A DNA stretch of 52,124 bases from positions 1 through 52,124 of the forward strand of contig QHUJ01000142.1 in NCBI GenBank assembly GCA_003221895.1, given 5' to 3'. Positions 1-52,124 of the stretch are shown here, piece by piece. Position 1 is the stretch's first letter; each line of letters opens with the position of its first letter. The position numbers were made by a program, and so were the translations under genes. The stretch is from Gemmatimonadota bacterium. GTDB taxonomy: Bacteria > Gemmatimonadota > Gemmatimonadetes > Gemmatimonadales > GWC2-71-9. The notes below the pieces were generated by a model. It was not told where the DNA came from. It made no database searches and worked only from the letters and a program-made list of their open reading frames with translations.

Positions 1-1
1 C

Positions 2-817
2 GTGATGCTGCCGAACTACATGCAGACCCCGGGGCTCACGCAAAATTTCGGCGCGCAGGTGCGGCCGTTCCAGCTGCATGAGAAGGAAGGGTGGGAGCCG
101 TACGCAGAGGAAGTCCGCACCGCGATCGCCCCGGGCACCAAACTCGTCGTCGTCACCAACCCGCATAACCCGACGGGCCACGTCCTCTCGGGCGACCTGC
201 GCAAGGTCATTCTCGAGCGCGCCCAGGAGGTCGGCGCGTGGCTGCTCGCGGATGAGGTATACCAGGGCGCCGAGCGCGACGGCAAGACGACCCAGTCGTT
301 CTGGGGCAGCGGCTACGACAAGGTGATCGTGGTCAACGGCCTCTCGAAGGCCTACGGCCTCCCGGGACTGCGGATCGGCTGGATCGTGTCCCAGCCCGCG
401 TTCAGTCTGGAAGCGTGGGCGCGGCACGATTACACGACCATCGGCCCGTCGGGCGCTTCCGATCACCTCGCGTCAGTCGCGCTCGATCCGCGGGTGCGCG
501 ACAAGATCATCGACCGCACGCGCCGCATCCTCCACGCGAACTATCCCGTGATGGAAACGTGGCTGAAGGCGTTCGGCGACCTCTTCACCTGGCACCCGCC
601 GCACGCAGGCGCGATCTGCTGGGCACGGTATCGTGGCGCGATTCCGGCGACCGAGATCGTCGACAAGCTGCGCGCGCAGCACTCGGTCCTGCTCTGCCCC
701 GGCGAGCACTTCGGCATGCCCGGCTTCCTGCGCTTTGGCTACGGCGGCGAGCTGCAGCATCTCCAGGAAGCGCTCGCCGAAACGGAGCGCGGGCTGCGGC
801 GGCTGTTCAGCGACTGA
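2..817 (+). CDS. Class I/II PLP-dependent aminotransferase, 5' partial
   Basis: Cytoplasmic pyridoxal-phosphate enzyme expected to move an amino group between an amino acid and a 2-oxo acid. Visible are the NPHNPTG motif (about residue 53 of the visible part), the ADEVY segment whose Asp and Tyr contact the cofactor, and NGLSKAYGLPGLRIGW, where Lys116 should form the Schiff base and Arg124 belongs to the cofactor/substrate site. About 271 residues are visible where the family usually has 370-400, so roughly the first 100 lie to the left of the window; the first in-frame GTG is simply where the window begins. It precedes an ornithine cyclodeaminase-like gene and an aldehyde dehydrogenase on the same strand, so an amino-acid catabolic operon is likely. 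The amino acid cannot be told from sequence alone. Confidence 0.9.
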   Translation: MMLPNYMQTPGLTQNFGAQVRPFQLHEKEGWEPYAEEVRTAIAPGTKLVVVTNPHNPTGHVLSGDLRKVILERAQEVGAWLLADEVYQGAERDGKTTQSFWGSGYDKVIVVNGLSKAYGLPGLRIGWIVSQPAFSLEAWARHDYTTIGPSGASDHLASVALDPRVRDKIIDRTRRILHANYPVMETWLKAFGDLFTWHPPHAGAICWARYRGAIPATEIVDKLRAQHSVLLCPGEHFGMPGFLRFGYGGELQHLQEALAETERGLRRLFSD

Positions 818-859
818 CGTTCACGTTTCCCGTTCTCGTTTCCCCTTTCCCGTCCTTTC
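818..859 (+). other. Polypyrimidine spacer made of GTTTCCC-like units
   Basis: The 42 bases between the aminotransferase stop and the next GTG are almost entirely C and T on the coding strand, with repeated GTTTCCC / CTTTCCCG-like words. There is no purine-rich ribosome binding site, so the downstream gene must start by another route, for example coupling or a direct start. It looks like a small low-complexity insert rather than a structured element. Confidence 0.45.
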
Positions 860-1813
860 GTGAAAGTCATCCCGCTCGAAGCGTTTCGCGACAAGATCCC
901 GCTGGGCGTCGCAATCGCCGCCGTCGAGCGCGGCTTTCGCGCGCTCTGTCTCGGCGAGGCGACGCTCCCTGATCCGCTGGTAGCGGAGCTCAATGACCTG
1001 AGCGCCGAGGTCCACGTGAAGGGTGCCTACGTGAAAGGCGCGCGCCACGTCGTGCTCAAACTGGCGACCGGGTGGTACAAGAACCGCGAGCGCGGTCTCC
1101 CGTCCGGCGATGGTCTGTTTCTTTTGCTCGACGCCACTACGGGCGCACCCGCCCTGCTGCTCGCCGAGCACGGCTACCTCACCGATTTGCGCACCGCCGC
1201 TGCCGTCGGGCTCACGCTCAAATACCTCGCGGCCAAGCACGCGCGTACAGCGCTGCTCGTTGGCGCGGGTGCCGTCGCCAGGCTCTCGGCGCGGGCGATC
1301 ATCGCACAGTTACCGATCGAGACGTTGACCGTCTGGAATCGCACACCGGCGAACGCGGAAAGGCTGGTGCGCGACCTGACGGCAAGCGGGGTGGTCCAAG
1401 CCCGCGTCGCCGCGGCGCTCGAGCCGGAGGTCAAACGGCACCGCGTAATCGTGACGGCCACGGCGAGTACCACCCCATTGATCAAGGCGGCATGGGTCGC
1501 CACGGGGACCCATATCACGTCCGTCGGGACAGGGAGTCCGGAGAAAGTAGAGCTCGAGCCGGAGCTGCTCGCGAAAGCGGACAAGGTGATAGCCGATCGC
1601 GTCTTCCAGACGGCCCGCTACGGTAACCTCCATCATGCGATGGCGGCGGGCCTGTTCACGCCCGAACGGGTCTACGGTGAGGTCGGCGATCTGGCCGCGG
1701 GACGCCTCCCGGGCCGCGAGCAAGATGACGAGATTACGATTGCAGACCTGACCGGCGTCGGTGTTCAGGACGCCGCTATTGCCGCCACCGTAGTCGAGAG
1801 CCTCGATCTATGA
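860..1813 (+). CDS. Ornithine cyclodeaminase / mu-crystallin family protein
   Basis: NAD(P)-dependent family that includes ornithine cyclodeaminase, alanine dehydrogenase, ketimine reductases and lysine cyclodeaminase. The 317-residue length is typical. The N-terminal half carries the substrate-site segments VLKLATGWYKN (around residue 65) and LTDLRTAAAVGL (around 108); a Rossmann nucleotide loop GAGAVARLSARA begins near residue 135. The start is the GTG at 860; no better ATG lies nearby. The last codons overlap the next gene as ATGA, which argues for translational coupling with the aldehyde dehydrogenase. With the aminotransferase before it, a role in reducing or cyclising a cyclic imino acid (proline or pipecolate type chemistry) is an inference; the family is too broad for a specific substrate call. 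Confidence 0.88.
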   Translation: MKVIPLEAFRDKIPLGVAIAAVERGFRALCLGEATLPDPLVAELNDLSAEVHVKGAYVKGARHVVLKLATGWYKNRERGLPSGDGLFLLLDATTGAPALLLAEHGYLTDLRTAAAVGLTLKYLAAKHARTALLVGAGAVARLSARAIIAQLPIETLTVWNRTPANAERLVRDLTASGVVQARVAAALEPEVKRHRVIVTATASTTPLIKAAWVATGTHITSVGTGSPEKVELEPELLAKADKVIADRVFQTARYGNLHHAMAAGLFTPERVYGEVGDLAAGRLPGREQDDEITIADLTGVGVQDAAIAATVVESLDL

Positions 1814-3213
1814 CGACACAACAACAGCAGAGAGAACGCGAAACGGCTGTCATTCGCTCGCCGCAGGACGGGAGCGAGGTCGGAGTTGCCGCGCTGGCGG
1901 GGCCCGAGGAGGTGCGCGCGGCAATCGACGCGAATCTTCGAGCGGCACGCGCCTGCCGTGACATGCCAGCGTTCACGCGGGCGGCGGTGCTGCGCAAGGT
2001 CGCCGATGGCCTGGACGCGGCGCGCGCCGACTTCGCTCGGACGCTGGCGCTCGAAGCCGGGAAGCCGATCGCCCAAGCCAGGATCGAGCTCGACCGCGCG
2101 ATCTTCGTGTTCCGCGACGCGGCCGAGGAAGCCACCCGCATCGGCGGTGAGGTCCTCCCTGCCGACGTCGTTCCCGCCGGCACCGGACGCATCGCGCTGA
2201 CGCGGCGCTTCCCGCTGTCACCGATCGCCGCGATCACGCCGTTCAACTTTCCCGTGCTTCTCGCCGCGCACAAAATCGCGCCGGCGATGGCGTGCGGCGC
2301 CACCATCACGCTGAAACCGCCGCCGCAGGATCCGCTCACCACGCTGCGCCTCGGCGAGATCATCAAGACCTCCGGGTATCCCGAAGGAGCGGTCAATATC
2401 GTTCCGTGCCACGTCGAGGTCGCCCAGGTCCTCATCGAGGATCCGCGTGTCCGCCTTATCACGTTCACGGGCAGCGGCAAGGCCGGCTGGGCCATTCGGT
2501 CGAAGGCAGGGAGCAAGCGTGTGTTGCTCGAGTTGGGCGGCAATGCCGCCGTGATCATCGAATCGGATGCCGGCTTGTCGTGGGCCGCGGCCCGCTGTGC
2601 CATTGGCGGCTTTACCTACGCCGGCCAGTCGTGCATCTCGACCCAGCGCATTTTTGTGCATGAGCGCGTGTTCGATGCGTTCCTCGACCTGCTGCTGCAG
2701 CGCGTGCGTGAGCTGAAAGTGGGCGACGTCCTCGACGATCATACCGACGTGGGGCCGATGATCTCGGCGGATGCCGCGGAGCGCGTCGAGCGCTGGATCA
2801 GCGAGGCCGTCGCGGGAGGAGCGAAGATCGCGCTCGGCGGCAAACGCAACGGCCTCTTTCTCGAGCCGACCGTGCTGCTCCATACGACGGCCGAGATGAA
2901 GGTGAACTGCGAGGAGGTATTCGCGCCGCTGGTGACCGTCACGCCGTATCGCGAGTTGACTGAGGCCATCACCGCGGCGAACGCGTCGCCCTACGGCCTT
3001 CAGGCGGGCGTGTTCACTACCAACCTGCAGACGATGTTCCGGCTGCACGCCGAACTCGACGTCGGAGCGGTGAACGGCAACGACATTCCCGGCTTCCGCA
3101 TCGATCGGCTGCCCTACGGCGGGGCCAGGGCGTCCGGTCTGGGTCGCGAAGGCGTCCGCTACGCCATCGAGGAGATGACCGAGCGGCGCGTGTTGACGTT
3201 GAAGCTCGACTGA
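1810..3213 (+). CDS. NAD(P)-dependent aldehyde dehydrogenase
   Basis: Oxidises an aldehyde to a carboxylic acid in the cytoplasm. The catalytic set is complete: Asn146 in FNFP, Lys169 in LKP, the FTGSGKAG nucleotide segment near 219, Glu241 in ELGGNAA and the nucleophile Cys275 in GQSCIS. Length (467 residues) is normal for the superfamily. The start ATG overlaps the preceding stop by four bases (ATGA). Two residues of note: the usual FTGS(T/S)xVG loop is FTGSGKAGW, and the C-terminal part reads NGNDIPGFRIDRLPYGG, a pattern common in methylmalonate-semialdehyde and lactaldehyde-type dehydrogenases. Together with the two upstream genes it probably completes a short amino-acid degradation route; the substrate is not determined. 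Confidence 0.93.
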   Translation: MTTQQQQRERETAVIRSPQDGSEVGVAALAGPEEVRAAIDANLRAARACRDMPAFTRAAVLRKVADGLDAARADFARTLALEAGKPIAQARIELDRAIFVFRDAAEEATRIGGEVLPADVVPAGTGRIALTRRFPLSPIAAITPFNFPVLLAAHKIAPAMACGATITLKPPPQDPLTTLRLGEIIKTSGYPEGAVNIVPCHVEVAQVLIEDPRVRLITFTGSGKAGWAIRSKAGSKRVLLELGGNAAVIIESDAGLSWAAARCAIGGFTYAGQSCISTQRIFVHERVFDAFLDLLLQRVRELKVGDVLDDHTDVGPMISADAAERVERWISEAVAGGAKIALGGKRNGLFLEPTVLLHTTAEMKVNCEEVFAPLVTVTPYRELTEAITAANASPYGLQAGVFTTNLQTMFRLHAELDVGAVNGNDIPGFRIDRLPYGGARASGLGREGVRYAIEEMTERRVLTLKLD

Positions 3214-3216
3214 TCG

Positions 3217-4248
3217 CTAGACGATTGCCCGCAGCAAGAGGTAGCTGAGCCCGCCGATTCCGGCCGCGGCCGGGATTGTCGCGACCCACGCCCAGAGGAT
3301 TCGTCCCGCCACGCCCCAGCGGACCGCCGAGAACCGCTGGACCGCTCCGACGCCCGTGATCGCGCCGGTAATCGTGTGGGTGGTGCTCACCGGGATGCCG
3401 TAATGCGACGACACGAAGAGCGTGATCGCGCCGGCTGTCTCCGCACAGAAGCCCCCGAACGGCGTGAGTTTGGTGATGCGCTGCCCCATCGTCTTCACGA
3501 TGCGCCATCCGCCCGCCATCGTGCCCAATCCGATCGCCGCTCCGGCAGCGATGATGACCCACGTCGGGACGTAGTTTGCGTCCGTGAGGTGGAGCGCATG
3601 GATCGGGAAGTTCACAAATAAGGCCTGGCTGGAAACGAGCAGCGCGACGATGATGCCCATCGTCTTCTGCGCGTCGTTCGTGCCGTGCCCCAGGGAGTAG
3701 GCCGCCGCCGAGACAAGTTGGAGCACGCGAAAGGTTTTATCGACACGGCGCGGCAGTGATCGTCGCAGTGCCCAGGACAATGCCACGGTCAAGACGAGCG
3801 CGAGCAAAAAGCCCATGACCGGCGCAACGACGATGAAGACCAGCGTCTTCGTCCACCCGCCGGCGATGATGGCTGAGAACCCCGCTTTCGCGACAGCGGC
3901 GCCTGCGTACCCGCCAATCAGTGCGTGCGACGATGAGGTCGGCAGGCCCAGCCACCATGTCACGAGATCCCAGATGATCGCTCCCAGGAGCCCGGCAAGC
4001 ACCACGGTCGAATCGACGACGTTGATGTCGATCAGCCCTTTGCCGACGGTCTTCGCGATCGCCGTGCCGAATACGAACGCGGCAATGAAATTCCAAAATG
4101 CCGCCCAAATTACCGCCGCGCTCGGCGACAGCACGCGCGTGGACACGACCGTCGCAATCGAGTTCGCGGCGTCGTGAAAGCCGTTGATGAAGTCGAAAAT
4201 CAGAGCGACGACCAGAATCGCCAGGACGAACCAGACGGAGCCCGCCAT
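3217..4248 (-). CDS. pit: PiT family inorganic phosphate transporter
   Basis: Inner-membrane proton- or cation-coupled phosphate permease. The two PHO4 family signatures are present: GFHDAANSIATVV near the N terminus and AYSLGHGTNDAQKTMG in the C-terminal half, each embedded in strongly hydrophobic helices (about eight to ten in 343 residues). The start chosen is the ATG at 4248, whose bases overlap the TGA of the upstream gene (ATGA); a longer reading upstream is low-complexity and hydrophilic and adds nothing to the family. The PhoU-like gene before it is the usual partner of low-affinity Pit systems. No Pho-box-like repeat was recognised. Confidence 0.93.
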   Translation of the reverse strand: MAGSVWFVLAILVVALIFDFINGFHDAANSIATVVSTRVLSPSAAVIWAAFWNFIAAFVFGTAIAKTVGKGLIDINVVDSTVVLAGLLGAIIWDLVTWWLGLPTSSSHALIGGYAGAAVAKAGFSAIIAGGWTKTLVFIVVAPVMGFLLALVLTVALSWALRRSLPRRVDKTFRVLQLVSAAAYSLGHGTNDAQKTMGIIVALLVSSQALFVNFPIHALHLTDANYVPTWVIIAAGAAIGLGTMAGGWRIVKTMGQRITKLTPFGGFCAETAGAITLFVSSHYGIPVSTTHTITGAITGVGAVQRFSAVRWGVAGRILWAWVATIPAAAGIGGLSYLLLRAIV

Positions 4249-4862
4249 CAGGCGTGTTTGATCGTGATGGACTCGACCACGTTGGCGACGTCCTCGGCCT
4301 GGTCGAGCGTGCCCTCCAGGTTGTCGTAGATCTCCTTCCACTTGATCAGCTCGATCGCGTCGCGCTCTTTCTCGAAGAGCTGGCCGAGCGACTCGTGGTA
4401 GATCGCGTCGCCTTCTTCCTCAAGCTGCTTGGCCTCGACGCAGTACTTGATGACGTCGTCGCCCTTCTTGAGCCGGCTCACCGCCTCCGCCAGGACCGCG
4501 ACCATGCGCTGCAACACTTCGACCATGCGCAGGACGCCCGGTGGCGCCTGCCCCAGGCGGAAGATCTGCGCCCGGCGGGCGGTGCCATCCATCGCATCCA
4601 TCACGTCATCGAGGTCGGAGGCGAGCTGGTGAATGTCCTCGCGGTCGAGCGGCGTAATGAATGTGCGGTCCAGACGATTCACGACTTCGTGCGTGACCTG
4701 ATCGGCCTCGTGCTCCAGCCGCTTGAGCGCTTCGATGTGCGGGGTGCGGCGGTCCGCCGGAGCTTCAAACAACTTCCGCAAGAATTCGGCTGCTTCCTTA
4801 TTGCGATTGGCAACTTCGGTGAAGAGGTCGAAAAACTCCTCTTCGCGCGGCAGGAGACGCAC
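4248..4862 (-). CDS. DUF47 / PhoU-like phosphate transport accessory protein
   Basis: A 204-residue all-helical protein of the DUF47 (PhoU-like) family, which accompanies PiT permeases and modulates phosphate uptake. Typical features are the N-terminal segment MRLLPREEEFFDLF, the charged helix with EHEADQVTHEVV and the metal-binding-like segment FITPLDREDIHQLASDLDDVMD, and a C-terminal repeat of the same three-helix pattern (LEEEGDAIYHESL). It is the first gene of a two-gene operon and its stop codon overlaps the start of the permease. It faces the amino-acid permease across a 66-base divergent gap. Confidence 0.93.
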   Translation of the reverse strand: MRLLPREEEFFDLFTEVANRNKEAAEFLRKLFEAPADRRTPHIEALKRLEHEADQVTHEVVNRLDRTFITPLDREDIHQLASDLDDVMDAMDGTARRAQIFRLGQAPPGVLRMVEVLQRMVAVLAEAVSRLKKGDDVIKYCVEAKQLEEEGDAIYHESLGQLFEKERDAIELIKWKEIYDNLEGTLDQAEDVANVVESITIKHA

Positions 4863-4928
4863 GGGATCCCCTCAGAGAGGTGGCCGCAAAAGATAGCGGC
4901 GCTCCGCAATGATCACTAGGTTAGCCGC

Positions 4929-6371
4929 ATGACTGCTACCCCGATGCAACGTCAGCCGGTCGAGTTCGTCCGTGCCATTTCCCGGCTCGACGCGACCGCG
5001 CTCGTGGTTGGATCGATGATCGGATCGGGCATCTTCATCGTGTCGGCCGATATCCTGCGCCAGGTCCACTCGCCAGGCCTGTTGCTCGTGACCTGGCTGC
5101 TCTCGGGCGTCATGACGCTGCTGGGCGCGCTCTCGTATGGGGAGCTCGCCGCCATGTTCCCCAAGGCAGGGGGCCAGTACGTGTACCTGCGCGAAGGGAT
5201 TTCACCGCTCTTCGGCTACCTGTACGGCTGGACGCTGTTCGTCGTCATCCAGACCGGAACGATCGCCGCCGTGGCGGTCGCGTTCGCGCGCTTCACCTCG
5301 GTGCTCTGGCCCTGGCTCACGCCGGACGTCCCGCTCGGCACAACGGTGCACTTCCCGCAACCCATCGGCGACATCATCGTCGGATTCTCGCGCCAGCGGA
5401 TCTTCGCCATCGCATCGATCGTGCTGCTGACATGGATCAACGTGCGCGGCGTGCGGACGGCGGCGTTCATCCAGACTTCACTCACGGCGATCAAGACGGC
5501 GGCGCTCGCGGCTCTGATCTTGCTCGGGTTGACGATCGGCCGGAACGCCGCGGCGATCACCGCGAACTTCGGACCGAACTTCTGGGCCGGCGGAGCCCTG
5601 ACGCTGGCCATTCTTCCCGTGGTCGGCGCCGCGATGGTCGGCTCGCTGTTTTCGATGGATGCCTGGAATAACGTCGGGTTTGCGTCGGGCGAGCTCAAGA
5701 ATCCCGAAAAGGACTTGCCCTTTGCCATGGCCGCGGGCGTGCTGACCGTGACGACGTTGTACGTGCTGGCCAACGTCGCCTACCTCAACGTGCTGCCGGC
5801 GGATGCGATCGCGCATGCGCCGCAGGACCGCGTCGGGACCGCCGCAATGCAGGCCATGTTCGGCCCGGCGGGCCTCTACATGATGGCCATCGCGATCATG
5901 ATTTCGACGTTCGGGTGCAACAACGGTCTGATTCTGTCGGGTGCGCGCGTGTACTACGCGATGGCACGGGACAACCTGTTCTTCAAGTCCGCGGCGGCGC
6001 TGCATCCAACCTACAGGACCCCGGCCCTCGCCCTCGTCGTGCAAGCGGTGTGGACGTGCGTGTTGTGTCTCTCGGGCACCTATGGTCAGCTGCTCAACTT
6101 CGTAATCTTCGCGGCGGTCGTCTTCTACACGGTTACGGCAATCGGACTGTTCCGGCTGCGCACGAAGCGTCCTGAGCTGCCGCGGCCGGTGCGCGCGCCC
6201 GGCTACCCGATCCTGCCGGCGCTGTACGTCGTCCTGACAGGATTGATCGCGGTCGATCTGGTGATTCAGCCGGCGACACGCACGTATTCGATGCTGGGCC
6301 TGCTGTTCGTGCTGATCGGCGTGCCGGTGTACTACCTGTGGCGGCGTAAGGTGGCGCCGCAGGCGGGATGA
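4929..6371 (+). CDS. APC superfamily amino-acid permease
   Basis: Cytoplasmic-membrane amino-acid transporter of 480 residues with about twelve hydrophobic segments. The first helix holds the glycine-rich substrate loop GSMIGSGIF (near residue 30), and KAGGQYVYLREG follows helix 2, both standard in the LAT/CAT-like branch. The segment SMDAWNNVGFASGELKNPEKDLPFA is the conserved helix 6-7 region. The nearest possible promoter element is a TAGGTT hexamer ending six bases before the ATG, so the transcript may be leaderless. Substrate is unknown; its position next to an amino-acid catabolic cluster fits uptake of an amino acid. Confidence 0.93.
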   Translation: MTATPMQRQPVEFVRAISRLDATALVVGSMIGSGIFIVSADILRQVHSPGLLLVTWLLSGVMTLLGALSYGELAAMFPKAGGQYVYLREGISPLFGYLYGWTLFVVIQTGTIAAVAVAFARFTSVLWPWLTPDVPLGTTVHFPQPIGDIIVGFSRQRIFAIASIVLLTWINVRGVRTAAFIQTSLTAIKTAALAALILLGLTIGRNAAAITANFGPNFWAGGALTLAILPVVGAAMVGSLFSMDAWNNVGFASGELKNPEKDLPFAMAAGVLTVTTLYVLANVAYLNVLPADAIAHAPQDRVGTAAMQAMFGPAGLYMMAIAIMISTFGCNNGLILSGARVYYAMARDNLFFKSAAALHPTYRTPALALVVQAVWTCVLCLSGTYGQLLNFVIFAAVVFYTVTAIGLFRLRTKRPELPRPVRAPGYPILPALYVVLTGLIAVDLVIQPATRTYSMLGLLFVLIGVPVYYLWRRKVAPQAG

Positions 6372-6462
6372 CGTCGGCGGCGCCGGCGTACGCGTTTTGG
6401 CCGGCTGGTAAGACCGCTTAGCTGCAATGGCTCAGGCTGACTTGCGGGCGCTGCAGGATTCT

Positions 6463-6487
6463 GGTATTTCATACCCGAAGAAATACC
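6463..6487. promoter_or_regulatory. Inverted repeat upstream of the zinc-ribbon gene
   Basis: GGTATTTC (6463-6470) is matched perfectly by GAAATACC (6480-6487) across a 9-base spacer. The first five bases can also pair with ATACC at 6471-6475, so two alternative hairpins exclude each other. The element ends nine bases before the ATG at 6497. It may be an operator or a leader switch; the AT-rich arms stand out in a GC-rich region. The rest of the 125-base gap after the permease shows nothing else recognisable. Confidence 0.4.
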
Positions 6488-6496
6488 GAAACAACC

Positions 6497-6649
6497 ATGA
6501 ATCCGCCGGACATCAAACCGCGCCCACCGCGGCTTCCGCAGCCGCCGTCTGCCGGCACGCCGCCGCCGTGCCCGGAGTGCAGAGCCCCGCTTGCAGCGCA
6601 GTCCGGTTGTCTCGTTTGCCCGCATTGCGGCTGGTCGCGCTGTGGCTAG
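6497..6649 (+). CDS. Small zinc-ribbon protein (NrdJ C-terminal-like)
   Basis: A 50-residue reading frame starting at ATG 6497 and ending at TAG 6647-6649. The first 24 residues are Pro-rich (PRPPRLPQPPS); the rest is a compact zinc ribbon: CPEC (Cys25, Cys28), then GCLVCPHCGWSRCG with Cys38, Cys41, Cys44 and Cys49. This pattern, including GC-x2-C-x2-CG-x-S-x-C, resembles the C-terminal zinc ribbon of B12-dependent ribonucleotide reductase (NrdJ) detached from its enzyme. Such ribbons bind zinc and often nucleic acid or a partner protein. It overlaps the probable GTG start (6642) of the radical SAM gene, so the two may be translationally coupled. The partner and function are unknown; the call rests on the Cys pattern. 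Confidence 0.7.
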   Translation: MNPPDIKPRPPRLPQPPSAGTPPPCPECRAPLAAQSGCLVCPHCGWSRCG

Positions 6650-7748
6650 CTACGCGGACGGACGGTCTGAAGGCCGCGCGGTCCGAGCGCCACAGCCCGA
6701 GATTCAAGTCCCGCTCTTGCCGGCCGACAGGCCGTCGGGCCGTCCGCCCGTGGTCTTAGATGAACGCCTCCGCGGCACTCGCTTCGTCGCGATCACGCCT
6801 AACCGGGTTCTCAACCCGCCCAGCGCAACCGGGATGGACTACTGGTCGCTCAATCCCTATGTCGGCTGCGAGTTCGGCTGCAGCTACTGCTACGCGCGGT
6901 ACACGCACCGCTACGTCGTCGAGCGAGCGCACGATGCCGGCAAACTGACCGACGCCGAGTTTGCGGACTACCGCGGCGAGCACGGGTGGGAAGCCTTCGA
7001 AACACGAATTTTCGTGAAGGAGCAGGTCGTGGGCGCGCTCGACGCCGATCTCAAGCGCGTGCCGATGGGCGAATGCATCGTCATCGGCACAGCGACCGAT
7101 CCTTATCAACCCGCCGAGCGACGATTTCGAGTGACGCGCGCCGTGCTGAAACGGCTGACGCGCTGCGAAGGCCTCTCGTTCGGCATCATCACGAAGAGCC
7201 CGCTGATCGCACGCGACAGTGATCTGCTGTTGCGACTGCAGGAACGCAATGAGCTGCAGATTCACATCTCCCTCATCACGGCGGATGCACGACTCGCGCG
7301 GAAGCTGGAGGCGCGATCGCCGGTTCCGGGTGCGCGTCTGCGCGCGCTGCGGAAGCTCGTGGATGCCGGCGTGAACGCGGGCCTGATCGTGGCACCCGTA
7401 CTACCGGGAATCACCGACGACGTTGCGCACCTCGACGCGTTGTTCGCCGCGGCGCGCTCCGCGGGAGCGGATTTTGTCCACGCGGGCGCGTTGCGCCTGT
7501 ACGCCGCGGTGAGAGACCGCTTCCTGCCGGTGCTCGGCGAACATTTTCCTGACCTGGTGCCGCGCTATCAACGCGCGTACGCCCGGCAGGCCGGTGCGCC
7601 TAAGGAGTATGCCCGCGCGCTGTCGCGCCGCATCGAGAAGCTGCGGAAGAAACATGGATTCAAGAACCACACCGGGATGATCGACCGCTACCGGCCGGCC
7701 AAGATGCCCGTGCAGGGCGAGCTGGAGTTGCGGGGAAGCTTGCCCTAG
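6642..7748 (+). CDS. SPL/Rv2578c-type radical SAM protein
   Basis: Radical S-adenosylmethionine enzyme related to the spore photoproduct lyase-like/Rv2578c group, of unknown substrate. NPYVGCEFGCSYCYAR gives the [4Fe-4S] motif Cys76-x3-Cys80-x2-Cys83, followed by RYTHRYV and by a TIM-barrel with GTATDPYQPAE and LSFGIITKS. Three starts are possible: TTG 6591, GTG 6642 (overlapping the zinc-ribbon stop) and GTG 6750. The 6642 start is preferred because of the overlap, but residues about 5-37 are encoded by octamer mini-repeats, so the true N terminus could be at 6750. The last four bases overlap the convergent lipoprotein gene. Family members sit near DNA repair genes in some genomes, and imuB/dnaE2 lie about 2 kb away. 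Confidence 0.85.
   Translation: MASYADGRSEGRAVRAPQPEIQVPLLPADRPSGRPPVVLDERLRGTRFVAITPNRVLNPPSATGMDYWSLNPYVGCEFGCSYCYARYTHRYVVERAHDAGKLTDAEFADYRGEHGWEAFETRIFVKEQVVGALDADLKRVPMGECIVIGTATDPYQPAERRFRVTRAVLKRLTRCEGLSFGIITKSPLIARDSDLLLRLQERNELQIHISLITADARLARKLEARSPVPGARLRALRKLVDAGVNAGLIVAPVLPGITDDVAHLDALFAAARSAGADFVHAGALRLYAAVRDRFLPVLGEHFPDLVPRYQRAYARQAGAPKEYARALSRRIEKLRKKHGFKNHTGMIDRYRPAKMPVQGELELRGSLP
6654..6751. repeat. Two blocks of the CMGRCCGT octamer mini-repeat
   Basis: 6654-6685 is four degenerate octamers in reverse orientation (GCGGACGG, ACGGTCTG, AAGGCCGC, GCGGTCCG). 6720-6751 is four octamers in forward orientation (CCGGCCGA, CAGGCCGT, CGGGCCGT, CCGCCCGT). Each block is 32 bp. They lie between the zinc-ribbon stop and the conserved part of the radical SAM gene. 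The same unit recurs at 9933, 10814 and 11007. Confidence 0.6.
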
Positions 7749-8428
7749 CTGCGGGACTCAAGGTGGAAGACGCGTGTCTGGCCGCACACCGGCGCTGCCA
7801 CATCGTAGATGTAGCCGCGCACAAACGCGGATGAGAGTCCCGCCGTGTCGGCCTGGTCCTCGAGCACGAGCCCCGAGTCTGGATCGTAAAGCCCGAGCGG
7901 CAGGATGCGGGCGCAGCCTAATGTGTCTCGCTGCAAATTCACGTCCCCCGCGGCCCGGCGACGAGACTCGTCCGCGCCTGCCGTTCGCACGATCACGTCG
8001 CCGAATGTGCGCACCGGGATGCTCGTCGGCGCGGCGAAGGTAAAGACGAATGCCGCGGCCCGCATCTCATACGTGCTTGCGGCGAGACCAGGCGCAGTGC
8101 CCGCCGTGTCGAGCGCGCCGGCGAGCAGGGCGGGCGAGGCCGATGGCGAAGCACGGTCCATCAAGCACTCGACATTGTCTTTGCTGACCAGGTAGTAAGG
8201 CTCAAACGTTACGGCTGACTGATCGGCGGACATTCCCGCGTAGAAGCGTGGCGGACCCAGCGAGGACACACCCCAGACCACGAGTCGAGTGCGGAACGGC
8301 TGACCGGCGTTGACCTCGGCGGGCCACTCCATCCACTGCACGGTCACGGGGCTGAACGTTGTTTGCGTGCCGTGATCACACGCCGCAAACAGACCGAGAC
8401 ACAAGGTCGCGAACATGGCAGAGCGCAT
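7745..8428 (-). CDS. Hypothetical lipoprotein
   Basis: 227 residues with a short lipoprotein-like signal peptide, LCLGLFAAC with Cys17 as the expected lipidated residue, so probably anchored in the outer or inner membrane. The body is predicted mostly beta: a segment rich in VTVQWMEWPAEVNAGQPF resembles an Ig-like or fibronectin-like strand pattern, and two Cys pairs (near residues 108 and 173, and VCGQ near the end) could form disulphides. No family was recognised. It lies 37 bases downstream of the DUF72 gene on the same strand and its stop overlaps the radical SAM stop on the other strand. Confidence 0.75.
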   Translation of the reverse strand: MRSAMFATLCLGLFAACDHGTQTTFSPVTVQWMEWPAEVNAGQPFRTRLVVWGVSSLGPPRFYAGMSADQSAVTFEPYYLVSKDNVECLMDRASPSASPALLAGALDTAGTAPGLAASTYEMRAAAFVFTFAAPTSIPVRTFGDVIVRTAGADESRRRAAGDVNLQRDTLGCARILPLGLYDPDSGLVLEDQADTAGLSSAFVRGYIYDVAAPVCGQTRVFHLESRS

Positions 8429-8465
8429 TGGCTACCTTGTCGATAGAAAGTTCCTGATACCTACC

Positions 8466-9437
8466 CTACGACAGCTGGCCCGCGTCACCTTCCTCCCACA
8501 TCTTCACGACGGCTCTGATCGTGCCCGGCGCATTCCCCTCGGCCCGGTTATTCGCCAGGACAAATGCCTCGACCCGCCGCCGGTGCGCTTGCGTCACCAG
8601 ACGCACCAGATCCTGTCGCAGACTCGGCAGCGGCTCCTGAACTCGATCGTACGGTTGAAACTGCTTTACCGCGTCAGCGTAACGCCGGCCCGGCTTCAAG
8701 AGCGCCCGCGCGACCGTGAAGTCGGCCGGGAAGGTCCATTTGAGGTCGAGCTGCTCACCGATCGAGGGCATCTCCGTCCAGGAGTTGAACACGTGCGCGA
8801 CGCGATTGCGCTTCATTACCTCGCCATGCAGATCCGTCATGAGCTCGGGATTCCGTAGCTCGACCCCGTAGCGAAAGTCGGCCGGCAGTTGACCGAGAAA
8901 ATCGTCCAGCTGATCGGCCCACTGCAGCGGATCGGGGAGATCCTTGCCGCGCATCGCCTGGAATTCGAACACGAACGGACCGGCGTGATCGCGGAACACG
9001 CGGCTGTATGGACCAAGCACGCCGTCCTTGAACAGCGTGGCGTTCAGGAAGTCGGGATTGCGCATCCCGGCGAGACCGGGTTGCGGCGCTTCCTGACCGA
9101 GTCGCTTGGCGGTGATGCGATCCCAGACCTTGCTGACGCAGGGAAAGCCGGGCGGCAACGCCCGCGCATAGGCTGCCAACTCTTCTTCTGAAGGTGGGTC
9201 GTAGAAGGCGCTGTCGATCCCGACGGTCCGAAACAGCGGATAGCGCGCGTACTCCTCGAGTCGCTTGGCGGGCTGCGGACCACGATAGCGGCGGTGGTAG
9301 ATGTCGCCGGTCCAACCGTCGTAGGTCCAGGTAGACGTTCCGAACCGAATGGTGGACGGTACGTGCTTTGCCAACGCCTCGACTTCGGGGCTTGGCGGTG
9401 GAAATGTCTCCGGTCCGAACAGGTCTGGCTGTGTCAT
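8466..9437 (-). CDS. DUF72 domain protein
   Basis: 323-residue member of the DUF72 family (YecE-like TIM barrel), function not established. Diagnostic segments are IRFGTSTWTYDGWTGDIYH near residue 30, FRTVGIDSAFYDPPSEEELAAYA, then FVFEFQ and DFRYGVELRNPELM in the barrel, and KWTFPADFTVARALLKPGR in the C-terminal part. The start is the ATG at 9437 (MTQPDLFG); an in-frame TTG at 9458 would add only seven unconserved residues. It diverges from imuB across a roughly 100-base gap and may share regulation with it. Confidence 0.9.
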   Translation of the reverse strand: MTQPDLFGPETFPPPSPEVEALAKHVPSTIRFGTSTWTYDGWTGDIYHRRYRGPQPAKRLEEYARYPLFRTVGIDSAFYDPPSEEELAAYARALPPGFPCVSKVWDRITAKRLGQEAPQPGLAGMRNPDFLNATLFKDGVLGPYSRVFRDHAGPFVFEFQAMRGKDLPDPLQWADQLDDFLGQLPADFRYGVELRNPELMTDLHGEVMKRNRVAHVFNSWTEMPSIGEQLDLKWTFPADFTVARALLKPGRRYADAVKQFQPYDRVQEPLPSLRQDLVRLVTQAHRRRVEAFVLANNRAEGNAPGTIRAVVKMWEEGDAGQLS

Positions 9438-9482
9438 TCGAAAGTCTAAATGTACCAATAGCTTAACTCATTCGCGGGGCTC

Positions 9483-9512
9483 TTGCGACATTGCCAGGCT
9501 TCGGGATATATT
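9483..9512 (+). promoter_or_regulatory. Possible promoter of the imuB-dnaE2 operon
   Basis: TTGCGA (9483-9488) and TATATT (9507-9512) are separated by 18 bases and lie 24 bases before the imuB ATG, giving a sigma-70-like arrangement. No E. coli-type or Gram-positive-type LexA box was recognised nearby. Evidence is the hexamers and their spacing only. Confidence 0.4.
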
Positions 9513-9536
9513 CGGGTCCCCTTGGTGACTTTGTCA

Positions 9537-10766
9537 ATGGCTCGGCATCCAACGAGTTTGTCCGCCGCCTGCGTCTGGATTCCTCTCTTCCCGCTTCGCT
9601 GTGAAGAGGCACGTCACGAAGGGCTGTCCGCTCTTCCCGCGGCCCTGCTCGCTCCCGACACCGCGCGCAAGCTCTGGCAGGTCTCCCCGCTCGCCCGTCA
9701 TGTGGGAGTACAGCCGGGGATGACCGTCAGCCAGGCGATTGGCCTCTGCCCCTCGCTGCGTCTCATCGAGCCTGATCCCGTGTATTACGACGAACAGTTT
9801 GCGTCTTTGCTCGCCGCACTGGGTGATGTCAGTCCCGTCGTCGAGTCCGCGGAACTTGGCCTCGTGTACGTGGGAGTCGATGGACTGGAAGGGATATACG
9901 GCTCTTCAGAAACAATAATCGCGGCAATTCATCGGTCCGTCAGACCATCAGACCGTCCGACCGTCCGACTGGGTTGGGGAGTGGGGAAATTCACCGCTTG
10001 GGTCGCGGCAAGCCGCGCCAAGCCGAGCGAAGCGATCGTCGTACCAGTTGGAGAAGAACAGAGTTTTCTCGCTTCCCAACCCATCGCAGTCCTGCCGCTC
10101 GATACCGATACGCACCGCCGCCTGCGCCGGCTCGGCATCCGCAGCCTCGGCGCGCTCGCGGCGCTTCCCGAAGCGGCGGTCACGGCGCAGTTCGGCGCGG
10201 TGGGAAGACGATTGTGGCAGCTGGCCGCCGGCCGTATCGCCGAGCCTGTCGAAGGGCGGGTCGCGCCCGAGCCCATTGTCGCCGCACTCACCTTTTTCAC
10301 ACCGGTCGGCGAGCGCGAGCTGCTCTCCCACTCGCTCGATCAGCTGATTGCACGCGCGCTCAAGCATCCGCGCCGCATCGGCTGGCGCGTGCATGCTCTA
10401 CGTGTCCGCGCCGATACTGAAGGAGGCGGCTCCTGGCTCAGCGCGCATCTGCTCAAGGAGCCCACCGCCGATGCGGCCCGGATCGCCGCGCCGCTCAAGA
10501 TTCGACTCGAGCAGTCACCGCCCACCGGCGGAGTCGAGCGGCTCGTTCTCGAGTTCACCGCGTTTGCCCCCGGCACGACGGAGCTGCAGCTCTTTGCGCG
10601 CGACGCGCAGGCCGCCGCCCGCGCCGGTCAACAACGCGCCCTGCAGAGCGCCGCTCGCGAAGTCCGGATGCGCGTCAAGCGAGCCGTTCTCTACCACATC
10701 ATCGAGGTCCAACCATGGTCGCGCATTCCCGAGCGCCGCTACGCACTGATCGACTACGAGCCGTAA
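9537..10766 (+). CDS. imuB: ImuB-like, probably inactive Y-family DNA polymerase
   Basis: Accessory subunit of the DnaE2 translesion mutasome, expected to link DnaE2 to the sliding clamp during damage-induced mutagenesis. About 409 residues with palm/fingers (CVWIPLFPLRCEE to about 115), thumb with helix-hairpin-helix (GIRSLGALAALPEAAVTAQFG) and little-finger parts. The catalytic acidic residues of active Y-family enzymes are missing: the first motif reads VWIPLFPL, and the usual SxDE reads SAELG. This matches the known loss of activity in ImuB. ATG 9537 is preferred over an upstream TTG. An octamer repeat array is translated in frame as RSVRPSDRPTVR at about residue 133, where relatives have a short loop before GxxKFxAWVAA. 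It is followed by a small gene and dnaE2; no imuA is present nearby. Confidence 0.9.
   Translation: MARHPTSLSAACVWIPLFPLRCEEARHEGLSALPAALLAPDTARKLWQVSPLARHVGVQPGMTVSQAIGLCPSLRLIEPDPVYYDEQFASLLAALGDVSPVVESAELGLVYVGVDGLEGIYGSSETIIAAIHRSVRPSDRPTVRLGWGVGKFTAWVAASRAKPSEAIVVPVGEEQSFLASQPIAVLPLDTDTHRRLRRLGIRSLGALAALPEAAVTAQFGAVGRRLWQLAAGRIAEPVEGRVAPEPIVAALTFFTPVGERELLSHSLDQLIARALKHPRRIGWRVHALRVRADTEGGGSWLSAHLLKEPTADAARIAAPLKIRLEQSPPTGGVERLVLEFTAFAPGTTELQLFARDAQAAARAGQQRALQSAAREVRMRVKRAVLYHIIEVQPWSRIPERRYALIDYEP
9933..9972. repeat. Octamer mini-repeat array inside imuB
   Basis: Five octamers in a row: CGGTCCGT, CAGACCAT, CAGACCGT, CCGACCGT, CCGACTGG. The frame of imuB stays open through it. Confidence 0.7.
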
Positions 10767-11002
10767 ACGAACCGCAGCCGGTGACGGTGGAAGTATATGA
10801 ATCCGGTGACATGACGGTCGGACGGCCTGACGGCCGGACGGTCGGAAAGGTTGAAGCCATTCTTGAATCGTGGCGACTCGATGACGAATGGTGGCGTGAA
10901 TCGATTTCGCGCTCGTACTTGGAATTGTTATTGGAAGGAGGGAAGCGGGTAGTGGTATTTCAGAATTTGCTGACTGGCCAATGGTTCATGCAGCAGCCTT
11001 GA
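10715..11002 (+). CDS. DUF6504-like small protein between imuB and dnaE2
   Basis: Up to 95 residues. The conserved part is the C-terminal half: VEAILESWRLDDEWWRESISRSYLELLLEGG then VVVFQNLLTGQWFMQQ, the W-x2-DEWWR and TGxWF pattern of DUF6504-type proteins that sit between imuB-like and dnaE2 genes in many bacteria. The role is unknown but conserved neighbourhood implies the mutasome. The ATG at 10715 overlaps imuB by 52 bases; GTG codons at 10781 or 10787 would begin just after imuB and fit the conserved domain better, so the first 22 residues are doubtful. Four octamer repeats are translated in frame as TVGRPDGRTVGK. The stop lies 22 bases inside dnaE2. Confidence 0.72.
   Translation: MVAHSRAPLRTDRLRAVNEPQPVTVEVYESGDMTVGRPDGRTVGKVEAILESWRLDDEWWRESISRSYLELLLEGGKRVVVFQNLLTGQWFMQQP
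10814..10845. repeat. Octamer mini-repeat array in the DUF6504-like gene
   Basis: Four exact-length units in reverse orientation: ACGGTCGG, ACGGCCTG, ACGGCCGG, ACGGTCGG. This is the cleanest copy of the family in the window. Confidence 0.75.
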
Positions 11003-14000
11003 TCGATCGGCCGTCAGGCCGTCAGGCCGCCAGCCCGCCCTATGCGGAGCTTCATTGCCACTCCGCGTTCTCTTTCCTGGACGGAGCCTCGCCGCCCGAC
11101 GATATCCTCGCCGAGGCGCACCGGCTGGGGTATCCCGCCATCGCGCTCACCGATCGCAACGGGATCTATGGCTCGCTCGCATTCGCGCATGCGGCGCAGC
11201 CCCTCGGCATCCAGGCGATCACCGGCGCCGCAGTCACACTCACGGACGGCTCGCAGCTGATTTTGCTGGCGGAAACGCCGCAGGGGTACGCGAACCTCTG
11301 CCGCCTGTTGACGGAGACGCACCTCGGCGCGGACCGGCTCGAGCCGCGGCTGCCGCTCTCCGCGATCGAAGCGCGGCACGAGGGGCTGATCATTCTGTCG
11401 GGCTCGCGCCGCGATGGATTGCTGCCGCGAACCCTGGAGACCGAAGGACTAAGTGCGACACGCAAACTCGCCGAACAATGCAGAGAAATGTTCGGACGAG
11501 ACCATTTTTTTGTTGAGATCCAGAGGAATCGAGTTCGGGGGGACCTGGCGACTAGTCGGGCTTTAATCGACGTGGCGGCAGACTCGCAACTTGGCGTCTT
11601 GGCAACTGGAAACGTGCATTATCACACTCGAGACCTCCACCGCTTACACGATGTCATGGTCGCGATCCGCCACCGGACGACCCTCGACGGCTCGCATCGG
11701 ATCAGAAATCCGAACAGCGAGTTTTACTTGCGGCCACTGGACGAAGTCGAATCGCTGTTCGCTGACTGTCCGGATGCTGTCGCCTCTACTTTGGCCATTG
11801 CCGGGCGCTGTAAGGCTTTCGATTTAACCCGCGACCTCGGCTACACCTTCCCCGACTTCCGCGGGGCCGAGCGCGCCCCCGCACCGCACGCTCTTGCCGA
11901 GCTGTGTCGCGCCCGGTTGGACGAGCGCTACCCCGAAGAGTCCGTCTATCGCGCTCAGGCCATCCGCCGGCTCGAGGAAGAGCTGAAGCTCATCGAGCTG
12001 CACAAGCTCAGCGGCTTCTTCCTCGTCTACCACGATCTGTTCGACCTCGCACGCGAAGTCGCGATCGATGTCCGGCGCGGGTCGCGCCGCGCGAGCGGCA
12101 ATCTGCTCCCCGGCCGGGGGCGCGGCTCATCCGTTTCTTCGATCGTCTGCTATCTGCTCGGCCTCTCGCACATAGATCCGATCGCCAACAAGCTCTTCCT
12201 CGGCCGCTTTCTGAACGAGACACTCGCCTCGGTGCCGGACATCGACCTCGATTTCCCGCGCGAGATCCGTGAAGAGCTGATCCGGCGCGTGTACACGCGC
12301 TACAGCGCCGAGCATGTGGGATTGGTGTGCTCGTTTCCGACCTACCGGCTGCGATCGGCGGTGCGGGAAATCGGCAAGGCGCTCGATTTGCCGCTCAGCG
12401 AAATCGAACTGGTAGCGAAACTGGCGGATGGGCGGGCGGACGGGCTGGCGGACGAGATGGATCACCTTCCAGGATTTGCCGATCGGAAGAACTCTCCGTT
12501 ATGGAAGTCGCTCTGCGAGCTGGCACACGAAATCCGCGGGCTGCCGCGCCACGTATCCCAGCATCCGGGCGGAATGATCATCTCGTCCCGCCCGCTCATC
12601 GAGCTCGTGCCGCTCGAGCGCGCCGCGATGGAAGACCGCATCGTCTGCCAATGGGACAAGGACTCCTGCGACGACGCGCGCTTCATCAAGATCGACTTCC
12701 TCGCGCTCGGCATGCTGTCGCTCGTCGAAGAATGTGTTGAGCTGATCGCGCGACGGACCGGAGCACCACCCGATCTCTCGCGCATCGATTTCGCAGATCC
12801 GGCGATCTACGATCGTATCTGCGCTGGTGACACGATCGGACTCTTTCAAATCGAGAGCCGCGCGCAAATCCAGATGATTCGCCGCAGCCGGCCGCGCAAC
12901 CTCGAGGACCTCGCCGTCGAGGTCGCGATCGTGCGGCCCGGACCGATCGTCGGCGGCGCGGTGAACCCGTACGTGCGCCGGCGCGAAGAGCAGCGCCGCG
13001 CGCACGCCGCCGGCCAACCGTACGAGCCTCCCGTCGATCATCCGCTGCTGCGCGAATGCCTCGGCGAAACACTCGGCGTCATTCTCTACCAGGATCAGGT
13101 GCTGCAGGTCTGCCAGGCGCTCGCGGGATTTACGACGGGACAGTCCGAGGCCCTGCGCCGCGCGATGAGCCGCCGCCGGTCGCACGACCTGATCGCGGGG
13201 TTTTGGGATGAATTCCGCACCGGCGCCCTCGCCCGCGGCGTCCCCGAGAAAACGGCGGAGAAAGTCTTCAGTCAGGTGATTGCGTTCAGCGAGTTCGGAT
13301 TCCCCAAGTCGCATGCGGCAGCGTTTGGCCTGCTCGCGTATCAATCGGCGTGGCTCAGGCACTATTACCCCGTCGAGTACTACGTCGCCCTCTTCAATAA
13401 TCAGCCGATGGGCTTCTACTCGCTCGACGCGCTTGGCCGCGACGCGCTGCGCAACGGCATCGATATGAGATTGCCGGACATCAATCGCAGTGACGTGTGG
13501 AGCACGGTCGAAGACGGCGCACTGCGAATTGGTTTGGGGTTCATCCGTCACTGGAGTGAAGAAACCGCAACCGCTACGGTCGAAGCGCGAGACAAGAATG
13601 GACCATTCAAGAGCGTGGGCGACTTCATTCGCCGCGCTCCCCCCCTGCTCAAACGCACGGCTATCGAAGCGTTGATGTGGGTCGGCGGCTGCGATGCCTT
13701 CGGTTTGACACGCCGCGAATTGTTGTGGCAGGTCGGTCTCTGGCTGCCGCCCAAGGCGTCACGCTCGGTCGACGGCCGCGGTCGCCGGCAGCTCGAGCTG
13801 GCTCTGAACCATCCTCACGAGCTGCTCGCTTTCGGCGGCCTCGCCCCACACGAGCGTCTGCTCGCCGAGTACGCCACGCTCGGTTTCTCGGCCAGCGGGC
13901 ATCCGTTGTCATTGGTCCGCAATGCTTTACCGCCCGGACTCACGCTCAATCGTGATCTGAACGGTTTGCAAGCCGGCGTGAAATGTCAGGTGGCCGGTCT

Positions 14001-14343
14001 GGTCGTCGCGAGGCAGCGACCGGAGACAGCCAAGGGCATCGTTTTTCTCCTCGTCGAAGACGAAACGGGAATGACCAACGTGATCGTGCGACCCGATGTC
14101 TACGATCGCCACCGCGCGGCCGTGCGCGGCGAGCCGTTCGTGCTGGTAACCGGTAAATTGGCCAAAGACGACGGAACCGTGAACGTGCTGGCGGAGAAGG
14201 TGGAAGGACTCCAATCTGACGTGCGGCGTGTGGCACGCGGCGCAGACCAGTCAGACTTCGATGCCGCACGCGCCGCGCCACATGCATTTTCATTCCTCCG
14301 GGCCATGCGTCGAGTCGCGCCCGATTCGAAAGATTGGGGATGA
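10981..14343 (+). CDS. dnaE2: Error-prone DNA polymerase DnaE2
   Basis: C-family polymerase alpha paralogue that performs damage-induced translesion synthesis with ImuB. The 1120 residues contain a PHP domain (AELHCHSAFSFLDGAS near residue 22, then LTDRNGIYG), the catalytic palm with PDIDLDFP near residue 420 and KIDFLALGML, the fingers with the YQDQVL and FGFPKSHAAAFG segments, and a C-terminal OB fold (VKCQVAGLVVARQRPETAKG). The ATG at 10981 overlaps the small upstream gene by 22 bases. Residues about 9-19 are encoded by octamer repeats, so the natural N terminus may have been altered. Its stop overlaps the next ATG (ATGA). Clear family assignment; the damage-inducible role comes from the family, not from a LexA site seen here. 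Confidence 0.95.
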   Translation: MVHAAALIDRPSGRQAASPPYAELHCHSAFSFLDGASPPDDILAEAHRLGYPAIALTDRNGIYGSLAFAHAAQPLGIQAITGAAVTLTDGSQLILLAETPQGYANLCRLLTETHLGADRLEPRLPLSAIEARHEGLIILSGSRRDGLLPRTLETEGLSATRKLAEQCREMFGRDHFFVEIQRNRVRGDLATSRALIDVAADSQLGVLATGNVHYHTRDLHRLHDVMVAIRHRTTLDGSHRIRNPNSEFYLRPLDEVESLFADCPDAVASTLAIAGRCKAFDLTRDLGYTFPDFRGAERAPAPHALAELCRARLDERYPEESVYRAQAIRRLEEELKLIELHKLSGFFLVYHDLFDLAREVAIDVRRGSRRASGNLLPGRGRGSSVSSIVCYLLGLSHIDPIANKLFLGRFLNETLASVPDIDLDFPREIREELIRRVYTRYSAEHVGLVCSFPTYRLRSAVREIGKALDLPLSEIELVAKLADGRADGLADEMDHLPGFADRKNSPLWKSLCELAHEIRGLPRHVSQHPGGMIISSRPLIELVPLERAAMEDRIVCQWDKDSCDDARFIKIDFLALGMLSLVEECVELIARRTGAPPDLSRIDFADPAIYDRICAGDTIGLFQIESRAQIQMIRRSRPRNLEDLAVEVAIVRPGPIVGGAVNPYVRRREEQRRAHAAGQPYEPPVDHPLLRECLGETLGVILYQDQVLQVCQALAGFTTGQSEALRRAMSRRRSHDLIAGFWDEFRTGALARGVPEKTAEKVFSQVIAFSEFGFPKSHAAAFGLLAYQSAWLRHYYPVEYYVALFNNQPMGFYSLDALGRDALRNGIDMRLPDINRSDVWSTVEDGALRIGLGFIRHWSEETATATVEARDKNGPFKSVGDFIRRAPPLLKRTAIEALMWVGGCDAFGLTRRELLWQVGLWLPPKASRSVDGRGRRQLELALNHPHELLAFGGLAPHERLLAEYATLGFSASGHPLSLVRNALPPGLTLNRDLNGLQAGVKCQVAGLVVARQRPETAKGIVFLLVEDETGMTNVIVRPDVYDRHRAAVRGEPFVLVTGKLAKDDGTVNVLAEKVEGLQSDVRRVARGADQSDFDAARAAPHAFSFLRAMRRVAPDSKDWG
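11007..11038. repeat. Octamer mini-repeat array at the start of dnaE2
   Basis: Four forward units: TCGGCCGT, CAGGCCGT, CAGGCCGC, CAGCCCGC, translated in frame near DRPSGRQAASPP before the PHP domain. A weaker relative (GCGGACGG, GCTGGCGG) lies at about 12429-12457 in the same gene. Confidence 0.7.
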
Positions 14344-14921
14344 CCGCGTCTCCCTGCACCCTGGGCTTTCGCGTGAAATCCGGCTGGACCGCCGTGGTGT
14401 TGCTTGCGGGTCCCAGGAATGCGCCGCGGGTCGTGGACAGTCGCGTTGTGGAGCTGAGTGATCCGCGTGTCCCCCACTCCCGCCAGCCCTATCACGCCGC
14501 TTTCGGGACTGCTCAAACCGACAAGCGAGTGGTCGACCGACTGATTCTCGGCATCGAACGGCTTTCGCGTGCGAAGATCGCAGCCTTGGTGGGAGCCACG
14601 CGCGATGAGTATCGACTCAGCGGCGCTGGAGTCGTCGTCGCCTCGCTCACCGACCCCGCGACGATCGCAAACCAGCACATGCGCGCCCACGCCTCGGAAG
14701 GCCGCCTCTTTCGGTCAGTCACAGCCGACGGTCTCGAGCGTTGTGGCGTGAAAACCCGAATTGTCCTCGAGCACGACGTGTACGAAACCCTTGCCAAGAG
14801 GCTGCGGCGGCCGCCGGCCAAGGTGAAGACTCAGATCTCGGACCTGGGTGAGCACATCAGCCCTTGGCGGGCCGAGCAGAAGGTCGCCGCTGCGGCGGCG
14901 TGGCTGGTCCTAGCCGGTTAA
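14340..14921 (+). CDS. Unknown protein coupled to dnaE2
   Basis: 193 residues from the ATG at 14340, which overlaps the dnaE2 stop as ATGA, so translation is probably coupled. The N terminus (LGFRVKSGWTAVVLLAG then APRVVDSRVVELSDP) looks like two long beta strands with a turn, followed by helices (KRVVDRLILGIERLSRAKIAAL), an ASLTDPATIANQHMRAHASEG segment and a Lys-rich tail (RLRRPPAKVKTQISDLG). The strand order is reminiscent of RNase H-like or actin-like folds, but this is speculation. No signal peptide or membrane segment. The same pair, dnaE2 followed by this gene, would be worth tracing in relatives. Confidence 0.75.
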   Translation: MTASPCTLGFRVKSGWTAVVLLAGPRNAPRVVDSRVVELSDPRVPHSRQPYHAAFGTAQTDKRVVDRLILGIERLSRAKIAALVGATRDEYRLSGAGVVVASLTDPATIANQHMRAHASEGRLFRSVTADGLERCGVKTRIVLEHDVYETLAKRLRRPPAKVKTQISDLGEHISPWRAEQKVAAAAAWLVLAG

Positions 14922-14956
14922 TGGCATTTCCGACCACAAAACCACATCCTCTAGGC

Positions 14957-15910
14957 ATGCGACGCCTGGCCTGCCTGCTCTTGCTGACGGCGTGCGGTGG
15001 TAAGCCGTCGCCGGAGAAGACCGCTCCGGTCGGCCCGCCGCCGGCCGCGCCTGCCCTGCGACCCATCGATCGCACGCTCCATGCGCTGAGCGTCAACGGC
15101 ACCCGCCTGACGTACCGGATCAACGGCGACTCGGGCGCGACCGTTGTCTTCATTCACGGCACCTTCGGCGATCTCAACGCGTGGGGCGGCCAGGAAGCGC
15201 TCTTCGCGCAGGGCTATCGCGTGCTGGTCTACAGCCGCCGCTATCATCCACCGAACCCGCCGGTGGAAGACAACGAGACGTACTCGCCCAAACTGCACGC
15301 CGAAGACCTGGCCGCGCTGCTGCTGACCCTGGACGTCGCGCCCGCCCACATCATCGGGTCCTCGTACGGCGCGTATGTGGCGCTGGCGTTGGCGCGCGCA
15401 CACCCGGAACTGGTTCGCTCGCTGGTACTTGCCGAGCCGCCCATGTTCCCGCTGCTGTCCGGCTCGGAGCTGGGAGACTCGGTGCGCCGGGCCTTCTTCA
15501 CGAACGCGCTGGACCCCGCTCGCCGGGCCCTGGCTCACGGGGATTCGGTTGCAGGGATCCGCATGTTCTACGATGGGCTGAGCGGTGGGTTCGGGCGGTT
15601 CGATCACCTGCCGACGGCGGCACGGGCGAACCTGCTGGCACACGCCTTCGAATTCCGGCGCGAGATGCTGGCAAATCGCGAGCAGTACCTCCCGACCATT
15701 TCATGCGCCGAGCTCGGGCGCGTGGCGACGCCGACTCTGCTGCTGCGGGGGGAACGCAGCCCGCGGGCCTTCCAGCTGATCGACGACGAGCTCGCGCGCT
15801 GTATGCAGAGCGATACCACCGTGGTCATCCCGGCCAGCGGCCACCCGGTACACTCGGGCAATCCCGCGTATTACAATCTGGTGGTCCTGAGGTACTTGGC
15901 GGTCCACTAG
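14957..15910 (+). CDS. Lipoprotein alpha/beta hydrolase
   Basis: Serine hydrolase anchored outside the cytoplasm. MRRLACLLLLTACGG is a lipoprotein signal with Cys14 as the lipidated residue, followed by a Pro/Ala linker. The fold shows the oxyanion strand VVFIHGTFGDLNAWG, the nucleophile elbow GSSYGAY (GxSxG) and a late His in ASGHPVHSGNP. Length 317. An ATG at 14921 overlaps the preceding stop as TAATG and would give a longer N-terminal region; the 14957 start gives a more typical signal peptide. The stop overlaps the GTG of the next gene by one base. Substrate is unknown; esterase or haloperoxidase-like members share this layout. Confidence 0.87.
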   Translation: MRRLACLLLLTACGGKPSPEKTAPVGPPPAAPALRPIDRTLHALSVNGTRLTYRINGDSGATVVFIHGTFGDLNAWGGQEALFAQGYRVLVYSRRYHPPNPPVEDNETYSPKLHAEDLAALLLTLDVAPAHIIGSSYGAYVALALARAHPELVRSLVLAEPPMFPLLSGSELGDSVRRAFFTNALDPARRALAHGDSVAGIRMFYDGLSGGFGRFDHLPTAARANLLAHAFEFRREMLANREQYLPTISCAELGRVATPTLLLRGERSPRAFQLIDDELARCMQSDTTVVIPASGHPVHSGNPAYYNLVVLRYLAVH

Positions 15911-16866
15911 TGTCGCGCGGTTCGCATCTCGCTTTGGTCGTTGTGCTGCTCGCCGCCGCGCCCGCGGCAGCGCAGAGCCGTAGTGCGCAGCGCCTCGCCG
16001 CTGCTCAGGAGCTCATCGGCAGACAGCAGCTCGACAGCGCCGACATCGACTTAGCGGGCGCGCTCGAAACCGCTCCGTACATCATGGACAGCTGCTGGGC
16101 GTATGTGTGGCGGGGCGTGCTGGAATACGAGCGCGGCCACTATCGCCTTGCGCGACTCAGCTTCCGGCGCGCGTTCGCGCTGTATCCCGAGCCCGGCATC
16201 CGCGGTCTCGACACGATCGCTCCGGGACTCGCGACGCTCTTCGACGGCGAATTCCGCGCAATTCGCACGTTCCAGAAATGGGACCTCGATCAACCGGCGC
16301 GGTGGGTAACGAGACCGCAGCTCGATTACCCGCGCGAGCTGCGCACGCGACGCTTGTCGGGATACGCGGTCGTCCGAATGATCGTGGATACGCTGGGACG
16401 CGTGAATGAGGAGAGCATCGAGATCGTGGACATCCCGGATTCCGCGTTCACGCGGCCGGTGAAGCAGATGATGTCGCACGTCGTCTTCAGCCCGGCACGG
16501 ATTGGCGGCAAACCGGTGCGCAGTCTTGTCGCTTGCAAGTTCAACCTGACGCCGCCCTCGCCTCGGGACCCCGTGCGTCTCATCGAGCGCGCGCGCGTGC
16601 TGGTGCGGACGGGACTGCCCGACAGCGCGCTGACGTTGCTCGACGATGCCCTCGATCCGGTGAATGGCGCTACGCCCGCGGTGCGCGTGTATGCCGAGCT
16701 GGTGCGCGGCACGGCCTGGCGGGCGAAGCACGACACGGCGCGTGCCGCAGGCTCGGTTCAATTGGGGTTGGGCCACTATTACGAGCTGCAGGCGCAGGGC
16801 GTCGACTTCGCTCCCTTCCTCCGCAGCCTGGCGGACTCGCTGCGCCTGACCGCACGCCGGGACTGA
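15910..16866 (+). CDS. Exported TonB C-terminal domain protein
   Basis: 318 residues starting at GTG 15910, which shares one base with the previous stop (TAGTG). A signal peptide (LALVVVLLAAAPAAAQS) is followed by a helical tetratricopeptide-like segment (residues about 25-100) and then a TonB C-terminal fold: RPQLDYPRELRTRRLSGYAVVRMIVDTLGRV matches the conserved YP-x-E/A-x-R and V-x-F-x-V-D-x-x-G pattern. The rest is again helical. It lacks an N-terminal membrane anchor of classical TonB, so it is probably a periplasmic protein that borrowed the domain. It closes the imuB-to-here run of same-strand genes, converging on the Lhr gene 12 bases away. Confidence 0.82.
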   Translation: MSRGSHLALVVVLLAAAPAAAQSRSAQRLAAAQELIGRQQLDSADIDLAGALETAPYIMDSCWAYVWRGVLEYERGHYRLARLSFRRAFALYPEPGIRGLDTIAPGLATLFDGEFRAIRTFQKWDLDQPARWVTRPQLDYPRELRTRRLSGYAVVRMIVDTLGRVNEESIEIVDIPDSAFTRPVKQMMSHVVFSPARIGGKPVRSLVACKFNLTPPSPRDPVRLIERARVLVRTGLPDSALTLLDDALDPVNGATPAVRVYAELVRGTAWRAKHDTARAAGSVQLGLGHYYELQAQGVDFAPFLRSLADSLRLTARRD

Positions 16867-16878
16867 AGACCGAGGAGT

Positions 16879-19800
16879 CTAGCCGGCCGCTTTGCTCTTC
16901 CCCATGTACGCACGGACCAGCGGAACCGGCCGGCGCCGCATCAGCGCCGCGCGCAGCACATCCCGCTCTGCCGCCGGGACCTCCAGGAGGAATCGTTCGC
17001 CTTTTTCTTCGCCTTCTCGCACGACGACCGGCACGCCGTCGCGATACAGCACGCGGTTGCTGGTGATCGCCGGAACGGTCTCACCGTGAGTGAGGATCCC
17101 GACCAGGTTCAACGGATCCGCACCGCTCACCGCAACCAGTTCTCCTGCTCCGTTTTCCCTGCGGGTCGTTCTGAGCAGGCCGATTGCCTCCGGGAGGGCA
17201 TACTGCTCCCCTGAGAATCCACCCACGAACCTGCCGCCTCTGACCTCGCCGCGCGCTTCGAGCCGGCGATACACGCGAAGGATGTCGCGCCAGGGGGCCA
17301 GCAGGGTTTCGCGCTGCACCAACCGGCGGAACACGACGCCGTAGCGGCGCAGCAGCTGCCATGCGATTGCCTCGGCGACCTGCTCGTCGGGAATCGGCGG
17401 CCGCTCGTGCGTCCGCGACCAGCGGCCTGCCGTCTCGACGCCGAAGGGCGCTATGTGCCCGCGACGGCGGTACCCCCCGCCAATCGGCCGCCGCCGATCA
17501 GAAGGCACTAGCAACGCACGCAATCCCGCAAAGCTGTCGGATGAAACGAGGCCCCAGGCGACGAGCTCGCCGAGGCCTTTCTCGACTTCAGTGCGCAGCA
17601 AGCCAGTGGCGTTGACGAGATCGCCAAAGAATGAGGCGCCACGCTGCTCGAACGCTTTCAGGAGCGCTTTCCCAGTCGACGACAGCGGCAGCTCGGAAGG
17701 ATCGACCACGGGCGTGCCGGCGCGCCAGATCTCGCCGCGATCGCGCCGGAACAGGGCGATGGGGGTGCTCCGTACGGGACCCGCCTTGCGGTTCCGCGTT
17801 CCCACTTCCGCATTCCGAATTGCTGTCAGACGTCCCCACGCGATCTCACCGGACAGGCACAGCCCGTCGAGCCAGAGCGGATCGTAGTCCATCAGCCGCG
17901 AGGGCAGCACCTCCGATTCCCACGCTCCGGCCGCCAGCTCGTAGCCGTCGAGCAGATCGACGACCGCGGACAGACCTTCGGGGCCCTCCCCGCGGGAGCC
18001 CGGCGCAAGCCGCTGCCACTTGAACAGGAACCGCAGGAAGTCGGACGCCGACACCGGCTCGATCTCCTTGCGGAGCCGGTCGAGCGTGTAGCGATGAATG
18101 CGCGCCAGCAACCGTCTCTCGGACCACTCGATGCCCTCAACCCCGGGCGTGAAGCGGCCGCGCAGCGCGAAGCCTTCGTGCTCCAGCGCCGCCAGCGCGA
18201 AGTCGACGTCGCCCCGCTCCAGACCGAGCGCGCCGGCGATATCGGCGGAGTTGGTAGGACCAATGACCTCGAGCCGCCCGCGTACCAGCTCGCGAATGGC
18301 ATCCTCTTTGGTCCAGGTCTTGGCGGCCTCGCGCTCTGGGGGAATGACCGCCGGCACCCGTGTGGCCCCCGGGAATGCCGCGCTCACCATGGGCACACGC
18401 TCGGTCGCGATCCAGAGCCGGTCGTCCACCAGAGTGGCACGCCCGGCGCCGACGAGCTTCTCGAGCTCAGGCTTCCACTCCGGATTGCGCGCCGCGACTT
18501 CCGCGTCCGGGATGGCTCCCATCACCAACAACGCGTCGTGCAGCTCGTCCGCGTTGTCCGGATCGGGCCAGGCCTGCCCTTTCACCAGATCGATCGCCGA
18601 CTGATCGAGCTTGCCGAACTCGTCGGCCGTCTTCACATCGAGCCCGCGGCGCGTGATCACCGCCTGAGTCCGGCGCTCCTCGAGAGGGGCATCGTCGAGG
18701 AACGCATAGGGCCGGGCATTCAGTACTTCGTGGCACATGGGCGACGGCTCGCTCGTGTCGCGGGCAATCATCGTGAACTGTCCCGCTTCCATCCCTTCCA
18801 GGACGCGCTTCAAGCCCGGGAAGTCCATCGCCTCGAGCAGGCAGTCGGCGATGGTCTGATTCACGAGCGGATGGTCGGGGATTTCCCGGTCACCCACCAG
18901 GTTTTCGGGGCACGCGAGCTGGTCGGGGAAAACCGCGGCGACGAGGTCCTCGGCATCCATGCGCTGGAGCGGCGTCGGGACTTTACGGCCGCCTCGGAAG
19001 CGCAGCACGGCGAGAGCCCGGGTCGCGTTCCAGCGCCAGCGGGTCCCGAACACCGGTGCATCGAGCATCGCCTGCACCAGCAGGTGTTCGGCGGTCGCGG
19101 GTCTTAGGTACTGGAAGACATCCTCGAGCGGGAAGCTGTGTTGCGGGCCGAGCGAGAGCACGATGGCGTCCTCGGTCGCCGCGGCCTGCAGCTCGAAGTT
19201 GAAGCTGCGGCAGAATCGTTTGCGCAGCGCGAGACCCCACGCGCGATTGATGCGGCTACCGAACGGCGCGTGCAGCACGAGCTGCATCCCACCCGCTTCG
19301 TCAAAGAAGCGCTCGAGCACCAGGCATTTCTGAGTAGGGATGGTGCCAAGGATCTGGCGCGTCGCCGCGAGGTACTCCACGATCTGGCGCGCGCCGGCCT
19401 CGTTGATCCACAGCGTCTCGACCAGCCACTTGATCGCGCCCTCGGGATCGTCCAGGCGATCCGCCACATCCTGACGCAGCCGTGACACTTCTTCGGAGAG
19501 CTCATTGGTCCGTCCGGGCGCCTCGCCCAGCCAGAACGGCAACGTCGGCGGCTGTCCCTTCGCATCGGCGACACGTACCTGGCCCGACTCGACCCTGACG
19601 ATCTGGTAAGACGTGTTGCCCAGCTGGAAGATGTCGCCGGGCGTGCTCTCGATCGCGAAGTCTTCGTTCAACGTGCCGACAAACGTCTCGGTCGGCTCGA
19701 GAATGACCCGGTAGTCGCCCAGATCGGGAATCGCTCCACCCGAGGTAATGGAGGCGATTCGTGCTCCGCGACGGCCCTTGACCCGCTTGTTGATCCCGTC

Positions 19801-21207
19801 GTAATGGACGTGCGCGCTGCGTCGGCCGCGCCTCGTCGTGAAGCCCTCGGCCAGCATCTGGATCACATCGTCGAATTCCTTGCGCGTGAGATTGCGGTAC
19901 GGATACGCGGAGCGCATACGCTCGTACAGCGCGTTCTCGTCCCACTCTTCGCCAGCGGTCGCCGCGACGATCTGCTGAGCCAGGATGTCGAGCGGTTTCT
20001 CAGGAATGATCAACCGGTCGAGTCGCCCTTCGCGCGTCGCCCGGAACATCGCGGCACATTCGATCAGCTCGTCACGCGACAGCGGGAACAGGCGGCCTTT
20101 GGGAATTGCGCCGAGCCGGTGCCCTGCTCTGCCGACGCGCTGCAGCAACGTGGCGATCGACCTCGTCGAGCCGACCTGGATGACGAGATCCACGCTGCCG
20201 ATGTCGATTCCCAGCTCGAGCGACGCGGTGGCCACGAGGGCCTTTAACTCGCCCTTCTTGAGACGCTCTTCTGCCTCGAAGCGCTTTTCGCGCGACAGGC
20301 TGCCGTGATGACTGGTGACGTATTCCGCGCCAATCCGTTCCGAGAGCTGCATCGCGAGCCGCTCGGTGAGGCGTCGGGTGTTGACGAACACGAGTGTCGT
20401 GCGGTGCTGCGTGATCAGCTCGGCGATGCGGGTGTTCACCTCGTCCCACACCTCGGCCGCCATCACCGCTTCGAGCGGCGACGACGGAATCTCGAGCGCG
20501 AGGTCCATAGTGCGGATGTGCCCGGCGTCGACGATCGTGGGGAGCGGCTGATCGGTGCCGACGAGGAACTGAGCGATTTCCTCTATGGGCCGCTGCGTGG
20601 CGGACAGCCCGATCCGCTGGGAACGCTTGCCGGTCAGCGCATCGAGGCGGGCGAGCGACAGGGTCAGGTGGCTGCCCCGCTTGTCCCGCGCGACCGCGTG
20701 AATCTCGTCGACGATCACGGTCCGCACCGACCGCAGCATCTCGCGGGCGCGCTCGGATGTGAGAATCAGGTAGAGCGATTCGGGCGTGGTGACCAGGATG
20801 TGGGGTGGGCGCTTGAGCATCGCCTGCCGCTCGGACTGCGGCGTGTCGCCCGTACGGAGGAGAGTCCGTACCTCAACATCGGGAAGCCCCTCCGCTCGCA
20901 TCCGGTCACGGATCTCGGCCAGTGGCTCAGACAGGTTCTTCTGAACGTCATTTGAAAGCGCTTTGAGAGGCGAGACGTACAGGACCTGGATTTCGTCCTT
21001 GAGCGTCCCTTCGAGCCCCTGGCGCACCAGCCCATCGATAGCAGAGAGAAATGCCGCGAATGTCTTACCGGAGCCCGTCGGGGCAGCGATCAGGACGTCG
21101 CCGCCGTTCTGGATGACGGGCCACGCCCTCTGCTGCGGCTCGGTGGCCTCGGAAAAGCGACCACCAAACCAGCGCTGGACGACAGGATGGAAACCGGCGA
21201 GGGACAT
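16879..21207 (-). CDS. lhr: Lhr-family ATP-dependent helicase
   Basis: Very large superfamily 2 DNA helicase (1442 residues, in the range of Lhr proteins), implicated in DNA repair. Walker A is APTGSGKTF (residues about 42-50), motif II is VDEIH, motif III is SATQR, and motif VI is QRVGRAGH. After the two RecA-like domains come the Lhr winged-helix and long C-terminal regions, ending near [15 protein letters not shown]. In the C-terminal part two in-frame inserts carry the short repeated peptide AEVxxRN ([10 protein letters not shown] and [12 protein letters not shown]). The start is ATG 21207; it diverges from a membrane protein gene 112 bases away. No operon partner. Confidence 0.95.
17786..17822. 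repeat. GGAAGTGGGAACGCGGAA-type mini-repeat inside lhr
   Basis: On the minus strand this stretch reads as alternating CGGAA/GGAACGCGG words and encodes [11 protein letters not shown] related but more diverged stretch at about 18480-18518 encodes [10 protein letters not shown] in the same gene. Both keep the frame open. Confidence 0.5.
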
Positions 21208-21319
21208 ATTGACGCAACCTATGGCGAAGATTTACCGAAAGCGAGTCCGCACTACACCGTTGCAAACATGTTCAAACAGTGTCAAAGTATACAAAACAGC
21301 AGACCAAGGGGCTCCCACA

Positions 21320-22123
21320 ATGGCCGAGCATGCCCAGCCGATCGCCACCTACCGGGAGTTTCTCACGGCGCTCCTGAGCGATCGCGAGCGCTTCTTCGAG
21401 GAGGTCGTCGACACCGTCGCCCTCCCCGCCAAGCTGCGATACGCCGTCGTCACCATCATCGGGCTCTCTGCCTTCTTCGGCCTCGTCGCGGGCGCCTACT
21501 CCGGGCCGGCGCAAGCACTGTCCTCGGCAATCAAACTGCCGTTCCTGTTCTTCGCAACATTCCTCATTTGCTTCCCGGCATTCTTCGTCGTGCAGGTGCT
21601 CGTCGGCTCTCGCTTGCGTCTGCTACAGGTCACTGTACTGATGTTCGGCTCACTTGCGCTCACTTCCGTGCTCCTCGCCGCGCTCGTGCCGATCACGCTC
21701 TTCTTCCTGGTCACCGGGTCGAACTACTACTTCCAGCACCTGTTGAACATTGCGATCGCGGGCGTCGCCGGTCTATTCGGGCTCTACGCACTTCATGAAG
21801 GCTTGAGCCTGGTCTGCGAGAAGCGTGGCGTCTACCCGAGAAAAGCGCTCACTATCATGCGGGTCTGGGCTGTGTTGTTCGCATTCGTCGGTATTCAGCT
21901 GGCGTGGAACCTTCGCCCCTTCCTCGGCGACCGCAGCGAGCCATTCCGCATCATCGGCAACTACCAGGGCAACTTCTATACGGCGATCCTCTATGCCACG
22001 AAGCAGCTGCTCGCGGGCGACCAGCGCCCGGCCGCCCCTGGGACGCCGGCCGCGCCGCCGCAGCAATATCGGCGACTCCCCTTCGACACGGCGGCCGACA
22101 CCGCCCGCTCCCGTCGCCCATGA
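21320..22123 (+). CDS. Multi-pass membrane protein, unknown (Yip1-like)
   Basis: 267 residues with about six hydrophobic segments between residues 40 and 205, an N-terminal cytoplasmic helix (TYREFLTALLSDRERFFEEV) and a Pro/Ala/Arg tail. The layout resembles Yip1/DUF-type integral membrane proteins of unknown role. ATG 21320 is preceded by AAGGGG at good spacing. The upstream gap to lhr (21208-21319) is AT-richer, with TATACA at about 21289 that may belong to a promoter. The stop overlaps the next ATG (ATGA), so the small HTH protein is translated with it. Confidence 0.8.
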   Translation: MAEHAQPIATYREFLTALLSDRERFFEEVVDTVALPAKLRYAVVTIIGLSAFFGLVAGAYSGPAQALSSAIKLPFLFFATFLICFPAFFVVQVLVGSRLRLLQVTVLMFGSLALTSVLLAALVPITLFFLVTGSNYYFQHLLNIAIAGVAGLFGLYALHEGLSLVCEKRGVYPRKALTIMRVWAVLFAFVGIQLAWNLRPFLGDRSEPFRIIGNYQGNFYTAILYATKQLLAGDQRPAAPGTPAAPPQQYRRLPFDTAADTARSRRP

Positions 22124-22353
22124 CGCGCGATGGGCGCCCCCGCGACAACGAGATCCTCACCATTGAGGATGTGGCGTCGTACCTGCGGCTCACTCCCCAG
22201 ACGATCTATCGCTGGGCGCAGGAGAAACGGATCCCTGCCGTTAAGCTCGGCAAGGAGTGGCGTTTTCGCAGGAGCATCATCGACGCGTGGCTGGATGAGC
22301 AGATTCTCGGGGACGACTCCGGGTTCGGCCATCTCAAAAAGCAGAGCCTCTAG
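22120..22353 (+). CDS. Excisionase-type helix-turn-helix DNA-binding protein
   Basis: 77 residues with the MerR/excisionase-like HTH: LTIEDVASYLRLTPQTIYRWAQ, then the wing KRIPAVKLGKEWRFRRSIIDAWL. The wing sequence IPAVKLGxEWRF is the family hallmark. ATG overlaps the stop of the membrane protein gene. A free-standing copy without an integrase nearby argues for a regulator rather than a phage excisionase; what it regulates is unknown. Confidence 0.9.
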   Translation: MTRDGRPRDNEILTIEDVASYLRLTPQTIYRWAQEKRIPAVKLGKEWRFRRSIIDAWLDEQILGDDSGFGHLKKQSL

Positions 22354-22366
22354 CTCCTTGACCTCC

Positions 22367-23518
22367 ATGATGCGTCCGTCGTTTGCGTTGCCCCTGCTGA
22401 TTGCCGCATTGACTCCCGGCGCCGCATTGCGGTCTCAGCATCCCGACAACTCTGTCCGAGTGGCTCTCGGATTTGGAGTCGATACGCTTGGCACGAGTCG
22501 CGAGATCTTCGCGCTGTGGCGCAACTACCTCTCAAGTGGCCCCGGATGTTCGCAACAGAGTTCCTTGTGGGCGCCGAGTGAGCTGGCGCAGTGGTCTGTG
22601 GTTGATCTCTTGTGCAGCTATGTGTATCAGGGGTTCTCGAGATTCACGGTCGTTCACCTTGCTCCCGCGGTTGGTCTAGACAGCACCTACATGATTCGCA
22701 CGCTTGTCGCCACCGTGTCGGACTCTGCGAGGGACGTTTACCCGCTCGCACTCTTTCGCGTCTACGCAACGCGGGAGCAGGGGCGCTGGGTGCTTGCCAA
22801 CGCCCTCCCTCGTCTCACCAGGGACTGGAACCACGAAGGGATCGGGCGTGTCCAATTCGTGTTTCCCGCAACTCGCCGCTTCGCGCGTGATCGTGCTGCG
22901 GCAACGTCCGCCTTTGTCGACTCGCTTGCTGCAGCCTTCCAGGTATCGCCACCGGCTAGCATCGGATACTACTTCACTAATGATCTCATCCAGACCCTGA
23001 GCGCAGCCGGGCTCGAGTTCTTCCCTCTCGGGGCGGACACGGTCGGAGGTAGAGCCGATACTATCAACCGTCTGGTCTTCGTCGGATCGTCCAGTCGCGG
23101 CGAGGAATATCGGCACGAACTCGCGCACGTTGTGCTTGGGCCCTTCCTCGCTCCGTTCAGGCCAGCGGGCCTGGTTCAGGAAGGATTGATGACGTGGACT
23201 GGTGGCTCAGCAGGGCTGACCTTCAACCAGCTCATGCCGGCGCTCAATGGATATCTCAGTACCCACGCTGATTTGACGCTCGCGAGCATACTCACAGACC
23301 CGCCATCACGAACGGGCACGCTCGACGTTGGGTATGATGGTCTCGCGGTCCTCTGCAAGATGGCGTACGACGCTGGCGGGCTTCCAGCCATCCGCGAGCT
23401 AGCGGGGGCCGGCCGTGAACCGCGCGCGGTCCTCGGCGCCGCCGCGCGCATTCTCAAGGTTTCGGAGAGTCAACTCGATACGCTATGGCGCCGGCGCGTC
23501 GCTGATTTGGCGCGCTAG
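22367..23518 (+). CDS. Exported HExxH metallopeptidase-like protein
   Basis: 383 residues with an N-terminal signal (SFALPLLIAALTPGAALRSQ). The C-terminal half holds a gluzincin-type zinc site: RHELAH gives His250, Glu251 and His254, and Glu272 in VQEGLMTW is 18 residues downstream, the right place for the third ligand. This matches peptidase MA-like proteins. The N-terminal half is not recognised. ATG 22367 is followed at once by another ATG. It sits 13 bases behind the HTH gene. Codon choice looks slightly less GC-rich than the neighbours. Confidence 0.78.
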   Translation: MMRPSFALPLLIAALTPGAALRSQHPDNSVRVALGFGVDTLGTSREIFALWRNYLSSGPGCSQQSSLWAPSELAQWSVVDLLCSYVYQGFSRFTVVHLAPAVGLDSTYMIRTLVATVSDSARDVYPLALFRVYATREQGRWVLANALPRLTRDWNHEGIGRVQFVFPATRRFARDRAAATSAFVDSLAAAFQVSPPASIGYYFTNDLIQTLSAAGLEFFPLGADTVGGRADTINRLVFVGSSSRGEEYRHELAHVVLGPFLAPFRPAGLVQEGLMTWTGGSAGLTFNQLMPALNGYLSTHADLTLASILTDPPSRTGTLDVGYDGLAVLCKMAYDAGGLPAIRELAGAGREPRAVLGAAARILKVSESQLDTLWRRRVADLAR

Positions 23519-23532
23519 CCATCACCGCCTGG

Positions 23533-24768
23533 TTAAAAAACCGTCTTGTCCGTCCTTCGCTCCAGCTTTTCGAAGAACTTTTCGATGACGGGCCACTGCG
23601 CGCCGACGTCCTCGTAACCCGCTTCGACGAGGAGCGAAGTGTGCTCGGGGTGAAACAGCAGGAACCCGAGCATTGCCGCGGCCCCCGCCCTGTGCCCGCC
23701 AATCGCTCGAACCAGGTGCCGCACACTCGCCGGCAGCAGGTGTGTCTTGCCCACCGCGAGCGCGGCCAGGTCGCGTGTGGGGTGCAACATCAGCAGCTCG
23801 ACCGCTCGCAAGCCCGTGGGAGCCGGCTGCCCTTCCGGGAACGCGGCCAGAATATTGTTGATGCGATCCAGCCGCTCGGCATCGGCTTCCATCGCGTCGA
23901 GGAAAATCGCGTCGAACAGCAGACCCACGGCTTCAGCGGCGGTGGGGGAAACCATCTCCTGCGTTGGCACATGCGCGGCTCGCGGGGTCCGCAGCCCGAT
24001 CGCCAGGACGGCGCGAGCGCCGAGATGGAGCGCAGGCGCGAGCGGCGCCATCTGACGCACGCTCCCGTCGCCGTAGAACTCGTCTCCGATCCGAATCGCG
24101 GGAAACACCAGCGGCAGAGCCGCTGAAGCCATCACGTGGTCGAACGAGATTTCCGTCCGCACCGCCAGGCGCTGCACGCGCTCCCACATCGGGATCTCCG
24201 GCGCCGCTTGCACGAACGACACCGAGCGGCCGCTCGTGTACGACGTCGCGTTGATCGCGACAGCCCGCAGTCGTTGGTTGGCGATGTTCGCGGTGATACC
24301 GCGCAAGTTGGCGCCGCGCGACAAGAACTCCCGGAGCGGCGTGGTGTCCGCCAACCCGCGCACGCCTCCCGCCCCACCTCCACCCCCCAAACCGGTGACG
24401 CTCGCCAGTCCCTTACGCGCCAGGGAGGCGATCAGACCAAAAAGCCGTAGTCGGAAGACGCCCTCACTCGTGAGCCCCGCCCACGCGTCGCGCAAACCGG
24501 CCACGGCCTCGCCGAGAGCGCCGAGATGGGCCGCCAGGTAAACCGTGTTGATCGCGCCCACTGACGTTCCGGCGATGATCGGGAAGGCGAGGCCCGGCAG
24601 GCGCTCCGCGAGTCCCGCGAGGACTCCCACCTGATACGCCCCCCGCGCGCCACCACCGCCCAGCACGAGCGCGAGATGTGACGAGTAGCGCCACACTCCC
24701 GACGGGCGCTCGTCCGGCCTCGTGAGGTCGATCGGCCGCGCCGAGGGGATATGGTGGACGGGACTCAC
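23533..24768 (-). CDS. Patatin-like phospholipase
   Basis: Cytoplasmic or peripheral lipid acyl hydrolase with a Ser-Asp dyad. The oxyanion loop GGGGARGAYQ is at residues 37-46, the nucleophile elbow GTSVG puts Ser69 in place, and the Asp is in GDGSVRQMAPL (DGS instead of the commoner DGG). Length 411. It is the last gene of a minus-strand run with IspH six bases upstream. The Gly/Pro-rich stretch GGGGGAGGVRG in the middle is a low-complexity loop. Confidence 0.92.
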   Translation of the reverse strand: MSPVHHIPSARPIDLTRPDERPSGVWRYSSHLALVLGGGGARGAYQVGVLAGLAERLPGLAFPIIAGTSVGAINTVYLAAHLGALGEAVAGLRDAWAGLTSEGVFRLRLFGLIASLARKGLASVTGLGGGGGAGGVRGLADTTPLREFLSRGANLRGITANIANQRLRAVAINATSYTSGRSVSFVQAAPEIPMWERVQRLAVRTEISFDHVMASAALPLVFPAIRIGDEFYGDGSVRQMAPLAPALHLGARAVLAIGLRTPRAAHVPTQEMVSPTAAEAVGLLFDAIFLDAMEADAERLDRINNILAAFPEGQPAPTGLRAVELLMLHPTRDLAALAVGKTHLLPASVRHLVRAIGGHRAGAAAMLGFLLFHPEHTSLLVEAGYEDVGAQWPVIEKFFEKLERRTDKTVF

Positions 24769-24774
24769 TGCAAG

Positions 24775-25977
24775 TTACTGCAGGCTCAAGCCGCGCAGCG
24801 CCGCGATACGCTCGATCGTTTCACCGATCTTGTTGTTGGGCGTCGAGGCTCCGGCCGTGATGCCGATCGTCAGCCGGCCGCCGGGCAGCCACCGCTCACG
24901 GCGCTCTTCTGTGGCATGGATACCGACCGGGCGGTGCCGGATGCTCCCGTTCTCGAGATCGATGCACGCGGCGTCTTCGATGTGGTATGTCGCAACCTTC
25001 TCGTTGCAAATGGCGGCGAGGTGCGTGGTGTTGCTCGAGTTGTACCCGCCGATCACTACCATCAGGTCGAGCGGCTCGGCGATGAGCTTGAGTACCGCGT
25101 CTTGCCGCTCTTGCGTCGCCGAGCAGATCGTGTCGAAGGTGCGGAAGTGCTCGTTGACGGAGGCGTCGCCCCAGCGGCGGCTCATGCTCTTGCGCACTTC
25201 GGCCGCAATTGCGAGTGACTCGCCCGACAGCATCGTCGTCTGGTTGGCCACGCCTACATGTAACAAATCGCGGTCGGGATCGAATCCCGGTGACATCTTG
25301 CCCTTGAAGTGCGTCAGGAACTGCGCCCGGTCTCCCGCTCCCTCGATGTAGTCGCACACCGTACGTGCTTCGGTCATGTCGCGCACGACGAGGTACTTCC
25401 CGCCCGAATACTTGTTCACCTGGCTGGACGTTGCCTTGGTTTCTTCGTGGTAGTTCTTGCCGTGAATCAGGGCGGTAAAGCCATCGCGCGCGTAAGACTC
25501 CACGCGCTTCCAGACGTTGAGCACCGAGCCGCACGTCGTATCGACCAGCACGCAACCGATCGCGCGCAGCCGCTCGAAATCGCGGACCGTAACGCCGAAC
25601 GCGGGAAGAATCACCACGTCGTCGGCGGTCACGGCGCTGAAGTCGAACTCGCCGTCGTGAAGCTCGGGCCGATGAAGGAAGTCCACGCCCATAGCCTGGA
25701 GCTTCTGATTGACGTGCGGATTGTGAATGATTTCGCCGACGAGGAACGTGCGCTTGCCGGGGAACTTGGTGCGCGTTTCGTAGGCGTATTCGACGGCTCG
25801 GTCGACGCCGTAGCAAAACCCGAATTCGCCAGCCAGACGGAACGTGAGGTCTCCCACCCCCAACGTGTAGCCCGACGCGCGGATCGCGTCGACGACTCGG
25901 CTGTGATAGTCGGCTGCGAGAGCACCCTCGATGGCGCCCTTGAGTCCAAATCCTTTGCGAAAGTAAGTCTGTTCCAC
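24775..25977 (-). CDS. ispH: 4-hydroxy-3-methylbut-2-enyl diphosphate reductase
   Basis: Last enzyme of the MEP isoprenoid pathway: a [4Fe-4S] reductase that turns HMBPP into IPP and DMAPP. The three cluster cysteines are Cys55 (GFCYGVDRA), Cys149 (TTCGSV) and Cys285 (TICSATQERQ); HEET near residue 178 holds the catalytic Glu region. At 400 residues it belongs to the long type known from cyanobacteria and plastids rather than the ~315-residue proteobacterial type. Gaps to the genes on either side are 4 and 6 bases, so it is inside the operon. Confidence 0.96.
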   Translation of the reverse strand: MEQTYFRKGFGLKGAIEGALAADYHSRVVDAIRASGYTLGVGDLTFRLAGEFGFCYGVDRAVEYAYETRTKFPGKRTFLVGEIIHNPHVNQKLQAMGVDFLHRPELHDGEFDFSAVTADDVVILPAFGVTVRDFERLRAIGCVLVDTTCGSVLNVWKRVESYARDGFTALIHGKNYHEETKATSSQVNKYSGGKYLVVRDMTEARTVCDYIEGAGDRAQFLTHFKGKMSPGFDPDRDLLHVGVANQTTMLSGESLAIAAEVRKSMSRRWGDASVNEHFRTFDTICSATQERQDAVLKLIAEPLDLMVVIGGYNSSNTTHLAAICNEKVATYHIEDAACIDLENGSIRHRPVGIHATEERRERWLPGGRLTIGITAGASTPNNKIGETIERIAALRGLSLQ

Positions 25978-25981
25978 GCGG

Positions 25982-27073
25982 TCAATCTAACTGCACACCG
26001 CGGCCTCCGCGGACCGCGTCCAGCACGCGCTGGACCTGCCAGCCATCGCGGAACGTCGCGGGTTCTCCCTGGGGATGATCGCCCTGGATCACGCGGACCA
26101 TGTCGCGCAACAGCCGGACGAACGACCGCGCCCACATGTTGTTCGGCCGCATCTTGTCGGAAAGATCGTCGGGAGCCGATATGTCCTCCAGCGGCCCGCC
26201 CGCTTTCCCGATCTCGAGCTTCGTCTCACCGGTGAGGAGCAGCGTTGCCTCGCTGCCGGTCATCTGCCCCAGATGACCGCCGCCGTGATGCGCCACGGTG
26301 CTCAACGTGATGGTTGCGATCGCGCCGCTCGTGGTACGGAGGACGCAGCTGGCGAAGTCGTCGGCAGTGACCGGTCGCGCTGCGCCCGCCTCGTCCGTTC
26401 GCTGCTTGACGAACGTCTCCGTCAAGCCGGCCACATACGTGATCTCACCGCCGCTCCAGAACCGGCACAAGTCGATGAGATGCGATCCCACGGCACCGAG
26501 AATGCCTCCGCCGCGCGCCGCGTCGAACCACCAGTTCCACGGAGCGTCGAACGTTTGCGGCCGACCATCGCCGCGCAGATACGGCTTCAACGACAATTCG
26601 ACGTGGCGCAGCTCGCCGATCGCGTCGGAGCGGATCAATTCGCGGGCGCGGCGCCGGTTCGGTTCATAGCGCAATTCGTGGTCAAGCCACGCGACGCTGT
26701 CGGGATGCTCTAAGGATGCTGCCACCATCTGGAACGCCTCGTACCCATCGATCGCCATCGGCTTTTCGCACAGCACATGCTTCCCCGCGTGGAGCGCGGC
26801 GATGGCGTAACGAGCGTGGGTGTCCGGCGTCGAAGAGACCACGACGAGATCCACGTCCTCCGACCGCGCCAGCTCGACGCCGTCGTCGTAGACTCGCGCT
26901 ATTCCGAACTCACGAGCGACCGCTTCGGCATTGGCGCGGTGCCCGCTGGCGATCGCGGTTGCCTTGGCACCCGGGACGAACGCGAGGGCAGGCAGCTGCA
27001 CGCGACGCGCGAAGCCGGAGCCGATGAATCCAACGCGAACGGTTGCCGGCTGAGTCACGGTTGGTACCGGCAC
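25982..27073 (-). CDS. Gfo/Idh/MocA family oxidoreductase
   Basis: NAD(P)-dependent dehydrogenase, often on sugars or inositols. The N-terminal Rossmann fold starts VRVGFIGSGFARR (GxGxxxR-like), and the family signature EKPMA occurs in GKHVLCEKPMAID. The C-terminal domain contains GGGILGAVGSHLIDLCRFW, with the His-containing catalytic strand. 363 residues, GTG start at 27073, overlapping the upstream lipoprotein gene by 19 bases. Substrate unknown. Confidence 0.92.
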   Translation of the reverse strand: MPVPTVTQPATVRVGFIGSGFARRVQLPALAFVPGAKATAIASGHRANAEAVAREFGIARVYDDGVELARSEDVDLVVVSSTPDTHARYAIAALHAGKHVLCEKPMAIDGYEAFQMVAASLEHPDSVAWLDHELRYEPNRRRARELIRSDAIGELRHVELSLKPYLRGDGRPQTFDAPWNWWFDAARGGGILGAVGSHLIDLCRFWSGGEITYVAGLTETFVKQRTDEAGAARPVTADDFASCVLRTTSGAIATITLSTVAHHGGGHLGQMTGSEATLLLTGETKLEIGKAGGPLEDISAPDDLSDKMRPNNMWARSFVRLLRDMVRVIQGDHPQGEPATFRDGWQVQRVLDAVRGGRGVQLD

Positions 27074-27552
27074 GGGACCGTGTCCGAGGGAGCGCTGAGG
27101 GGCACGTCACGGAAATCAATCCATGCGGGCGTACGAATCGCGTTCTCGACTCCCGATCCGTCGATGTGCGCGGTGATCGCGCCGTTATCGTGTTGCACCT
27201 GCACGGACCCGCTGTCGATCGCAAAGCCGCGCGCCACGTCCCGCAACAGGTAGCGGACCGCCACCGCCGCGCCGGGGACGGTGACGCTGTCGCCGGGTGC
27301 CGTGATCGGATAGGAACCCGCCACCAGGCTGTCGCCAAAACGCAGATGCATGAGCACGCCATTCCCCTGCGGGCTGGCCGCTTCGAGCAGCACCGAGCGA
27401 CGGTCGGAGCAGCGGTGCGTCGTCGCAGGCAATGCAAATCGGACCGTGTCCCGCGGCGGAAACGCTACCGTGGCCTGGAGACGCAGCGGCTCGCCATCGC
27501 GTGGTCCGCAACACGTGAGCAGCAGCAGAGCAGGGGCAGGGCAGTGTCTCAG
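27055..27552 (-). CDS. Small lipoprotein with apparent non-canonical start
   Basis: The mature part is a beta-rich domain of about 145 residues with two pairs of cysteines, of no family recognised here. Before it lies RHCPAPALLLLTCCG, a lipoprotein signal with a lipobox. No ATG, GTG or TTG lies at its head: the reading goes through CTG at 27550-27552, which overlaps the upstream TGA as CTGA, the same geometry as the ATGA overlaps elsewhere. An ATG at 27690 would overlap the thioesterase gene by 142 bases and place a poor, charged 48-residue stretch before the signal. CTG initiation is therefore proposed. The stop lies inside the Gfo/Idh/MocA gene. Confidence 0.6.
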   Translation of the reverse strand: MRHCPAPALLLLTCCGPRDGEPLRLQATVAFPPRDTVRFALPATTHRCSDRRSVLLEAASPQGNGVLMHLRFGDSLVAGSYPITAPGDSVTVPGAAVAVRYLLRDVARGFAIDSGSVQVQHDNGAITAHIDGSGVENAIRTPAWIDFRDVPLSAPSDTVPCRYQP

Positions 27553-28022
27553 CGCGCTGATGGCGCGACTCCCAGCGCGCTGCGCGCGGACTCGGGACTC
27601 AACGTATGAGGTGCCAGCGCCTGGATGAGTCCGGCCGGCAGGGGACGCGGCTTCAGCTTTTTCCGATCGACACAGACCAGCACCATCCATCCCGCGGCGC
27701 CGAGGGCCGGCGCGTCAGGACGCAGCACGTCGAAATGGAGGGTCAACGACTTCGTTCCGACCTTCCCGACGTACGCGGCGATGCGAAGCCGGTCGTCTAA
27801 TCGCGCGGGCCAGTAGAATTCGCTGTGCACGGCTTTGCGGGGCAGAAAAATGTCGTACTCGTCGAACATACGATTGTACGCGAGGCCACAGTGCCGAAAC
27901 ATCTCCGTCTCGGCGATCTCGAACAGGCGCACATACGAGCCGTAAAAAATGATTCCCGCGAAGTCCACATCGGACCAGCGGACGTACTCTTCAATGACGA
28001 ATGGTACCGGCGGTGAGGCCAT
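27549..28022 (-). CDS. Hotdog-fold acyl-CoA thioesterase
   Basis: 157 residues of the 4-hydroxybenzoyl-CoA thioesterase/YbgC type. The segment VRWSDVDFAGIIFYGSYVRLFEIAETEMF holds the catalytic Asp (SDVDFAG) and the following hotdog helix. The fold continues with FYWPARLDDRLRIAAYV and LTLHFDVLR. It cleaves an acyl-CoA of unknown chain. It follows the PAS-Fis regulator by 20 bases. Confidence 0.9.
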   Translation of the reverse strand: MASPPVPFVIEEYVRWSDVDFAGIIFYGSYVRLFEIAETEMFRHCGLAYNRMFDEYDIFLPRKAVHSEFYWPARLDDRLRIAAYVGKVGTKSLTLHFDVLRPDAPALGAAGWMVLVCVDRKKLKPRPLPAGLIQALAPHTLSPESARSALGVAPSAR

Positions 28023-28042
28023 CCGCCGGTGAAGCTAGACCT

Positions 28043-28492
28043 CTACGGATTGACGCGAAAGCCGTCCATCCCGTAGGACTTGAGCCGTCTCCACAGTGTC
28101 GTGCGACTGATGCCAAGCCGGCGAGCGGTTTCGGCGAGCTTGCCGCTCGTATCCTGTAAGGTGTCGGTGATTGCCTGGCGTTCGCGCTCGGCGAGAGTGA
28201 GAGGTCCGGAAGCGGGAAGAATGGCGGCTTCACCAAGCGTCTGCGTGCCATTCTTGAGTGAGGAGAACCGCGCGCCGAGCGTCTGCAGCCGGTTGCGGAC
28301 ATCTCCGTTTTGTCCGTCGATGATGCGCCGTGCCGGCGCATTCGCGTAGAGCACGCGGCCCTGCGGATCGAAGACCACAATACCCTCGCCGACCGAATCG
28401 ATGACGGCGCGCACGAGTGGTGAAAAGGTGGCGGGCGGGGCGCCCGTAGGACTGACCAGTTTGTCGATCATTGGTTGGTTACCCTCATACAT
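28043..28492 (-). CDS. PAS domain plus Fis-type HTH regulator
   Basis: 149 residues: an N-terminal PAS-like domain (LVRAVIDSVGEGIVVFDPQGRVLYANAPARRII) joined directly to a Fis-type helix-turn-helix (LAETARRLGISRTTLWRRLKSYG). It lacks the AAA+ sigma-54 activation domain that usually joins these two, so it is a reduced NtrC-like regulator. The longer ATG at 28492 is given; an ATG at 28471, preceded by GAGGG, is also good. It heads the six-gene minus-strand operon and may regulate it. It diverges from a TetR gene across a 147-base gap. Confidence 0.85.
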   Translation of the reverse strand: MYEGNQPMIDKLVSPTGAPPATFSPLVRAVIDSVGEGIVVFDPQGRVLYANAPARRIIDGQNGDVRNRLQTLGARFSSLKNGTQTLGEAAILPASGPLTLAERERQAITDTLQDTSGKLAETARRLGISRTTLWRRLKSYGMDGFRVNP

Positions 28493-28518
28493 GCTTACAC
28501 GGGCAATGTTTCATACAG

Positions 28519-28547
28519 TGTCACGAACGGCGGTTAGCGTCGTGTCA
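28519..28547. promoter_or_regulatory. Imperfect inverted repeat in the divergent PAS-Fis/tetR gap
   Basis: TGTCACGA (28519-28526) and TCGTGTCA (28540-28547) are inverted repeats with one mismatch, centres 21 bases (about two helical turns) apart. This is the usual spacing for a dimeric repressor site, and one of the two flanking genes is a TetR regulator. The rest of the gap shows no clear promoter. Confidence 0.35.
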
Positions 28548-28639
28548 AGATGAGACTCGGTCATAGGGGAAAAGGTTGCTGGCGTGTTTCGGCTTGCGCC
28601 TTCCACGAGGGGTCCCATTATTGACCTGCACCACACGAC

Positions 28640-29134
28640 ATGCCTAAAGACTCCAGTTCCACACGTTCGGGCATCCTCGCCGCGGCGGTAGAGACCCTGC
28701 AACGCGGGGGGGTCGAAGCCTTCACCCTGGAAGCGGTGGCACAGCGAGCGGGCGTGGTGAAGGGCCTGATCCTCTATCACTACGCATCACGAAGCCGGTT
28801 GCTGCAGGCCGCCGCATCTCAGATCGCCGAGAGTCGGACTGCCGCAATCACGCGTGTGTTAAGCAGTGCGAGCGGGACAGCCGCCCTCGATGCCTGTTGG
28901 GAGGAGCTGCGGCGCCAGGCAGAGGACGGGACGGCGCGTGCCTGGCTGAGTCTGTGCGCCGCCGGGCTTATTGACCGATCGGCCAATAACGGGGGATTCG
29001 AGGCGGCTGCCCGGGACGCGCTCATCGACGGGTGCGCCGCAGCGCTCGCCTCCGGAGTGCCCCTCGCGGATGTGCGCGACGCCTACGACGCCCTCTGGCT
29101 CGCGCTGCTCGAAGTGACCGAAAAGCAGCTCTAG
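28640..29134 (+). CDS. TetR family transcriptional regulator
   Basis: 164 residues with an N-terminal TetR HTH: SGILAAAVETLQRGGVEAFTLEAVAQRAGVVKGLILYHYASRSRLLQ, including the SxGxLYxYF-like motif (KGLILYHYAS). The C-terminal ligand domain is short and all-helical, with no recognised ligand class. It ends four bases over the stop of the convergent helicase gene. Confidence 0.9.
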   Translation: MPKDSSSTRSGILAAAVETLQRGGVEAFTLEAVAQRAGVVKGLILYHYASRSRLLQAAASQIAESRTAAITRVLSSASGTAALDACWEELRRQAEDGTARAWLSLCAAGLIDRSANNGGFEAAARDALIDGCAAALASGVPLADVRDAYDALWLALLEVTEKQL

Positions 29135-31692
29135 CGCCGCCTCGGGCGGCGGCCACCGCGCATCACCCGCGCCCGCTGACTGGATCCAAGAGTTCGCAAA
29201 CCCTTCCTCAGCTCGTCGAGTGAGTTCGCCCTCACCGCGTCGTGCTTTCCTCGCGTCACCGTGAACCGCACCGGCCGGTCGAAGGGCGGCAAATCCCGAG
29301 GGTGCAGCCGTCTCGCTTGGCCTTCTTTGAGGCGCAACCGGATCACTCCGCCGACGCCCTGCTCCACGTCGTAGTCCATCGGGACGCGATCGCCATACAG
29401 GAACACCGAGGAGGGCAGGGCATCGAGGCGGTGGCGCTCGCTCTCGGGGATCGCCGCATCCGGATCAAGCGTGATCCTGGCGGCGATGAATGCGTCCCAC
29501 GAGTTCACGTGGGTGAGCTGAGCAGCGAGTTGCTCAGCCAGCCTGTCGCCGTGGGCCTGATCGAGCGAGCCGCCCGAGCGACGCCAGTAGTGCCCGAAGC
29601 GCTCCAGCGCGCGGCGCACTTTTCCCTGATCGGGGTGCGGGGTCTCGCCTGCGAGCAGCGCCTGAACGAGCGCTCGCCTCGCGGAGTCGGCAAGGTCGGG
29701 AGGGAACGGGCTCGGCTGCGGCTCGACGTCCCGGTCGAGCGTGAAGCCGAAGTACTCCACCGTGCGAACGACCATCAACCCCTCGCGGCGGCGGTGCCGC
29801 TCGAACACGACCTCCGGCCGCCCGCGACGAGCGTTGCGGCGAATCGCCCGCTCCGGAATCTGCGTTCCCTCGATGCTGGCTCGCGGCACACCGAACCGAT
29901 CGGCGAAGTAGCGCAACGTCCCCGCAATGGCGCCCCAGCTGCCGCACACCGAGCTGCGACTCACCCGTGCCTCCCGACCGTCCGCTGTCTGCTCATCGAT
30001 CACGAGATCGAACGGCATGATTTTGGCCAAAAGGTCAGCAAAAGGCTCGAGCGTCTTGCTATTGCCATAGGGGAGTTTCACCGGCAACGGCAGCTCGAGC
30101 TGGCGATACACCGAAGCCGTGCCGAGCGCGATGTCTTCGATTGCCTTGACGAGAACCCCGCGCTCCTCGGCCCAACGCTCGATGTCCTCCTCCCGGAACA
30201 AGTGACGCGGCAAACCGTACACCTCGCCCAGGTAGCCATGCTTGTTCACGGCCTCGGCGTAGACGTTATAAGCGGTGATGTGATCGGACCCCGCCACGAT
30301 CAGTCCGCTGAGGTGCCGTTCCTCCCGGGTCATGCGATGCAGTGAGTCGATATTCGCGGCGACGGCGACGAGCGGGACGAGCGCTGGGTCGGCGTGGTAG
30401 AGCAACTCACCCCAGGGACGCTCCACCGGCATTGCCTCGACCTCACGACCGTAACTCGTTAGCCTGCCGTGCTCTATGAGACCTCGTTCGGTGAGTAACT
30501 CGACGATGTCGCGGTAGGCTCGACGGTCCAGCGGCACGGGCAAGTCCAATGCGGTTGCGTCGACACCGATTGCCGCGCACGTGATCGCCACGCGCTCCGC
30601 GTCCCCCGCCAACTGAAATTCAGGCGCCGTAGGACGCAGATCCTCGAACGCGAGGTCACGATCGCTCAGGATGTAGACCTCGCCGTGCTCCACCCGGCCG
30701 TGAACCCGGCCAGCCATCTGCAGGATCTCGTTGGCGCCGAGGTAGGACCGGGTGAGCACGTTTTTGCCGCGCTCGACCACGTTCGTGTAGCGCGCGTCGT
30801 AGATAACGACCGTATCGAGACCACGAATGTTGAGCGCCGACTGACCGGCGGCGGTCATCGCGAGCAGAAATGGCCGTTTGACCAAACCGTCAAGAAACGG
30901 CCGGATGACGCGAACGGGCTCACCGCCGTGATAGAAGGCCGTGGCGAGGTTGGGCCAACGATCCCCCACCTCACTCGCGATCTGCTCGACTTCAGCCCGC
31001 GTCGGTACGAATACCGCCACGCCGCGGCGCTCGCGCATGACTCTTTTTATGAAACGATCGTTCAAAAACTCGAGCGGCTGCTCCGCGAGGACGTTGACCT
31101 GGGCTGCCCGCGCCGGATCGAACGCCCGCGTCTCGAGCACCTCGGCGGAGCTGAGATAGTCGGCATAAAACGTCGGATCGACGGTCGCCGAGAGCCAGAT
31201 AAAGCGGCACCGCGTGCGTTTGCCGAGTGCGAGACAAAGCTCCATTTCCGCCGACGTCTGGTGGATTTCGTCGACGACCAGCGTGTCATGCGCGGTGATG
31301 AGACCGTCCTGGAACCAGCGGCGCGCGATCCCGGTGGTCACGATAACGACGTTCCACGTGGGCGTTTCCGGCGTCGCCTCGCGCTCGCGATTCACGACGC
31401 CCACCTTGAGTGGCGCCGTGAGAATCGTTTCCGCCATGCTGCGAATCGCCAGCGTCTTTCCGGTGCCGGTGCCCGCCACGATGCCAAACCCCTGCCCTGA
31501 GCCGGCCAGCCGCCGAATGTCAGAGCCATGCTCTCGCTCGAGCAGCGTCTCGAGCTTGAGCCCGAGGGCTAGCTCGATCGTCTCGCAGGCCGCTCGCGTC
31601 GGCGCGATGACAATGACTCGTCCCGTGGGAGGCTCAGCAGCGAGGAAAGCCTGAGGATCTGGTGGGAGGAAATGGTCGCGGGAGATTCGCAC
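29131..31692 (-). CDS. HrpA/HrpB-like DEAH helicase with divergent C terminus
   Basis: 853 residues. ATPase motifs: GTGTGKT (74-80), DEIH (141-144), SAT (168-170) and QMAGRVHGR as a motif VI-like box. In contrast to typical HrpA, the Walker A is preceded by a second strand-like segment (GRVIVIAPTRAACE) and the ratchet domain is less conserved. The C terminus carries YGDRVPMDYDVEQGVGGVIRLRLKEGQARRL, reminiscent of the HrpB/HrpA tail, followed by an Arg-rich end (RARVMRGGRRPRRR) suited to RNA binding. RNA helicase function is the likely role; substrate unknown. Confidence 0.85.
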   Translation of the reverse strand: MRISRDHFLPPDPQAFLAAEPPTGRVIVIAPTRAACETIELALGLKLETLLEREHGSDIRRLAGSGQGFGIVAGTGTGKTLAIRSMAETILTAPLKVGVVNREREATPETPTWNVVIVTTGIARRWFQDGLITAHDTLVVDEIHQTSAEMELCLALGKRTRCRFIWLSATVDPTFYADYLSSAEVLETRAFDPARAAQVNVLAEQPLEFLNDRFIKRVMRERRGVAVFVPTRAEVEQIASEVGDRWPNLATAFYHGGEPVRVIRPFLDGLVKRPFLLAMTAAGQSALNIRGLDTVVIYDARYTNVVERGKNVLTRSYLGANEILQMAGRVHGRVEHGEVYILSDRDLAFEDLRPTAPEFQLAGDAERVAITCAAIGVDATALDLPVPLDRRAYRDIVELLTERGLIEHGRLTSYGREVEAMPVERPWGELLYHADPALVPLVAVAANIDSLHRMTREERHLSGLIVAGSDHITAYNVYAEAVNKHGYLGEVYGLPRHLFREEDIERWAEERGVLVKAIEDIALGTASVYRQLELPLPVKLPYGNSKTLEPFADLLAKIMPFDLVIDEQTADGREARVSRSSVCGSWGAIAGTLRYFADRFGVPRASIEGTQIPERAIRRNARRGRPEVVFERHRRREGLMVVRTVEYFGFTLDRDVEPQPSPFPPDLADSARRALVQALLAGETPHPDQGKVRRALERFGHYWRRSGGSLDQAHGDRLAEQLAAQLTHVNSWDAFIAARITLDPDAAIPESERHRLDALPSSVFLYGDRVPMDYDVEQGVGGVIRLRLKEGQARRLHPRDLPPFDRPVRFTVTRGKHDAVRANSLDELRKGLRTLGSSQRARVMRGGRRPRRR

Positions 31693-31737
31693 ACTGCAAG
31701 ATAACCAGGCTCTAGGGGTCGCTCCGCGGAGGCGGCG

Positions 31738-31869
31738 TCATGACGGAGACGGCTGGCGGCGTCCCAGCGGCTTGGGTAGGAAAGACGCCGCCGGCCCGTT
31801 GCGATGCGGGGTGCACCCCGCCAGGACCAGGACGAGTCCCGTCGCAACGATCCGGCGATGTGGTCTCAC
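31738..31869 (-). CDS. 43-residue lipoprotein
   Basis: GTG start at 31869, TGA at 31740-31738. The product has a basic start (MRPHRRI), a hydrophobic run and LVLAGC as lipobox (Cys19), then a 24-residue Pro/Arg/Ser-rich mature tail. It lies 9 bases behind the 88-residue exported protein gene, with GGTAGGAC as a possible ribosome binding site. Its small size and location fit entericidin-like or structural lipoproteins, but no family is recognised. It is easily missed by gene callers. Confidence 0.5.
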   Translation of the reverse strand: MRPHRRIVATGLVLVLAGCTPHRNGPAASFLPKPLGRRQPSPS

Positions 31870-31878
31870 TCATCCGTC

Positions 31879-32145
31879 CTACCAATGACGATGATAGCGT
31901 CGGGCATAGTACCGATGCGGCCGTACCACGACCACACGGGGCTCCCTGACGATGATCAGAGGCGCAGGGTGGTAGAAGCGATGGTAACGGTAGTAGTGGG
32001 GACGGTAGTACGGGCGACCGATTACAACCTGACCAAAGAAGTGGGGATCCCCGAAACTCAATGAGACTCCCACGCGGGCTTGGGCCTGAGCGACACCGGT
32101 CGCGAGTCCGAATAGCAATCCGACGATAATCAGTAAGCGTTTCAT
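31879..32145 (-). CDS. Small Tyr/Arg/His-rich exported protein
   Basis: 88 residues: a clear signal peptide (LLIIVGLLFGLATGVAQAQA), then a strand-like segment (GVSLSFGDPHFFGQV) and a Tyr/His/Arg-rich tail (RPHYYRYHRFYHPAP, RRYHRHW). Proteins of this kind are common and unclassified in Gram-negative soil bacteria, and may bind metal or the cell wall. ATG has GGAG upstream. The gap to pfkA (32146-32282) shows no terminator. Confidence 0.75.
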   Translation of the reverse strand: MKRLLIIVGLLFGLATGVAQAQARVGVSLSFGDPHFFGQVVIGRPYYRPHYYRYHRFYHPAPLIIVREPRVVVVRPHRYYARRYHRHW

Positions 32146-32282
32146 GGTTGGCTCCGTGATAGACGCCGCGACGGTCTAGGAAGACGCATGCCACGCCCCC
32201 CGGCTTCACAAGCTATTGTTCGATAAGGAGATACGGATCTGGTGCGACGAGGGGGTGTCCGCCGGCAGGTACAGCTGTCCGT

Positions 32283-33350
32283 TCAGTCTCCGAAGCTGAT
32301 TCCGAGGTCTCGGGCGGTCGTGATCGTGTCGGAGTCGAGCGGCACCCGTCGCGGCGTGGCGATCGCCTCGGCGATGGGAACAGCAACGATGCGCGGTGGT
32401 TCGAGCGCAACCATCATCCCGAACTTCCCGTCTGCCACCAGCCGGACGGCCGCGGCCCCGAAGCGCAGCGCCAGCACTCGATCGAATGTCGTGGGACCGC
32501 CGCCTCGTTGGAGGTGACCGAGCACCAGCGAGCGCGTCTCCTTGCCCGTCATCTGCTCGATCGAGTGCGCCACCTTGTCGGCTATCCCGCCGAGGCGCTC
32601 GTGCGCGGGGTCGATGAGCGAAACCGAGCCGCCTTTGGGAACGGCGCCCTCGGCCACGACCACGATGCTGAAGTGCCGGCCCTCCGCCTCGCGGCGGCGG
32701 ATCTTGTCGCAGACCTTGTTGATGTCGAAGGGAATCTCGGGAATCAGAATCACATCGGCCGATCCGGCGAGACCGGCGCTGAGCGCGATGAATCCGGCGT
32801 TCCGGCCCATCACTTCGACGACCATGACTCGTTCGTGGCTTTCGGCGGTCGAGTGCAGCTTGTCGATCGCGTCCGTGGCGGTCGCAACCGCGGTATCGAA
32901 TCCGAACGTCGCGACCGTGCCGCCGACGTCGTTGTCGATCGTTTTCGGGACGCCGACGACGGGAAGGCCCTTCTTCCAGAGATCGAACGCGATGCCCAGC
33001 GTGCCCTCGCCACCAATCGCGATCAGCGCGTCGAGCCGATTCGCACGAAATGAGTCGAACAGCTCCTGGGTACGATCGCGCTCCTCCCAGGATCCGTCGG
33101 GCCGTTGCGTCCGCCACTTCAGGGGATTCCCGCGGCTCGACGTTCCGAGGATGGTGCCGCCGAGATGGGTGATGCCACGGACTTCGTTGGGGCCGAGCGG
33201 CATGAGCTCGGACTCTCCGAGCAGGCTGCCGAATCCGCGCCGGACCCCGAAGCACTCCCAGCCGCGGTGGACGGCGGTGAGCACGGCGGCGCGGATAACG
33301 GCGTTGAGGCCGGGGGCGTCGCCACCCCCGGTGGAGATAGCGATTCTCAC
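32283..33350 (-). CDS. pfkA: 6-phosphofructokinase (group III type)
   Basis: Phosphorylates fructose 6-phosphate in glycolysis. 355 residues with STGGGDAPGLNAVIR, the catalytic PKTIDND segment, and IGGEGTLG at the phosphate donor site. The Lys in PKTIDND is typical of PPi and mixed-type enzymes, while Gly in GGEGT (not Asp as in GGEDT) points to ATP use; ATP-dependent group III is the best call. The GTG start at 33350 overlaps the stop of the SelW-like gene (GTGA), so the two are translationally coupled. Confidence 0.93.
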   Translation of the reverse strand: MRIAISTGGGDAPGLNAVIRAAVLTAVHRGWECFGVRRGFGSLLGESELMPLGPNEVRGITHLGGTILGTSSRGNPLKWRTQRPDGSWEERDRTQELFDSFRANRLDALIAIGGEGTLGIAFDLWKKGLPVVGVPKTIDNDVGGTVATFGFDTAVATATDAIDKLHSTAESHERVMVVEVMGRNAGFIALSAGLAGSADVILIPEIPFDINKVCDKIRRREAEGRHFSIVVVAEGAVPKGGSVSLIDPAHERLGGIADKVAHSIEQMTGKETRSLVLGHLQRGGGPTTFDRVLALRFGAAAVRLVADGKFGMMVALEPPRIVAVPIAEAIATPRRVPLDSDTITTARDLGISFGD

Positions 33351-33586
33351 TGCTTGCCGGAGACTGCCTCGCGGATCAGGCGCATCACCTCGCCGGGTTC
33401 GGCGTGGCGTTTAGCGGATTTCTTGGAGAACACACGCCGGCCGTCGAGATCGACTTCGAACACACCGCCGGAGGATTGAACCAGGCGAATCTCAGCGTGG
33501 GGGTACGTCTTGCGAATCTCGGCCGCCAGACCGGTGGCCCGTGGCTCGTAGTTTCAGATGACGCAGAATTCGATCGTGACGGTCAT
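33347..33586 (-). CDS. SelW/Rdx family selenoprotein (in-frame TGA = Sec)
   Basis: Reading from ATG 33586 to TGA 33349-33347 gives 79 residues if the TGA at 33556-33554 is read as selenocysteine: MTVTIEFCVIU, then NYEPRATGLAAEIRK and SSGGVFEVDLDGRRVFSKK. Cys8 and Sec11 form the CxxU redox site of the SelT/SelW/SelH (Rdx, PF10262) family, directly followed by the family motif NYxPRA and the GGxFEVxxDGxxVFSK strand pair. The family is a thioredoxin-like oxidoreductase fold, usual length 70-100. A SECIS-like hairpin follows the TGA. The conserved sequence continues without shift on both sides of the TGA, arguing against a pseudogene. Its stop overlaps the pfkA GTG. A TATCGT hexamer seven bases before the ATG could be a -10 box of a leaderless transcript. 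Confidence 0.85.
33520..33556 (-). promoter_or_regulatory. Bacterial SECIS-like hairpin in the SelW gene
   Basis: Counting from the base after the TGA: positions 13-15 (CGG) pair with 32-34 (CCG), 16-19 (GCCA) pair with 26-29 (TGGC), with a two-base bulge (GG) and a six-base loop CCGGTC. A GGTC loop about 22 bases after the codon is similar in place and bases to the E. coli fdhF SECIS as I remember it (AGGUCU). The pairing was done by eye. Confidence 0.6.
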
Positions 33587-33648
33587 GGCGTGAACGATAG
33601 TCGCGCTTGACACACCGCGCCACGGCGCCGACCTTGCGCCACACGCTC

Positions 33649-35745
33649 ATGCGGCCAGCGCTGATTGTCCGCTTCGCCGTTTCTCTCGCCGCACTCGCCA
33701 GCTTCGGTGCCGGGATCATCGCCTACACCAGTGGAAGAGTGCCGGCCGGCCCGAACCTGCCGCTCGCGGGAGCGTTGCTCGTCCTCATCGCCGCGATGAC
33801 GAGACGCTACGGCATCGCGTTGCCAGGCAATGGCTTCTCCTCCTACGTCATCGGCGTGATGTTGTTCGCCATCCTCGACCGGGGATGGGCGTTTGTCGCG
33901 ATCGTGGCCCCGTTCGCGATGCTCGTTGGTGACGTCCTGCTGCGCCGGCTGCCGCTGCGCGGAGCACTCGGCAATGCGGCGCATCTGACAGCGGGTTCGA
34001 CGTTCGTCGGACTGATGTACGCACGCGTCGGCGGCGAGGCCGGTGCAGGCGCGCTGTCAGTGGAGAACCTCGCGCCCCTCGCACTCACTCTCGTGCTGCT
34101 GCCCATGATCGTAAACGGCACCTTCTATCTCGAGCTCGCCCTCGGGCAGACCATCGCATGGGTAGATGCGCGGCTCACGATGCGCTGGGAGTCGATCGTC
34201 TATCTGGTGTCCGCCGCGCTCGCCATCGCGTGGCTCGGACTCCTGCATGCGACCATTCCAATCAGTCCGCGCCTGTTTCTCGCTGTTGCGCTCGCGCTCA
34301 CGACCGCGGGCAGCCTGTACGTGCTGCGCCTTGGCGTGCGGGCCGACGAGTTGAATCTGATCCAGCGACTTGCACAGGTGATCGCCGCGGAGCTGACCCT
34401 GAGCCGCAGCTTTGAGCGCGTGCAGGAGCTCACGCGCCAGCTCGTGCCTTGGGAGCACATGGGCTTTGCCCGCTACGATCCGCGGACCCGCGAAATGGAG
34501 CTCGTCGCCGATACTGCCGCCCAGCAAGGCACCATGTTCCGCTTCGATGCGGACGCCGGGCTCACCGGGGAGGCGCTCCGCCTGCGACGAGCCGTGGTTG
34601 CGCATGGGCTGGCGAGAGACCAGGTCATCCTACCCGGTGCCGAGACTCCGGGATCGGAAATGCTCGTGCCGTTGTATCACGGCGGCAACCTGGTTGGCTT
34701 GTGGAGTGTACGGCACTCGGATCCCGCCATGTATCGCGAGTCGGATGGCGACCTGCTGGAACTGCTCGCTCCCCAGCTCGCGCTCATGGTCGCGATCGAC
34801 GGCTCGCTGCGACCGGTGTCGGGTGCCTCCGATCAAACGACGCAGTACATCCAGACGCTCACGGCGACGGCCGAGGAGATCCACGCGTCGAGCCAGGAGG
34901 TCGCGGCCTCCGCTCAGCGCGCCAGTCAGGGGGCGGGGCAGGCAGCTTCGCTCGTGAGCACCGCGGCGCGCGAGGCGGGACAGCTCAAGGACAGCGCGAC
35001 ACAGCTTGCCGCGGCAGGCGATCACACCCGCGAGGCGGGCGCGCAAATGGAAAAGATCGCGAATCGAGTCCGCACGGGCACCCAGGACGCCGTACGCCAG
35101 CTGACCGACCTCGGCGCCACTACAGAGGAAAGCGCGGCGGAAGTGGACCGCCTCCGCGAAGTGGCGGCCCAGGTCGAGAAATTCTCAGAGACGATCGGTT
35201 TCGTGGCGAACCAGACGAACCTCCTCGCCCTCAACGCCACGATTGAAGCGGCGCGCGCCGGTGTTCACGGACGCGGCTTCGCCGTCGTGGCAGACGAAGT
35301 TCACAAGCTTGCCGAAGCGAGCGGCCGCGAAGCGCGCAACGTCGGCAAGTCGGTACAGGACACGCGTCGCGCGCTGGACCGCGCCGCACAGCTCATCGAG
35401 CGCATCCGCGGCGACCTCGGCCAGGTCGTCCAGAACTCCGCCGCGTGGGTACAAGACCTCGACCGCATCGCCGACGCGGCGCTGGAGACGGCGCGCGCCG
35501 GCAAGCAGGTCGCCGAGATCGGCCGCCACAGCGCCGGGCTCGCGACGAAAATCACCGAGACGCTGGAGCGGGCTCGCGGCGGCGCGCACACCTCCACGCA
35601 GGAAACCGAAGCGGTCGCCGCCGCGGCCGCCGAGCAGCTCCGAGCGATCCAAGATCTCGCCCATGGCGCCACCCAGCTGTCCGCCCTTGCCGAGCAGTTG
35701 TCGCAAGCCGTCCGATTCATTCGCGGGGGCAACGGTCATCCATAA
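33649..35745 (+). CDS. Chemoreceptor-like protein: membrane domain, GAF, MCP signalling
   Basis: 698 residues. Seven or eight hydrophobic helices in the first 230 residues form an unknown sensor domain; then a GAF-like domain (about 250-390, [34 protein letters not shown]); then a methyl-accepting chemotaxis signalling domain with the hairpin tip [43 protein letters not shown]. The normal HAMP and periplasmic sensor are absent. No cheA/cheW lies nearby, so the partner is elsewhere. ATG 33649 is preferred over an upstream TTG at 33607. Confidence 0.88.
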
Positions 35746-37213
35746 GCTGTACCTCGCGGCCCTGACCGTCGTCGTCGCGACGGGCGCCGGCTGCGGGAAC
35801 GACACCTCGAGCAGCACGCCCTCGGCGGCGATCGATTACGTCGCCGGCGCGATCGAGCCGTTTATCTCTCGCGGCGAGCCGATGGCGATCGAAGGATTTG
35901 GCTTCGGCACCGACCGCGGTACCGTTCGGTTCACGCGCATCGGCGGCGGGTTTGTCGAAGGGATCGTCGCCGATTCCGAGTGGACGCCATTCGCGATCAC
36001 CACCGTGGTTCCAGACTCCGCGGCCCTCGGGCGCGAGGCACTCGACGTCATTACCGCGGCTGGAACGGAGCTTGTCGCCACGCTCCACGTTCTGCCCCGA
36101 CCATCCTTCGATCCCGCCACACTGACGTGGGTCGCGCGCGAGGCTTACCCCGGCGCACCATCCGGCATCGCGGTCACCGCGGCCACATTCCCGAGCGGCA
36201 GCGGTCTGCGAACGACGCTCTACGCGGCGGGCGGCGCCGAGCCGCCGCTGATGACAGCTGATTCCGGCGTCTATCTCGCGCGGGTCATCGACGGTGGGGC
36301 GGGTGCCATCGAACCCTGGACGCGCCAGCCCGACACGTCCGATCAGACGCGCAGCCGGGTGCTTCCCGCCCCCCGCGCGTTCGCCGCGGCGACCGTCGCC
36401 ACACCGTACAACTCACGGTTTCCAGGAGTCGCGATGTACGTGATTGGCGGCATCGACCGGTCCGGTGTCGCGCAGGCATCCGTGCTCGGCGCCAGCGTGA
36501 CCCCCGACAGTGTGAGCGCGCGATTTGTGTTTCTCGAGCCGTTGCCCGCACCCCGCGCGGGCGCGATCGCGGTCGTTCGGCGCGGCCGGGTTTACGTCAT
36601 CGGCGGGACCGACGCGGCGGGGATTCCGCAAACGAGCGTCTTTGTTGGCCGAATTGGTACGGAAGGACACATCGACGGGTGGTACGTCGCGCCCTCGTTG
36701 CCGGGCGCGCGGGCCTACGGCGGGGGGGTGGCCCGTGACGGCTGGGTGGTCGCGCTGGGGGGAGTCGCCGACAGTGTGCCCCTAGGAGGCGGCACGGATG
36801 CTGGAACATCCAGGCTTGTGACGGGGGATACAGCGGCGGTGAGCCCGCTATCAGGATTCTTCACAGGTGCTTGGGGGACCGCCGGCAACGTCCTCCCCGA
36901 CGGCCGCTCTCAGTTTGCGTTACTCGACCTTGGTCCTACGGCCCTGGCAGTCGGCGGGATGTATGCCGGCGCTTCGAGCAACGCTGCCGAGACGATCGCG
37001 GCGACGGTCACCGATAGTGCGCTTGGTCCGTTCGCGGGCCCGGTGGGTACGAACCGGATTTCCGATCTGCAGTGCCTGACGGCAAACGCGGGCACCTTGA
37101 TCGGCCCGGCGGGAGTCAGCTGGCGGGAGACGGATGGAACGACCCGCGGGCTGGTGGTCGGTGGGCTCGATTTGACCACTCAGACCAGCCGCGGCTGCGC
37201 GTGGGGTTTCTGA
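35738..37213 (+). CDS. Kelch/IPT-like lipoprotein with unusual start
   Basis: About 491 residues. A hydrophobic signal ([17 protein letters not shown]) with lipobox is followed by an IPT/TIG-like domain ([22 protein letters not shown]) and then kelch-like beta-propeller repeats ([35 protein letters not shown]). No ATG, GTG or TTG heads the signal: the reading passes ATC at 35738 and CTG at 35747 just at the MCP stop. ATC gives a positively charged start (HK) and is used here; an ATG near 35665 inside the MCP gene is the alternative. Function is probably ligand or surface binding. Confidence 0.7.
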
Positions 37214-37262
37214 ACGAGACGCCGATTATTAAAGTGGATCGCCGCCAACCACGGAGAGAGAT

Positions 37263-38624
37263 ATGCGCCCCCGAACGATTCTGCTCGTGCTCTGCCTCCT
37301 TCTCCTTCCCACTCTTTGCGCAGCCCAGCACAGCCATCAGTTCGAATTCGGAGCGTTTGGATCGTTCACCCGCTACGATCGGGCGTTCATGCTCGACAAC
37401 CAGATCGGTGGCGGTGGCCGGTTGGGCTATTTCTTCAACCCGACGGTGGGCTTTGAGTTCGACGTCGGATACCAGCAGCCATCGTCCGTGTCAGGCGGCG
37501 GCCCTGCGACGCTGAGCCTTGGCGGCGGCAGCGTCGTTTTCAACTTCGGCAGTAACAAAAACCTGTTCTATGTCCTGGGTGGGTACTCCCGCCTGAGCTT
37601 CACGGACAACGCCGCATACACCTTCGATGACAACGCTGTTCATGGCGGCATTGGCGACAGGATCTTCTTGAATGAACGGACGGCGCTCCGCCTCGAAGGC
37701 CGCGCCCTCTATGCCCCCAACACGAACCATACCGGCGGCGGCTGGGCCGGTCACATAGTTGCATCTGCCGGCCTCGCGATTTTCACCGGACCGAGCCCCT
37801 TCCACGACGCGGATGGCGATGCCGTGGACGACAAGAAAGACACCTGCCCCAATACACCTGCCGGCGCCACGGTGGACGCGAAGGGATGTCCGAGTGACGC
37901 CGATAAGGACGGCGTCTACAACGGCATCGACGCCTGCCCCAATACCGTCGAGGGCGCAGAAGTCGACGCGCGCGGATGCCCCAAGGATTCGGACAGCGAT
38001 GGTGTCTATGACGGCATCGACAAGTGCCCGGGCACGTCGACCGCCGGAGGCGTTCATGTCGACGCGGCTGGCTGTCCGATCGACAGCGATCACGATGGCG
38101 TCCCGGATGGCCTCGACAAGTGTCCCGCAACTCCAGCGGGCATCGAAGTCGATGCGGTCGGTTGCCAGCGCGTCATCGACAGCGACGGCGACGGCGTAGA
38201 CGATAGAAAAGACAAATGCCCCGGTACGGCTGCGGGAACGCGAGTCGACTCGGCGGGCTGCCCGATTCTGTTCCCGGAGGCCAAGACGGCGGTGGTGCTG
38301 CGCGGTGTGACGTTCGAGCCGGGCCGCTCCACGCTCAAACCGGATTCCTATACGATTCTCGATCTCGTCGCGACGTCGCTGCTCGGCAATCCCGACATCA
38401 GGATCGAGATCGCCGGTCACACGGATAACACGGGATCGGTGGCCACTAACACGCGCCTGTCCCAGGCTCGCGCGGACGCTGTGCGCACCTATCTGGCGAG
38501 CAAGGGCGTGACGCCCGATCGCATGGTCGCGAGGGGCTACGGCCCGACGCAGCCGATCGCGCCGAACACAACCACGGACGGCCGTGCGTTAAACCGCCGC
38601 GTCGAGCTACGGAAGCTCAACTGA
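37263..38624 (+). CDS. OmpA family protein with five TSP3 repeats
   Basis: Outer-membrane protein of 453 residues: signal peptide (LLVLCLLLLPTLCAAQ), beta-barrel of about 170 residues (FEFGAFGSFTRYDRAF), five thrombospondin type 3 repeats of about 30 residues with DxDxDG calcium-binding loops and two Cys each, and an OmpA C-terminal domain binding peptidoglycan (IEIAGHTDNTGS, NRRVEL). ATG has GGAGAGAG upstream. It has a paralogue 16 bases downstream and both are probably one transcript. Confidence 0.93.
   Translation: MRPRTILLVLCLLLLPTLCAAQHSHQFEFGAFGSFTRYDRAFMLDNQIGGGGRLGYFFNPTVGFEFDVGYQQPSSVSGGGPATLSLGGGSVVFNFGSNKNLFYVLGGYSRLSFTDNAAYTFDDNAVHGGIGDRIFLNERTALRLEGRALYAPNTNHTGGGWAGHIVASAGLAIFTGPSPFHDADGDAVDDKKDTCPNTPAGATVDAKGCPSDADKDGVYNGIDACPNTVEGAEVDARGCPKDSDSDGVYDGIDKCPGTSTAGGVHVDAAGCPIDSDHDGVPDGLDKCPATPAGIEVDAVGCQRVIDSDGDGVDDRKDKCPGTAAGTRVDSAGCPILFPEAKTAVVLRGVTFEPGRSTLKPDSYTILDLVATSLLGNPDIRIEIAGHTDNTGSVATNTRLSQARADAVRTYLASKGVTPDRMVARGYGPTQPIAPNTTTDGRALNRRVELRKLN
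37806..38267 (+). repeat. Five TSP3 coding repeats
   Basis: About 90-base units encoding D-x-D-x-DG...CP(N/G)TxxGxxVDxxGCP; the third is two residues longer and the fifth has extra residues. Confidence 0.8.
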
Positions 38625-38640
38625 GCTGGAGGAAGGACTT

Positions 38641-40326
38641 GTGAGGCAACTTGCGGCCGTACTGCTGACAGTCGCCCTGGCCTGTTCCGTCATCTCACCC
38701 GTAGCGGCGCAGAACCAGCGCCGCTACGAGGTGGGGTTGTTCGGGTCGTACACGAAATACGACAACGCCTTCACCGGCCTGGGCAACGAACCCGGGGGCG
38801 GCGCGCGGTTCGCATACGCCTTGAACTCCAAGGTCAGTCTCGAAGTCGAAGCCGTGTTCCAGCAACCCGTGACGGGCCTGACGTCAGGCGAGCTTTCTCC
38901 GATCATCGGGGCGGCGAGTGTCATCGCCTATCCGTTCAACAAAGACCGGATGTCGCTCTACGTCCTGGGCGGGTACTCACGACTCGATTTCGGCAATGCG
39001 GCTCCGTACGACTTCACGGATGGCGGTTTCCACGCGGGAGCCGGAGCCAAATTCTTCATCAGCTCACGCATGGCCCTGCGGCTTGAAGGACGGGGCATCT
39101 ACACATCCCAGACAAAGAGCACGTTTGCCACGGGAGCCGTGACCCACATCGTGGGATCGGCCGGGCTGTCGTTCTTCCAGTCGGGCGGCGGCGCTCCATC
39201 GGCCGACGAGGACCACGACGGCGTCTCGGACAAGAAAGACGCCTGCCCCGGCACACCGGCTGGCGCGAAGGTCGACAGCAAAGGCTGCCCGGTCGACGAT
39301 GACAAAGACGGCGTCGTGAACGGTATTGATGCCTGCCCTAACACACCCGCCGGAGCGACGGTCGATGCCAGAGGCTGCCCGCACGACTCCGACGGCGACA
39401 AGGTGTTCGACGGCATCGATCAATGCCCCGACACGCCGCCCGGTGTCGCGGTCGACGCGAAGGGTTGCCCGCCTGATTCCGATAGCGACGGCGTGAACGA
39501 CGGCCTCGACAAGTGTCCGAACACGCCGGTGGGCGCCACCGTCGATGCGACAGGATGCCCGATCGATTCCGACCATGACAACGTCTGGGACGGCCTCGAC
39601 AAGTGTCCCGATACGCCGGCCGGTGCGGTGGTGGATGCGACCGGCTGCCCCGCCGACTCGGACGGCGATAGGGTGCCCGATGGCGTCGATCGCTGCCCGG
39701 ACACGCCTCCGAACACACCGGTCGACTCCTACGGCTGCCCGGCCGACACGGATCATGATGGCGTGGGCGACGGCTTCGACAAGTGCCCGAATACGCCGCC
39801 CGGAACCCGGGTGGATGAGAACGGTTGCCCGATCGCCAAGGACACCGACGGCGACGGCGTGATCGACCCCGACGACCGCTGTCCCAATACACCGAAGGGC
39901 TCACGCGTTGACGAGCACGGCTGCCTCGTGCTGTTCGAGACGGTCGCGCCCGCGGTTGGCGGCGCGGCTGCGGCGACACCGCCGCGTCCGACGCTCATTC
40001 TCACCGGAGTCAATTTCGAAACCGGACGCTCGGTCCTGACGGCATCGTCGTACGCCGCGCTCGATCAGGTGGCGGGATCACTCGTGGCGAATCCGGAAAT
40101 TCGCATCGAGATTGCCGGCTACACCGATTCCGTCGGAACCCCCCGCTTTAATCTGGGCCTGTCCATGGGGCGCGCGGCTGCGGTACGCGCGTACCTGGCA
40201 CGCAAAGGCGTGAGCCCGTATCGGATGCGGGCGCAGGGCTACGGGGCGTCAGGATACATCGCCCCCAATAACACGCCACAGGGACGGGCGCAGAACCGGC
40301 GCGTCGAGCTGCACAAGCTGAACTAG
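38641..40326 (+). CDS. OmpA family protein with eight TSP3 repeats
   Basis: 561 residues, GTG start preceded by GGAGGAAGG. Same architecture as the gene before it: signal peptide (VALACSVISPVAAQ), barrel (YEVGLFGSYTKYDNAF, similar to the neighbour's FGSFTRYDRAF), eight TSP3 repeats instead of five, and OmpA domain (IEIAGYTDSVGTPRFN, NRRVEL). The usual GHTD reads GYTD in this copy. The pair arose by duplication and then differed in repeat number, so the distance from membrane to peptidoglycan differs between them. Confidence 0.93.
   Translation: MRQLAAVLLTVALACSVISPVAAQNQRRYEVGLFGSYTKYDNAFTGLGNEPGGGARFAYALNSKVSLEVEAVFQQPVTGLTSGELSPIIGAASVIAYPFNKDRMSLYVLGGYSRLDFGNAAPYDFTDGGFHAGAGAKFFISSRMALRLEGRGIYTSQTKSTFATGAVTHIVGSAGLSFFQSGGGAPSADEDHDGVSDKKDACPGTPAGAKVDSKGCPVDDDKDGVVNGIDACPNTPAGATVDARGCPHDSDGDKVFDGIDQCPDTPPGVAVDAKGCPPDSDSDGVNDGLDKCPNTPVGATVDATGCPIDSDHDNVWDGLDKCPDTPAGAVVDATGCPADSDGDRVPDGVDRCPDTPPNTPVDSYGCPADTDHDGVGDGFDKCPNTPPGTRVDENGCPIAKDTDGDGVIDPDDRCPNTPKGSRVDEHGCLVLFETVAPAVGGAAAATPPRPTLILTGVNFETGRSVLTASSYAALDQVAGSLVANPEIRIEIAGYTDSVGTPRFNLGLSMGRAAAVRAYLARKGVSPYRMRAQGYGASGYIAPNNTPQGRAQNRRVELHKLN
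39205..39930 (+). repeat. Eight TSP3 coding repeats
   Basis: Units of about 90 bases, with near-identical words such as GGCCTCGACAAGTG and GTCGATGCGA; the last unit is slightly longer. The reading frame is kept throughout. Confidence 0.85.
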
Positions 40327-40349
40327 ACGCCAAACTACTGAAGGCTTGC

Positions 40350-40391
40350 GAGGGCCGGGACAAGCGGATTGTTTCGGCCCTCTGTATTTTT
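40350..40391 (+). terminator. Rho-independent terminator after the OmpA pair
   Basis: GAGGGCCG (40350-40357) pairs with CGGCCCTC (40375-40382), with an inner ACAA/TTGT stem and GCGGA loop; a T-rich run (TGTATTTTT) follows. Confidence 0.85.
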
Positions 40392-40419
40392 GCACGCCAC
40401 CGCTCCGATCGAGGCATGT

Positions 40420-42525
40420 ATGGGTTTGAAACATGCTTTTTCCCTCGGCGCCCTCCTGATTCCCCAGCTGCTCCAGGGCCAACAAGGGCGTTCCTGGCAA
40501 TCCACGGACTACTATCGGCTGACGGTCGTCAGCAACCCGCAGCTCGCACCCGACGGTCGCCGCGTCGCGTTCGTCGTGACGACCGTGGTCGAGGACAAGG
40601 ACCGGCGCCACACTGAGATCTGGCTCTCGCCGAGCGACGGCTCGGCGGCGCCGTTCCGCTATACCAGCCCCTCCACGGAGGCGTCGAGCCCCACCTGGTC
40701 GCCGGACGGCTCACTGCTCGCTTTCTCGAGCAAGCGCGAAGGCTCTGACGACGACGTGTGGTTCCTGCGCACTGCCGCGCCCGGCGGCGAGGCGTTCCAG
40801 ATCAAGGGCGTGCATGCGCTGCCCGCGTTCTCGCGCGATGGCAAGTGGCTGCTCTACGAGTGGCGTGGGGAGGAGCCTGACAGCACCAAGAAGGAAACAG
40901 AGCGTACCCGCGTGTCCCCGGCCGCCATCACCCGGGGGGCCGACCCCAAGCGATTCGACGGCCGCGTGTACACGTCGCTTCCGATTGTTGCCGATGAGCG
41001 CGGTTACCTCGCGCCGCGCGAGACGCGACGTCCCAGCCATCTCTACCTCGTCCCCCGCGACGGCGGCACGCCGCGACAGCTGACGAGCGGCGAGCTGAGT
41101 CAGAGCGCGCCGGCGTGGTCACCCGACGGGCGCACAATCGCGTTCGTGCAGGATTCGACGGAGAAGTCTGAGGTGCGGGAGGAAGGTCAGCCTTCCATCT
41201 ATCTGCTGAGCGTCGCGGACAGCACGATTCGCGCGCTGCCTACGGGGTTCCCTGAAAGCTCGGATCCCGCGTGGTCACCCGACGGCAAAACGATCGCGTT
41301 CGGATGCTCCAAGGGTCGGGGACTGGAGAATGACGCCTGCATCATCCCGGCAACTGGCGGCGCCTCCCGCAATCTCACTGCGGACTGGAATCTCGACCCG
41401 AGCGCGCCGACGTGGTCGGCGGACGGGAAGACGATCTACTTCAACGCTGAGACGAGCGGCAACGTGCATCTATTTGCCGTGGCCGCGAGTGGCGGTCCGG
41501 TTCGCCAGGTGACGACCGGAGAGCGGCAACTGCGGGGCTTCACGATCAGCGCGGACGGCCGGTCTCTCGCGTACACGTCGAGCGACATCACGCACGGAAC
41601 GGAGCTCTACGTCGCCCCGTTCGGGGGCAGCAAAGGGGGCGGAGGAGGCGCCGAGCGCCGGCTCACGTCCTTCAATGATTCGCTCGTCAAGCAGGTCGCC
41701 GTCATACCCGCCGACACGTTCTGGTTCAACGGCGTCGACGGATTGAAAATCGAAGGCTGGCTGATGAAGCCCTATGGCTACCAACCGGGCAAGCGCTATC
41801 CGCTGGTCCTCTCGATTCACGGGGGGCCGCATTCGAACTACGGCAACGTGCTCTTCCCCGAGTTCCAGATGCTGGCGGGTCAGGGCTACTGGCTGCTGTT
41901 CACCAATCCGCGCGGCTCGAGTGGCTACGGACACGATTTCACCTTCTCGACGCGCGGCCGCTGGGGCATGGAGGATTATCAGGACTTGATGCAGGCCGTG
42001 GACGTCGCGATCGCCCGTACGAAAGGCGGCGTGGACACGACCCGGATGGCGGTGCTGGGCGGCTCCTACGGCGGATTCATGACGAACTGGGTGGTGGGAC
42101 ACACTGGCCGCTTCCGCGCGGCCGAGACCGATCGCTCGATCTTCAACTGGTACTCCTGGTACGGTTCCTCGGATGCGCAGGGGCTGACCGACTACGAGTT
42201 CAACGGCGCACCGTGGGAAAGCGACTCATTGTACCGCGTGCTCTCGCCGATGGCGTACGCGAACAACATGCGCACGCCGATGCTGATCGTGCATTCCGAA
42301 GACGACAAGCGCACGCCGATTACCGACGGGGAGCAGTTGTTCATGTCGCTCCGCAAGCGCGGGATTCCCGCGGAGTTCGTGCGCTATCCGCGCTCCTACC
42401 ACGGCTTGTCGCGCACCGGCCCGCCGTGGCTGCTCGTAGATCGGTTGGAGCGCATTCGCACCTGGTTCGCGCATTGGATCGGGACCGGTGACGCGCCGCC
42501 CGCGGCGGCGGCCGGCCTGCGTTGA
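40420..42525 (+). CDS. S9 family peptidase (prolyl oligopeptidase fold)
   Basis: Exported serine peptidase of 701 residues that cleaves short peptides. Signal sequence LGALLIPQLLQGQQ, a WD40/TolB-like beta propeller with repeated WSPDG boxes (residues about 60-400), then an alpha/beta hydrolase domain. The triad is Ser549 (GGSYGGF), Asp628 (HSEDDKRTP) and His661 (RSYHGLS). ATG 40420 is preferred over an upstream TTG inside the terminator. Its TGA overlaps the TTG start of the next gene (TTGA), linking it to the M14 peptidase. Dipeptidyl or acylaminoacyl type cannot be decided. Confidence 0.95.
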   Translation: MGLKHAFSLGALLIPQLLQGQQGRSWQSTDYYRLTVVSNPQLAPDGRRVAFVVTTVVEDKDRRHTEIWLSPSDGSAAPFRYTSPSTEASSPTWSPDGSLLAFSSKREGSDDDVWFLRTAAPGGEAFQIKGVHALPAFSRDGKWLLYEWRGEEPDSTKKETERTRVSPAAITRGADPKRFDGRVYTSLPIVADERGYLAPRETRRPSHLYLVPRDGGTPRQLTSGELSQSAPAWSPDGRTIAFVQDSTEKSEVREEGQPSIYLLSVADSTIRALPTGFPESSDPAWSPDGKTIAFGCSKGRGLENDACIIPATGGASRNLTADWNLDPSAPTWSADGKTIYFNAETSGNVHLFAVAASGGPVRQVTTGERQLRGFTISADGRSLAYTSSDITHGTELYVAPFGGSKGGGGGAERRLTSFNDSLVKQVAVIPADTFWFNGVDGLKIEGWLMKPYGYQPGKRYPLVLSIHGGPHSNYGNVLFPEFQMLAGQGYWLLFTNPRGSSGYGHDFTFSTRGRWGMEDYQDLMQAVDVAIARTKGGVDTTRMAVLGGSYGGFMTNWVVGHTGRFRAAETDRSIFNWYSWYGSSDAQGLTDYEFNGAPWESDSLYRVLSPMAYANNMRTPMLIVHSEDDKRTPITDGEQLFMSLRKRGIPAEFVRYPRSYHGLSRTGPPWLLVDRLERIRTWFAHWIGTGDAPPAAAAGLR

Positions 42526-44912
42526 CACTGCGTCGTAGCGTCTGGGTGGCGCTCGCGGCCGTGACGTTGGCTGCCGGGGCGCCGCTGCACGCCCAGCAGC
42601 CACGGCCCAAGTCGACCCGTCGCCCGGCGACGCCACCTCCCCCTCCTCCGGCGGCCGCTCGCAAGGCTCCCGCGCCACCCGTCATTCCGACGCCACGCTC
42701 AGTCCTCGGCTTCGATCCGGGGGATGACCGGAAGCTCGTGGAATGGCCGGTGTTAGTGCGCTATTTCGAGGCTTTGGCGAAGGCGAGCGATCGCGTCGAC
42801 CTCCGCGAGCTCGGCAAGACGACCCTCGGCGCGCCCTTCATCGCGCTCGTGATCTCGAGCCCCGCGAACCTCAAGCGGCTCGACTACTACCGCTTGAACA
42901 ACGCGTCGCTCGCCGATCCCCGCGGCTTCCGTACCGCTCGCGCGGCTCGCGAGGCAGTGCACAATGGCAAGACCATCGTCCTGATCACCTCGAGCATCCA
43001 CTCGACCGAAGTCGGCGGGCACCTGACGCCGGTGGCACTCGCGTATCGGCTCGCCACCGACACGAGCGCCGAGACGCGCGAGATCCTGGACAATGTGATC
43101 CTGTGGCTCGTGCCGTCGCAGAATCCCGATGGCGTCACAATCGTGGCGAAGTGGTACAACCGTACGCTCGGGACCGCTGCCGAGGGAACGTCGCCGCCCG
43201 AGCTGTACCACTACTACACCGGCCACGACAACAACCGCGACTGGTACGCCTTTACCCAGGTGGAGACGCGGCTCACCGTGGATTCGCTGTACAACGTGTG
43301 GCATCCCCAGATCGTGCACGACATTCACCAGATGGGTTCAGAGGGCGCGCGTCTGTTTCTGCCGCCCTATCTCGACCCGGTCGAGCCGAACATCGATCCC
43401 CTGTTGATCGATGGGGTCAACGCGTTGGGCAGCGATATGGCGTGGGAGCTCGCGTCACAGGGGAAGACCGGTATCTCGATCAACTCGACGTACGATGCCT
43501 GGACGCCGGCGCGGGCCTATCAGCATTACCACGGCGCGGTACGCATTCTGTCGGAGACGGCGAGCGCGGATCTCGCGTCGCCGGTGGACATTCCCTTCGA
43601 TCGTCTCGAGGCGCGCTCGCGCGGCTACAACCCGCGCGAGCGCTCGTGGAACTTCACCAATCCGTGGCGCGGCGGCCGCTGGACGATCCGCGACATCGTC
43701 TCGTATCAGACCGAAGGCGCCTACGCGTTGCTGGTCCATGCCGCCAAGCAGCGGGAGCGTTGGCTCTCGAGCTTCCTCACCGTCGAGCAGCGCGCCGCGC
43801 GCGGCTGGCGCGAGTGGCCGTACGCATACGTCATCCCCGCGCGCCAGGACTCGGTGGCGCTCAGCGCGCTGCTCGGCATCCTGCGCCGCGGCGGCGTCGA
43901 AATCCGCACCGCGCTGCAGAGCTTCACGCTGCAGGGTCAACGTCACTCCGCCGGCAGCTACGTCATCGTGATGCGGCAGCCGTATGCGTCCTTCGCCAAG
44001 ACGTTGCTCGAGGTGCAGCACTATCCCGACCGCCGGCTGTACCCGGGTGGCCCGCCGGAGCGGCCCTACGACGTCACGGCGCACACCCTCCCGCTGCTGA
44101 TGGGTGTCACGGCGATCGCGGCGAATGATTCGCTGCGCGTGCCCTTATCAGGCACCATTACCCCTCGCGTGGTGACGCCGCCACCACGCTTCGTCGCCGA
44201 TACTCCGCGGATTGGCCTCTACAGATCCTACGACGCGGCGATCGACGAGGGTTGGACGCGTTGGGTCTTCGACAACTGGAAAGTGCCGTACACCTCCATC
44301 GTCGATTCCACGGTCAGAGCAGGAAAGTTGAAGGACCGCTTCGACGTCATCATCCTGCCGGACCAATCGCCACGGGACATTCTGGATGGCCTCCCGGCGC
44401 GCTATCCGGCTCCGTATGCTGGCGGATTGGGGTCTGAAGGCAGCGACGCGCTGCGGCAGTTTGTCGATGCCGGCGGCACGCTCATCGCCCTCAACGACGC
44501 GAGCCGCTTCGCGATTCAGGCGCTACTGCTGCCGGTGCGCAACGTGCTCGAGGCGGGGAGCGACGAAGACTTTTACGCCCCTGGATCGATTTTCCGGCTC
44601 CAGCTCGACACCACGCAGGCAATCGCGCGCGGTTTGCCGCGCGAAACGATCGGGTGGTTCCAGGGAAGCCCGGCCTTCGAGGTGCTCGATTCGACCGCAG
44701 CGCGGGTGGTGGGACGCTGGCCGCAGGACCCCGACAAGGTCCTGTTGTCGGGCTGGGTCCTGCACCCCGAGCGGGTGGCCGGGAAAGCCGCTATCGTCGA
44801 GGTGCAGGAAGGAACAGGACGAGTCATCCTGTTCGGAATGCGACCGCAGTACCGGGGGCAGAGCATCGTCACTTACCCATTGTTGTTCAATAGCTTACGG
44901 GCCGAATGGTGA
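42522..44912 (+). CDS. M14 family zinc carboxypeptidase
   Basis: Exported metallopeptidase of 796 residues, TTG start at 42522. Signal peptide (SVWVALAAVTLAAGAPLHAQ), Pro-rich linker, then the M14 zinc motif SIHSTE (His160, Glu163) with a third ligand in IVHDIHQMG (His266 or His269). The catalytic Glu is not located with certainty. The C-terminal half has a Rossmann-like, class I glutamine amidotransferase-like part (RFDVIILPDQSP). Coupled to the S9 peptidase, it likely helps degrade external protein to amino acids. Confidence 0.92.
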   Translation: MTLRRSVWVALAAVTLAAGAPLHAQQPRPKSTRRPATPPPPPPAAARKAPAPPVIPTPRSVLGFDPGDDRKLVEWPVLVRYFEALAKASDRVDLRELGKTTLGAPFIALVISSPANLKRLDYYRLNNASLADPRGFRTARAAREAVHNGKTIVLITSSIHSTEVGGHLTPVALAYRLATDTSAETREILDNVILWLVPSQNPDGVTIVAKWYNRTLGTAAEGTSPPELYHYYTGHDNNRDWYAFTQVETRLTVDSLYNVWHPQIVHDIHQMGSEGARLFLPPYLDPVEPNIDPLLIDGVNALGSDMAWELASQGKTGISINSTYDAWTPARAYQHYHGAVRILSETASADLASPVDIPFDRLEARSRGYNPRERSWNFTNPWRGGRWTIRDIVSYQTEGAYALLVHAAKQRERWLSSFLTVEQRAARGWREWPYAYVIPARQDSVALSALLGILRRGGVEIRTALQSFTLQGQRHSAGSYVIVMRQPYASFAKTLLEVQHYPDRRLYPGGPPERPYDVTAHTLPLLMGVTAIAANDSLRVPLSGTITPRVVTPPPRFVADTPRIGLYRSYDAAIDEGWTRWVFDNWKVPYTSIVDSTVRAGKLKDRFDVIILPDQSPRDILDGLPARYPAPYAGGLGSEGSDALRQFVDAGGTLIALNDASRFAIQALLLPVRNVLEAGSDEDFYAPGSIFRLQLDTTQAIARGLPRETIGWFQGSPAFEVLDSTAARVVGRWPQDPDKVLLSGWVLHPERVAGKAAIVEVQEGTGRVILFGMRPQYRGQSIVTYPLLFNSLRAEW

Positions 44913-44921
44913 CGCAATCCC

Positions 44922-44951
44922 TTGCCGCGTTCGGGGCCGGTTTCTTATGTT
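44922..44951 (+). promoter_or_regulatory. Possible promoter of the putative glycoside hydrolase gene
   Basis: TTGCCG (44922-44927) and TATGTT (44946-44951) with an 18-base spacer. The -10 overlaps the ATG at 44947, so initiation at ATG 44962 is favoured and the transcript would have almost no leader. Confidence 0.4.
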
Positions 44952-44961
44952 GGTGGCCCCT

Positions 44962-46146
44962 ATGAGGTTCGCTGGCCAAGTAGCCGTCATCTTGCTCGGG
45001 GCCGCGACTGTCAGTCGCGGCCTTTTTGCGCAGCAGCTGCCTGCTTCGCCCGACAGCATGCGGCTGCGTGGCGTCGAGCTGCGCTACGTCCTCCCGGAGC
45101 CGCTGTTCGACAACGGTCCTGCCGCCGAGCCGATCAAAGCGCTGTACGTCAATGCATGGGCATTCGGCGGGAGCAAGCTCGCGCAGCTCGTCAGTCTCGC
45201 CGATTCCACCGAAATCAACGCCTTCGTCGTCGACGTGAAGGACGATACCGGCTGCCTGCTCTATCCCTCGGACGTGAAAGTCGCGCAGGACATCGGCGCG
45301 ACGAAGTGCGTGCGGACGCGCGACGTCCAGTCGAAGCTCGATACCCTGCATGCGCACGACATCTATGCCATCGCGCGCATCGTGGTCGCGAAGGATCCTC
45401 TGCTCGCCCAGAACAAGGCGAAGTGGTCGGTGCAACACCGCGACGGTGGCCTGTGGCACGACCGCATCGGCATGGCGTGGGTAGATGCGTATAACGATTC
45501 CGTCTGGATTTACGCCGCGCAGCTCGCCGCAGAAGCGATCCGGCTCGGCTTCAACGAGGTGCAGTTCGACTACGTGCGTTTCCCCGACGAGCCCAAGGAG
45601 GCGATGGCGCAGGCTATCTTCGCGGCGCGCAAACCCGGCGAGACACAACGCGCCGGCGTCCAGGCGGGAATCGCGATTCTCGCGAAACGCCTGCAGCCGC
45701 TCGGCGTGCCGGTCACGTTCGACATCTTCGGTCTGACCGCATCGGCGACCGGCGATCTTGGCATCGGACAGGTGTGGGAAGACTTCATCACCGTTGCGGA
45801 CGTCGTTCTGCCGATGGTGTATCCCAGCCATTACTATCGCGGCAGCTACGGGCTGGCGTGGCCGAACGGCGAGCCATACCGAGTCGTTCGCAATGCTCTC
45901 AGCGAAGCGATAGAGCGGTCGCGTCCCTACGCCAAAGCCGCGACCATTCGTCCCTATCTGCAGGCCTTCACGCTGGGACGCCGCAAGCCGCGTTATACGC
46001 CGCATGAGATTCGCGAGCAGATACGCGCGGCCGAGGAATTGGGAATCAAGACGTGGGTATTGTGGAATCCGCGCAGCGTGTACCAGCGTGACTCGCTCCG
46101 GCCCTATCGCAACACGGCCCTGACGGTTCCCGGCGGGGCTCAGTAG
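44962..46146 (+). CDS. Putative glycoside hydrolase (DUF4015)
   Basis: 394 residues, signal peptide (VAVILLGAATVSRGLFAQ) then a TIM-barrel of the DUF4015 putative glycosyl hydrolase family. Marker segments: VKALYV-like IKALYVNAWAFGG, FVVDVKDDTG, NEVQFDYVRFPDE (probable catalytic Asp region) and VVLPMVYPSHYYRGSYG. Substrate unknown; members are thought to act on surface polysaccharide. Confidence 0.9.
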   Translation: MRFAGQVAVILLGAATVSRGLFAQQLPASPDSMRLRGVELRYVLPEPLFDNGPAAEPIKALYVNAWAFGGSKLAQLVSLADSTEINAFVVDVKDDTGCLLYPSDVKVAQDIGATKCVRTRDVQSKLDTLHAHDIYAIARIVVAKDPLLAQNKAKWSVQHRDGGLWHDRIGMAWVDAYNDSVWIYAAQLAAEAIRLGFNEVQFDYVRFPDEPKEAMAQAIFAARKPGETQRAGVQAGIAILAKRLQPLGVPVTFDIFGLTASATGDLGIGQVWEDFITVADVVLPMVYPSHYYRGSYGLAWPNGEPYRVVRNALSEAIERSRPYAKAATIRPYLQAFTLGRRKPRYTPHEIREQIRAAEELGIKTWVLWNPRSVYQRDSLRPYRNTALTVPGGAQ

Positions 46147-46163
46147 TACCATATTTCCGGCCC

Positions 46164-46880
46164 ATGAAAAAGAATTGGATTCTTCTCCTGGCGCTCGCCG
46201 GGGCCGCCGTCGCGTGCTCTGACAGCAGCGGGGTGGACCCGGACCTCGTGAGCGGTCCGGAGCTGCATGCCGTGCGCACCGCCCTCGACTCCGCATTCCT
46301 GCACGACACGACATTGGACGCGTCGTTTACCGGCGACTCGGGGCTCTATGCCCTGATGTCCGCCCTCGTCTTCCCGTTCATCGATCGCGCATCGTACATC
46401 GTTGCAGGCGGCGATACCACACGGCTCGTCGGCATCGAGTTCGATATCGATGCCACCCAGGGCGGCGTGCACATCACGAGCAATCTGACCGCGATTCTGG
46501 CCTGGAACGGCTACGATTCGACGACGAGTACGGTCGACACAGTCTTCTTTGTGCTCGGATCGGGCCGCGCGCCCCCCGCCGTCAGCGATTCCCTGTGGAA
46601 TCAGTTCACGCTCGAGACCGCCGGAACCGGCACGGGATTCGTGATCCATCAGATCGCCAACGGCACGGTGACAAAATCACAATCGACCGGCGGGCATCTG
46701 CGCACGACCGAGAGTCACTACGGCAGCGGCAACACGCTCGGCGGTGGAGGGACGACACTCACCATTTATAAGGGCGGGCTGAGCGGTCAGTTCACGATCG
46801 ATGCGGCGTGGGGGGATTCCTTCAAGGACTTTGGCGGATCGGCGCACGCCGTGAAGGAGAAGATCCGCGGCAGCCTATGA
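46164..46880 (+). CDS. Hypothetical lipoprotein
   Basis: 238 residues. MKKNWILLLALAGAAVACSDSSG is a lipoprotein signal with Cys18; the following region has small, Asp/Thr/Gly-rich, strand-forming segments. No family recognised. It is 17 bases behind the DUF4015 gene and overlaps the stop of the convergent aconitase by six bases. Confidence 0.72.
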   Translation: MKKNWILLLALAGAAVACSDSSGVDPDLVSGPELHAVRTALDSAFLHDTTLDASFTGDSGLYALMSALVFPFIDRASYIVAGGDTTRLVGIEFDIDATQGGVHITSNLTAILAWNGYDSTTSTVDTVFFVLGSGRAPPAVSDSLWNQFTLETAGTGTGFVIHQIANGTVTKSQSTGGHLRTTESHYGSGNTLGGGGTTLTIYKGGLSGQFTIDAAWGDSFKDFGGSAHAVKEKIRGSL

Positions 46881-48875
46881 CGACGAGTTCTGTAACACCA
46901 TTCCCGGCTCCCAGGCGGTTATGTAGCCGGCGATGGCCGAGGCAGCCACGGTGTACGGATTCGCGAGGTAGAGCTGCCCGGGCCCCGAACGGCCAGGGAA
47001 GTTGCGGTTGATCGCGCTGATCGTCACTTCCTCCCGGGTTTTGGAGACGCCGGGCCCCGCATTGATACACGCCCCGCACGAAGGCTCGAGGAAGGTCGCG
47101 CCTACCTCCTGGAAGACGTCCAGGTAGCCGCGCTCTTCGCAGTAGCGCTTTACGTCCTGCGATCCGCACTGAATGAAGAAGCGCACCCACGGCGCCACGC
47201 GCTCCCCGCGGCTCGCCGCCTCGGCGAGGACGCGCGCGTACATGTCCATGTCCTCTTTCTTGCCGGCCGTGCATGACCCCGCATAGGCGATGTCGACCTT
47301 GATCCGCTGCGCCACATCGTCGATGTGGAGACCGTTTCCGGGATCGCCGGGAAGCGCGATCATCGGGCGTATGCCGGCCGCGTCGATCTCGATCACCTCG
47401 CAGTACTCCGCGTCCGGGTCGCTCGCTAGACCAGCGCAGAGCCGCTCCGCGTCCCTGCGCGACAGCTTGCGATAATCCATCAGGTAGTCGACGGTCTTGT
47501 CGTCCGGCGCCACGTAGCCCGTGAAACCGCCGACTTCCGCCGTCATGTTCGTCATTGTGGCCCGCTCGTCGACGGACAGCGCCTCGACTGCATCGCCACA
47601 GTACTCCACCAGTTTCCCAATAGCCTTGCCCGTTTTCACATAGGGGTGCCGCAGGACTTCGAGCATGAAGTCCTTGGCCGTGACGTTGTCGGGCTTGCGG
47701 CCGCGGATCACGACTTGGACGGTTTCGGGGACCTGCAGGCGCACGTCCTTCGTGATCCACGAATTGAAGATCGCCGTCGTTCCGACACCGAACGCGATGC
47801 AGCCGACCGCACCGGCATGCGGCGTGTGCGAATCGGAGCCGATGATGACCTGCCCCGGCAGAGCGTGCGCTTCCAGAATTTTGGAGTGACAGATCGCCTC
47901 GGATCCGTGGTGCCCGAGCCGCAACTCGCCGTACAGCTTGATGCCCTGCGCCGTGGCGAACTCGCGCTGCTTCTTCTCGAGCTGGAGGGCGACGTCGAGC
48001 AGGCCTTCCTTCACGCGCTCGGGAGTCATCGCCTCGGGCAGGAAGGTGAGGTGATCGCGGAACATCAGGATCGAGCCGGGATCGTTGACCTTCGCGTCTT
48101 TACCCACGAGCTGCTCGAAAAAGATTGCCGCCATCGGCGTCACGTACTCATGGCTGAATCGGATGTCGGTCAGAACGAATCCTTCGTCACCGGGCTTCAC
48201 CGCCGGAACGCCAATCTTGCCCTTCGCGGGATCGACGACCCAGCGCCGCGCCAGGATTTTTTCTCCCAGCGTCATCGGCCGCTGGGCCGTCTGGGGAGGA
48301 TGCAGCACGACCTGCCCTTTGAGCCGTGCCATGTTGTAGTTGAACAGTCCACCGTGTTCGATAATGCCCCGCGTGATCTCACCCTCGCCGGCGGTGAACA
48401 CCGCGAGCGGAATGCTTTCACCGCGACGGACCTTGTCCAGAATCGAGAAGTCGGTGGTCGTGAGAACCCCGAGGTTCTGGCAATTCTCGCGGTAGATCCG
48501 CTCGATGCTCTCGGCCACGACCAGCTTGATGCCGGCGCACATCTCCGCGTACGGAGACTGCTCGCGCGATGAGCCTTTGCCGCGGCGCTTGCCGCTGACG
48601 GACGCCACGAAGCCGCCGCGCTTCACGGAGCCGCGCGTGATCGGGAATTCCTCTCTGCACTTCAGGCCGAGGTACGGGAATTCGCCGAGCGTTTCGTCGT
48701 AGTAGTAACAGATGTATGCGGGAGTGATTTCATCGGTGGAGATGTCGTCGCGCAGCTTGTTGGCCTCCCCCGGTGACCAGGCTGGATCCTTCCCCGCCAA
48801 CTGGTCGCGCACAAAGCCGGGGTCCTCCGTCAGAAAGAGGATCCGCCCTTCCAGCCGCACATTTGGCTCGCGCAT
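46875..48875 (-). CDS. Aconitase family hydratase, permuted domain order
   Basis: 666-residue [4Fe-4S] hydro-lyase. The swivel (LeuD-like) domain comes first (ISTDEITPA, GSSREQSPYAEMCAGIKLVV), the large LeuC-like catalytic domain after it (GSDSHTPHAGAVGC, TAKDFML). Cluster cysteines Cys535 (AGSC), Cys600 and Cys603 (SCGAC) are all present. Standard aconitase A has the swivel last; this order occurs in some soil bacteria and is annotated as aconitase family. Citrate, isopropylmalate or another substrate are all possible. ATG 48875 has a GGGGTGAT-like site upstream; an alternative ATG at 48932 would overlap the divergent gene. Confidence 0.88.
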   Translation of the reverse strand: MREPNVRLEGRILFLTEDPGFVRDQLAGKDPAWSPGEANKLRDDISTDEITPAYICYYYDETLGEFPYLGLKCREEFPITRGSVKRGGFVASVSGKRRGKGSSREQSPYAEMCAGIKLVVAESIERIYRENCQNLGVLTTTDFSILDKVRRGESIPLAVFTAGEGEITRGIIEHGGLFNYNMARLKGQVVLHPPQTAQRPMTLGEKILARRWVVDPAKGKIGVPAVKPGDEGFVLTDIRFSHEYVTPMAAIFFEQLVGKDAKVNDPGSILMFRDHLTFLPEAMTPERVKEGLLDVALQLEKKQREFATAQGIKLYGELRLGHHGSEAICHSKILEAHALPGQVIIGSDSHTPHAGAVGCIAFGVGTTAIFNSWITKDVRLQVPETVQVVIRGRKPDNVTAKDFMLEVLRHPYVKTGKAIGKLVEYCGDAVEALSVDERATMTNMTAEVGGFTGYVAPDDKTVDYLMDYRKLSRRDAERLCAGLASDPDAEYCEVIEIDAAGIRPMIALPGDPGNGLHIDDVAQRIKVDIAYAGSCTAGKKEDMDMYARVLAEAASRGERVAPWVRFFIQCGSQDVKRYCEERGYLDVFQEVGATFLEPSCGACINAGPGVSKTREEVTISAINRNFPGRSGPGQLYLANPYTVAASAIAGYITAWEPGMVLQNSSS

Positions 48876-48930
48876 GTGCGAAGTATCACCCCTTGCCTGG
48901 AGGTGATCAAGCCGATTTTCTTGGAGGCTC

Positions 48931-49779
48931 ATGCTCTGGCCCGCGCTTTTCCTGTTCCAGGCGACGTTCCAAAGCCCGCGCCTGATGGAGAGCTCCGGCG
49001 TCGCGGTCAGTCGTGAACACACCGGTGTGCTCTGGACCCACAATGATTCGGGCGACGGCCCCTATCTGTACGCGACCGACCTGAGAGGCGCCGATCGCGG
49101 TTTTCTGCTCGTCTCGGGCGCCGACGCATTCGATTGGGAAGACATCGCGCTGGGTGTCTGCCCCGCTCCGCTCCGCTCCACCGCATGCATCTACATCGCG
49201 GATACGGGTGACAACTTGGAAATCAGGCCCTTCGTCACCCTCTACGCGCTGCCAGAACCCGTACCGCCCCAGGGCCCGGGCGACACGCTGGGCACGACCA
49301 GCGCGCCGGTCATCCTGCGAGTCAGTTATCCGGACGGACCGCACGACGTCGAGGCGATTTATGTCTCGCCGCGCGATACCGCGACATACCTCGTCAGTAA
49401 GGGTCGCGGTGGATCGGTCAAGGTCTACCGCGTCGGCAGCAAAGAGTGGAGCGCCGCGAAGCCGTCGGAGACCATCGTCGCGACCGTCGTACAAACGCTC
49501 GACATCCGGCCCAATCCGGAGGCAGGACGTTTGATAACGGGCGCCGCGGTAAGGCAGGACGGCCGGATCGTCGCGCTGCGGACATATGGCGAGATCTATC
49601 TCTTCTATCCCGGTGTCGGTGGGCGGCTCACCCCGGCTCGCGAGCGGCCCTGCAACATCGCGGGGCTGGAAATCGGCGGTGAAGCGATCGACTTCCTCAA
49701 TGACACGACGTTCGTCATGACGAGCGAGGCCGGCAGGCGGCATCCGGGTACTATCGACACCGTCGTCTGTCACCCTTAA
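48931..49779 (+). CDS. Exported beta-propeller-like protein, unknown
   Basis: 282 residues, ATG preceded by GGAGG. A short hydrophobic N terminus (LWPALFLFQATFQ) may be a signal. The body shows blade-like strands: SSGVAVSREHTGVLWTHNDSGDG, FDWEDIALG, DVEAIYVSPRDTATYLVSKG and GEAIDFLNDTTFVMTSEAG. This resembles phytase-like or esterase-like propellers. It diverges from the aconitase gene by 55 bases and precedes the M28 peptidase by 8 bases. Confidence 0.75.
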   Translation: MLWPALFLFQATFQSPRLMESSGVAVSREHTGVLWTHNDSGDGPYLYATDLRGADRGFLLVSGADAFDWEDIALGVCPAPLRSTACIYIADTGDNLEIRPFVTLYALPEPVPPQGPGDTLGTTSAPVILRVSYPDGPHDVEAIYVSPRDTATYLVSKGRGGSVKVYRVGSKEWSAAKPSETIVATVVQTLDIRPNPEAGRLITGAAVRQDGRIVALRTYGEIYLFYPGVGGRLTPARERPCNIAGLEIGGEAIDFLNDTTFVMTSEAGRRHPGTIDTVVCHP

Positions 49780-49787
49780 GCGGAGAA

Positions 49788-51401
49788 ATGCAGGCAATGG
49801 CGATCAAACGGTGGAATGCTGTCGTGATGCTGGCACTCCTAGCCGCGCCCGGATCGGCGCAGCAACCGGTCCCTGTCGATACCGCGGCAATAGATGCACA
49901 CCTGCGGTTTCTCGCGAGCGATCTGCTCGAGGGTCGCGCGCCGGCGACGCGCGGGGGCCAGCTCGCCACGGCGTACATCGCCGCCTGGTTCCAGGCGCTC
50001 GGACTCGAACCCGCCGGCGCCAACGGCTCGTACTTCCAGCCCGTCGCATTGGTGGGGATGACTCCCCAGCCCACGCTCGGCTGGGGCAAGCCAGGGACTC
50101 CTACCGACACCCTCGCTTACCGCGATCAGTTCGTCGCCTGGGCGGAGCGGCCCGAGGCGGACATTGCGGCTGATGGCGAAGTGGTGTTCGTCGGATACGG
50201 AATCCGCGCGCCCGAATGGCAATGGGACGATTACAAGGGAACGGATCTGCACGGCAAAGTGCTGCTGATGCTCGTCAACGATCCGGGGCTCGTCGACTCC
50301 ACCGTGTTCCTCGGGAAGATTCTCACCTACTACGGGCGCTGGACCTATAAGCTCGAAGAAGCCGCACGGCAGGGGGCGGCCGGCGCGATTCTCGTGCATA
50401 CAACCGAGAGCGCGACGTATCCGTGGGAAGTCGTCCGCGGCTCGTGGTCAGTCGAGCAATTCAAGCTCGACCAGCCACGCTCGCCAAGCATCGCCTTTGC
50501 GGGGTGGGTGACCGAAGGCAGCGCGCGCGACGCTCTCGCGCGGGCCGGGTTGAATCTCGACTCGCTGACCCGGGTCGCCGCGCGGCGCGATTTCCGGCCG
50601 GTCCCAACCGGCATTCAGGCTGCGGTGCGCGTACACAGCGCCCTGCGACACGTGCAGTCCGAGAATGTTGCAGCCCGCCTGCCCGGGCGGGACAAGCAGC
50701 TCGCGGCCGAGGCCGTACTCATCACGGCGCACTGGGATCACAAAGGAATCGGCCCCGTTGTGAAAGGCGACTCGATTTACAACGGCGCCGAAGACAACGC
50801 GTCGGGCATCGCGGCAATGCTCGGTGTGGCTGAAGCGCTCACGCACCTGCCACGCACTGCGCGCTCGATCATGTTGGTCGCGACCACTGCCGAAGAGAGC
50901 GGCTTGCTCGGAAGCGAGGCATACGTGCAGCGGCCGCTCCTGCCGCTCGCGCGGACGGCGGCGGTCCTCAATCTCGACGTGACCAACGTGCGCGGCGCCA
51001 CGCGTGACATCGGTGGGCGCGGTGGGGATCGCTCGACCTTGGGTCCGGTGTTCGCGGCAGCCGCCCGAGCGGAGTCGCTTACGGTCGACTCAGAACCGGA
51101 TCTCCGGGGCGCCTTCTTTCGCTCGGATCATTTTCCATTCGCGCGCGCCGGCGTGCCGGCGCTCTCGATATTTGCCGGAGACAACTTCGTAGGACGTCCG
51201 AAGGGTTGGGGGACGGAACAGGAAAACATTTACAACGCGCAGCGCTACCATCAGCCGAGCGATGAGTATCAAGCGTCGTTCCGCTACGACGGCATGGCGC
51301 AGGAGGTTCGAGTCACGGTGCGGACGGCGCAGGCCGTCGCCAACAACCGGACGCTGCCCACGTGGCTGCCGTCGTCGGAATTCCAGCGACCGCAGCCGTG
51401 A
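49788..51401 (+). CDS. M28 family zinc aminopeptidase
   Basis: 537 residues, exported (AVVMLALLAAPGSAQ). A protease-associated (PA) domain is inserted near residues 100-260, and the M28 catalytic domain shows all metal-site segments: ITAHWDHKG (His, Asp), NGAEDNASGIAAM (Asp), ATTAEESGLLGSEAY (Glu, Glu) and FRSDHFPFARAGVPAL (His). It cleaves N-terminal residues from peptides in the periplasm or outside. ATG 49788 with GGAGA upstream. Confidence 0.93.
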   Translation: MQAMAIKRWNAVVMLALLAAPGSAQQPVPVDTAAIDAHLRFLASDLLEGRAPATRGGQLATAYIAAWFQALGLEPAGANGSYFQPVALVGMTPQPTLGWGKPGTPTDTLAYRDQFVAWAERPEADIAADGEVVFVGYGIRAPEWQWDDYKGTDLHGKVLLMLVNDPGLVDSTVFLGKILTYYGRWTYKLEEAARQGAAGAILVHTTESATYPWEVVRGSWSVEQFKLDQPRSPSIAFAGWVTEGSARDALARAGLNLDSLTRVAARRDFRPVPTGIQAAVRVHSALRHVQSENVAARLPGRDKQLAAEAVLITAHWDHKGIGPVVKGDSIYNGAEDNASGIAAMLGVAEALTHLPRTARSIMLVATTAEESGLLGSEAYVQRPLLPLARTAAVLNLDVTNVRGATRDIGGRGGDRSTLGPVFAAAARAESLTVDSEPDLRGAFFRSDHFPFARAGVPALSIFAGDNFVGRPKGWGTEQENIYNAQRYHQPSDEYQASFRYDGMAQEVRVTVRTAQAVANNRTLPTWLPSSEFQRPQP

Positions 51402-51482
51402 ACATGCAGACAATTGCACCCCGGAACCGGTTTCGGAACATCTTGTAGATCAAAGGGTTAATTGGTGGCATTTGCCTATTGG

Positions 51483-51513
51483 GCGGGGGACGGATAGTTT
51501 GCCCCCGCTTTTT
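51483..51513 (+). terminator. Rho-independent terminator after the M28 gene
   Basis: GCGGGGG (51483-51489), a 12-base loop and CCCCCGC (51502-51508), then five T residues. The 159-base gap 51402-51560 holds nothing else recognised. Confidence 0.85.
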
Positions 51514-51560
51514 CGGGCGTGTGACACCAGCTGTCCCGACCTCCTACCTCCGGAGCGGCG

Positions 51561-52124
51561 TTGGAGATTCCCTCCACGCATACGGTGCCTCTGTCGTGGT
51601 TGTACGAGGCGGCCAGTCCTCCAATTCAGTATCGGATCCTCACGGACGTCGTTTCCGAGCCTTCCCGCGACCTGGAACGCCTCAGCGCGCTGCGCGAAGA
51701 GATCCTGCGTTACAAGGAGGCGGTTGCCATCGTTCGCAAGCAAAAGGACACGGGTCTGTGGGGAGGCAATCTGCTGGCGCCCGGCCCGTCCAAAGCCATG
51801 GGATGGAAAGAGACGGGGACCGTATTCCAATATCGCCGGCTGCTCGAGCTGGGGTGGCCGGCCGACGCTCGGCCGTTCCGGTTCGCAGACCGCTTTTTAT
51901 TTCGGTTGCTGTCGCGGGACGATGATCCGACGCTGCTCGTAGAATTCCAGCGTGCCGCCAAGGCCGATCCCGGCCTGGCCCTGTGGGCACGCAGCATGGG
52001 CGCTCAGGCGGCTGCCGCCGCGCTCGCACGGGGTGCGCACCAGGATGACCCGCGGCTTCGGGGCGCCGCCCACCGCGTCGCGAGTGACATTTCGATGTAT
52101 CTGCGTAGTGAGGTTGCCCAGAAG
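51561..52124 (+). CDS. Unknown cytoplasmic protein, 3' partial
   Basis: 188 residues are visible before the window ends, from TTG 51561, with GGAG at suitable spacing upstream. The sequence is helical and repeat-like: LSWLYEAASPPIQYRILTDV, ERLSALREEILRYKEAVAIVRKQ, GWKETGTVFQYRRLLELGW and FADRFLFRLLSRDDDP. It recalls alpha/alpha-toroid or squalene-cyclase-like helical repeats, but no family is certain. No signal peptide. No in-frame stop appears before the end of the window. Confidence 0.75.
   Translation, partial: MEIPSTHTVPLSWLYEAASPPIQYRILTDVVSEPSRDLERLSALREEILRYKEAVAIVRKQKDTGLWGGNLLAPGPSKAMGWKETGTVFQYRRLLELGWPADARPFRFADRFLFRLLSRDDDPTLLVEFQRAAKADPGLALWARSMGAQAAAAALARGAHQDDPRLRGAAHRVASDISMYLRSEVAQK

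Follow-up and report, generated by a model that had tools for sequence, protein, structure and literature searches.

The question raised by this locus is whether a short minus-strand frame, interrupted by a TGA at its eleventh codon and situated directly before the gene for 6-phosphofructokinase, encodes a selenoprotein and, if so, what its association with a glycolytic gene signifies. The frame lies in a stretch of 52,124 nucleotides of a soil bacterium of the Gemmatimonadota (contig QHUJ01000142.1), which is called the window in the following. SelW-like selenoproteins of bacteria were described in 2005-2008 (PMC1088965, PMC1794560, PMC2398784); they rank among the selenoproteins found most widely in marine metagenomes (PMC2398784), possess few cysteine forms in selenocysteine-using organisms (PMC1794560) and are listed with a CxxU motif and one selenocysteine (PMC13188914). 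In Campylobacter jejuni, SelW (CJnc60) is a protein of 80-81 residues with UGA read as selenocysteine, the full-length translation of which has been confirmed by Ribo-seq and proteomics (PMC11955535).

A search of the open-access literature for SelW together with phosphofructokinase, and for Gemmatimonadota together with selenocysteine, retrieved nothing specific, and the SelW-like papers searched are silent both on Gemmatimonadota and on a conserved position ahead of pfkA. SelW-like selenoproteins are themselves a known bacterial family, of which the gene described here is an additional member; what appears to be new, being undescribed in the open-access papers searched, is the occurrence of selW in most selenocysteine-using Gemmatimonadales and its place before pfkA. 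With a probability of about 0.96, the locus represents a genuine SelW-like selenoprotein gene, whereby SelB and a bacterial SECIS (bSECIS) element would decode the UGA, the product would be a CxxU protein and the gene would form a two-gene unit with pfkA.

The selW-like gene and its product

The coding sequence occupies positions 33350-33586 of the minus strand, starts with ATG at 33586 and gives, down to 33350, a SelW/Rdx protein of 79 residues with a CxxU motif and the predicted selenocysteine at residue 11. It reads MTVTIEFCVI, TGA (33556-33554), NYEPRATGL...GGVFEVDLDGRRVFSKK...SGKQ; the part after the in-frame TGA is NYEPRATGLAAEIRKTYPHAEIRLVQSSGGVFEVDLDGRRVFSKKSAKRHAEPGEVMRLIREAVSGKQ, followed by the terminal TGA at 33347-33349. 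An earlier note made from the letters of the window had described this minus-strand ATG frame with its FCVI-TGA-NYEPRATGL pattern, and was correct in every detail. Genes of this kind tend to escape ordinary gene prediction, which meets a frame broken off after ten codons.

The comparison with PF10262 proposed in that note was performed with the TGA read through, and the product scored above the cut-off of this Pfam Rdx model (75 bits, E=5e-21, threshold 22.6) as well as of TIGR02174 (CXXU_selWTH; 64.3 bits, cut-off 34.2) and NF041051, the model of Campylobacter SelW, which is the best NCBIfam match (96.6 bits, curated cut-off 88). The gene is the sole Rdx match in the whole genome and contains one in-frame TGA. 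What could arise by chance is far exceeded by this match together with a TGA kept in 77/77 orthologues.

The protein shares its domain, its length and the CxxU motif with the bacterial SelW-like proteins of the PF10262 Rdx family. By sequence, the PDB contains relatives such as the Rdx proteins 2fa8, 3dex and 2oka. The AlphaFold model (pLDDT 86) displays the beta-alpha-beta-beta-beta-alpha order of a thioredoxin-like fold, and the CxxU is located where the first strand ends, as is usual for the family. The top PDB structure matches of the model are SelW-family proteins, with 2fa8 as the nearest (TM 0.86) and mouse SelW, 2npb, at TM 0.78. The cysteine-type Rdx structures 2fa8, 3dex, 2obk and 2p0g thus share the fold with mouse SelW and the present model (TM 0.78-0.86), although 2fa8 and 3dex possess CxxC instead of CxxU and the aligned bacterial proteins are about 22-37% identical. 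In keeping with the assumption made for its family, the protein would most likely act as a thiol/selenol oxidoreductase.

Upstream of the gene (minus strand, 33587-33611), GACTATCGT or a similar sequence is situated approximately 7 nt before the ATG in congeners, and no Shine-Dalgarno match precedes the selW ATG in the congeners. This arrangement suggests that the transcript may be leaderless and start from a -10-like box at GACTATCGT.

Conservation of the in-frame TGA

Among 101 related genomes, selW was found in 77, which span three families of Gemmatimonadota and are mainly uncultured Gemmatimonadales. The codon at 33554-33556 (minus strand), within the motif Cys8-V-I-Sec11, is TGA in 77/77 orthologues and TAA or TAG in none, and CxxU is invariant among the aligned orthologues. 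Relatives lacking cysteine or selenocysteine at this site, which had been named as evidence against the reading, were looked for, and all 77 orthologues carry TGA there. Downstream of the TGA, dN/dS is ~0.07 in ten congeners.

Equally, a cysteine version of the orthologue was not found among the related genomes. L110, a stop-free protein of similar score, was considered as such a version and dismissed as a distant Rdx protein, and other stop-free Rdx proteins of Gemmatimonadota (such as L002 and L103-L105) are likewise not selW orthologues.

The source assembly is fragmented into 250 contigs and some relatives (L089, L091) appear degenerate, so that a TGC or TGT miscalled as TGA, or a gene in decay that acquired a nonsense mutation, has to be considered; yet the identical TGA recurs in 77 separate genomes from three families, the sequence past the TGA is under strong purifying selection and the hairpin that follows covaries, which leaves sequencing error or pseudogene formation with a vanishingly small probability. 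The interpretation of the UGA as a selenocysteine codon, which the earlier note had put forward, is supported on the level of sequence by the 77/77 TGA codons, the low dN/dS, the covarying hairpin and the presence of SelA, SelB and SelD.

L091 (G027:C1, from about 1104087, plus strand) is a selW from which ~30 residues are deleted in frame; it retains CxxU, the hairpin and the position before pfkA. L090 / L191 (G039:C55:623-862, plus strand) is a second SelW-like gene; it is divergent, contains two in-frame TGAs and reads IEY-U-AE-U-EYQSHAARV..., a UxxU SelW with selenocysteine predicted at both redox positions and a hairpin downstream, whereas in reviews SelW-like proteins appear exclusively with CxxU and a single selenocysteine. 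The gene is located on a 5.1-kb contig and might therefore be a contamination; no other close copy of a UxxU SelW was found among 395 genomes of the phylum.

A hairpin under RNA-level selection

The hairpin with a GGTC loop after the TGA, as it had been noted, is present: it occupies positions 33521-33539 of the minus strand, starts 14 nt downstream of the selenocysteine TGA and has the DNA loop GGTCT. Counted from the base after the UGA, nucleotides 15-21 pair with nucleotides 27-33 and enclose the loop GGUCU (33528-33532), which across orthologues is mostly [GA]GU[CU]U. In the window itself, the stem contains an A.C mismatch (-11.1 kcal/mol), and the hairpin is not the minimum-energy structure of the 42-nt stretch, for which an alternative fold reaches a slightly lower energy (-14.7). 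All seven stem pairs are formed in 52/77 loci and the hairpin is part of the minimum-energy fold in 55/77. A continuous outer extension of the helix (positions 7-10 with 36-39) was also considered, and was unsupported on testing.

The folding of the mRNA proposed in the earlier note was combined with an analysis of covariation, and the covariation at synonymous sites supports the hairpin. Positions 15 and 33 fall on the third bases of an Arg codon and an Ala codon, respectively, and in 76 distinct sequences they combine as G-C (45), A-T (16), C-G (6) and T-A (1), with a mutual information of 0.87 bits compared to 0.21 bits for the runner-up among 136 third-position pairs. Codon usage in the loop is equally biased: the Gly codon is GGT in 44/44 cases versus 45/433 Gly codons further along the same genes, and the Ser codon is AGT in 26/26 versus 7/284 Ser codons further along. 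Finally, codons 5-11 after the UGA, which correspond exactly to the hairpin, are the sole run without any difference among the ten congeners. From covariation, codon bias and codon invariance, the predicted hairpin is a bSECIS under RNA-level selection, and its covarying synonymous sites provide a clean example of such selection within a coding frame.

Selenocysteine machinery of the genome and its relatives

That this lineage makes selenoproteins, as had been claimed, is supported by the predicted machinery, by the tracking of this machinery by selW and by a SelD that also contains a UGA. SelA (524 bits, contig C98), SelB (L094, G000:C143, a frame of 643 residues) and SelD (401 bits, contig C220) are encoded in the same genome. 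SelD (L095, G000 contig C220, UGA near 51185, minus strand) has the frame SHGAG-U-ACKLG, and downstream of its UGA a hairpin presents GGUCU once more as the loop; SelD is, as predicted from this frame, a UGA selenoprotein and an independent second use of the same hairpin signal. L094 and related SelB proteins match TIGR00475 mainly over positions 1-341, and their C-terminal half diverges in many of the genomes, so that the SECIS-binding part may differ.

Of the components that were to be looked for, selA, selB and selD were thus found, and tRNA-Sec is missing from this assembly (best match 1.3e-7, below the cut-off); Rfam and ARAGORN searches of the window itself gave nothing. In 9/9 congeners, tRNA-Sec was recovered with about 75-82 bits, and ARAGORN confirmed it, with the anticodon UCA, in three of them. 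In the congener G003, tRNA-Sec adjoins a gene whose homologue in the genome of the window ends contig C180, and its other flank is the start of contig C197; the expected place of tRNA-Sec therefore coincides with an assembly gap. Over the 101 genomes, selW co-occurs with SelB/tRNA-Sec (Fisher p=3.8e-9), with both in 76 genomes, selW alone in 1, the machinery alone in 11 and neither in 13, in a table compiled by hand in which tRNA-Sec was counted only at E below 1e-12. This points to a wide use of selenocysteine in a soil phylum that is deep and has received little study.

An in-frame TGA that is read through would also be expected if TGA stood generally for an amino acid (Trp or Gly) in an altered genetic code without SelB-dependent recoding. 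Against this, TGA terminates selW itself, here and in many orthologues, SelA, SelB and SelD are present, the TGA falls on the site at which the family has Cys or Sec, and a local bSECIS is conserved; this alternative is hardly credible. Pseudogene, sequencing error and altered genetic code were rejected alike, on the conservation of the TGA, selection, the hairpin and the use of TGA as the selW stop.

For decoding as selenocysteine, SelB, by inference from the known SelB system, would deliver Sec-tRNA-Sec at the selW UGA, directed by the bSECIS hairpin with its loop GGUCU 14 nt downstream. The product would have 79 residues, a thioredoxin fold and a redox site of the CxxU type, and we infer that selenocysteine is actually incorporated at this UGA.

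Association of selW with pfkA

The gene pfkA (32283-33350, minus strand) encodes a 6-phosphofructokinase (PFK_mixed-like), with 341 bits for PF00365, 430.3 bits for TIGR02483 against a cut-off of 430.55, and a score over the cut-off for NF002872 (ATP-PFK subfamily). Its GTG start (33350-33348) overlaps the stop of selW by four bases, GTGA, as had been noted correctly, and because of this overlap selW and pfkA are most likely co-transcribed and translationally coupled, with selW as the presumed first gene of a two-gene unit. The C. jejuni SelW, the model of which is matched here above its cut-off, differs in this respect, since its transcript was listed as a small RNA and the present gene leads a pair with pfkA.

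The arrangement is widely preserved. In two partly overlapping collections, pfkA directly follows selW in 134 loci with a median gap of 0 nt; in the set of 101 genomes it is directly downstream in 68/76 informative loci, of which 34 overlap, 20 have a spacing within 25 nt and 14 are further apart. At the overlapping loci, pfkA starts with GTG or TTG in 25/34 and lacks a Shine-Dalgarno match in 26/34, features that fit translational coupling. In eight informative loci the orthologue is located away from pfkA, and the pairing is therefore not obligatory. Beyond pfkA, the next large gene of the conserved neighbourhood encodes a DEAD/HrpB-like helicase (29131-31692, minus strand), which comes next after selW in most examined loci without adjacent pfkA; with the same next large gene where pfkA is absent, selW holds its place. 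A gene with an in-frame UGA and a glycolytic gene thereby form a conserved pair, and this order-wide conserved neighbour offers a concrete lead on the function of bacterial SelW.

The earlier note had also claimed co-expression of the redox protein with phosphofructokinase, a claim for which the support consists of conserved adjacency and overlap. Similarly, the relatives adjoin pfkA as it had anticipated, and carry selenocysteine instead of the expected cysteine. Co-expression of selW with pfkA is likely, a functional coupling to glycolysis is plausible, and a physiological link with phosphofructokinase may exist. That SelW influences PfkA by a redox effect, or that selenium gates the translation of pfkA, is an unlikely hypothesis.

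Such a gate would take the form of a selenium switch, in which the UGA, besides encoding SelW, controls the overlapping pfkA: with little selenium, ribosomes would halt at codon 11, short of the pfkA start, and with selenium present they would read through and re-initiate on pfkA. If true, selenium supply would control the entry into glycolysis in Gemmatimonadales by a translational switch on a metabolic gene. The overlap in 34/68 loci, mostly with GTG/TTG starts and mostly without a Shine-Dalgarno match, is in line with this idea, as is the ATG start of pfkA in 13/15 selW-less genomes. However, pfkA is >25 nt away in 14 loci and not adjacent in 8, and starts poor in Shine-Dalgarno matches are also found in selW-less genomes, so that this trait is not specific to coupling. 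Given the strong purifying selection on SelW, the gene could not be accounted for by a switch alone, and the existence of such a switch seems rather doubtful.

On the other hand, selW and pfkA might be together by descent, with no functional link beyond shared transcription. Selenocysteine-less genomes, among which are single-contig chromosomes, retain pfkA and have neither selW nor a cysteine form, and no selW relic was found before pfkA in 15 selW-less genomes; likewise, selW persists in the eight loci without adjacent pfkA, with the helicase next in most of those examined. Mere synteny is thus a possibility of some weight, but not the favoured one, as adjacency is maintained in 68/76 loci of three families and the stop/start overlap is often retained although protein identity has fallen to about 50-60%.

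Elsewhere in the window, positions 37263-40326 of the plus strand encode, in tandem, two adjacent OmpA-like proteins of the outer membrane in which DxDxDG-type (thrombospondin type 3-like) segments recur.
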